This document shows positions 1-33,353 of a stretch of 33,353 nucleotides of DNA, piece by piece. This DNA comes from Candidatus Nezhaarchaeota archaeon WYZ-LMO8. Its GTDB lineage: Archaea; Thermoproteota; Methanomethylicia; Nezhaarchaeales; WYZ-LMO8. Both the position numbers and the translations under genes were made by a program. The notes beneath the pieces were generated by a model, which saw only the letters and a list, made by a program, of their open reading frames with translations, was not told the DNA's origin and ran no database searches. Within the stretch, counting starts at the first letter, position 1, and every line of letters starts with the position of its first letter. The stretch is taken from contig QNVF01000012.1 in the NCBI GenBank assembly GCA_004347965.1, forward strand, positions 1 through 33,353, written 5' to 3'.

Positions 1-614
1 AGTGTTGCGCCAAACTCTCCCAACGCTTTAGCCCAAGATATGAGGGCTGCTCCAAGAATGCCTCGCTTAGCAGCTGGCAACGTTACATATAGGAAAGTCT
101 CCAACTCCGTGTATCCAAATGTCCGAGCAACTCTTTCATAGCGAGCAGGTACTCCATCGAAAGTCTCTTTTAGGAGCTTTATTGTTAAAGCGCTTATTAC
201 AGCTAATTGGGCTACGATGATCCCCGGGACCTCGAAGACAATCCTTACAACACTTTCATTTATGAACATACCTAGAGGATTTCTCGCGAAGAAAATAAGT
301 AGCATAACTCCTAGTGCGACTGGAGGAACTGCTATAGGTACGTCTAGGAAGCCTTCAATCACGGTTTTCCCCCGAAATTCGAGACGAGATAGAGCGTAAG
401 CTACTGGAATGCCGATGACTAGGGAGATTAAAGTTGAACATGTAGCGGTAAAGATTGAGAGGGAGAGAGCGAACCTTACTTCATCGGAGATAAAAGCATA
501 TGCGAGCTGCCAAGGATCAACAAAGATTGCTGGCGATGTAAAGACGCATATGAAGAATATCAAAATGAGTATTAAGAAGGAGAACACTACGACTCTGAAC
601 ACATTGGGCTTCAT
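1..614 (-). CDS. wtpB: molybdate/tungstate ABC transporter permease (partial)
   Basis: Membrane permease of a ModABC/WtpABC oxyanion importer; it would pass molybdate or tungstate from the binding protein to a cytoplasmic ATPase. Reading the minus strand from the ATG at 614 gives an uninterrupted protein of about 204 codons that runs off the window, so the C-terminus is missing. It starts with a hydrophobic segment (MKPNVFRVVVFSFLILILIF) and later shows the permease EAA-type loop: a YERVARTFGYTE stretch, then LPAAKRGILGA, ending in GEFGATL, which is typical of ModB/WtpB permeases. One base separates its ATG from the stop of the binding-protein gene, so the two are probably co-transcribed and translationally coupled. 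An ATPase gene is expected just beyond the edge. The assignment to Mo/W rather than sulfate rests on the partner gene. Confidence 0.85.
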   Translation of the reverse strand, partial: MKPNVFRVVVFSFLILILIFFICVFTSPAIFVDPWQLAYAFISDEVRFALSLSIFTATCSTLISLVIGIPVAYALSRLEFRGKTVIEGFLDVPIAVPPVALGVMLLIFFARNPLGMFINESVVRIVFEVPGIIVAQLAVISALTIKLLKETFDGVPARYERVARTFGYTELETFLYVTLPAAKRGILGAALISWAKALGEFGAT

Positions 615-615
615 G

Positions 616-1479
616 CTACCCAAGCTCCTCAATTATTGCATTTGGAGCATAGGCTCTAGCTTCCTCTAATGTCGAGAAGTATCCATACTTTGCCCAAACG
701 CCATGCATGTCCTGTGAAGTTAAGAAGTCTAGAAACTTCTCGGCAAGAACTTTATTTTTACTATATGTTGACACTGCTCCAGCTATGTAGCCTATCTTCG
801 GGATCTTATTTGGTTCGATCCACACGATGTCAGCCTTCTCGGGGTTCCAATAATGGAAAACGTGCCACCCGATTACGGCATCCACAGTACCAATGTAGAT
901 TAGCTGAGCCGTCGCCTCGCAGCTAGCCGCGTAAACAGCAATATTCTTACTAACAGCTTCCCAAAGCCCATTTATCTCTAAAAGCTCCTTAGCGTAAAGA
1001 CCGACACAAACAGATTTAGGATCAGCTATTCCAACATGGATTCCAGGTTTTGCAAGATCCTCGATTGACGTGATGTTCTTCGGATTTCCTTTCTGAACAA
1101 TGATTACTGGAACTAGATAAGCAAGTATTTTTGCTGGGTGCTCAGTAAGGTTAACAACATTCCTCTCATTTGCCAAAATAAGATATTCTGGCGAACCCGG
1201 AATATAGACGTCGCCTGTTCTTGCAATTTCCATAGACGACAGCAAACTCCCTGAGCCACCAAGCTTCAACTCAACTTTAATGCCATACTTCGATTCAAAA
1301 ATGCCAGCAGCTTCCCTATAAACGGGAGCGGCGGCTGCACCAGCGAATACGACGATCGATTGATCTGCTGGGTTGCTACCATAGAACGTATAAATGACTA
1401 CTCCAAGTGCAACTAATATGAGACCAATCAAAGGAGATATGCTCAAAAGTCTCAAATGAGACCTGCTTGGCTTCATCAA
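616..1479 (-). CDS. wtpA: molybdate/tungstate ABC transporter substrate-binding protein
   Basis: Extracytoplasmic receptor of the oxyanion importer, 287 aa, ModA/WtpA family. A basic N-terminus and one hydrophobic segment (about residues 12-33) form an export signal or membrane anchor. The mature part opens with VVFAGAAAAPVYREAA. It carries the ligand-loop pattern LKLGGSGSLLSSMEIARTGD followed by VYIPGS, which corresponds to the Ser/Gly-rich oxyanion-binding region of ModA-like proteins. Two ATGs lie in tandem; the upstream one (1479) follows a GAGGAC ribosome-binding site, so it was chosen. A CTTATAAG box at 1523-1530 sits at the right distance for a minus-strand promoter. The importer supplies the metal needed by the AOR-like and FwdBD-like enzymes further along. 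Whether it prefers W or Mo cannot be read from sequence by eye. Confidence 0.85.
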   Translation of the reverse strand: MMKPSRSHLRLLSISPLIGLILVALGVVIYTFYGSNPADQSIVVFAGAAAAPVYREAAGIFESKYGIKVELKLGGSGSLLSSMEIARTGDVYIPGSPEYLILANERNVVNLTEHPAKILAYLVPVIIVQKGNPKNITSIEDLAKPGIHVGIADPKSVCVGLYAKELLEINGLWEAVSKNIAVYAASCEATAQLIYIGTVDAVIGWHVFHYWNPEKADIVWIEPNKIPKIGYIAGAVSTYSKNKVLAEKFLDFLTSQDMHGVWAKYGYFSTLEEARAYAPNAIIEELG

Positions 1480-1676
1480 TTATCGTCCTCTTATTGCTGA
1501 GAAGAGATGGTTATATCTTCAACCTTATAAGACCTACTGAAAACTAGTTTTAACTTTCTATAGTTAACAATTTAATTTAAATTCATAGTAATGGCGTAGA
1601 GCTTATGGTTTCTGGAGTAATGTTTATAAGCAAATTCATATCATTAGTGTTACGAACTGATAGTTAAGGTGTTACC
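1480..1676. promoter_or_regulatory. divergent promoter region wtpA / cbiM
   Basis: AT-rich 197-base region between divergently transcribed metal importers. On the plus strand GTTTATAAG (1622-1630) is a good archaeal TATA box, with an AAGGTG ribosome-binding site at 1666-1671 five bases before the cbiM ATG. On the minus strand CTTATAAG (1523-1530, palindromic) can serve wtpA. No cobalamin-riboswitch-like structure was recognised. Confidence 0.5.
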
Positions 1677-2315
1677 ATGCATATACCAGATGGTTTTCTA
1701 GATTTTACCACAGCTACCTTAACATATCTCGTAACCATCGGCTATGGCTATGTAGCTTGGAGGAGGTTCAAGGTCTCCTTTGCTCCTGAAAGAGTATCGC
1801 TTCTAGTTATCCTCTCAGTAGCAATATTTGTGGCTCAAATGTTGAATTGGCCTTTACCTGGAGGTACTAGCCTGCACTTTGTTGGTGGAGCATTAGCTGG
1901 AATGCTGCTTGGCCCTTTACTTGGCTTCATATCGTTAACGCTAGTTGTTGGTGTTCAATGCATCATCTTCCATGACGGTGGAATAACTACGCTTGGAGCC
2001 AACCTCTTAAACATGGCGATAATCGCGGTACTAGTAGGCTATGCAACATTCAAGTTTACCATCAAGCTCATAGGAGATAAGCGAAGCTCAAGAGCTATAG
2101 GTGCATTTGTAGGTGGATGGCTGAGTATCGTGCTAGCAGGTCTTGCGTGTGGTCTTGAGATAGGTTTGTCACCAGCATTTGGCTTTTACATTGACGTCAC
2201 AGTCCCAGTAATGGTTGGATGGCATGCAATACTAGGTGTAGTGGAAGGTGTGACAACTTCTCTCGTGATCGACTTCATTTACATGAGATTACCTATGGTG
2301 ATCTATAAGGGGTAG
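1677..2315 (+). CDS. cbiM: ECF-type cobalt/nickel transporter, S component CbiM
   Basis: Substrate-specific membrane component of an energy-coupling-factor Co2+/Ni2+ importer, 212 aa. The protein begins MHIPDGFLD, the family hallmark; in characterised CbiM/NikM proteins the N-terminal Met-His is part of the metal-binding loop, so the ATG at 1677 must be the true start. Several hydrophobic segments follow, including the GGTSLHFVGGALAGMLLGP stretch with a conserved His. A clear AAGGTG ribosome-binding site precedes the start. It is the first gene of a tight four-gene operon with the N-, Q- and O-type components. Co versus Ni preference cannot be decided; the neighbouring cbiX remnant argues for cobalt. 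Confidence 0.93.
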   Translation: MHIPDGFLDFTTATLTYLVTIGYGYVAWRRFKVSFAPERVSLLVILSVAIFVAQMLNWPLPGGTSLHFVGGALAGMLLGPLLGFISLTLVVGVQCIIFHDGGITTLGANLLNMAIIAVLVGYATFKFTIKLIGDKRSSRAIGAFVGGWLSIVLAGLACGLEIGLSPAFGFYIDVTVPVMVGWHAILGVVEGVTTSLVIDFIYMRLPMVIYKG

Positions 2316-2324
2316 GGATAAAAC

Positions 2325-2636
2325 ATGAGCACCCTCATTAAGAGCAAGAAGACTTGGATAACGGTAATAGTACTGTTAATTCTAAGCCCAATATTTGGTG
2401 TAGTACTAGCTGATATTGTTGGCTATCATGAGCCTCTCGATCTAGCAGCTGAAGCTATAGGTCTTCGTGATATAAGCGAGGAGATAACTTGGACTCCATT
2501 CTTTGACTACAGCGTTCCCGGCTTGCCAGCTGAGATCGGCTATGTCATTAGCGGAGCTATAGGGGTTATTGCTATCACGGTAATAGGTTATGGGATCTTG
2601 AAAATGGCTGAAAAGAGAGAAGGAAGAAAGGTGTAA
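2325..2636 (+). CDS. PDGLE/CbiN-like accessory component of the Co/Ni transporter
   Basis: Small 103-aa membrane protein of the PDGLE/CbiN type, which assists CbiM-like S components in metal loading. There is one hydrophobic segment near residues 10-30 and another near 75-93. The stretch EPLDLAAEAIGL matches the position of the PDGLE signature, and FDYSVPGLPAEIGYVISGAIG matches the conserved PDY-PG-G region seen in the family. It starts nine bases after cbiM and ends three bases before cbiQ. The sequence is divergent from the literal PDGLE motif, so the call leans partly on operon position. Confidence 0.8.
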   Translation: MSTLIKSKKTWITVIVLLILSPIFGVVLADIVGYHEPLDLAAEAIGLRDISEEITWTPFFDYSVPGLPAEIGYVISGAIGVIAITVIGYGILKMAEKREGRKV

Positions 2637-2639
2637 TCT

Positions 2640-3431
2640 TTGCCTAAGAGCCTCTTATCATCGTTTTTAAACGGCATAGCCGATGTATTAGAGGTCTTTT
2701 CGTTTGAGAGGAAAGAAGATGCAAAGCTCTTCGATGATAGGTCTATCTCTATTTCACTCTTAATGTTAGCTATTGCTGTATCTTTCTCTAAGACCATATA
2801 TTCTCCCCTAATATTGCTCTTACTAGTAGCTGTATTAACAAGACTCTTCAAGGTGAACGTTAGATACACGCTAAAAGTAGCAGGCGTAACAGCCATCTTC
2901 GTGATTGGAGTAACGCTCCCAATGGCTTTGTACCAAGCATACCTCAGCTGTGATGTTGAGGGGGGCTTGGGCGCAAACTTAATATCAATAGTAAGTGACG
3001 TTGCCATTCCACTAATTCTAAGAGCTGTTGCTGCAGCTACGGTCGTAACGCTCATGGCTCAATGCCTAGGGCTAACAAGATTAATGAAGGTGCTTAGAGG
3101 TCTAAGGTTCCCTCCAAAGCTACTCTTCATACTAATGCTATACATCAGGTACATACCCATAATGCTAAGGCAGTTAGTAAAATTGCTTTCAGCTCGTGAA
3201 GCACGCTTATTGAGCAAGAGCAAAGTGAAGAATTCTTGGTTTATGCTGTCAACGGTTACAGGAAGCTTACTCATAATTGGGTTTGAAAGAGCCTTTAGGC
3301 TACAAATGGCCCTTAAAGCTAGAGGGCTCCATTACGATTTAATTCCAACATATTCAGGCAAAATCAGCTTACCAGACTTAGTATTCATGACACTAATGCT
3401 TGGACTAGCTTTTGTGCTGGTGTTGATGTGA
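2640..3431 (+). CDS. cbiQ: ECF transporter T component CbiQ
   Basis: Transmembrane coupling protein of the Co/Ni ECF transporter, 263 aa, starting at a TTG three bases after the preceding stop. Hydrophobic segments fill the N-terminal half. The C-terminal half carries the coupling-helix signature as LLSAREARLL and then MALKARGLHYD; these Ala-Arg-Gly-type motifs dock on the ATPase in T components. The stop is one base before the cbiO ATG. The length agrees with other CbiQ proteins. The TTG start is supported by tight spacing and the absence of an in-frame ATG near it. Confidence 0.9.
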   Translation: MPKSLLSSFLNGIADVLEVFSFERKEDAKLFDDRSISISLLMLAIAVSFSKTIYSPLILLLLVAVLTRLFKVNVRYTLKVAGVTAIFVIGVTLPMALYQAYLSCDVEGGLGANLISIVSDVAIPLILRAVAAATVVTLMAQCLGLTRLMKVLRGLRFPPKLLFILMLYIRYIPIMLRQLVKLLSAREARLLSKSKVKNSWFMLSTVTGSLLIIGFERAFRLQMALKARGLHYDLIPTYSGKISLPDLVFMTLMLGLAFVLVLM

Positions 3432-3432
3432 A

Positions 3433-4284
3433 ATGGGTGGAAAGGAGACCCTAAAGCCACTAATAGAGCTTAAAGATGTGTCATACACGTACCCTGATGG
3501 AACCTGTGCGCTTAAGAGGGTTAGCATTAGAATACCAGAGAAAAGCATCATCGCGATAACTGGAGCTAATGGATCCGGTAAAAGCACCTTGCTCCTGATA
3601 ATGGCCGGTCTACTAGATCCTCAAGAGGGCTGCGTCAGGTTTAGAGGTATAGACATGAAGGAGCTTGGATGCAAAGTTAGGCACGAAATAGGAATAGTCT
3701 TTCAAGACCCGGATGATCAGCTCTTCGCACCAACAGTCTACGATGACATAGCCTTCGGCTTAAGGCTTCTGAAGTTAAGCGAGAAAGAAGTTAGAGCACG
3801 CGTCTATGAAGTAGCACGTGAGCTGGGCATAGAGAGTTTACTAAGTAGACCTCCACATAGACTTAGTGGCGGTGAAAAGCGTAGGGTGGCTCTCGCCACA
3901 ACTTTGGTCTTAAATCCACCAGTACTACTCCTTGACGAACCCTTCTCAGACTTAACTTCTTACGCAGCCGAGTATTTAATGAACTTAATTGTGAGACTCA
4001 GAGATTTTGGGAGGACAATAGTCTTTACGAGCCACGATGTAGACATCGTTGCTGAGTTATCCGATTACGTCTACATCTTAGCTAAAGGCCAGTTAGTAGC
4101 TCAAGGAAAGCCTAACGAGGTTCTATGCAACGACGAACTGTTGAGCAAAGCCGAGCTTAGACCTCCAACACCAACAATTATATATAGAGAGCTTATGGGC
4201 TACGGTGATAAATGTCCCATTAAGATGTCAGAGCTTCTGTCGATACTAAACAAGGTTACAGCCCTTCATTCACATAATGAGTAA
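3433..4284 (+). CDS. cbiO: ECF transporter ATPase CbiO
   Basis: ABC ATPase that powers the Co/Ni importer, 283 aa. It shows Walker A GANGSGKST (about residues 44-52), a Q-loop in VFQDPDDQLFAPTV typical of ECF ATPases, the signature LSGGEKRRVAL, Walker B VLLLDEP, and a switch His in TSHD. The D-loop after Walker B reads FSDLTSY where family members usually have S/A-G-L-D, so the D-loop Asp appears replaced by Thr. It ends the cbi operon; only degraded sequence follows. A single ATPase gene is usual for group I ECF transporters, so it probably works as a homodimer. Confidence 0.92.
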   Translation: MGGKETLKPLIELKDVSYTYPDGTCALKRVSIRIPEKSIIAITGANGSGKSTLLLIMAGLLDPQEGCVRFRGIDMKELGCKVRHEIGIVFQDPDDQLFAPTVYDDIAFGLRLLKLSEKEVRARVYEVARELGIESLLSRPPHRLSGGEKRRVALATTLVLNPPVLLLDEPFSDLTSYAAEYLMNLIVRLRDFGRTIVFTSHDVDIVAELSDYVYILAKGQLVAQGKPNEVLCNDELLSKAELRPPTPTIIYRELMGYGDKCPIKMSELLSILNKVTALHSHNE

Positions 4285-4353
4285 TAACTCCTAAACTTTA
4301 GTTAAACAGATGAATTGTCTACTATGAGGTCTTATTCTCAAGCTCGTAGCTAA

Positions 4354-4485
4354 TTATCTCAAGGACCCAATTCTTCCAGTAACCCTCTTAGCCTTTGAGA
4401 CCTTTATCCTCATCTTAAAGGTCAGTTCATCAATCACGAAGGTGTGGTACTCTCCTCTTTCACTGCACAAGTCGAAGCCTTTGAA
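4354..4485 (-). pseudogene. C-terminal remnant of a Dph6-like diphthine-ammonia ligase
   Basis: About 43 codons open between a TAG at 4486-4488 and a TAA at 4354-4356. The translation begins FKGFDLCSERGEYHTFVID and then TFKMRIKV. This resembles the D-x-CGE-x-GE-[FY]HT-[FL]V region near the end of Dph6/MJ0570-type ATP-pyrophosphatases, which amidate diphthine on EF-2. No start codon or N-terminal PP-loop domain was found upstream in this frame. It overlaps the tail of the cbiX remnant by 26 bases in another frame. Both look like relics of a once larger minus-strand gene group. The assignment rests on one short motif. Confidence 0.5.
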
Positions 4486-4899
4486 CTATCGAAGTTCTGT
4501 CAAGTTCTTTATGAAGCTTCCAAGCCCTATCAATAACGATATCTGCTATCCTCTCATTTACGCCAAGTGGTTTTGTATAGATTGTCTCTACCTCTACGCC
4601 ATTCACCTCTTTATTGTAGTGCCTAGCTCCTCTAGGTACCTTAAGTGTGTTGGGTATGCTCCTCACAATGTGAGAACCTTCAGAAACGACGACTGAAATT
4701 GTAACAACCTTCCTACAACTCTTCTCAACGATTTTGTGAAGTATGTCACTTAGCTTGGACTAGTTCACCCTTATGAATGCGTAAAACGCCTCTTCAAATG
4801 CACCTTTGCTCTTAATTATCCTTGCAAGACCTTCTAAACCTCCTTCTGTGAGAGGTTTGTGCTTCCATGTTCTATTAGTAACGCTGCTACATTCTTCAT
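4460..4899 (-). pseudogene. cbiX: cbiX-like sirohydrochlorin cobaltochelatase, frameshifted and with a nonsense codon
   Basis: Broken gene of the short archaeal CbiX family, which inserts Co2+ into sirohydrochlorin in anaerobic cobalamin synthesis. From the ATG at 4899 the frame gives MKNVAALLIEHGSTN, containing the conserved metal-binding His of the HGS motif. It then loses register at about 4855-4862, a one-base loss, and continues in the next frame as PLTEGGLEGLARIIKS and FEEAFYAFIRVN. A TAG at 4760-4762 interrupts this. The rest follows: SKLSDILHKIVEKSCRKVV, VVVSEGSHIVRSIPNTL, then VEVETIYTKPLGVNERIAD, matching the second half of CbiX. Total span is about 146 codons, the right size for CbiXS. 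The neighbouring cbiMNQO operon supports the identity. Confidence 0.7.
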
Positions 4900-5016
4900 A
4901 AGCATCGTATACTGAGATTTAACTGATAACAATTTGAAACTTTCCCCGATCTACCAGCTCTTCTTCTACCTTCACTCTAGTCTCCTTCTAACTCGAGACT
5001 TCATGATCACTTGACA
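4900..5016. other. gene-free remainder of the decay zone
   Basis: Stretch between the cbiX remnant and the nitroreductase stop. On the minus strand short open pieces such as VKVEEELVDRGKFQIVIS end in stops and match nothing I recognise. It may be further degraded coding sequence. The wider interval 4285-5016 contains only the two remnants described separately. Confidence 0.4.
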
Positions 5017-5625
5017 TCAACAATGAATTAATCTTATGACTTGGCTTAACGGCTTTCTTTTAGGCATCCCCGGCTTCTCAGCTGGATAACCCACTTCTAC
5101 TATTGCTTGTGGTTCGTAGTCTTCTGGCAGCTTCAAAACCTCTTTAACCTCTTCTTGAGCAAATAATGGAGCGCATCTCCAGCATCCAGCTAATCCTAGG
5201 GCGTGTAGTGCCAATAAGAAGTTCTGTATTGCAGCTGCCACACTTTGAATTCCCATTATCCACTCAGCTCTCGATCTCGCTTCATCTGGATACTTTTCTA
5301 AGTCCTCCTTAGCTAAGCAGAACAGCACTAGTATAGGGGCTTTCATGAACCTCTCAGTTGAGCTTAGAATGATGTTTTCAGCTTCATCGCGTGGTACTCC
5401 ATCATTCAACAGATCCCTCATGAACTTCTCGGACATGACGTTAATAAGTCTCTTTCTAACCTCACCCTTCCCGATAACTATGAACCTCCAAGGTTGAGAG
5501 TTGTGAGCTGATGGAGCCCAAGTAGCAGCCTCAAGAGCTCTAACCACTAGAGAAGTAGGGACATCGCGATCTTCAAAAACTCGAACGGTTCTTCTGGTCC
5601 TCAACAACTCAAATAAGCTCTCCAC
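5017..5625 (-). CDS. nitroreductase-family FMN oxidoreductase
   Basis: 202-aa flavoprotein of the nitroreductase superfamily; such proteins bind FMN as dimers and use NAD(P)H or F420H2-type donors on varied substrates. The N-terminus carries the FMN phosphate-binding pattern RRTVRVFEDRDVP, followed by AATWAPSAHNSQPWRF, the standard SxxNxQPW region. The C-terminal half has AAAIQNFLLALHALGLAGCW and a GYPAEKP segment, both usual for the family. The start ATG at 5625 gives a normal family length. It lies just upstream of the broken cbiX, but it lacks features that would make it BluB. The substrate cannot be predicted. The minus-strand methyltransferase and pyruvate kinase genes precede it, about 100 bases away. 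Confidence 0.88.
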   Translation of the reverse strand: MESLFELLRTRRTVRVFEDRDVPTSLVVRALEAATWAPSAHNSQPWRFIVIGKGEVRKRLINVMSEKFMRDLLNDGVPRDEAENIILSSTERFMKAPILVLFCLAKEDLEKYPDEARSRAEWIMGIQSVAAAIQNFLLALHALGLAGCWRCAPLFAQEEVKEVLKLPEDYEPQAIVEVGYPAEKPGMPKRKPLSQVIRLIHC

Positions 5626-5728
5626 TCCCCGTACACCATAATTTCTTAATAAAGCCCTAAGATTCTAGCTTTCCCCTCTCACTAAGTCATTCTCTCAAAT
5701 GTGGCGTCGTGTTGATCCATTAGGCTAT

Positions 5729-6418
5729 CTAGGTCTCAACAAGTGATGTAATGTCCTTCTTTTGAGCTATGACTATGATGTGAGGGGCTGCTGAGGTACT
5801 TAATTCCCCTATCTCTTCTATGATAACTGGGATCGACGGTAATTCGATGGGAGGATGAGACACCCCGTAAACTCCTAATACTTCAAAGCCAACTTCAATT
5901 AATGTCGATCTTAGACTTTGAGGGTTAAAGCCTTGTGCCTCATGTGCCTCAATGAAGTAGCTACCAGTGCGTAAAGTTCCTATGATCGGTGTCGCAAGCT
6001 TCAATTGATCAGCTATAAAACGACTTGCACACCCCATGGTGTTCGGCGTCTCAATCATGATGATTCCTCCTCTCTTCAAAACCCTGAAGGCCTCTCTAAG
6101 CATGTGTTTGGGGTTGTTGAGGTGCTCTATCACCTCGAAGGCCGTAACCAAATCAAAGCTATCGTTGTTAAAGGGTAAAGGAGCTTCATCCAAGTTGCAC
6201 TTCAAAGTCTTTACGCCTTTCCTGCTTGCTCTAGCTAAGGCGCCTTCATCAACGTCTACACCGTAAACCTTCGAAGCTTCTATTATGTCGGCTACCTTCA
6301 TTGTTAAGTCGCCATCTCCACAACCTAAGTCTAAATAGCTCGGCTTGGAAGGCAGTAGCTCCCTTACCTTCTCAACTATAGCTCTTGGAACCCAAGACCC
6401 TAAGACCTCTGATATCAT
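5729..6418 (-). CDS. class I SAM-dependent methyltransferase
   Basis: 229-aa methyltransferase with the Rossmann SAM-binding fold. Motif I is LDLGCGDGDLTMKVA (about residues 31-45). Motif II is KVYGVDVDEGAL, and the post-I acidic residue and the FDLVTAFEVIEHL segment (motif IV region) are clear. An LREAFRVLKRGGIIMIETPN segment typical of UbiE/Cfr-like small-molecule methyltransferases follows. The start is eight bases downstream of the pyruvate kinase stop on the same strand, so it is probably co-transcribed with it. The acceptor is unknown; lipid, quinone-like or glycan substrates are all possible for this architecture. Confidence 0.85.
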   Translation of the reverse strand: MISEVLGSWVPRAIVEKVRELLPSKPSYLDLGCGDGDLTMKVADIIEASKVYGVDVDEGALARASRKGVKTLKCNLDEAPLPFNNDSFDLVTAFEVIEHLNNPKHMLREAFRVLKRGGIIMIETPNTMGCASRFIADQLKLATPIIGTLRTGSYFIEAHEAQGFNPQSLRSTLIEVGFEVLGVYGVSHPPIELPSIPVIIEEIGELSTSAAPHIIVIAQKKDITSLVET

Positions 6419-6426
6419 AATTAATG

Positions 6427-7833
6427 CTAACCCTCAACCCTCTTAACTCTTATCAATTGCTCGTCTTCTCTAAGTCCATAAGCTAAAATTACAAGGTCTC
6501 CAAGCTTAATTTCATTTATTTTCTTGAGGAACTTGAATGTCTCCTCTAGACCTTCATCGTAGTTAGATGCTTTAACTAAGTATCCTTTAACCCCCCATAG
6601 GACATTTAATTGCTTCAAAACCTTGAGATTCGGTGTTCCGACATAGAGGTCAACTGATGGTCTTAGTAGTGATGCTAGCCTTGCTGTATTACCGTGAATG
6701 CTATATATAATCAACTTGGCGCCCAAATCCTCTGCAAGAGATACTACTCCCTTAGTGAAGCTTGCCCATAAGCCTTTAACAGCTCGACGTCCAATCGTAC
6801 GTACGTCTTCTTCAGCAGCCTTGATTATTCTCTTAAGCCACTTAACAGCTTCAACCGGATATTTACCGATGGCAGTTTCCCCGGTCAACATCAATGCATC
6901 AACGCCCTCAGAAACAGCTAAGCTCACGTCGACAACCTCAGCCCTCGTTGGTACAGGGTTTTCCGTCATGGACTCTAAGAGTTGAGTTGCTATTATTACA
7001 GGTCTCTCCATGTCCATTGCTTTGTCGACTATGAGTTGTTGGAAGTGTGGGATCTTCTCTAAACCAATTACCATCCCCAAGTCTCCACGAGCTACCAGAA
7101 CAGCATCAGATGCCTCAATTATTCCTTCCAAGTTGTCTATAGCGGTCTTGGTCTCTATCTTAGCTATTATCTTGACGTCCTCGTAATTCCACCTCTTCAA
7201 TAAGCTCCTCAAGGACTCTACATCCAGCGAAGTCCTTACACAGCTCAATCCAACGTAATCGACCTTATGCTCTAAAGCGAACTTTAGGTCCTCCAAGTCC
7301 TTGCTAGTTAATGATGGGATATTGAAATCCTTGCCGGGAATCGCTAGGGCCTTTCTGGACTTTATGACGACGTCTGTGAGAGCCATCAGCTCCACATGGT
7401 TTGACGTTGCGTCGATTACCTCAAGCTTAACCCTACCGTCATCCATGACTATTAAGTCTCCAACTTCTAAGGAATCATATACCTCTTTAAGTGGTAGTGG
7501 TACCTCGCGTTTCTCCGCTTCGCCTCTATCACTTAAGATAAGCTTTACCCTCTCTCCCTTCTTAACTTGAATAACTCCATTAATATCTCCCAGTCTAATC
7601 GAGGGGCCACGTAAGTCACCTATTAATGTTAATGGTCTCTTCAAGGTCTCTTCGACCTTTACGAGGGAGTCTATTAATGACGACCAGAAGAAGTGATCCC
7701 CATGAGCAAAGTTTATCCTGAAGCCCGAGGCACCTGCTTCAGCCATTCCATATATGATTTCAAAGCTGCTTGAAGAGGGTCCTAAAGAGGCTATGATCTT
7801 AGTTCTAACATCTCTAGTCATGGTGTTTATCAT
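6427..7833 (-). CDS. pyk: pyruvate kinase
   Basis: Glycolytic enzyme converting phosphoenolpyruvate and ADP to pyruvate and ATP; 468 aa, the normal length. Visible signatures are TKIIASLGPSS at the N-terminus, RINFAHGDH (substrate and K+ site region), GKDFNIPSLTSKD, and the active-site segment IIAKIETKTAIDNLEGI with the catalytic Lys. Also present are VARGDLGMVIG (Mg2+/PEP site) and ATQLLESMTENPVPTRAEV, followed by DALMLTGETAIGKYP. The C-terminal allosteric domain is present. The ATG at 7833 and an internal ATG at 7821 are both possible; a TATA-like CTTATAGTATAG (about 7849-7860) suggests a nearly leaderless transcript. The next gene on the strand is the methyltransferase. Confidence 0.95.
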   Translation of the reverse strand: MINTMTRDVRTKIIASLGPSSSSFEIIYGMAEAGASGFRINFAHGDHFFWSSLIDSLVKVEETLKRPLTLIGDLRGPSIRLGDINGVIQVKKGERVKLILSDRGEAEKREVPLPLKEVYDSLEVGDLIVMDDGRVKLEVIDATSNHVELMALTDVVIKSRKALAIPGKDFNIPSLTSKDLEDLKFALEHKVDYVGLSCVRTSLDVESLRSLLKRWNYEDVKIIAKIETKTAIDNLEGIIEASDAVLVARGDLGMVIGLEKIPHFQQLIVDKAMDMERPVIIATQLLESMTENPVPTRAEVVDVSLAVSEGVDALMLTGETAIGKYPVEAVKWLKRIIKAAEEDVRTIGRRAVKGLWASFTKGVVSLAEDLGAKLIIYSIHGNTARLASLLRPSVDLYVGTPNLKVLKQLNVLWGVKGYLVKASNYDEGLEETFKFLKKINEIKLGDLVILAYGLREDEQLIRVKRVEG

Positions 7834-7936
7834 GAATTACTAAGATTGACTATACTATAAGTGTTCTCCAAAGCTTTCCGGACCTTCATCTTACGAAATT
7901 GATTAGAGAAAAGTTTATTTTAAAACTCAAAGTGAG

Positions 7937-8049
7937 CTCGTAGCGTTACCGGCGGGCTGAGCTCCGCCGTTACTCCAGATGCGGCGAAGCCTCGATGAGG
8001 GCTAGCCAAGGGAGAAATCAACCTCTCCCACGGAGTTGTGGGAGGTTGT
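7937..8049 (+). promoter_or_regulatory. GC-rich structured leader with two mutually exclusive hairpins over the start of the transporter gene
   Basis: This stretch is far more GC-rich than its surroundings. Hairpin 1 pairs CGGCGG (7950-7955) with CCGCCG (7964-7969). Hairpin 2 pairs CTCCCAC (8025-8031) with GTGGGAG (8038-8044), extended by AAC/GTT across a two-base bulge, and buries a Shine-Dalgarno-like GGGAGG plus the TTG start. GGGAGA (8010-8015) can instead pair with TCTCCC (8024-8029), which would free that site. This looks like a switchable translational leader. An alternative reading is the solo right end of an IS200/IS605 element, whose archaeal ends carry similar hairpins. No known riboswitch class was recognised. 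A TATA-like run lies near 7915-7925. Confidence 0.45.
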
Positions 8050-8702
8050 CTGGTGAAGGTACTCGAATAATACTGGTATCAGTATTTACAGCATCTCTAA
8101 TAGTAGCCAATATAACAGCATCGAAGATCATACAGCTTTGGTGGTTAACGTTTCCAGCCGGCACTTTAGCTTACTGCATCACATTTCTTTGTACAGACCT
8201 GTACACTGAGTTCTTTGGGAAACGTGAAACTGAACTTGTTGTTCTTGCAGGCTTCGTTGCCAACATCCTCATGGTTGTCTTAGTTCAAGCAGCCATAATG
8301 GCTCCCATAGCCCCCTTCCAAGAGGGTTATCAAGAGATTTATGCAAATGTCTTGGCTCCTACGTGGCGCATCGTACTAGCCAGTATGGTAGCTTACATAA
8401 TATCACAGAGCCATGACGTCTGGGCCTTTCACTTTTGGGGTAAACTGACTAGAGGCAAGCACTTATGGATACGTAACAACGCCTCAACGATGGTTAGCCA
8501 AGCCATAGACACGCTAATCTTCACGTTCATAGCATTTTGGGGTGCCATCGATTTAGTCAACATATTGAACATGATGGCTACTCTCTATGTAATTAAGTGG
8601 GTCATAGCCGCACTTGACACCCCCTTCTGCTACCTAGGTGTACATCTAATACGCAAGATCACCAACTTAAAGCCCATATGGCTCAGAGGAGATGAGGTTT
8701 GA
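8046..8702 (+). CDS. yhhQ: YhhQ-type 7-deazaguanine (queuosine/archaeosine) precursor transporter
   Basis: Integral membrane protein of the YhhQ/COG1738 family, which takes up preQ0/preQ1-type 7-deazaguanines. Signatures are ASLIVANITASKII, FPAGTLAYCITFLCTDLYTE, VFLV-like helices, and the SQSHDVWAFHFW and WIRNNASTMVSQAID segments. The open frame extends back to an ATG at 7995, but the residues before 8046 are encoded by the structured leader and look non-protein-like. The TTG at 8046 gives an N-terminus typical of the family, although its GGAGG site abuts the start codon with no spacer. The stop overlaps the next start by four bases (TTGA), coupling it to QueC and supporting a role in archaeosine precursor supply. 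Confidence 0.85.
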   Translation: MSGEGTRIILVSVFTASLIVANITASKIIQLWWLTFPAGTLAYCITFLCTDLYTEFFGKRETELVVLAGFVANILMVVLVQAAIMAPIAPFQEGYQEIYANVLAPTWRIVLASMVAYIISQSHDVWAFHFWGKLTRGKHLWIRNNASTMVSQAIDTLIFTFIAFWGAIDLVNILNMMATLYVIKWVIAALDTPFCYLGVHLIRKITNLKPIWLRGDEV

Positions 8703-9439
8703 GGAAAGCAGTATCAATAGTTAGTGGAGGGCCTGATAGCATAAGCTATGCAGCTACGTGGAAAACTAGAGGTTACGTGATTTACCCGATCATATTCGAT
8801 TACGGTCAAAAGGGGCGCAAAGAGATTGAGGTAGCAAAGAATATTAGCAAGATCTTAGGGTTCGAAGAGCCTCTTGTCCTAGACATCTCATCGATCAAGA
8901 ACATATGGTTTGGAACACAGCTTTTAGATGAACGAGTGAGCGTTGAGAAGGACTATAGCCCTACCGTGGTAGTACCTATGAGGAATGTGATCTTCATAGT
9001 CATCGCTTGTGCCTATGCCTTAACCATTGGAGCTGAGGTTGTGATTTATGGAGCCCACCTTGACGACGTTGCTGCTCGAATAGATACAGGTGAACCACTC
9101 TACCCTGATTGTCATCCAAACATCGCCCTAATACTTGAGGAAGTAGTGAAAATGGCTCACTTCCCAGTGGGAGCTAAGAAGCTGGAGGTATGGAGCCCAG
9201 CAAGAGAGGGGCTTACTAAAGCTCAGAACCTAAGGAAGGGCTATGAGCTTCTAGGAGACTTGATATATGAGAGTTGGAGCTGTTACCTTAGTGACTCAGT
9301 TCACTGTGGTGCTTGTGAGTCTTGCTTCAATAGGCATAAAGCCTTCGTTGAAGCAGGAATTCAAGATAAGACTAGTTACCGAGAGCATCCTAGAGTTCAT
9401 GAAAAGTGTTTTAACAAGAGTTGTGGTGTGGATTTCTAG
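8699..9439 (+). CDS. queC: 7-cyano-7-deazaguanine synthase QueC-like
   Basis: ATP-dependent enzyme that converts 7-carboxy-7-deazaguanine to preQ0, the base inserted at tRNA position 15 for archaeosine. The 246-aa protein starts at a TTG overlapping the transporter stop. The PP-loop ATP-pyrophosphatase motif is SGGPDS (residues 9-14). FDYGQKGRKEIEVAK and VVVPMRNVIF are QueC-typical. Four cysteines (195, 203, 206, 209) form the zinc site within CYLSDSVHCGACESC. The PP-loop has Pro where many QueC proteins have Leu or another residue; the rest is canonical. Having synthesis and uptake genes coupled means the cell may draw on both routes, or the QueC could act on an imported precursor. Confidence 0.9.
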   Translation: MRKAVSIVSGGPDSISYAATWKTRGYVIYPIIFDYGQKGRKEIEVAKNISKILGFEEPLVLDISSIKNIWFGTQLLDERVSVEKDYSPTVVVPMRNVIFIVIACAYALTIGAEVVIYGAHLDDVAARIDTGEPLYPDCHPNIALILEEVVKMAHFPVGAKKLEVWSPAREGLTKAQNLRKGYELLGDLIYESWSCYLSDSVHCGACESCFNRHKAFVEAGIQDKTSYREHPRVHEKCFNKSCGVDF

Positions 9440-10599
9440 CCAACTTTCCTCTTAGCTTTCCTTCTTGTCCTCTCCCTCTCTTCTACAACCTCCTCACCAG
9501 CTACGATGCCTACGCCCATAAGTCTCTTAAATGCTGAGTCTAGAAACTTTATGTAAGAACCTCTTTGACCAACAAAGGCTCCGAACTCTTCCTTCACCTT
9601 CACCATCAAATTCGGTCCAGCAAAGTCAACGTCAGTTATGTGTTTGTGAATCCACGAAACTGGATGTATAGCTCTCACGATTTCCGTGAAGTTCAACGTT
9701 AGCTCTACAGCTCTTAGCTTAAGTTGAGCATCCTGCTCAATCTTGTTTATCCTCTCACCACCTTTACCTATCAATCTAGCTAAGTAGCCCTCCTTGACTA
9801 TTACGAGGGCGTCTGGTACATGCTCGGCGGTTATATCGAAAGCCCTCTTATCGTCCATTAAATCCAGGACAGTTATGACGTCAGCGTCTGGTGCATGTAT
9901 TTTGGCGGAGTCCACAACACTTCTTTCAACGCTGCTTAAAGCCCTCTTTCTCATCTTCATTTCGAGAAGGAGTTTTATGCCTCTTTTCGCTCCGGGTCTA
10001 ACTATGTCCTTTAACCCTAAGTCCACTACTTTAGCATTGTCCTCGCCTAATAGAACTTCTCTTAACGCTACTATCCCACTGGAACCCATGCCTAAGACGC
10101 TTTGTAAGACAGGATCCCCGGCAATTATGAGTTTGCTATTACGGCCAATCCTCATGAAGGCCTCTATAGCGCTTTCTGGCATTACTGCTTGAGCATCATC
10201 GACAAATATCACGGTTTCATCGAATGTCCTACCTCTTAAGTAGTGTGTGTCAGCGAAGAGAAGCTTACCATCTCTAATCAACTCCTCTACTTCTTGCCAC
10301 TCTATCAAGCCTGTAAAAATGTCTTTGAGGTAAGCTGAAGCTAAGTCATAGTAGAGCTCTCCAGCATCGATGGTTGTAACCTCTCTTCCAGTCACGACAT
10401 CTACAACAGGTCTAGCTATCACAAACCTCTTGTACTTTCCTCCCACAACACCATCAATACCATAAGAAGCACTCAACAAGCTCTTACCAGTGCCCGTAGG
10501 ACCGAAAACTCCGACTACTTCGTAGGTATCGTCTTTAAGTGCTTGAAGTAACTCCTCCTGCCCAGGACTCATGGGCTTTATCTTTTCCAAAAGACCCAT
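9436..10599 (-). CDS. PhoH-like ATPase with C-terminal KH RNA-binding domain
   Basis: 387-aa cytoplasmic protein combining a PhoH/SF1-helicase-like ATPase (residues 1 to about 225) with an RNA-binding module. Walker A is GPTGTGKS (33-40). Walker B is VIFVDDAQ (130-137), with AGDPVLQ following as in PhoH. A KH-type loop, LIGKGGERINKIE (276-288), sits in the C-terminal part, followed by a second KH-like repeat around FGAFVGQRGSYIKFLD. The last 20 residues are strongly basic. KH plus PhoH suggests RNA handling, such as turnover or ribosome-associated remodelling; no direct function is known to me. The stop overlaps the queC end tail-to-tail by four bases. The start has an AGGGG upstream. Confidence 0.88.
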   Translation of the reverse strand: MGLLEKIKPMSPGQEELLQALKDDTYEVVGVFGPTGTGKSLLSASYGIDGVVGGKYKRFVIARPVVDVVTGREVTTIDAGELYYDLASAYLKDIFTGLIEWQEVEELIRDGKLLFADTHYLRGRTFDETVIFVDDAQAVMPESAIEAFMRIGRNSKLIIAGDPVLQSVLGMGSSGIVALREVLLGEDNAKVVDLGLKDIVRPGAKRGIKLLLEMKMRKRALSSVERSVVDSAKIHAPDADVITVLDLMDDKRAFDITAEHVPDALVIVKEGYLARLIGKGGERINKIEQDAQLKLRAVELTLNFTEIVRAIHPVSWIHKHITDVDFAGPNLMVKVKEEFGAFVGQRGSYIKFLDSAFKRLMGVGIVAGEEVVEERERTRRKAKRKVG

Positions 10600-10648
10600 A
10601 GCTAAACCCCTAGCTGCTAGCCTTACTTACACAAGAACCGACGCTTAA

Positions 10649-10666
10649 ACTTACGTTACAGTAAGT
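10649..10666. promoter_or_regulatory. inverted repeat between divergent genes
   Basis: ACTTAC (10649-10654) and GTAAGT (10661-10666) form a perfect six-base inverted repeat around GTTACA, midway between the PhoH-like gene and the ribbon-helix-helix gene. Its size and place suit a dimeric DNA-binding protein, possibly the ribbon-helix-helix product encoded 65 bases away. Confidence 0.35.
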
Positions 10667-10730
10667 GAAGGTTAGGTCTAAGGAGCAAGGTTTAGGTAGC
10701 TGATACTAGTTAGGTATCTATCAAGGAGCT

Positions 10731-11369
10731 ATGCCGATTATTACAATAGAGGTATCTGAGGAGACTTATAAGAAGCTAAAAGAGGATGCGCTATCCAGAG
10801 GTCTAACTGTAGATTTTTACGTGGCTTCATTGATTGAGGATCTCGTCGCTAGAAGTAGACCTGTTACTTCATTAAGTAAACCGAAACAGATGACAAAGAA
10901 GGGTATTCCAGACGATTTTTACAAAGCATTTAAGAAGTGGTGGCGGTTGAGAGATGAAATTTCGTTTGAAGAGTTCGTGAAGCAAGCCGTTCAAGAAGGC
11001 TTCGATGAAGGGGATGTTTACGAGTGGTCTTACAAGCTGTGGGATAAGTTTGAGGGGAAAGAATTAGAGATTGCAACTAAGTTGAGTGAGATGGTCAAGA
11101 GCTCTAAGGTACTGTTCTTAAGCGAGCTCAAGCCGAAGAACCCTAAAGAGTACGTGAGGATAGCTAAAAGCGCTGGTGTTAAGGTCTTAGAGGGGGTTAA
11201 GGACGTTGTTTTAGTTGAGAGCGACTTCTATAAGACGTTTCTTGAGAAGTTGAAGAAGTTATCGAGAGAAGTTAAGGGGTTGAGGGGGGCTGAAGAGAAG
11301 CTCCTGAAGTTCATGCAAGAGAATGGATTGGTGTACCTAGACGTCAATGGCCATTGGAAGCTCTGTTAA
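10731..11369 (+). CDS. ribbon-helix-helix N-terminal protein of unknown function
   Basis: 212-aa protein. The first 45 residues fit a ribbon-helix-helix/CopG-like DNA-binding fold: a short beta strand (IITIEVSEETYKKL) followed by two helices. After a Ser/Lys linker comes a novel, highly charged helical region (residues 60-200) with KAFKKWWRLRDEISFEEFV and a Lys/Glu-rich tail ending in a possible small winged-helix-like unit (AEEKLLKFMQENGLVYLDVN). I do not recognise the central part. The ATG at 10731 has an AAGGAG site four bases upstream. It precedes the Nre repair gene by 42 bases on the same strand, so they may share a transcript. It could be a regulator or a DNA-binding partner of Nre. 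Confidence 0.75.
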   Translation: MPIITIEVSEETYKKLKEDALSRGLTVDFYVASLIEDLVARSRPVTSLSKPKQMTKKGIPDDFYKAFKKWWRLRDEISFEEFVKQAVQEGFDEGDVYEWSYKLWDKFEGKELEIATKLSEMVKSSKVLFLSELKPKNPKEYVRIAKSAGVKVLEGVKDVVLVESDFYKTFLEKLKKLSREVKGLRGAEEKLLKFMQENGLVYLDVNGHWKLC

Positions 11370-11411
11370 CTCAAAGCTTTAATATTATCCTAGTAGGAAT
11401 TTCTATAGAAG

Positions 11412-12812
11412 ATGGTTAAGAAATTTAAGAAGTTCGTAAAGGTAGTCAAGGCAAAAACTCCTTGGCTAGAGCACGTGATCGAGGAGTTTGAAGATGCTTG
11501 CGACTTGAATCAAGTGGACTTAGTCATCAGGGCTCCACCAGGAAGCCTGTGCGTTTATTGTAAGGGCTCTAAGATGCTTTGTGGCAAGGCTCAGTGTCCA
11601 ATACTCGTAAAAATCTACAGCATAGCAAGAGTTAGCTCGATCATAAGTTCATTAAACATCGTTGGTTCATCACCCCCAGCAATATTCATTGGTCGTCATG
11701 GATATCCATACGTTCAAGCAGGCCCTCTAGTACCACCTTTCACAGGAGACACAAGTATCCTTGACACACCGGAGCTCTGGCTCAAAGCAAGCATTCAAGA
11801 TATAGTGGACTTCAGGGTGAAGCTGATACGTGGAAAAACTAGGTTCCATGTCAAAGACGCCAATGAGCCTCCTAGAATCTTAAGTGAAGTTCAATTAATG
11901 GCTATGGGGTCGAAGCCCGTCGACTCTGAAATGATCCTATTAAAGAAGCCTAGCGCAAGTATACTGCTTGACGATGAAGTTCAACCTATGGGGCCGTCAG
12001 CTCCAATAAAGGAGCTCAAGATAGGGAACGTCAGCTCCAATAAGCTCATCGAAAAGGCTATTAGCGATACAGATTTGAAGGCTAGAGACGCGATCCTCGA
12101 GCTTTACGAAGAAGGAGTCCCTGTATCACAAATCCAGAGAGTATTGAGTGCAGGCCTTCTTGGAGTTAAGGGTGTGAGGAAGCTTGTGCCTACAAGATGG
12201 AGTATAACCGCTGTAGACAGCACGATATCCAGGGTTTTGAGGGATGAGAAGGTTAAGGAAATGCCTGAGATAGATGAATATAGGGTCTACAGCCTTAACT
12301 TCATGGATAATAGATTCGTGATACTAATGTTTCCTGGGAAGTGGAGCTACGAATCCATAGAGGCTTGGTTCCCTGGAACCGCATGGAATCCCGGTGGGGA
12401 GTCCATAGCCTTCTGCGGTGATTGGGAGGGCTATTGGGGTAGAACAACTTACGCCAGCATGGGAGGATGCTACTACGCTGCAAGACTTGCTGTCACCGAG
12501 CATCTCGTTAAGATAGGTAAGCAAGCATCGGCTCTAGTACTTCGAGAGGCACATCCAGGCTACATAATGCCGGTTGGAGTCTGGATTGTTAGGGAGTGTG
12601 TCAGGAAGGCTCTTAATCAAGGGTATGAGAAGAGCAATGACTTAAAGGATGCCTTGAATATAGCCTTCAGCAAGTTATCGATAAGCTCAAGTATCTGGAT
12701 GCAGGTAAGCAAGCTCCTCAATCACTACGTTAAGCAAGAGAGGTTGACAAAGTTTATTGATCATAGATTGAAAACGACGCCTTCAAACTTTGATGAGAGT
12801 CTCAATAGGTAA
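11412..12812 (+). CDS. nre: Nre-family archaeal DNA repair protein
   Basis: 466-aa member of the archaeal Nre (DUF650/DUF651, COG1602) family, which has been linked to DNA-damage repair and PCNA interaction in haloarchaea. The N-terminus has a Cys4 zinc-like site (C47, C50, C57, C62 in CVYCKGSKMLCGKAQC). It is followed by family blocks SSPPAIFIGRHGYPYVQAG, PPFTGDTSILDTPELW and DIVDFRVKLIRGKT. The C-terminal half contains WFPGTAWNPGGESIAFCGDW. Near the end QERLTKFI (442-449) resembles a PCNA-interacting peptide. The ATG at 11412 is preceded by an AT-rich gap with weak ribosome-binding signals. Length and motif order match full-length family members. Confidence 0.9.
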   Translation: MVKKFKKFVKVVKAKTPWLEHVIEEFEDACDLNQVDLVIRAPPGSLCVYCKGSKMLCGKAQCPILVKIYSIARVSSIISSLNIVGSSPPAIFIGRHGYPYVQAGPLVPPFTGDTSILDTPELWLKASIQDIVDFRVKLIRGKTRFHVKDANEPPRILSEVQLMAMGSKPVDSEMILLKKPSASILLDDEVQPMGPSAPIKELKIGNVSSNKLIEKAISDTDLKARDAILELYEEGVPVSQIQRVLSAGLLGVKGVRKLVPTRWSITAVDSTISRVLRDEKVKEMPEIDEYRVYSLNFMDNRFVILMFPGKWSYESIEAWFPGTAWNPGGESIAFCGDWEGYWGRTTYASMGGCYYAARLAVTEHLVKIGKQASALVLREAHPGYIMPVGVWIVRECVRKALNQGYEKSNDLKDALNIAFSKLSISSSIWMQVSKLLNHYVKQERLTKFIDHRLKTTPSNFDESLNR

Positions 12813-12868
12813 TGAATTTTGTAGCAACCCCTTTAAGCAACAGTGTGGAACTAATATTGTGAGTAAAG

Positions 12869-13291
12869 ATGTCCTATCGAGTTTCAGTAGTCAGTATCGA
12901 GAGGTGTATTGGCTGCTATAGCTGCATGTTTGCTTGCTCGCGATTTAGGTTTGGCGAGGTTAGCTTAGCTAAGAGCGCGATCCAGGTTAAGTCTGCTGGA
13001 GGCATAGAGAGGGGCTTCGTTATCGTGGTTTGTAGAGCCTGTGTAGATCCTCCCTGCGTTAAAAGCTGCCCAACTGGAGCCTTAACTCCCCGTCCAGGTG
13101 GAGGGGTAATATTTAATGAAGCTAAGTGCAACTCTTGCAAAAGCTGTTATGAGGCTTGCATAGTGAGAGCCGTTGTTTGGGATGAAGAGAAGGACAAGCC
13201 GATAATATGTAGATACTGTGGCTTTTGCACAAAGTTCTGCCCGCATAACGTGATAGTATTTGAGCCTATGGGGAGGGAACTATTGGTATGA
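12869..13291 (+). CDS. 4Fe-4S ferredoxin-type electron-transfer subunit of the AOR-like enzyme
   Basis: 140-aa iron-sulfur protein with the layout of DMSO-reductase-type or AOR-partner electron-transfer subunits. Cysteine groups are CIGCYSCMFAC near the N-terminus, CRACVDPPCVKSCP, CNSCKSCYEAC, and CRYCGFCTKFCP. Together they allow about four [4Fe-4S] clusters. It overlaps the AOR-like gene by four bases (ATGA), so the two are translationally coupled and very likely form one complex. The subunit would shuttle electrons between the tungstopterin site and soluble ferredoxin or another acceptor. There is no signal peptide, so the complex should be cytoplasmic. Confidence 0.9.
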   Translation: MSYRVSVVSIERCIGCYSCMFACSRFRFGEVSLAKSAIQVKSAGGIERGFVIVVCRACVDPPCVKSCPTGALTPRPGGGVIFNEAKCNSCKSCYEACIVRAVVWDEEKDKPIICRYCGFCTKFCPHNVIVFEPMGRELLV

Positions 13292-15063
13292 TTAATTCAA
13301 GCTTGTATAATGTTTTGTACATAGACTTAACCGAGAGGAAGTATGAAGTTCAAGAGAGGAGAGACCTCTTTGAAAAGTACTTGGGAGGAGCGGGGGTTGC
13401 AGTAAAGCTTCTTGAAGAAGAATGTCCCAAGGGCGTTGATCCCTTCTCACCTGATAATCCAATAATACTTGCTGTAGGCCCCTTGACTGGACTTTATCCA
13501 CTAGCATCTAAGACTGTTGCTATGTTTAAGTCGCCTTTGACAGGAAATCTTGGCGAAAGCCATGCAGGCGGTAGATCAGCCGTAGCTATAAGGCTTGCAG
13601 GTTATGGAGCAATAGTCATTAAGGGTTCTTCGAGAACTCCGGTCTACATATCGATATTCAATGATCAGGTTAGGATAAAGGATGCTACCACTCTATGGGG
13701 CATGAGGTCTAGTTATGCTGTTGGTAGAGTGTTGAGAGAAATTGAGCCTGGTGCAGGTAAGAGAACCATAATGAGAATAGGGATTGCTGGAGAGAATCTT
13801 GTGAGATACGCTAACGTAGTGGTCGAAAGCTATAGGCACTTCGGTAGACTCGGGCTTGGAGCCGTCTTTGGAAGCAAGAAGCTAAAAGCAATAGTAATTG
13901 CCGGTACGAGAGGTGTAAAGGTCTATGACCTTAAGGCTTACATGAAGGTTTACGAGGAGATATTTAGAAGCATTACTGAAACAGGGGTCATGAGCAAGTA
14001 CCATGTGCTTGGAACAGCTGAAAATGTCTTACCCCTAAACGCGATGGGTGCTCTCCCAACAAGAAACCTCATGCAAACGAGATTTGAACTCGCTGAAAAC
14101 ATATCAGGTGAGACTTTAGCGGAGAAGTATTTGGTAAGGAAGATTGCGTGTACTCACTGCCCAATAGGATGTATACATTTGGCATCACTGAGGATAGCGT
14201 TTGCTCCAGGATATGAGTATGAGACCCTCGTAATACCCTACGACTACGAGCCGATATACTCCTTGGGGTCAATGCTGGGGATAGGATCAGCTGAGGGGCT
14301 GCTTAGGTTGATAGAGAAGGTTGAGGGACTGGGGCTTGATGCTATAAGTGTTGGAGTCGCAATGGCATGGGCGACTGAAGCTTATCAGAGAGGTCTAGTA
14401 ACTGACAAGGAGACTATGGGGCTAAGGCCTAACTGGGGTGAAGACGTTGAGGTCTACATAAGAATGGCAGAGAAGATAGCTAGGAGAGCTAATGAATTTT
14501 ATAGCGCTCTAGCCGATGGAGTTGAAGTCGCAGCATCAAAGTACGGGGGCTTGGACTTCGCATTAACGTGCGGAGGCAATGAAGTTCCTGGCTACCACAC
14601 TGGACCAGCTGCTATAGTGGGCTTTTTAACCGGTCCGAGACATTCTCACCTTGACAGTGCTGGCTACAGCATAGATCAAAAGGCTTTGAGGGGCCCGATG
14701 ATCGAGGAGGAAATGGTAAAGCAGATAGTTGAAGAAGAGAAGTTTCGAAATGTTCTAACAAGCCTCGTCATATGCTTATTTGCTAGAGGTGAGTATAAAC
14801 TAGAGAAAGTGGTTAGAGCACTTGAGCCATTAGGGATAAGGACGAGCCCTGAAGAGCTCATGAAACTTGGAGCCGAGATCCAGAGGGCAAAGGCTTCGTT
14901 TAAAGCAAGAGAGGGCTTTAATCCATATAATATGAGGATAGCTAAGAGGTTCCTTGAAACACCAACACCTCTTGGTAAGCTGAGTGAAGAGAGGTTAAGG
15001 GACATGATAAGGATGTACATCGAAATGGCAGGTTTAAAGAGCGTTTACGCGACATTAGATTGA
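13288..15063 (+). CDS. aldehyde:ferredoxin oxidoreductase-family tungstoenzyme
   Basis: 591-aa enzyme of the AOR family, which binds a tungsten bis-pterin and a [4Fe-4S] cluster and oxidises aldehydes or reduces acids. Seen are YIDLTERKYEV and KYLGGAGVAVKLL at the N-terminus, AVGPLTGLYPLASKT, and SPLTGNLGESHAGGR. The cluster ligands are C288, C291 and C295 in CTHCPIGC, with a fourth Cys at 496. The pterin-binding D-x-x-G-L-D motif reads EGLGLD (346-351). The second motif has Thr491 where the position five residues before the last cluster Cys is normally Asp. These changes suggest a divergent subgroup rather than classical AOR. The partner ferredoxin overlaps it upstream. Substrate unknown. 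Confidence 0.9.
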   Translation: MINSSLYNVLYIDLTERKYEVQERRDLFEKYLGGAGVAVKLLEEECPKGVDPFSPDNPIILAVGPLTGLYPLASKTVAMFKSPLTGNLGESHAGGRSAVAIRLAGYGAIVIKGSSRTPVYISIFNDQVRIKDATTLWGMRSSYAVGRVLREIEPGAGKRTIMRIGIAGENLVRYANVVVESYRHFGRLGLGAVFGSKKLKAIVIAGTRGVKVYDLKAYMKVYEEIFRSITETGVMSKYHVLGTAENVLPLNAMGALPTRNLMQTRFELAENISGETLAEKYLVRKIACTHCPIGCIHLASLRIAFAPGYEYETLVIPYDYEPIYSLGSMLGIGSAEGLLRLIEKVEGLGLDAISVGVAMAWATEAYQRGLVTDKETMGLRPNWGEDVEVYIRMAEKIARRANEFYSALADGVEVAASKYGGLDFALTCGGNEVPGYHTGPAAIVGFLTGPRHSHLDSAGYSIDQKALRGPMIEEEMVKQIVEEEKFRNVLTSLVICLFARGEYKLEKVVRALEPLGIRTSPEELMKLGAEIQRAKASFKAREGFNPYNMRIAKRFLETPTPLGKLSEERLRDMIRMYIEMAGLKSVYATLD

Positions 15064-15094
15064 CTTAGCTTTCCACGGTAGGTTTCCTTTCTAA

Positions 15095-16138
15095 CTAAAC
15101 CCTCAGCTTCTCAACTATTTTTCGAAGATCATCAGCGACTTTTTCAGGTGGTGTTGTATTGATATATGCATTAGTAGTAAGCTCAAAGCCGCCGAGTTTC
15201 GCTGTTCTCGGATAAACCTCTATGTGCCAGTGATAGCTTTCACCCTTCCACTGTAAGGGAGCTACGTGAAAACCTAGGTTGTATGGAGGGTCATTTAAAA
15301 CCTTCCTTAATGCTAGCAATGTTGTCTTAAGAACCCTAGATAAAGCCTTCCTCTCCTTCGGGTGAGTGTTTATGAATGATGGTTCGTGTCGCCTAGGTAT
15401 TATCCAGAACTCGTAGGGAAGTATGCTGGCCCAAGGAGCTATAACCACGTAATATTCATCAGCGTAAACTAGCCTTGGCGAACCAACTTCAAACTCTATC
15501 ATATCGCAGTACATGCATCCACCTCGATCCCTATTATATTTTTGTGCGGCCCTCACTTCTCTTCTCACTATTGGAGGGACTATCGGCAAAGCTATTACTT
15601 GACTATGTGGATGGGATATTGAGGCACCAGCTTCAAGCTTATAGTTTCTGAAGAGACACACATACTTCACATTCTTCTCATAGGATAGCTTAGTCATCAC
15701 GTCAAAGTAAGCTTCCACTACAAGCTCAAGATCCTTTACACTATTGTTATGTGGATGAGCATTGTGATCTGGAGATTCGACTATAACCTCGTGATAGCCG
15801 AATCCACTGTACGACGTGGTAGTAAAGAAGCCTTCATCAAACTTCTCTTCAAAAGGTAAATCGCTCTTAAGGGCCGGGAACATGTTTGGGAAGCATCTGA
15901 CAAGCCAGTTTCTAACCTTCTCATTTTCTCCATCAGCCAGCTTAACAAGCTTGCTTCCTACGCGAGAGTAGACAAGCCATGCGGGAGGAGTCATATGTTC
16001 ATTTCCTGGACAAAAAGGGCACTGACTTAATGGGCTCTTCCCCTCTCTAGGTCTCTTCATTCTACAAGAAGCTATAATCACCCAGCGATTAGTGGTCTCT
16101 TCATGTCTAATCTCCGGTTCTTCCAAGATGCTTTCCAT
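15095..16138 (-). CDS. galT: galactose-1-phosphate uridylyltransferase (HIT superfamily)
   Basis: Nucleotidylyltransferase of the GalT family, which exchanges UMP between UDP-sugar and sugar-1-phosphate. The zinc pair CPFCPGN lies near the N-terminus. HNAHPHNN and the active-site ISHPHSQ (catalytic His of the H-P-H-x-Q motif) are clear, and HWHIEVYPR follows in the second HIT-like half. CMYC in the middle may form another zinc site. An in-frame TTG lies further out at 16174, but the ATG at 16138 was chosen because GGAGG-AGG abuts it and a TATA-like ACTATAAAGG lies about 20 bases upstream. This gives 347 aa, normal for the family. Archaeal homologues can use other nucleotides or sugars, so substrates are uncertain. 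The facing phosphohexomutase fits the same sugar-phosphate pathway. Confidence 0.9.
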   Translation of the reverse strand: MESILEEPEIRHEETTNRWVIIASCRMKRPREGKSPLSQCPFCPGNEHMTPPAWLVYSRVGSKLVKLADGENEKVRNWLVRCFPNMFPALKSDLPFEEKFDEGFFTTTSYSGFGYHEVIVESPDHNAHPHNNSVKDLELVVEAYFDVMTKLSYEKNVKYVCLFRNYKLEAGASISHPHSQVIALPIVPPIVRREVRAAQKYNRDRGGCMYCDMIEFEVGSPRLVYADEYYVVIAPWASILPYEFWIIPRRHEPSFINTHPKERKALSRVLKTTLLALRKVLNDPPYNLGFHVAPLQWKGESYHWHIEVYPRTAKLGGFELTTNAYINTTPPEKVADDLRKIVEKLRV

Positions 16139-16265
16139 CCTCCTCCATACATAAACCTTTATAGTTAATACCAAAAAGCTCCTCTGCTCTTGCTTCTACA
16201 TCGAAAAGTAGCATCTCTCTTTCCTCTATATATTGAGCCTTCTTCAGTTTAAGTCTCAATTTCAC
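16107..16265 (-). CDS. small overlapping ORF upstream of galT
   Basis: A 52-codon frame from a GTG at 16265 to a TAG ending at 16107, overlapping the galT 5' end by 32 bases in another frame. The peptide has charged, helical character: KLRLKLKKAQYIEERE, then MLLFDVEARAEELFGINYKG, with a short Gly-rich end. The regular acidic and basic spacing looks protein-like rather than random, but no family is recognised. An internal ATG (residue 18) is preceded by AGAGGAAAGAGAG, an excellent ribosome-binding site. It could be a real small protein, a leader peptide coupled to galT, or the relic of a longer gene. Confidence 0.35.
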   Translation of the reverse strand: MKLRLKLKKAQYIEEREMLLFDVEARAEELFGINYKGLCMEEDGKHLGRTGD

Positions 16266-16384
16266 CGTTCCCAAGCTTCACCAAAGTAAGTTTTACGATT
16301 CTCCTCTTAATAAATGCTCTAGACTTATTAGCAGGCTCTATGTTTATAGCTAAAGACTCTAGACTCTATAACCTGGTGGCTTGC

Positions 16385-16879
16385 ATGCTGATAGGGCTAA
16401 TATCAGATACCCACGACAACTTGCCGGCGATAGTTAAGGCTGTCAAGACCTTCAACTCCTATAAAGTAGGTCTTGTTCTCCATGCAGGTGATTACGTGGC
16501 TCCTTTCACGTTCAAAGCTTATTCAGAGCTTAGTTGTAAGCTTATAGGAGTTTACGGTAACGTCGATGGGGATAGAAGTCTCCTACGTGAAAGATTCTCA
16601 AGCCTAGGCTTTAAGGTGGAGAGTGAGTTCGAAGAAGTTGAAGTTGAGGGGATTAGAATAGCACTACTTCATGGAGTTCATTCACAAATAGTTGATGCAT
16701 TAGCTTTAAGTGGAAAGTACGACGTGGTGGTTCATGGCCACACGCACCTCAGGAGAAACCAGAGAATTGGAAAAACTCTGGTGGTGAACCCGGGTGAGAC
16801 TTGTGGATACCTTTATGAAATTAAGTCAATAGCATTGCTCGATACAGCAACACTTAAAGTAGAGTTCATAAACTTGTGA
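16385..16879 (+). CDS. MJ0936/YfcE-type metallophosphoesterase
   Basis: Calcineurin-like phosphodiesterase of the small YfcE/MJ0936 family, Mn2+- or Ni2+-dependent, acting on phosphodiesters in vitro; its physiological substrate is unknown. Motifs in order: LISDTHDNLPAI (metal ligands Asp and His), LHAGDYVAPFTF, VYGNVDGD, LLHGVH and VVHGHTHLRRN, then NPGETCGY. The frame is open from an ATG at 16340, but the ATG at 16385 was chosen because it has GGTGG upstream and places the first metal motif at residues 5-8, as is normal for this family. That gives 164 aa. A TTTATAG box lies near 16343-16349. Its stop overlaps the possible GTG of the next gene. Confidence 0.88.
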   Translation: MLIGLISDTHDNLPAIVKAVKTFNSYKVGLVLHAGDYVAPFTFKAYSELSCKLIGVYGNVDGDRSLLRERFSSLGFKVESEFEEVEVEGIRIALLHGVHSQIVDALALSGKYDVVVHGHTHLRRNQRIGKTLVVNPGETCGYLYEIKSIALLDTATLKVEFINL

Positions 16880-16896
16880 GTGATGGGGTGCAAGAG

Positions 16897-17289
16897 ATGA
16901 GTAATGAGGACATATGGTTGCAGATGAAGAAGCTTGAACTTCAGCGAAAGCTCTTGGCTATGACGGCTAAGAGGGCTGAAGAGAAGGAACAGAAAGCTAA
17001 GCCTAAAGATCCCTATGAATTAATAAGACCTTTACTAGAAGATAGGGCTGATGAAGTCCTTGAAGCTGCTAAAGCTCAGTTTCCAAGAGTTGCAAATGCC
17101 GTCATTGCTGAGCTGGCAAAACTAGTAGAAGCTGGTGCGATAAAGAGAATTACAGGACCATGGCTTATGGACCTCTTTACGAGGCTAGGCTATAGACCTA
17201 AACTTGAAACGAAGATATCAGTAGTCTCTGATGGCAAGATCTTAGACATAAAAGATAAGATAGCCAAATCTCTTCGAGAGGAGGAGTAG
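16897..17289 (+). CDS. small helical protein, possibly PDCD5/TFAR19-like
   Basis: 130-aa basic, helix-rich protein. The N-terminal third is a charged helix (KLELQRKLLAMTAKRAEEKE). It is followed by a compact unit with LLEDRADEVLEAAKAQFP and VANAVIAELAKLVEAGAI, then RITGPWLMDLFTRLG. The order and spacing recall the archaeal PDCD5/TFAR19 DNA-binding family (charged helix, then a three-helix bundle), but the match is weak. The C-terminal LETKISVVSDGKILDIKDKI segment is not typical of PDCD5. The frame starts at a GTG (16876) overlapping the previous gene; the ATG at 16897 with GGGGTG just upstream is preferred. It is likely co-transcribed with the phosphodiesterase. Confidence 0.7.
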   Translation: MSNEDIWLQMKKLELQRKLLAMTAKRAEEKEQKAKPKDPYELIRPLLEDRADEVLEAAKAQFPRVANAVIAELAKLVEAGAIKRITGPWLMDLFTRLGYRPKLETKISVVSDGKILDIKDKIAKSLREEE

Positions 17290-17318
17290 AAGCTTCGTTA
17301 AGGAAGATCTCTGTAAAT

Positions 17319-18722
17319 TTATGCTAGCTCATTAACCTTCTTCAATCCCCATTCAAGTAATCTCTTAGTTAGCTCTGGCTTCTCTGATTCAGCGTAAACT
17401 CTAATTACAGGCTCAGTTCCCGATGGTCTTATGAGGAGCCAGCCTTTCTCCGTTATGAACTTCACGCCATCTATCTTACTAATTCTCTCAACGTGAAGGC
17501 CCTCTATGCTATCTGGCTCGAGCCCATCTAAGGCGTCTTTAAGCACTTGAAGTCTACGTTCATCGACGATACGAACCTTCCCCCTCAGACTATGCATTAA
17601 TTTATGTTCTTTGCCAATCTCATCAATTAAGTCCTCAAGTCTTCTCTTTCCAGATAAAGCTAAAGCTTCAATTATGTAGAGACACGTTAATACTCCATCT
17701 TTCTCAGGAATATGCCACTTGTAGCCGAAGCCGCCGCTCTCCTCACCACCCATAATTGCTTCTCCCATCAGTAAGTAGGGTGCTATGTTTTTGAATCCTA
17801 CAGGTACTTCATAAGTCTTCAAGCCATTCTTAGTAGCTACTTCATCGATCATATGAGTTGTAGCAACAGTCCTGACTACTCCCCCTCTAATTCCTTTTGT
17901 TAGCATGGACTTAAGTAATATGGGGAATAGCGTGTTGGGCGATATGTATGTTTTAGAGTAAGCTGAAGCTCTATCTCCATCACCATCAGTTGCTAAACCG
18001 ACATTCACATCCTGCATGAAGAATATCATGTCGTCGATCATTTCGGGTAACGTCGGGTCCGGCGTTTTACCACCAAAGAAGTAGTCCTTCTCGCACCTCA
18101 TACGCTTGACTTCGCACCCAGCTCTTACCAAAGCTTCATCCAAGAAGCCTATTGTGGAGCCATGAAGGGGGTTGACTAGAACTTTAAGATTAGCTCTCCT
18201 AATCGCATCCACATCTATTAACGATAGAATCCAGCCGATATACTCCTCCTTAAAGTCCACGTATGCTATTAAGCCTTTCTTGTCAGCATCACTAATACTG
18301 ATAGAACTTACCTTCACCCTCGAAATCTGCTCTTCGATCTCTTGAGTTATCTCAGTCGAGGCTGGACCACCATAGTGCGGTATGAACTTTATCCCATTGT
18401 ACTCAGGCGGATTATGGGATGCAGTGATCATGATGGCTCCCCCGGCTCTTAGTTTAACGGTCGCGAAAGCAACTACTGGTGTTGGCGTATCACGAGTCAT
18501 CACGTATGCAGGGATACAGTTTCCAGCAAGAACTTCCACGCATGCTTTAGCATACTGCTCAGAGCCTTTTCGAGAATCATATCCAATAACTATGCCATAC
18601 CTAGCAAGCCCCCTACTAATGACATACTCAGCAATTGCTTGAGCAACCATCTTGACCCTATCGATTGTGAAGTCCTTATCCATTACCCCCCTCCAACCAT
18701 CAGTGCCAAACCTTATGGTCAA
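17319..18722 (-). CDS. phosphoglucomutase/phosphomannomutase family protein
   Basis: Alpha-D-phosphohexomutase that interconverts hexose-1- and hexose-6-phosphates (or the glucosamine equivalents) for sugar-nucleotide synthesis. All four family motifs are present: RFGTDGWRGVMDKDF at the N-terminus, ITASHNPPEYNGIKF with the phosphoryl-carrying Ser, DGDGDR as the Mg2+ loop, and GGEESGGFG with RPSGTEPVIRVYAES for sugar and phosphate binding. The frame runs upstream to an ATG at 18758. The TTG at 18722, after GGTGA, puts the first motif at the usual distance and removes an odd Cys-rich prefix, so it is preferred. A TTTTTATA box near 18782-18789 fits a start near 18757. Exact sugar preference cannot be assigned. 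Confidence 0.92.
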   Translation of the reverse strand: MTIRFGTDGWRGVMDKDFTIDRVKMVAQAIAEYVISRGLARYGIVIGYDSRKGSEQYAKACVEVLAGNCIPAYVMTRDTPTPVVAFATVKLRAGGAIMITASHNPPEYNGIKFIPHYGGPASTEITQEIEEQISRVKVSSISISDADKKGLIAYVDFKEEYIGWILSLIDVDAIRRANLKVLVNPLHGSTIGFLDEALVRAGCEVKRMRCEKDYFFGGKTPDPTLPEMIDDMIFFMQDVNVGLATDGDGDRASAYSKTYISPNTLFPILLKSMLTKGIRGGVVRTVATTHMIDEVATKNGLKTYEVPVGFKNIAPYLLMGEAIMGGEESGGFGYKWHIPEKDGVLTCLYIIEALALSGKRRLEDLIDEIGKEHKLMHSLRGKVRIVDERRLQVLKDALDGLEPDSIEGLHVERISKIDGVKFITEKGWLLIRPSGTEPVIRVYAESEKPELTKRLLEWGLKKVNELA

Positions 18723-18871
18723 GCCGGTCACCACACGAAGTTGACAACAAGAGTTCAATGAGTAATTGAGATTTATGAGGGTATAAAAAGTAATTTGTAG
18801 TGGATCTTGAAAGTAAAGTGAATAATAACATCAAATATTCAAACCTCATCACGATGTTTGATGCTCGGTAA

Positions 18872-18897
18872 CTCTTAAAGGGGTCTCTTAAGGGGGC
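18872..18897. repeat. head-to-tail 13-base tandem repeat
   Basis: CTCTTAAAGGGGT (18872-18884) is followed directly by CTCTTAAGGGGGC (18885-18897), two mismatches in 13. A looser third copy, TTCTTAAACAGGGGGC, lies near 18915-18930. They sit in the 255-base gap between the phosphohexomutase promoter and the zinc-ribbon gene, where no ORF was found. Confidence 0.4.
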
Positions 18898-19015
18898 TAG
18901 GAAATCTTCGTTCTTAAACAGGGGGCGATAAGATAAGTAACGCCGAGAGCTTAACCTCCGTAGTCAATTATTATATATGAAGATTTCTAAAATTAGTTAT
19001 TACTATCTGTGACCA

Positions 19016-19294
19016 TCAATATTCCTTAATTCTACTTCTCCACGTACTTTTTAGCTCACTAACTTTATCTACAAACCAGACACTTCTTCCACTTATTACT
19101 CTATGATGAAACTCGCTCTTGAAGCGCATGATTTCATTCTTGTATTCATCAAACCTCTTGAAGACTCTAACCTCGGTTTCTCTTCTCCGAACTTTATTCT
19201 TGCATATTGGACATTGATATATCTTAGTTAAAGTGAAGAACTTTGAACCGCAGTTGCCACAGTTGTATTCGTGGATTTTTATGACGTAGTTCAC
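19016..19294 (-). CDS. small zinc-ribbon protein
   Basis: 92-aa protein with an N-terminal zinc ribbon formed by CGNCGSKF and CPICKNKV, followed by a basic, helix-prone tail (KRFDEYKNEIMRFKSE). The frame extends to an ATG at 19372, but the GTG at 19294 is preferred because GGTGG lies five bases upstream and it places the ribbon near the N-terminus, as in small archaeal ribbon proteins. No function can be assigned; nucleic-acid or protein binding is likely. It lies downstream of an RHH regulator on the same strand but is separated from it by 340 bases. Confidence 0.6.
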   Translation of the reverse strand: MNYVIKIHEYNCGNCGSKFFTLTKIYQCPICKNKVRRRETEVRVFKRFDEYKNEIMRFKSEFHHRVISGRSVWFVDKVSELKSTWRSRIKEY

Positions 19295-19634
19295 GGTACC
19301 ACCTTGATCGAGGTAGTACACCTGAATGAAACTTAGTAATGAGAGGTTTTTGGCTTTGCGTGAAAACTTCATTTAAAAACTTCAAAAGGTTTGCAACCGG
19401 TTTTCTCAATAAACTCTGCAATCGTCGAAAAATAGTTATTGAGAGAACCTTATTGAGAAGATAATGAGAATTCACGAACTCCAGCAGAAAGCTATTTTTA
19501 AGATTCTTAGTTCTGCCGGAAATCGCAGAGTGAATCGTAATAAGCTAAAAAATTTACGTCTCTTAGAGATAGCTTCTTACTCAATTGCTTTGCGTATCGA
19601 CATTTTGACCTTCATTACAGTACTAGCTAATATA
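19295..19634. other. intergenic region with TTATTGAGA repeats
   Basis: 340 bases without a convincing gene. GGTTTTCTCAATAA (19399-19412) and TTATTGAGAGAACC (19436-19449) form a 14-base inverted repeat with a single mismatch and a 23-base loop. A third copy, TTATTGAGAAG, follows at 19450-19460. A plus-strand ORF of 63 codons (19464-19655) lacks any recognisable feature. Confidence 0.45.
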
Positions 19635-19847
19635 TTAGCTTCGTTTCCTCAATGAAGTTCTCGAGCGAAGTCGCATTAAGCTATGGAAGTTCATGTCCTC
19701 TATTGACTCACGATGAACCTCCTTTTTTAAGAGCTCCCGTAAAGCGGTCCTTATCACCTCGCTTCTTGACGGATAAATCCCTGCTTTGACGAGATCATCT
19801 AATTCTCTAAGGTATGCTTCAGGTATCTTAACTGTTATTATCCTCAT
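19635..19847 (-). CDS. ribbon-helix-helix (CopG-type) transcriptional regulator
   Basis: 70-aa DNA-binding protein. Residues 1-45 show the standard archaeal ribbon-helix-helix pattern: beta strand MRIITVKIPE, then YLRELDDLVKAG, then the turn YPSRSEVIRTALRELLKKE. It would bind DNA as a dimer with the strand in the major groove. No C-terminal ligand domain is present, so it is not a NikR-type metal sensor. The ATG at 19847 follows GGTGA with five-base spacing, and CCTTTTATTT (about 19878-19887) can act as TATA. A perfect 16-base palindrome lies 80 bases upstream (19927-19942) and is a candidate operator, possibly affecting the divergent Tes gene too. Confidence 0.85.
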   Translation of the reverse strand: MRIITVKIPEAYLRELDDLVKAGIYPSRSEVIRTALRELLKKEVHRESIEDMNFHSLMRLRSRTSLRKRS

Positions 19848-19926
19848 CTAATCACCCATAACGTAGAAGTAGATCGCCAAATAAAAGGATAAGTTAAATT
19901 CTCGACTTACATATCAATGATCATTC

Positions 19927-19942
19927 TTAAAGCCGGCTTTAA
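19927..19942. promoter_or_regulatory. perfect 16-base palindrome between the RHH regulator and Tes
   Basis: TTAAAGCCGGCTTTAA reads the same on both strands. It lies between the divergent RHH gene (start 19847) and the Tes gene (start 20133), in an otherwise AT-rich 285-base gap. A dimeric regulator such as the adjacent RHH protein could bind it. The Tes promoter TATA (GCTTATAATG, 20089-20098) is further downstream. Confidence 0.4.
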
Positions 19943-20132
19943 ACAATCCTCACAATGGAGAGGTCAATGATTATCGTCGAAGTCATGTGATCACGCACTA
20001 ACAAATTATTAGAATCTTAAACTGGTTATTTAAGAGACTCCGAAACAGAGACTACCCAAGATCATTTATCATTATTTTCTCAGATAAGCTTATAATGAGC
20101 TAAGAGTTGTGTTAGGCTAGTCTCGGTGAAAT

Positions 20133-21605
20133 TTGTTGAGACCTATAAAGAAGACTAAGAGCTTGTGTCCCGAGTGCCTTCAAGTAATAGAGGCTCTTGT
20201 GTATGAGGAGAATAATTGTGTGTACATCTCTAAATCATGTCCTCAACATGGTGATTACGTGGACATTTACTGGAGCGACTATGAGCTTTATCGTAGATCT
20301 GAGAAATGGAATATTGTAGGCAGTGGAGTATTGAATTTCCAAAAGAAGAGGGAGAAGGGATGCCCCTATGATTGTGGATTATGTGAGAACCATAAGACTT
20401 GCACCGTACTGGGCATAATAGACGTTACGAACCGTTGCAATCTTAACTGCCCCATATGCTTCGCTCATGCAGGAGCAGTTGGTTACCTCTACGAACCCAG
20501 TAAGGACCAGATAAGGCATATGTTGAGGAATCTTAGAGAATTAAAACCCATACCACCAACAGCTCTTCAATACTCTGGCGGAGAGCCAACCGTTAGAAGA
20601 GATTTACCTGAACTTGTCGCCATGGCGAAGGAGGAGGGATTTAGGCACGTAGAGGTTAACAGCAATGGCATTCTATTGGCTAAAGACCTAGAATTCTACA
20701 AGAGCTTGCTTGACGCGGGCATGTCAACCATATACCTACAATTTGATGGTCTAACCGACGACATTTACATAAAGACGAGGGGGGTCCCGCTTTTAGATGT
20801 AAAAATGAGGGTTATAGAGAATGCTAGGAAATTAAAGCATGACTCCGTAGTCCTCGTGGTAACCTTAGTGAGAGGGGTAAACGATCATCAAATTGGTGAC
20901 ATAATAAGGTTTGCAGCTAAGAACTGCGATGTTGTTAGGGGGATTAATGTCCAGCCAGTCTCAATAACTGGTAGGATCAATAGAGCGGAGAGGGAGAGAA
21001 TGAGGATAACCATCCCAGACTTCATGAAGTTATGTGAGGAGCAGACGAATGGAGCCATTAAGATCTCAGACTTTAGGCCAGTGCCATGGCCAGTAGCCTT
21101 AGCTAGAGCTGTTGGCTTGCTTAAAGGTAAGGGCTATCCAGAGTTCACAGCTCACCCACACTGTGGAGTTGCTACATTCTTCCTAGTTGAGGACGATGAT
21201 ATAGTACCGATCACAAGGTACGCTGATGTCGACAAGTTAGAGGAAGATTTTTGGGAAGTCTATAAGCTTGCATCCAGCGGTAAGAAGTTTAAAGCATATC
21301 TAAAATTGATTAGAGCTAGTGGTCGCGTAAGAGGTAAGCTCAGGAGATACTTGTTAAGCGTTCTGATTAGAGGGTCTTACAGCGCATTAGGAGAGCTTAT
21401 GAGGAGAATGGTGTTACTGGGCTGCATGCACTTCATGGATCCCTACAACTTCGATCTTGAGAGAGTTGAGAGATGCTGCATCCACTATGCCCTACCTGAT
21501 GGAACCATAAGACCTTTCTGCTCTTACAACAGCATTCATAGGCAAACGGTAGAGAGAGCTTTAAGCATACCTTATCCAATTAAGGTTGAAAGCCGAGCCG
21601 TTTAA
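20133..21605 (+). CDS. tes: tetraether lipid synthase (Tes, MJ0619-type radical SAM)
   Basis: Radical SAM enzyme of the MJ0619/Tes family, shown in methanogens to join two archaeol phytanyl chains into the membrane-spanning biphytanyl of GDGT lipids. The 490-aa protein has the family layout. An N-terminal metal-binding region contains CPEC (12-15) and a Cys in CPQHGDY; a Cys cluster lies in GCPYDCGLCENHKTC (76-90). The radical SAM motif is CNLNCPIC (102-109), followed by LQYSGGEPTVR. The C-terminal part has additional cysteines (CMHF, RCCIHYA, FCSY) for auxiliary clusters. The TTG start at 20133 is supported by GGTGA with five-base spacing and a TATA box at 20089-20098. It presumably acts at the membrane. 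Trm5 follows directly. Confidence 0.9.
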   Translation: MLRPIKKTKSLCPECLQVIEALVYEENNCVYISKSCPQHGDYVDIYWSDYELYRRSEKWNIVGSGVLNFQKKREKGCPYDCGLCENHKTCTVLGIIDVTNRCNLNCPICFAHAGAVGYLYEPSKDQIRHMLRNLRELKPIPPTALQYSGGEPTVRRDLPELVAMAKEEGFRHVEVNSNGILLAKDLEFYKSLLDAGMSTIYLQFDGLTDDIYIKTRGVPLLDVKMRVIENARKLKHDSVVLVVTLVRGVNDHQIGDIIRFAAKNCDVVRGINVQPVSITGRINRAERERMRITIPDFMKLCEEQTNGAIKISDFRPVPWPVALARAVGLLKGKGYPEFTAHPHCGVATFFLVEDDDIVPITRYADVDKLEEDFWEVYKLASSGKKFKAYLKLIRASGRVRGKLRRYLLSVLIRGSYSALGELMRRMVLLGCMHFMDPYNFDLERVERCCIHYALPDGTIRPFCSYNSIHRQTVERALSIPYPIKVESRAV

Positions 21606-21606
21606 C

Positions 21607-22491
21607 ATGACTAAGAGAAGCTTGCTGCAAGAGTTAGCCAAGAATTTTGTACCACCAAACTTATTAAACCTAGTACCCAAGGGCTTCGAAGTAATAGGAG
21701 GCATCGCCATCTTAAACCTACCAAGAGAGTTAGAGGAGCATAAGTTTGAGATAGCTGAAGCACTTCTCAATTACTTAAAGCCTAGAATTAGACTTGTCGT
21801 TAGAAGAAGTTCTCCAGCAAGAGACCCTGAAAGAGTCCATAGCTACGAGGTCTTAGCTGGATCCGGCGGCTTCGAGACGCTTCACAGAGAGAGCGGGTGC
21901 ACCTTCAAAGTTGACGTATCAAAGGTATTCTTCACCTCTAGGCTTCAATACGAGAGGTTAAGAATAGCGAACCTCGTTAAGCCGGGTGAAACCATAATTA
22001 ACATGTTCGCGGGAGTTGGCCCCTTCTCAATAGTGATTGCGAAGAAGGTTCCTGGAGTAAAGGTGTATTCAATAGACATAAACCCTGAGGCTTACAAGCT
22101 CATGGTGGAGAACGTGAAGTTAAATAAAGTAGAGGATAAAGTCATACCTCTATTGGGGGACGCAGGAGAAGTTATAGATCAATATGATCTTAAAGGCATA
22201 GCAGATAGAGTTTTAATGCCTTCTCCAGAACACGCCATCAACTACTTAAGCAAAGCCGTCGAAGCCTTGAAAGTTAAAGGTGTTGTACATTACTATGATG
22301 TAGCTTGTCAAGTGAAAAGTCTCAACGATCACCTTACGAGTAGGATTTCATCGATTCTTAATGGTGCGGGCATTAAATGGGAGGTGAGGACCATCAGAGT
22401 AATAAGATCCGTGGCTCCTTTAAAGATCTATTTATGTGCTGATGTACACCTAGATAAAGGGCTCAAGTTGATAGCTAAACAGCCCTTTTAG
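21607..22491 (+). CDS. trm5: archaeal Trm5-type tRNA (guanine37-N1)-methyltransferase
   Basis: SAM-dependent enzyme that methylates G37 of tRNA and, in archaea, also feeds wyosine synthesis. The 294-aa protein has the Trm5 core: an N-terminal RNA-binding part with PKGFEVIGGIAILNLP, FKVDVSKVFFTSRLQYER, and motif I in INMFAGVGPFSIVIAKK. Then come VYSIDINPEAYKLM and ADRVLMPSPEHA, the motif IV position where Trm5 proteins have N/M-x-x-P. A TTG at 21586 inside the preceding gene could also start the frame; the ATG at 21607 is preferred because it begins at the family N-terminus, two bases after the Tes stop. Subtype (Trm5a, b or c) is not decided. The 3' end overlaps DUF211 by 17 bases tail-to-tail. 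Confidence 0.88.
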   Translation: MTKRSLLQELAKNFVPPNLLNLVPKGFEVIGGIAILNLPRELEEHKFEIAEALLNYLKPRIRLVVRRSSPARDPERVHSYEVLAGSGGFETLHRESGCTFKVDVSKVFFTSRLQYERLRIANLVKPGETIINMFAGVGPFSIVIAKKVPGVKVYSIDINPEAYKLMVENVKLNKVEDKVIPLLGDAGEVIDQYDLKGIADRVLMPSPEHAINYLSKAVEALKVKGVVHYYDVACQVKSLNDHLTSRISSILNGAGIKWEVRTIRVIRSVAPLKIYLCADVHLDKGLKLIAKQPF

Positions 22492-22747
22492 TTTTGTAAA
22501 CTGTAACTTGATCGATGCTCCTTATAGCTGCACTATTTTGGGATATTATTCTAACTACTTCATCAAAGTCTATGTTGGTGCCCACTATGGTTATTTTGAC
22601 GGTCTCAGTCTTTGCATCGACCTCCGTCACGATAACGTCAACTTCTTTAACCCCCTTAGCTGCACATATAGCCTTCGATAATTCAGTTATTGGTACCTCC
22701 CTTGGCTTTAGAGCATCTATCAGAACCTTCCTTATCGATATGGACAT
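22475..22747 (-). CDS. DUF211 family protein
   Basis: 90-aa protein of the archaeal DUF211 (MTH889-like) family, a small ferredoxin-like alpha/beta fold that assembles into rings; function unknown. The conserved opening IRKVLIDALKPREVPITEL, the VKEVDVIVTEVDAKTETVKI strand region, and GTNIDFDEVVRIIS are all present. No Cys clusters or membrane segment. It lies 15 bases downstream of the VIT/CCC1-like gene on the same strand, so a metal-related or membrane partnership is possible. Confidence 0.88.
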   Translation of the reverse strand: MSISIRKVLIDALKPREVPITELSKAICAAKGVKEVDVIVTEVDAKTETVKITIVGTNIDFDEVVRIISQNSAAIRSIDQVTVYKTKRAV

Positions 22748-22762
22748 GGTCCATCCCCAACA

Positions 22763-23446
22763 CTATATGTATGCTCCTAACAGAACTATAACAATTGCTG
22801 ATGTCACGCCAGCGAGCATCATGTACAACATGTATCCTAAAGGTCTCTTCTTAGCTATCCTGCCCAAGAAGAAGCCTAACAGGCCTAAAACGATTATACC
22901 CACCAATAGTGAGACGAGAGACGCTACGGTGAAACTAAAATTAAACAATTGGGAGAGCATTAAGGGGACGCTAAGTGCAATGCAAGCTATCAATGGTGAA
23001 ATACCGTCAATAATTGAGACCACCAGAACAGCTAACTTCGACAACCGTTCATAGAGGGATCCCTTCATGTCTTGAAACATAGCCTCTTCAAGCTCACGAA
23101 TTTTCCTCTCCCTCTCAGCTTTTTCGGTCAGATACGCTCCCAGCGACCCCGAAAAGAACATTGCTAAGCCGGCTGCAAGAACAGTCTTAATGGCTACTCT
23201 CGGATCATCTACACCTGAAACCCACATACCAATTATTACTCCCAGAGCTGCTAAAGTGCCATCAAACATATTCATGACGAAGTACCTTCTACATATTTCA
23301 GCAACGCCACTTATAGTCAACATGTTCTTGATGCTAGTGCCACTAAATTTACGACGTAGTAGCCGAATTGGTAGGGTGATACTGAGGAATTTTGACTTTA
23401 CATTTAACGCTTTAATAACTAACCTATCCTTCCCATCTTCATTCAT
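22763..23446 (-). CDS. VIT1/CCC1-type metal transporter family protein
   Basis: 227-aa integral membrane protein of the VIT/CCC1 family (iron and manganese transport into vacuoles or out of cells in other organisms). The family signature appears as NMFDGTLAALGVIIGMWVSG (TM1) and AMFFSGSLGAYLTEKAERE, followed by a charged cytoplasmic helix (KIRELEEAMFQD). Three more hydrophobic segments fill the C-terminal half. The charged helix is shorter than the metal-binding loop of plant VIT1, so transport activity and metal are inferred only. The ATG at 23446 lies about 30 bases after a TATA-like GCTTAAAAG, giving a short leader. It precedes DUF211 in a two-gene unit. Confidence 0.82.
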   Translation of the reverse strand: MNEDGKDRLVIKALNVKSKFLSITLPIRLLRRKFSGTSIKNMLTISGVAEICRRYFVMNMFDGTLAALGVIIGMWVSGVDDPRVAIKTVLAAGLAMFFSGSLGAYLTEKAERERKIRELEEAMFQDMKGSLYERLSKLAVLVVSIIDGISPLIACIALSVPLMLSQLFNFSFTVASLVSLLVGIIVLGLLGFFLGRIAKKRPLGYMLYMMLAGVTSAIVIVLLGAYI

Positions 23447-23492
23447 ACGTAATAGCGCGAGATCATCTTACGCAAGGACTTTTAAGCTTTTC

Positions 23493-23507
23493 CTGACACA
23501 TTGTCAG
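23493..23507. promoter_or_regulatory. inverted repeat upstream of citramalate synthase
   Basis: CTGACA (23493-23498) and TGTCAG (23502-23507) form a perfect six-base inverted repeat around CAT. It is directly upstream of a TATA-like AAATTTATTAG (about 23520-23530) that suits the citramalate synthase gene. A regulator bound here could affect both divergent genes. Confidence 0.35.
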
Positions 23508-23576
23508 CTAAAATATCAGAAAATTTATTAGCCTTTAAGTGAAAAAGGTGTAGGCTTGTGGAGGTTCAGCGTATGG

Positions 23577-25160
23577 GTGGTCGTCAAATCAAAGTTTATT
23601 GAAATTTACGATACAACACTTAGAGACGGAGCTCAAGGAATGAGAGTGAACTTCTCGCTTCAAGACAAAATAAGCTTAACTTTAAAGCTTGACGAGTTTG
23701 GAATTCCCTTCATTGAAGGAGGTTGGCCCTTTTCCAATCCGAAGGATGAAGAGTACTTCAAGGCTATGAAGGAATATCCTTTAAGGCAAGCAAAGATAGT
23801 TGCTTTTGGAAGCACAAGGAGGAAGAATGTAAAGGCTGAGAACGACGAGAACCTCAACGCCATAATAAAATGCGACGTTGAGTATGCGGCGATAGTAGGC
23901 AAGTCGTGGATACTTCACGTTAAAGAAGTCTTGAGAGCTAAGCGTCGCGAAAACCTAGATATGATTTACGATTCAATAAGCTACTTGAGGTCTCATGGGA
24001 TAAAAGTAATTTTCGATGCTGAGCACTTCTACGATGGCTACAAAGAGGATCCAGAATACGCAGTTAAAGTCCTAGAAGCTGCTAGAGAAGCTGGAGCTGA
24101 GAGATTAGTTCTATGTGACACCAATGGAGGAGCCTTAACTCACGAGATCTACGAAATAACCAAGAAGATACGTGAAAAATTTGGAGATATCATAGGAGTA
24201 CACTGTCACAACGACTCTGGCTTAGCTGTAGCTAACAGCTTAATGGCAGTGATGGCAGGGGCCATGCATGTTCAGGGAACATTTAACGGTATTGGAGAAA
24301 GATGTGGAAATGCAGACCTATGCCAGATAATACCTGCTCTAGAGATCAAAATGGGCTATAAGGCCTTGAATTCCACATCTAACAGCCTCAAGGATCTCAA
24401 GAGACTATCAACCTTCGTGTATAACCTAATGGGGATGGAGCCTAACCCTTACCAACCATATACTGGGCAGTACGCGTTCGCCCATAAAGCTGGTCTTCAC
24501 AGCGATGGAGTAATGAAGGTGTCAAGAGCGTACGAACATATCGATCCAGAGCTTGTAGGCAACGAGAGGTTCATAGCTGTATCGGAAGTCTCAGGTAGAT
24601 CTGCTATCGCTTATAGAGCTAAGAAGCTAGGTCTAAGCTTAGATGAAAATGACGCTATTGTTCTTAAGGTATTGAGGATGGTTAAGGAGCTCGAAGCTGC
24701 AGGCAAGATATTTGATGAAGCTGATGGCTCGCTTTACCTATTGATCTTGAAGACGATGAATAAATACAAGCCACACTTTGAAGTGCTATCCTGGATCGTG
24801 ACCAGTAGAGCAAGCAAGGCTGGTGTAAGATCCATATGCGATGTGAAGCTCAAGGTTAAAGATAAGATTGTTACCAGTATAGCTGAAGGAGTAGGGCCAG
24901 TGCACGCACAAGACTTAGCGTTAATTAAAGCGTTAAAGTCAGAGTATCCAGATCTTGAGAAGATTAGCTTAATAAACTATAGGGTATCGATAGTTGGTAA
25001 AAGCATGGGGACGGCCTCTGTCGTTAGAGTGCTCATAGAGTTCAAAGGAGATGGGGAGTATTGGACAACGATAGGATCTTCAGCTAACATACTCGAAGCA
25101 AGCATGGAAGCTTTAACAGAAGGATACGAGTACTACCTTCATAGACGTGAGACTTCGTGA
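23577..25160 (+). CDS. cimA: (R)-citramalate synthase
   Basis: Condenses acetyl-CoA and pyruvate to citramalate, the entry to threonine-independent isoleucine synthesis. The protein belongs to the long citramalate-synthase type. YDTTLRDGAQGMRVNFS carries the R-D metal/substrate motif, IEGGWPFSNPKD is diagnostic of this type, and LVLCDTNGG plus GVHCHNDSGLAVANSLMAV gives the HxH metal site. GIGERCGNADL follows. The last 140 residues form the LeuA-type dimerisation/allosteric domain, so feedback control by isoleucine is plausible. The frame opens at a TTG (23556). The GTG at 23577 is preferred because GGAGGT (23560-23565) is well spaced and the N-terminus then fits the family, giving 527 aa. Other 2-oxoacid substrates cannot be excluded. 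Confidence 0.9.
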   Translation: MVVKSKFIEIYDTTLRDGAQGMRVNFSLQDKISLTLKLDEFGIPFIEGGWPFSNPKDEEYFKAMKEYPLRQAKIVAFGSTRRKNVKAENDENLNAIIKCDVEYAAIVGKSWILHVKEVLRAKRRENLDMIYDSISYLRSHGIKVIFDAEHFYDGYKEDPEYAVKVLEAAREAGAERLVLCDTNGGALTHEIYEITKKIREKFGDIIGVHCHNDSGLAVANSLMAVMAGAMHVQGTFNGIGERCGNADLCQIIPALEIKMGYKALNSTSNSLKDLKRLSTFVYNLMGMEPNPYQPYTGQYAFAHKAGLHSDGVMKVSRAYEHIDPELVGNERFIAVSEVSGRSAIAYRAKKLGLSLDENDAIVLKVLRMVKELEAAGKIFDEADGSLYLLILKTMNKYKPHFEVLSWIVTSRASKAGVRSICDVKLKVKDKIVTSIAEGVGPVHAQDLALIKALKSEYPDLEKISLINYRVSIVGKSMGTASVVRVLIEFKGDGEYWTTIGSSANILEASMEALTEGYEYYLHRRETS

Positions 25161-25234
25161 AGTAATGTAAGCAAACCCCACCTTTAATCGGCGGTCTTAA
25201 GGTTTATAAGTTGTAGGCTATCTAATAACAAACT

Positions 25235-25651
25235 TTGGATGCACCTTGTTTCGAGAGCCTAAAAACTCTTAGGATTAAGGCTCTCACAGAGAAGATGTCT
25301 GTAGAGGACGTGATGCGATGTCTCTTAGGTTTAAGTAGAGATGAAGTGAAGACATACTTCATGCTCCTCAACAACTCCATGACTATTGACGAAATAGCTG
25401 AAGTTCTCGGTAAAAGCAAGCCTACTGCTTACAGGATAGCCGTTAAGCTTACTAAAATGGGGCTATTGGTGAGAAAGCCTCACATAATGGAGAAGGGAGG
25501 CTACTACTACAAGTATGAAGCAGTAGAGCCTGAAACGATTAAGAGGGGGATTCAAGAAGTACTAAATGTAGTATGCAAGAAGGTCTTAGAGGCTTTAAGC
25601 CAAGACTTTGCAGAAGTTAAGAGAAAACTTCACGAATCAACAAGTAGGTAA
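25235..25651 (+). CDS. HTH transcriptional regulator (TrmB/ArsR-like wHTH)
   Basis: 138-aa predicted DNA-binding protein. Residues 25-85 form a winged helix-turn-helix: LGLSRDEVKTYFMLLNN, MTIDEIAEVLGKSKPTAYRI (helix-turn-helix proper), then KLTKMGLLVRKP and a wing with GGYYYKYEAV. The C-terminal 45 residues form a charged helix that may dimerise. The frame opens at a TTG (25235) about 30 bases after GTTTATAAG, suggesting a nearly leaderless transcript. An ATG at 25295 is the alternative start. It lies immediately upstream of the Hdr/Fwd-like redox cluster on the same strand, so it is a good candidate for its regulator. No effector domain is recognisable. Confidence 0.82.
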   Translation: MDAPCFESLKTLRIKALTEKMSVEDVMRCLLGLSRDEVKTYFMLLNNSMTIDEIAEVLGKSKPTAYRIAVKLTKMGLLVRKPHIMEKGGYYYKYEAVEPETIKRGIQEVLNVVCKKVLEALSQDFAEVKRKLHESTSR

Positions 25652-25728
25652 TTGTAGATAGTTTGAGGCTCGACAAACACTTAACTAGTTGTCTGATAAG
25701 TTGCTAAAGAGCTAGTGGGAGATAGGCT

Positions 25729-26196
25729 TTGTCGAGTAGGATTTCTCCTCTACAAGTCTACAAATTCCTGCCGGGACTAAATTGCAAGAAGTGTGGCACG
25801 ACGTGCATGGGCTTTGCGGTCAAGCTAATAAGCCGACAAGCAAAAATTGAAGACTGTCCTCCACTGGTTAACGATCCTAAGTACTCCGATAAACTTACTA
25901 AGTTGAGGGACCTATTAGCTCCATTAACTTCAGCTACTGAAACATTAGTTCAAATAGATTCCGATAAGTGTATTGGATGCGGTAACTGCATCGTGGCTTG
26001 TCCCGAGAACATCATTTTAGATCCTCCATCAGCTAGAGGCTGTAATTCTAAGAGTCCCAATGCTTTATGGACCGTGGAAGATGGAAAGATAAAAGTCTTG
26101 CATCTAGAGAAGTGTAGGCGTTACCCACCCTCAAGAATGAACTGTAACGTCTGCGAAATAGTTTGCTATAGTGGAGCGATTAAGGTTGTGGCTTAA
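25729..26196 (+). CDS. Fe-S protein with PF04060-type Fe-S domain and ferredoxin clusters
   Basis: 155-aa cytoplasmic iron-sulfur protein. The N-terminus has the 'putative Fe-S cluster' layout of RnfB and CODH/ACS subunits: LNCKKCGTTCMGFAV with C19, C22, C26 and a fourth Cys at 43. A ferredoxin-type group follows (C81, C84, C87, C91 in CIGCGNCIVACP). The end has C129, C139, C142 and C146, spaced irregularly but usable for another cluster. It starts at a TTG after GGGAG and ends two bases before the FwdB-like gene. In this cluster it occupies the role that the two-cluster ferredoxin FwdG has in methanogens, but its domain order differs, so the name FwdG is not applied. Confidence 0.82.
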   Translation: MSSRISPLQVYKFLPGLNCKKCGTTCMGFAVKLISRQAKIEDCPPLVNDPKYSDKLTKLRDLLAPLTSATETLVQIDSDKCIGCGNCIVACPENIILDPPSARGCNSKSPNALWTVEDGKIKVLHLEKCRRYPPSRMNCNVCEIVCYSGAIKVVA

Positions 26197-26198
26197 AG

Positions 26199-27434
26199 AT
26201 GATGATTGAGAATATTGTTTGTACAGGATGCTCACTGTTATGCAATGACGTTGACGTTGAGGTCCAAGCTTCTTCAATAAAAAGAACTAGAGGAGCTTGT
26301 AGCCATGGAGATTCTAGGCTTAAAGGCTTCCAACAGAATAGACTTCGAAGACCTTTAATTGATGGCACTCCAACCGACATTGACAAAGCCATTGAGGCTA
26401 CTACTGAGAGACTTAAGTCGGCTAAGGCGCCTCTAATTTATGGGGGTGAGTGCTCAAGCAACAGAACCATAGAGTTAGCATTGAAGCTGGCTGAAAGATT
26501 GGAGGCGTACTACGATGCTCCGCCATCAATATGCAGGGTTGTTATACCGATTCAAGAAGAGCTTGAAATTAAAAGTTTCAGCTTAGATGAGGTTCTAGAC
26601 GAAGCGGACTTCATAATATACTGGGGTGTGAGCGCTGCAGACACGCACTTACGACATGCTAGTCGGTATGCAGTCATGCCTAGAGGAAGCGTGGTAAAGA
26701 TGGGAAGGGAAAGCAGAATCGTGGCTACCATAGATGCCAGAGAATCCATGACCATGAAGATATCTCAACACAAGATATTGATTGATCCGTGCTTCGATAC
26801 TAGAATAGCGAAAGCCATAGCGGACTTAGTAGATGGATACAGTCCATCATTAGATGACGTTACGGCGAGGCAGATAGCTATCCTAGTATCAGATCTTAAG
26901 AGGGCCTCTTTCGTAGCCTTATTCCTAGGCTCTAACATTCTGAGATGTAATTATTGTGGAGAGACTGTTAGGGGGATCTTGGAGTCAGTGAGAAGGTTAA
27001 GCGCAAGGTATAAGTGCTCAGTTCACCCGATGGCTGAGAACGTTAACTCTTATGGTCAAGCAAAGATCATGTGGAAGACCTTGAAGACTTGCTCCCCCTA
27101 TAGCTTTAAGGAAAAGAAGTCAGCAGAGCCCCTCCACGTCTTAGTTGCACGTCAAGCTATCGACTTCGTCTTAGCGATTAATAGTGACGTCTTGACTCAA
27201 ATACCTCTTGAGGCCTCAAGAAGTCTTAGGATGAAGTTAGCCTGCACCACCGAGTTAAGGAGTATAACTCAAGAGAACTCAGTGATTGCAATGCCGATTA
27301 AAATCCTAGGAGTTGAAGCAGGAGGTGTCGTAACCAGAACAGATGGTGTGAATGTAGATCTTAAACCGTTCATAACTAATGACGAAGTCCCTAGCGAGGA
27401 GGAAGTCTTAAGTCGCTTACTAGCCAGTATTTGA
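26199..27434 (+). CDS. FwdB/FmdB-like molybdopterin oxidoreductase subunit with altered active site
   Basis: 411-aa member of the formylmethanofuran dehydrogenase subunit B family, which holds the Mo/W bis-pterin and one [4Fe-4S] cluster. The N-terminal cluster ligands are C8, C11, C15 and C34 (VCTGCSLLCND). The pterin-binding fold continues with PLIYGGECSSNRTIELA, FIIYWGVSAADTHLR, and the C-terminal VLAINSDVL and GVEAGGVVTRTDG, as in FwdB. Cys112 in PPSICRVV aligns with the metal-ligand Cys, but the next residues are Arg-Val-Val instead of His-Gly-Pro. The usual R-G-H-x-N segment appears as MAENVN. FwdB/formate dehydrogenase chemistry may therefore be lost. The dinucleotide-binding domain is separate (FwdD-like, 31124-31483, minus), as in FwdB. 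Confidence 0.85.
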   Translation: MMIENIVCTGCSLLCNDVDVEVQASSIKRTRGACSHGDSRLKGFQQNRLRRPLIDGTPTDIDKAIEATTERLKSAKAPLIYGGECSSNRTIELALKLAERLEAYYDAPPSICRVVIPIQEELEIKSFSLDEVLDEADFIIYWGVSAADTHLRHASRYAVMPRGSVVKMGRESRIVATIDARESMTMKISQHKILIDPCFDTRIAKAIADLVDGYSPSLDDVTARQIAILVSDLKRASFVALFLGSNILRCNYCGETVRGILESVRRLSARYKCSVHPMAENVNSYGQAKIMWKTLKTCSPYSFKEKKSAEPLHVLVARQAIDFVLAINSDVLTQIPLEASRSLRMKLACTTELRSITQENSVIAMPIKILGVEAGGVVTRTDGVNVDLKPFITNDEVPSEEEVLSRLLASI

Positions 27435-27444
27435 GGGACTAAAA

Positions 27445-29835
27445 TTGATTCAATGCGATGAAGGTGTATCAAATCAAAGGAGCTTAGGAAAGGATAAGGT
27501 ACTACTCTTTGTATGTAGATGTGGTACGAACATAGCTGGGACTGTGAACATAGATGACGTGCTTAAGCACTTTTCTGGTAGAGAAGGAGTTGTTGTTAAA
27601 GAACATGAACATTGCTGCAGCGATGATGGGATTAAGAAGATAAGGGACTCTATAAGGGAAGTAGGAGCATTAAGGTTAGTAATAGCATGCTGCACTCCAT
27701 CACTCCATGGAGAACTCTTTAAGAAAGTTGCTGAAGAAGCTGGCTTAAATCGAGGTTTTGTAGAGATAGTAAATATACGAGAGCAATGCTCATGGGTCCA
27801 CTACCATGATCCTGAAAGAGCTACGAATAAAGCCATAGATCTCATAGAGATGGGCTTAGCTGCTATTCCCCATGCATTACCAGCTAAGCTGGTTAAAGTG
27901 CCTATTGAAAGGTCTGTTCTAGTGCTAGGTGGAGGTGTTGCTGGAGTAACTGTAGCTCTACTACTAGCAGAAATGGGCATAAAGGTGTACTTAGTAGAGA
28001 GGGAGGGCTTTATCGGAGGTCACATGGCTAAGTGGGATAAGGTGTATCCAACACTGGATTGTAGCATATGCGTCTTAGGTCCACAGCTCTCAAAAGTGTA
28101 CAATCATCCAAACATAAAAGTCTTCACGCTCAGTGAGGTCAAGTCAGTAAGGGGAATTCTAGGCAATTACGAAGTTGAAATAGTGAAAAGGGCTAGGTAC
28201 GTAGATGAGGGGTTATGCAATGGATGTAATAAGTGCCTTGATGTGTGCCCCATACAGCTTCCAAACGAATACAATTATGGCATTGGCTTCAGGTCCGCGA
28301 TAGTTAAGCCATCACCAGAAGCCGTTCCGCCTGCACCTTACATAGATTTAAAGCATTGTATTGGTTGTTACTGCTGCGTCGGCGTTTGCGATCCTAAAGC
28401 AATAAACTTTAATGATGAGGACAAAACCATCAAACTCAAAGTTGGTGCAATAGTAGTTGCCACCGGCTTTAAGCCCTTCGATCCTCGAATACTTGAGGAG
28501 TATGGTTACGGAAGAATACCTGACGTAATCATCAGTGCTGAGTATGAAAGGATATTAAATAGCTCAGGACCAACTAAAGGGAAGATAATTAGGATATCTG
28601 ATGGAAGAGAGCCTAGAAAGATCGCTTTCATACAATGCGTTGGCAGTAGAAGCGATAGATTGGGTCGTAGATATTGTAGTAGGGTCTGTTGTAACAACGC
28701 CATAAAGCAAGCTATTCAAACGAAGCTCATGATCCCAGATAGCGATATTAAGATTTTCTATGTTGATGTAAGGGCGACAGGAAAGCTGAGCGAAGAAGCT
28801 TATAGGCGAGCAATGGATATGGGCATCAGTTTTGTGAAAGCTAGAGTGAGCGAACTGAAGAAGACTAAGGATGGCAAAATAAGAATGTTTTATGAGGACG
28901 TCTTAAGCCAAGAGTTTGTGGAAGAAGACTTCGATCTAGTAGTCTTAAGCATTGGAATGGAACCTCCTGAAGGTATTAGAGATCTAGCTTCAATGCTTGG
29001 TATCCCTCTAAGTGAAGATGGCTTTCTTGCAGAGTATCATCTTAAGCTTAATCCAGCTGATACCTTCTGTAGAGGGATATACCTAGCTGGTGCTTGCTCT
29101 GGTCCTAAGGACATAACTGAGACCGTAACTCAAGCTGGACTAGCTGCTTCAAGAGTTGCAGAACTCTTAAGAAAAGGGGAGGTAGAGGTGGAGCTTCATG
29201 CTCCAGTGATTGACAAGTCTAAATGCATGTTGTGCTTAAATTGCGTTAGAGCATGCCCCTTCGGAACGTTGAAAGTAGGCGAGAAAGGCGTCGTCATTGA
29301 TGAGGTTGCTTGTAGAGGTTGTGGAGCATGCATAGCAGCATGCCCATCAGGAGCCATATCTCCCTCAAGCTTCTTAAGCGATCACCAAATACTAGCCATG
29401 CTCAAAGCGTTACTTTCAAGGAAGAGCGAGTATCCTTTGATAGTTGCCTTTATGTGTATGTGGTGCGGCTATGCTGCAGCTGATAATGCTGGGTTAAATA
29501 AGGTGGTCTATCCAACGAACATCAGAATCATAAGGATCCCTTGTGCTGTTAGAGTTCCTCCAAATCACGTGCTAGAAGCCTTTAAGCTTGGAGCTGATGG
29601 AGTAATGATTTTGGGCTGCTACGAACAGGATTGCCACTATAGGTTCGGAAGAATTAAGGCAAACGAAAGAGTTGAGGTTCTCAAGGAGCTCTTAAAGGAG
29701 ATCGGAGTGAATCCTGAGAGACTCGTAATCGATGGTGTTGCTGCATCTGAAGGTAAAAAGGTAGCTGAACTTGTAAGCTCCTTCGTTGAGAAAGTGGCTA
29801 AGCTTGGACCAATAGGCTCAGAGTTTGGAGCGTGA
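27445..29835 (+). CDS. hdrA: HdrA-MvhD fusion: flavin-containing heterodisulfide reductase subunit A with hydrogenase delta domain
   Basis: 796-aa soluble flavoprotein, the electron-bifurcating core of HdrABC complexes. Order: an N-terminal cluster domain with VCRCGTNIAG, HEHCCSDDG and NIREQCSWVH; an FAD fold with LGGGVAGVTVALLLAEMG (GGGVAG 162-167); and the HdrA Cys loop TLDCSICVLGPQL (206-209). An inserted ferredoxin has CNGCNKCLDVCP and CIGCYCCVGVC (258-315). A C-terminal ferredoxin has CMLCLNCVRACP and CRGCGACIAACP (594-633). Residues about 663-796 are an MvhD-like domain with CMWC (671, 674), C700 and GCYEQDCHY. The fusion would link HdrA directly to the electron-input partner. TTG start after GAGGGA. 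The FwdF gene overlaps its end by 11 bases. Confidence 0.93.
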   Translation: MIQCDEGVSNQRSLGKDKVLLFVCRCGTNIAGTVNIDDVLKHFSGREGVVVKEHEHCCSDDGIKKIRDSIREVGALRLVIACCTPSLHGELFKKVAEEAGLNRGFVEIVNIREQCSWVHYHDPERATNKAIDLIEMGLAAIPHALPAKLVKVPIERSVLVLGGGVAGVTVALLLAEMGIKVYLVEREGFIGGHMAKWDKVYPTLDCSICVLGPQLSKVYNHPNIKVFTLSEVKSVRGILGNYEVEIVKRARYVDEGLCNGCNKCLDVCPIQLPNEYNYGIGFRSAIVKPSPEAVPPAPYIDLKHCIGCYCCVGVCDPKAINFNDEDKTIKLKVGAIVVATGFKPFDPRILEEYGYGRIPDVIISAEYERILNSSGPTKGKIIRISDGREPRKIAFIQCVGSRSDRLGRRYCSRVCCNNAIKQAIQTKLMIPDSDIKIFYVDVRATGKLSEEAYRRAMDMGISFVKARVSELKKTKDGKIRMFYEDVLSQEFVEEDFDLVVLSIGMEPPEGIRDLASMLGIPLSEDGFLAEYHLKLNPADTFCRGIYLAGACSGPKDITETVTQAGLAASRVAELLRKGEVEVELHAPVIDKSKCMLCLNCVRACPFGTLKVGEKGVVIDEVACRGCGACIAACPSGAISPSSFLSDHQILAMLKALLSRKSEYPLIVAFMCMWCGYAAADNAGLNKVVYPTNIRIIRIPCAVRVPPNHVLEAFKLGADGVMILGCYEQDCHYRFGRIKANERVEVLKELLKEIGVNPERLVIDGVAASEGKKVAELVSSFVEKVAKLGPIGSEFGA

Positions 29836-31138
29836 GAGAGCATTGCAGTCACTAAAACCAACTCTTGAAGTTGAAGTGGAGGAGAAGGCTCTAAACTATA
29901 GGTGGAGAGGACCAGTCCTAGAGAAGAAGCTTGTATACGACCTTGACAAGTGCTTTGGTTGTGGTCTATGTGAGATTGTGTGTCCAGTGAAAGCGATATC
30001 CATGGGGCCAATTAAGGAGATAGCCTCTGGTAGAATCAGCGCACCTTACATAATAATCGATGAGACGAGATGTGTAGTTTGCCCGCTCTGCTCATCGATT
30101 TGCCCTTCAGGAGCTCTAAAGCTCGAGCTACAATCAGACTTTGAGCACCCGAGAGTTAAAGGCCGCATAGAGGTAGACAAGAGTGAGTGCATTCCGTGTC
30201 TGCTATGCGAGAAGGTGTGCCCTAGAAAAGCCATCAAAGCTGAAGTCTCAGTTAAAAAGAAGAGTGAGCTCGTCAAGTACCTTGAGGAAGGTAATGCTTG
30301 GGGTAGAGGAAGAATAAGTATAGATGTTGACAAATGCTGTTTTTGCGGCTTATGTGAGCTTTTGTGCGATGCAGTGAAAATAGAATGGATTAACCCTCAA
30401 CCACCAGACTTCAAGCTTGGAGTATCGATAAGAGTTAATGAAGAGAAGTGTGATTATTGTGGTCTATGCGAAAAGATATGTCCAGTAAGAGCAATCAAAG
30501 TTGAGTGCGTAGAATCTGCTCCTAGGGAAATCAAGGAACCAGTTATTGAGGGATCAATTAAGATAAGTGAAGACTGCATTTGGTGTGGGCTCTGTAGTAG
30601 CCTTTGCCCGGTAAAAGCGATCAAGGTCGAAAAGCCATTTGAAGGAGACGTCTACATGATCGAGCCAAACGATTGCGATCCTTCAGGGTGTAAAAACTGT
30701 ATTAACATATGTCCTGCGAAGATAGTTTACGTGGCCAGACCTCCATCAAAGGAGAAAATGCTTTTCACGAAGAACTATTGTATATTTTGCGGTTCATGTG
30801 AAAGAGCATGCCCAGTTGATGCCATTAGAGTTGCTAGAAAAAGCATGAGAGTTGAAAGCTCAAAGTCTCCTTGGATGGATATGAGCAACGAGCAATTTAG
30901 AAAGGTGCTATATGGCTACAAGCACCCGAGACCAAGCATTTATCATAGAGTTGTAAAGTTAGAGGAAGCACCTATAGCGCTTCCACAGCCTCTAACTACA
31001 CCACCAACACCTAAAGGCTTTAGCAGAGTCGTTGAGGGGATCGAGAGGGTCGAGAAGCTATTGTCGAGTGTGCTGGGAAGAGTCCTCTTTGAGCGACGTG
31101 AGGTCAGAAGATTGCTATCTAATTTAAGAGGTGAATAA
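29825..31138 (+). CDS. fwdF: FwdF-type polyferredoxin with eight 4Fe-4S motifs
   Basis: 437-aa electron-wire protein. Eight CxxCxxCxxxC-type groups are visible in order: CFGCGLCEIVCP, CVVCPLCSSICP, CIPCLLCEKVCP, CCFCGLCELLC (no following Pro), CDYCGLCEKICP, CIWCGLCSSLCP, CDPSGCKNCINICP (wider first spacing), and CIFCGSCERACP. FwdF in methanogens also carries eight clusters and bridges formylmethanofuran dehydrogenase with Hdr. The C-terminal 100 residues lack cysteines, ending in a charged helix. It starts at a TTG (29825) overlapping HdrA; a second TTG at 29843 is possible. The 3' end overlaps the opposite-strand FwdD-like gene by 15 bases. Confidence 0.9.
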   Translation: MERERALQSLKPTLEVEVEEKALNYRWRGPVLEKKLVYDLDKCFGCGLCEIVCPVKAISMGPIKEIASGRISAPYIIIDETRCVVCPLCSSICPSGALKLELQSDFEHPRVKGRIEVDKSECIPCLLCEKVCPRKAIKAEVSVKKKSELVKYLEEGNAWGRGRISIDVDKCCFCGLCELLCDAVKIEWINPQPPDFKLGVSIRVNEEKCDYCGLCEKICPVRAIKVECVESAPREIKEPVIEGSIKISEDCIWCGLCSSLCPVKAIKVEKPFEGDVYMIEPNDCDPSGCKNCINICPAKIVYVARPPSKEKMLFTKNYCIFCGSCERACPVDAIRVARKSMRVESSKSPWMDMSNEQFRKVLYGYKHPRPSIYHRVVKLEEAPIALPQPLTTPPTPKGFSRVVEGIERVEKLLSSVLGRVLFERREVRRLLSNLRGE

Positions 31139-31483
31139 AGTGGTTAAACTTGTGGGTTCTCCACTAGACTTAGAAACTGTTACTTTAATTATGGAAGGAT
31201 GCTCATCGAGTCCTAAGAGGGCCATGGAGTATGGTGAAGGGGGCATGAAGGCTAGGCCCCTCCTAACGTCGCTTCTAACTCTTGCTCTAACCTTCACTGA
31301 ACCATGCTTAGAGGATACTTCAACGATGTCGCCGTCCGATACTCCAAGAATCGAAGAATCCTCTTGGCTTAAGTATATGGTCGCTGATTCTCTACAATAT
31401 TCATTGCTTAAAGAGCCTAAGCGTTTTGCCTTCTCGAAATCGTGTAAACCCTCAATCAGTAAGTTAAGCTCTAGTCTCATCAT
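31124..31483 (-). CDS. fwdD: FwdD-like molybdopterin dinucleotide-binding subunit, inverted within the cluster
   Basis: 119-aa protein of the molybdopterin dinucleotide-binding family, the FwdD/FmdD partner that closes the Mo/W pterin site of FwdB. EGLHDFEKAKRLGSLSNEYC matches the FwdD N-terminus. YLSQEDSSILGVSDGDIVEV, HGSVKVRARVRSD and RRGLAFMPPSPYS match the beta-barrel core with its conserved PP/GP turn. It is encoded opposite to all neighbours: tail-to-tail overlap of 15 bases with the polyferredoxin gene and only 17 bases head-to-head from the HdrC-like GTG. A TTTATTA box inside the hdrC 5' end (about 31505-31512) lies close enough for a leaderless transcript from the tandem ATGs at 31483/31480. 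Confidence 0.85.
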   Translation of the reverse strand: MMRLELNLLIEGLHDFEKAKRLGSLSNEYCRESATIYLSQEDSSILGVSDGDIVEVSSKHGSVKVRARVRSDVRRGLAFMPPSPYSMALLGLDEHPSIIKVTVSKSSGEPTSLTTLFTS

Positions 31484-31500
31484 AGTCTCATAAGGGGTGA

Positions 31501-31980
31501 GTGATAATAAATACGTTTTCCTCTGATGTCAATAAGTGCATTCAGTGTGGAAGCTGTACATCAGCTTGCCCCGTTTCTAGAGCTACTAAGAGGTTTAACC
31601 CTCGATTAATAGTGCTTACTTTCAAGAGAAAAGCACCGCTTAAAAGCGAAGACCTGTGGTTATGCTTAAACTGCCATGTATGTGAGGCTCGATGCCCTAA
31701 CGATGTTAAGGTCTCAAAGATGATTCTTGAAGAGAGGGGTAAGGCCTTAGAAGCTCATGGTGAGGATAGAGTCTTCGAGTTCTACTCAACCTGGATTAGA
31801 GCTCTACTTGATAGCGGCGTCATAGCTTTCGCAACCAACACTAAGGTAGAAGACTTCAAGGCTGAGAGTGGACTCAACATTCCAACGCTTACAGAGAGTG
31901 TAAAGCTTGAGCTTCGTAACTTTCTGAGAAGTATAAGCTTAGAAGCGAGGTTAAGGGAGGTAATGGGCTTTGAGAGGTAA
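31501..31980 (+). CDS. hdrC: heterodisulfide reductase subunit C
   Basis: 159-aa soluble ferredoxin-like subunit that carries electrons from HdrA to HdrB. Two canonical [4Fe-4S] groups: KCIQCGSCTSACP (C13, C16, C19, C23) and CLNCHVCEARCP (C55, C58, C61, C65), with the typical FNPR/P spacer between them. The remaining helical part (KMILEERGKALEAHG) matches HdrC. The GTG at 31501 follows an AAGGGGTGA site with unusually short spacing; no better start exists before the first cluster. It overlaps hdrB by 11 bases. This pair with the HdrA-MvhD fusion gives a complete HdrABC set. Confidence 0.92.
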   Translation: MIINTFSSDVNKCIQCGSCTSACPVSRATKRFNPRLIVLTFKRKAPLKSEDLWLCLNCHVCEARCPNDVKVSKMILEERGKALEAHGEDRVFEFYSTWIRALLDSGVIAFATNTKVEDFKAESGLNIPTLTESVKLELRNFLRSISLEARLREVMGFER

Positions 31981-32827
31981 AGATAAGGGAGGAGTTATAC
32001 TTTATCCTGGCTGCGTCTCCCTTAATAAGTATCCTGGAATAGTTAGGTCAGCTATTGAAGTATTGAAGTTTCTAGGAGTAGAGTTTAGATTCCCCACTAA
32101 CATGCTTTGTTGCTCACGTCCACTTGAGAGAATCGGAGTTTTAAAGGAAGAGTACACCAACGCTCTCGCCTACTTCAATTTAACTAGGCTCATGGATAAT
32201 CCGAGCAGCGTCATTGTTGTGTGTAATGGATGTTATCTATCTTTCCGTAGAGCCTTAGAAGTTAACGAGCTTAGAAGCAGTTATGGAGTTGAAGCTGAGT
32301 GCTCTCACATAGCTGAGGTTATATGGCGGAATAGGCATGAGCTTGCCAGTCAAGCTAAGGTTAAGCTTAATAAGCTAAGAGTTGCTGTCCACGTTGGCTG
32401 TCACTACCTCTACTATCCGCATGGCGACATAATCAAGAGCGAGGATGGAGAAGACATTTTAGAAGACATAGCCTTAACGCTTAATGCTGAAGTGGTAGAT
32501 TATGGAGAGAAGCGAACTTGTTGCGGAGGGACCATGGTCAAATGGTTTAGGAATGTAACCTTTGCGATAGCTCGAGAAAAGCTGAAGAGTATTGTAGAGA
32601 GCGATGCCAACGTTATTTTAACAATGTGCCCTTACTGCCTGAGAACTTTTAACAGAGCTCAGCAAAGGCTGAGAGGTCTTAAGGAAATCGAAAGAGTCAT
32701 ACCTGTAATACACGTATCTCAACTAGTCGCCCTAGCCTTAGGTTTTGACCCGGTGAAGATTGCAGGGTTGCATATGCAAATGCCAAATCAAGAGCTTGAG
32801 AGACTTTGTCAAGCTTTAACCTCCTAA
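31970..32827 (+). CDS. hdrB: heterodisulfide reductase subunit B
   Basis: 285-aa catalytic subunit with two CCG domains, each binding a noncubane [4Fe-4S] cluster that reduces disulfides such as CoM-S-S-CoB. First CCG set: C15 in LYPGC, CC47-48 in MLCCSRP, and C85/C88 in VCNGC. Second set: C144 in HVGCHY, CC184-185 in RTCCGGT, and C220/C223 in CPYC. All ten cysteines are present, so the enzyme should be active. The TTG at 31970 overlaps hdrC. The 3' end overlaps the opposite SPOUT-like gene by four bases. The physiological acceptor may be CoM-S-S-CoB if methanogenesis is present, or another disulfide. Confidence 0.92.
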   Translation: MRGKDKGGVILYPGCVSLNKYPGIVRSAIEVLKFLGVEFRFPTNMLCCSRPLERIGVLKEEYTNALAYFNLTRLMDNPSSVIVVCNGCYLSFRRALEVNELRSSYGVEAECSHIAEVIWRNRHELASQAKVKLNKLRVAVHVGCHYLYYPHGDIIKSEDGEDILEDIALTLNAEVVDYGEKRTCCGGTMVKWFRNVTFAIAREKLKSIVESDANVILTMCPYCLRTFNRAQQRLRGLKEIERVIPVIHVSQLVALALGFDPVKIAGLHMQMPNQELERLCQALTS

Positions 32828-33318
32828 TCACTTTCACCTACTTGCTCCTCAACTTCTGATTGAAGTAGTGATGACAAGGCTATTATGGCGCTTGAAGCAG
32901 CGAAGTCCGTTGCTATCGTAACTCCAGGGCATAAGTCAACAACTGCTGAAGCATATCTAAAAACGCCCTTCGGTATTCCCTCTCTTGAGCCTACCAGGAT
33001 GTTAACTCTCTTACCACTTAACAATAGCGATTTAAGCCTATCACTCATAGAGCCTATATAGTTCCCCTCAGGCTCAAAGACTATTATCACTTCATTAGAC
33101 CTTTCCCTCACTAACTGAAAGAGATCCTGGACTAAGACTGGGACCTTATAGACCTCTCTACCATAAACTCTACGTTGCACCTCATACCTCGTCTTAATTC
33201 CTTCGTAGACTCCGTCTATGAAGTTGCGAAGTTGCTTAGCGTTCACAGATCCTATGATTGCTATGACTAGCTCACCGACCTCAAATGTTTGTACTGCTCG
33301 ACCAATCCTTAGTCCCAT
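32824..33318 (-). CDS. SPOUT-like methyltransferase-fold protein (possibly N-terminally partial)
   Basis: 164-aa protein with a predicted alpha/beta fold. VGELVIAIIGSVNAKQLRNF is followed by EVIIVFEPEGNYIGS and the segment VNILVGSREGIPKGVFRYA, ending in DLCPGVTIATDFAASSAIIAL. The late GSREGIPKG plus CPGVTIATD arrangement recalls the knotted SAM-binding end of SPOUT RNA methyltransferases, including archaeal proteins annotated as DUF531 or SPOUT-like. No specific RNA target can be named. The ATG at 33318 is a possible start, but the frame remains open to the window edge (PYLGDEEASKT precedes it), so the true start may lie outside. Confidence 0.65.
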   Translation of the reverse strand: MGLRIGRAVQTFEVGELVIAIIGSVNAKQLRNFIDGVYEGIKTRYEVQRRVYGREVYKVPVLVQDLFQLVRERSNEVIIVFEPEGNYIGSMSDRLKSLLLSGKRVNILVGSREGIPKGVFRYASAVVDLCPGVTIATDFAASSAIIALSSLLQSEVEEQVGESD

Positions 33319-33353
33319 AGTTTTAGAGGCTTCCTCATCTCCAAGATATGGTA

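Follow-up and report, generated by a model that had tools for sequence, protein, structure and literature searches.

Within the genome of Candidatus Nezhaarchaeota archaeon WYZ-LMO8, relatives of heterodisulfide reductase (Hdr) and of formylmethanofuran dehydrogenase (Fwd) are encoded side by side, which raises the question of what chemistry they carry out together and with which redox partner. The locus occupies positions 25729-32827 of the window, the 33,353-nt stretch of contig QNVF01000012.1 that was analysed. The initial annotation had read these positions as a seven-gene Hdr/Fwd-like set preceded by an HTH regulator, and profile searches confirmed both: all seven genes are open, with family matches far above chance (Table 1), and the regulator is real, resembling TrmB, Sta1 and Lrs14 while scoring under the NCBIfam cut-offs. 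The eight clusters assigned to FwdF were likewise found on counting its CxxC-type motifs. Two features had not been remarked upon, namely the inversion of fwdD, which faces fwdF convergently, their 3' ends sharing 15 bp, and diverges from hdrC, and the fused architecture of the FeS subunit. In bits, the scores against the NCBI equivalog or exception cut-offs are 246.5 against 327.8 for FwdB, 251.6 against 375 for FwdF, 33.8 against 175 for FwdD and 980 against 1100 for HdrA, so that these four proteins are homologues rather than proven members of the respective families.

Table 1. Genes of the Hdr/Fwd-like cluster and its upstream regulator, with positions in the window.
Product	Position	Strand	Matches
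HTH regulator, TrmB/Sta1/Lrs14-like	25235..25651	+	Pfam TrmB 1e-12; NCBIfam Sta1 2e-14, below cut-off
FeS adaptor subunit, CdhE/CFeSP-type domain + FwdG-type two-cluster ferredoxin	25729..26196	+	PF04060 + Fer4; NCBIfam CdhE 1e-16
FwdB-like putative Mo/W-bisPGD subunit	26199..27434	+	TIGR03129 E=4e-73
HdrA-MvhD fusion, HdrA2 type, FAD + Fe-S	27445..29835	+	NF040770 (HdrA2) E=6e-295; PF02662
FwdF-type polyferredoxin, eight [4Fe-4S] motifs	29825..31138	+	NF042909 E=1e-74; 5t5i_F E=3e-54
FwdD-like pterin-binding subunit	31124..31483	-	PF01568 (Molydop_binding) 8e-14; NF042908 E=3e-8; 9sfi_S 1e-6
HdrC, two [4Fe-4S] clusters	31501..31980	+	TIGR03290 E=7e-18
HdrB, two CCG motifs	31970..32827	+	TIGR03288 E=1e-37; PF02754 9e-24 (2 stretches); 8rvu_b 3e-29

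The order of the genes is conserved in related archaea, inverted fwdD included. The inversion is kept in genomes G002, G003, G005, G008 and G018 and in locus L042 of Baldrarchaeota, FwdD orthologues of the closest relatives are 56-90% identical and lie on the same relative strand, and in G002 and G005 orthologues of the regulator (67-81% identical) precede the cluster at the same place. The core of FeS, FwdB, FwdD, HdrA and FwdF is conserved across TACK archaea, Bathyarchaeota and Baldrarchaeota, and its FeS-FwdB-FwdD part is found also in Methanothrix, Methanosarcina and Lokiarchaeia. HdrA is often absent beside these three genes in the Methanothrix and Methanosarcina homologues; in Methanosarcina sp. 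Ant1 and Methanosalsum (L052, L088) an HdrA-FwdF pair adjoins them. Other neighbouring genes in Methanothrix (OTCase, BatA-like) look unrelated to the cluster, and in four of five FwdA-like neighbours in Asgard archaea Asn stands at the position equivalent to D387, the probable Zn-ligand Asp in the structure from M. wolfeii. Phylum-level matches in G205, G109, G199 and G187 were rejected as distant members because their loci proved to be fwd operons of the canonical kind, bearing CHG and MRGH/LRGH motifs.

All genes of the cluster have dN/dS values of 0.03-0.13, indicating purifying selection. These values bear on whether the locus is a degraded or chance remnant of a fwd operon, as might be read from the missing fwdA and fwdC and the changed catalytic residues; with such constraint, no stops or frameshifts, an order conserved across families and phyla, and a FwdB that falls in a separate clade, we consider a remnant extremely improbable. 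The initial annotation had named a complete fwdABCDFG operon elsewhere, with a degraded copy here, as grounds for abandoning its reading. An operon does exist, on contig C9 (a fwdBD fusion, fwdA and fwdC, together with mtd, mch and mer), which contains neither fwdF nor fwdG, and the copy in the window is not degraded. Both fwdA and fwdC are indeed absent from the locus, but the argument drawn from their absence is not supported, since both genes were found on C9. The full genome also contains mcrA (on C18) and a complete CODH/ACS.

The composition of the C9 operon, and the fact that a search of the genome at 1e-10 yielded no FwdF-type protein besides that of the window, would be accounted for if the locus lent its FwdF, FwdG-type subunit and HdrABC to the organism's own FwdABCD, to reduce CO2 in an Hdr-Fwd supercomplex like that of Methanospirillum, the FwdBD-like pair being a mere adaptor; supercomplexes of the Fdh-Hdr-Fmd and Mvh-Hdr-Fwd types are known (PMC12054007). 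We regard this arrangement as quite unlikely, however, because a dedicated FwdB/FwdD pair, always kept with FeS and FwdF, would be needless if FwdF served the canonical enzyme, and because of the CdhE-type domain in the FeS subunit. Furthermore, ANME-1 likewise lacks FwdFG (PMC9012536), so that canonical Fwd can do without them, and two related genomes, G006 and G007, combine canonical Fwd with CODH in the absence of the cluster.

Inspection of the FwdB-like protein revealed which parts of the canonical enzyme are retained. Its [4Fe-4S] ligands Cys8, Cys11, Cys15 and Cys34 and the metal-ligand Cys112 (equivalent to Cys118) are present, whereas His119 is replaced by Arg, Arg288 by Ala and His290 by Asn (numbering verified on 5t5i_B). 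The protein falls in a distinct archaeal clade, with 100/100 support, whose FwdB is paired with the FeS protein. There, the CO2/formate-activating Arg288 is found in none of 48 members, as against 16 of 16 canonical FwdB sequences; His119 is gone in most of the 48, the four cluster cysteines are invariant, and His290 is lost in the Hdr-type clade. A formate dehydrogenase-like function is unlikely given the absence of Arg288 throughout, and with the formate-site residues gone ordinary formylmethanofuran chemistry is not supported. The locus departs from formylmethanofuran dehydrogenase in the lack of FwdA and FwdC in the operon, in the FwdB active site and in scores below the NCBIfam cut-offs. 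As judged from sequence, it is probably a conserved Hdr/Fwd-like unit that forms one soluble complex devoid of this chemistry, and its FwdBD pair would no longer act on CO2 or formate but serve as a scaffold, a relay or an altered Mo/W site.

That FwdBD is instead an active Mo/W-bisPGD enzyme for an unnamed substrate, with HdrABC linking its half-reaction to the chemistry of disulfide and ferredoxin, is an unlikely explanation, although several properties of the pair fit it. All eight Hdr-type members and 81% of the family as a whole retain the metal-ligand Cys, FwdD is kept wherever the extent of the contig lets it be seen, many residues including D106, D179, N283, R380 and D382 are invariant across the family, and the fold is intact in an AF2 model (pLDDT 94; TM 0.91 to 5t5i_B). 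The kept FwdD and Cys112 suggest a bound Mo/W cofactor, which would be superfluous for a pure scaffold. However, the loss of His119 and Arg288, and of His290 in the Hdr-type clade, makes formate or CO2 unlikely as substrate, the metal Cys is missing in several Methanothrix, one Methanoperedens and one Helarchaeota member and is thus dispensable for some of the family, and FwdB, at a dN/dS of 0.126, is under weaker constraint than any other subunit save the regulator. Of the soluble Hdr/Fwd-like complex with an unknown Mo/W half-reaction that the initial annotation proposed, the Hdr/Fwd-like unit is supported by its conservation, its bifurcation residues (below) and the vanished formate site, and the Mo/W half-reaction is possible.

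The FeS subunit offers a clue to the partner. It is a fusion of an N-terminal CdhE/CFeSP-type [4Fe-4S] domain (aa ~4-51) and a C-terminal FwdG-type ferredoxin (aa ~74-152). The N-terminal domain has CdhE as its best NCBIfam match, aligns with 2h9a_A (4e-12 over aa 4-51 with PDB profiles), and is of the CFeSP/CdhE type by its four-Cys motif and its similarity to CdhE/AcsC; compared with the CdhE of its own genome, it is 45% identical over 65 aa with the same four Cys. The C-terminal part matches FwdG (9sfi_U 5e-15 and 5t5i_G 7e-14 over aa 73-129), a fold search returned 5t5i_G and, for the N-terminal domain, 9fzy_F from a CODH/ACS-CFeSP structure, and all 12 Cys ligands are invariant among 15 sequences. 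The PF04060 domain occurs in RnfB as well, so its presence does not prove that the subunit docks onto CFeSP or CODH.

Genomic linkage points the same way. In four lineages the cluster has CODH/ACS genes as its immediate neighbours: CooC-CdhA-B-C follow hdrB in L042, CdhE-D-C-B-A follow fwdD in L043, and CdhD-C-B-A and CooC adjoin the cluster in L046 and L045, respectively. Across the class (genomes at least 80% complete), the cluster is present in 5/9 CdhC-positive and 0/19 CdhC-negative genomes. The same genomes encode canonical Fwd as well, and mtd/mer are close to the cluster of L042, so that this co-occurrence also fits the Wood-Ljungdahl pathway generally, and the CODH/ACS operon is not adjacent to the cluster in the genome of the window, G002 or G005. 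The CdhE-type domain together with the adjoining genes nevertheless makes CODH/ACS the more likely partner.

The Hdr subunits are built as in HdrA2-type enzymes, with HdrA fused to MvhD (FlpD/MvhD domain at aa 666-788) and HdrC followed by HdrB. HdrA2 is the best NCBIfam model for HdrA, yet the score under its cut-off leaves the protein HdrA2-like in build and not a proven orthologue. Equivalents of the bifurcation residues E356 and K409 are both present (alignment to 5odc_A; numbering as in PMC12054007), HdrB contains the C...CC...CxxC motif twice, for two non-cubane clusters, and FwdF carries an extra C-terminal tail of ~90 aa. In light of these data, our preferred reading, to which we give slightly less than an even chance, is that FwdF and the FwdG/CdhE-like adaptor connect an HdrA2-type bifurcating complex with CODH/ACS. 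HdrA-MvhD, HdrC and HdrB would constitute an electron-bifurcating heterodisulfide reductase whose low-potential branch runs from HdrA through the FwdF polyferredoxin to the adaptor, held on the repurposed FwdB-FwdD unit. The adaptor would exchange electrons with CODH/ACS, either at its CO2/CO site or at its corrinoid protein, and not with formylmethanofuran-dependent CO2 reduction. The high-potential branch in methanogens would end in CoM-S-S-CoB and, as no hydrogenase or FdhB is encoded in the locus, the mid-potential partner would be F420H2 or ferredoxin, as for HdrA2B2C2.

Such a coupling has a precedent in HdrA2B2C2 of Methanosarcina acetivorans, which couples CODH/ACS and Fdx or F420H2 to CoM-S-S-CoB and in which the operon of hdrA2 also encodes a polyferredoxin without an assigned role (PMC5296606). 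The locus shares with it the HdrA-MvhD fusion, HdrB/HdrC and the operon of hdrA with a polyferredoxin, but differs in the lower-scoring HdrA and in having FwdB-like and FwdD-like subunits and the CdhE-FwdG fusion inside the cluster. FwdABCDFG (5T5I) has homologous FwdB, alike in fold, FwdD, FwdF and FwdG-type domain, whereas in the locus FwdA and FwdC are absent, the three FwdB residues are lost and FwdG is fused to the CFeSP-type domain. By homology, the Hdr core with its FwdF electron bridge resembles the Fdh-Hdr-Fmd supercomplex of Methanospirillum hungatei (7BKB), unlike which the locus encodes no FdhAB, FwdA or FwdC. Type II HdrA-Molybdop-FdhB (PMC12054007) and ElpABC-Hdr (PMC12350162) are Hdr complexes containing a MopB-family subunit for which a lack of catalytic function is predicted or shown, the one in ElpABC-Hdr being an inactive scaffold; those subunits are FdhA-like with an F420-oxidising FdhB, whereas the locus has a FwdB-like subunit, with FwdD and the metal Cys kept. 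Membership of the type II group was rejected on the single rather than double HdrA, the lack of FdhB and the presence of Cys112. A type-II-like HdrA-Molybdop cluster is apparently encoded separately in this genome, on C34. Finally, Ca. Ethanoperedens thermophilum possesses dedicated ferredoxin-type adaptors on CODH (ACDS zeta) and Fwd (FwdI) (PMC11493965), similarly extra subunits that rewire these enzymes to another electron carrier; they end in an F420 reductase, whereas the chain proposed here would end in HdrA. A literature search, with subscription journals and preprints outside its coverage, found no published description of the cluster.

A conserved bifurcating Hdr with an adaptor built like the Fe-S domain of the corrinoid protein would, if true, directly answer a question posed by most archaeal lineages: how the very low-potential step of CODH/ACS is driven or drained, and what reduces the corrinoid protein again. 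The cluster spans Mcr-containing and Mcr-free TACK archaea, Bathyarchaeota and Baldrarchaeota, and two cluster-positive genomes of the class, G008 and G018, lack mcrA. It is possible, if doubtful, that this is an undescribed and widespread archaeal system in which neofunctionalised FwdBD and the CdhE-FwdG adaptor join CODH/ACS directly to a flavin-based bifurcation carried out by HdrA; heterodisulfide or another disulfide, with no free ferredoxin taking part, would then drive the CO2/CO couple or the reductive activation of the corrinoid protein, and in G008 and G018 that disulfide would be one other than CoM-S-S-CoB. FwdB homologues that lack the formate site may be annotated as formylmethanofuran dehydrogenase, and counts of archaeal CO2-fixing capacity may be inflated as a result. 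The locus may represent a previously undescribed electron link between Hdr and CODH/ACS.

The genes of the cluster, collected in the table below, lie on a contig (C4) that makes up the whole window, in an archaeal genome (G000) of 78 contigs and 1.35 Mb that is 93% complete. Its relatives (B19_G17, B40_G2, Culexmicrobium, Methanomethylicia) put it in the class Methanomethylicia; a position near Nezhaarchaeales is probable, judging from these neighbours and from its mcr, fwd and CODH genes. The FwdD-like gene is encoded on the strand opposite to the other cluster genes; its 3' end shares 15 bp with the 3' end of fwdF, and 17 bp separate its start from the start of hdrC, a spacing that suggests back-to-back starts. 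Gene order, with fwdD inverted, is the same in the relatives G002, G003, G005 and G008 and in Baldrarchaeota MAG_95 (locus L042); in G018 it is kept, but HdrC and HdrB are not adjacent, and in loci L045, L046 and L047 HdrC and HdrB are absent and FeS-FwdB has the reverse orientation with respect to HdrA-FwdF, with the convergence of fwdD and fwdF retained. The conserved core is therefore FeS (the Fe-S protein encoded directly before the FwdB-like gene), FwdB, FwdD, HdrA and FwdF, with HdrBC being optional. Comparison of the window with G002 indicated purifying selection on all genes (dN/dS 0.03-0.13), FwdB having the highest value within the complex (0.126).

Coordinates of the cluster and of related features in G000 and G005
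Feature	Coordinates	Description
Cluster	window 25729-32827	order FeS, FwdB-like, HdrA-MvhD, FwdF-like, FwdD-like, HdrC, HdrB; HTH gene upstream
FwdD-like gene	window 31124-31501	gene plus the gap to hdrC; antisense within an otherwise co-directional operon; convergence with fwdF kept across phyla
G005 FeS orthologue	L031:9244-9633	first Cys motif missing from ORF as called: upstream start, frameshift or assembly error
Canonical FwdB/FwdD fusion (C9)	L028:2721-7913	D is N-terminal; same fusion in several relatives; fwdF and fwdG absent from this fwd operon
Second Hdr system (L111)	C34:25900-38000	HdrC, HdrB, Fe-S proteins, 636-aa FdhA-like protein, 1085-aa double HdrA, MvhD, then genes resembling Nuo/Ech-type subunits
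HdrA locus (L113)	C1:34500-40100	786-aa HdrA (38% identity to window HdrA), divergent from 370-aa HdrC-like protein and adjoining two ETF-like genes

The FeS subunit is a fusion of CdhE-type and FwdG-type parts. Its residues 4-51 correspond to the [4Fe-4S] domain found at the N-terminus of the corrinoid Fe-S protein (CdhE/AcsC; NCBIfam 1e-16, 2h9a_A 4e-12), with a fold match to 9fzy_F (CODH/ACS-CFeSP structure) that is weak but of confident probability. Over 65 aa the subunit is 45% identical to the CdhE of the same genome; RnfB carries the same domain type, with weaker scores. In residues 74-129 the similarity to FwdG extends past the cluster motif (9sfi_U 5e-15, 5t5i_G 7e-14; fold TM 0.81 on 5t5i_G). 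The model of the whole protein is only moderate (pLDDT 82, pTM 0.51).

The search for FwdB-like loci covered 84,980 species genomes and found 51, in Methanomethylicia, Bathyarchaeota, Baldrarchaeota, Jordarchaeia, Lokiarchaeia, Helarchaeota, Methanothrix, Methanosarcina and Methanoperedens, and the FeS gene directly precedes FwdB in nearly all, the exceptions being cut contigs and a planctomycete locus (L089). The tree split 48 FeS-linked FwdBs from 19 canonical ones, the latter from Thermoproteota only, with 100/100 support; five solved FwdBs from other archaea carry the same canonical motifs, Cys118-His119 and Arg288-Gly-His290 (numbering verified on 5t5i_B). Arg288 has an established part in formate/CO2 binding, known from formate dehydrogenases. 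None of the 48 FeS-linked members retains it; 19% retain His119 and 81% retain Cys118, which all 8 members of the Hdr-type TACK clade (8/8) have. The four N-terminal cluster cysteines are present in all 48. The roles of Cys118, His119 and His290 have been discussed (PMC11656701). Modelled with AlphaFold (pLDDT 94), the window FwdB aligns structurally with 5t5i_B (TM 0.91, 25% identity). The FwdB fold, its Fe-S cluster and, in the Hdr-type TACK clade, the metal ligand thus persist, whereas the formate-activating residues are gone. In Jordarchaeia, Baldrarchaeum and Lokiarchaeia (L055, L057, L058, L061, L074-L084), a FwdA-like amidohydrolase accompanies the FeS-FwdB unit; its chemistry may have changed too, since the position aligned to Asp387, presumably a zinc ligand of FwdA, is Asn in 4 of 5 checked.

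CODH/ACS genes lie directly beside the cluster in 4 of about 11 lineages whose cluster includes HdrA (L042, L043, L046 and, by CooC, L045), and in several Methanothrix genomes cdhE is about 9 kb away. Of 28 genomes of the class with a completeness of at least 80%, 9 are CdhC-positive and 5 of these carry the cluster, against 0 of the 19 CdhC-negative ones; both phylogeny and the Wood-Ljungdahl pathway in its entirety confound this association. Two cluster-positive genomes of the class lack mcrA.

G000 itself holds a complete cdhABCDE-cooC operon (C23), mcrA (C18) and, on C9, FwdA, FwdC and the fused FwdBD together with genes that we take from their sequences to be mtd, mch and mer. At 1e-10, no FwdF-type protein other than the window FwdF was found in this genome. 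The Hdr system on C34 is similar to the type II HdrA-Molybdop cluster of the literature, and the gene content of the C1 locus suggests an ETF-linked Hdr.

Every part of the cluster belongs to a known family, and we rate it as belonging with Hdr-Fwd type complexes; no description of the gene combination or of a CdhE-FwdG fusion was found in the searchable literature. The window HdrA retains E356 and K409, named bifurcation residues (PMC12054007), and the two CCG motifs of HdrB and the two clusters of HdrC are likewise kept. In M. acetivorans, HdrA2B2C2, whose hdrA2 shares its operon with a polyferredoxin that has no known role, bifurcates electrons from F420H2 to ferredoxin and CoM-S-S-CoB or, alternatively, passes CODH/ACS electrons through ferredoxin to CoM-S-S-CoB (PMC5296606). 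We propose that the low-potential branch of HdrA would be taken up by FwdF and handed on to the FwdG-type part of FeS; this part is predicted to dock on FwdB, and the CdhE-like part to contact CODH/ACS. FwdBD, with FwdD and Cys112 of FwdB (Cys118 in 5t5i_B) retained, may be either a scaffold, like ElpA of Elp-Hdr (PMC12350162), or an altered Mo/W site, and the direction of electron flow would be set by metabolism.
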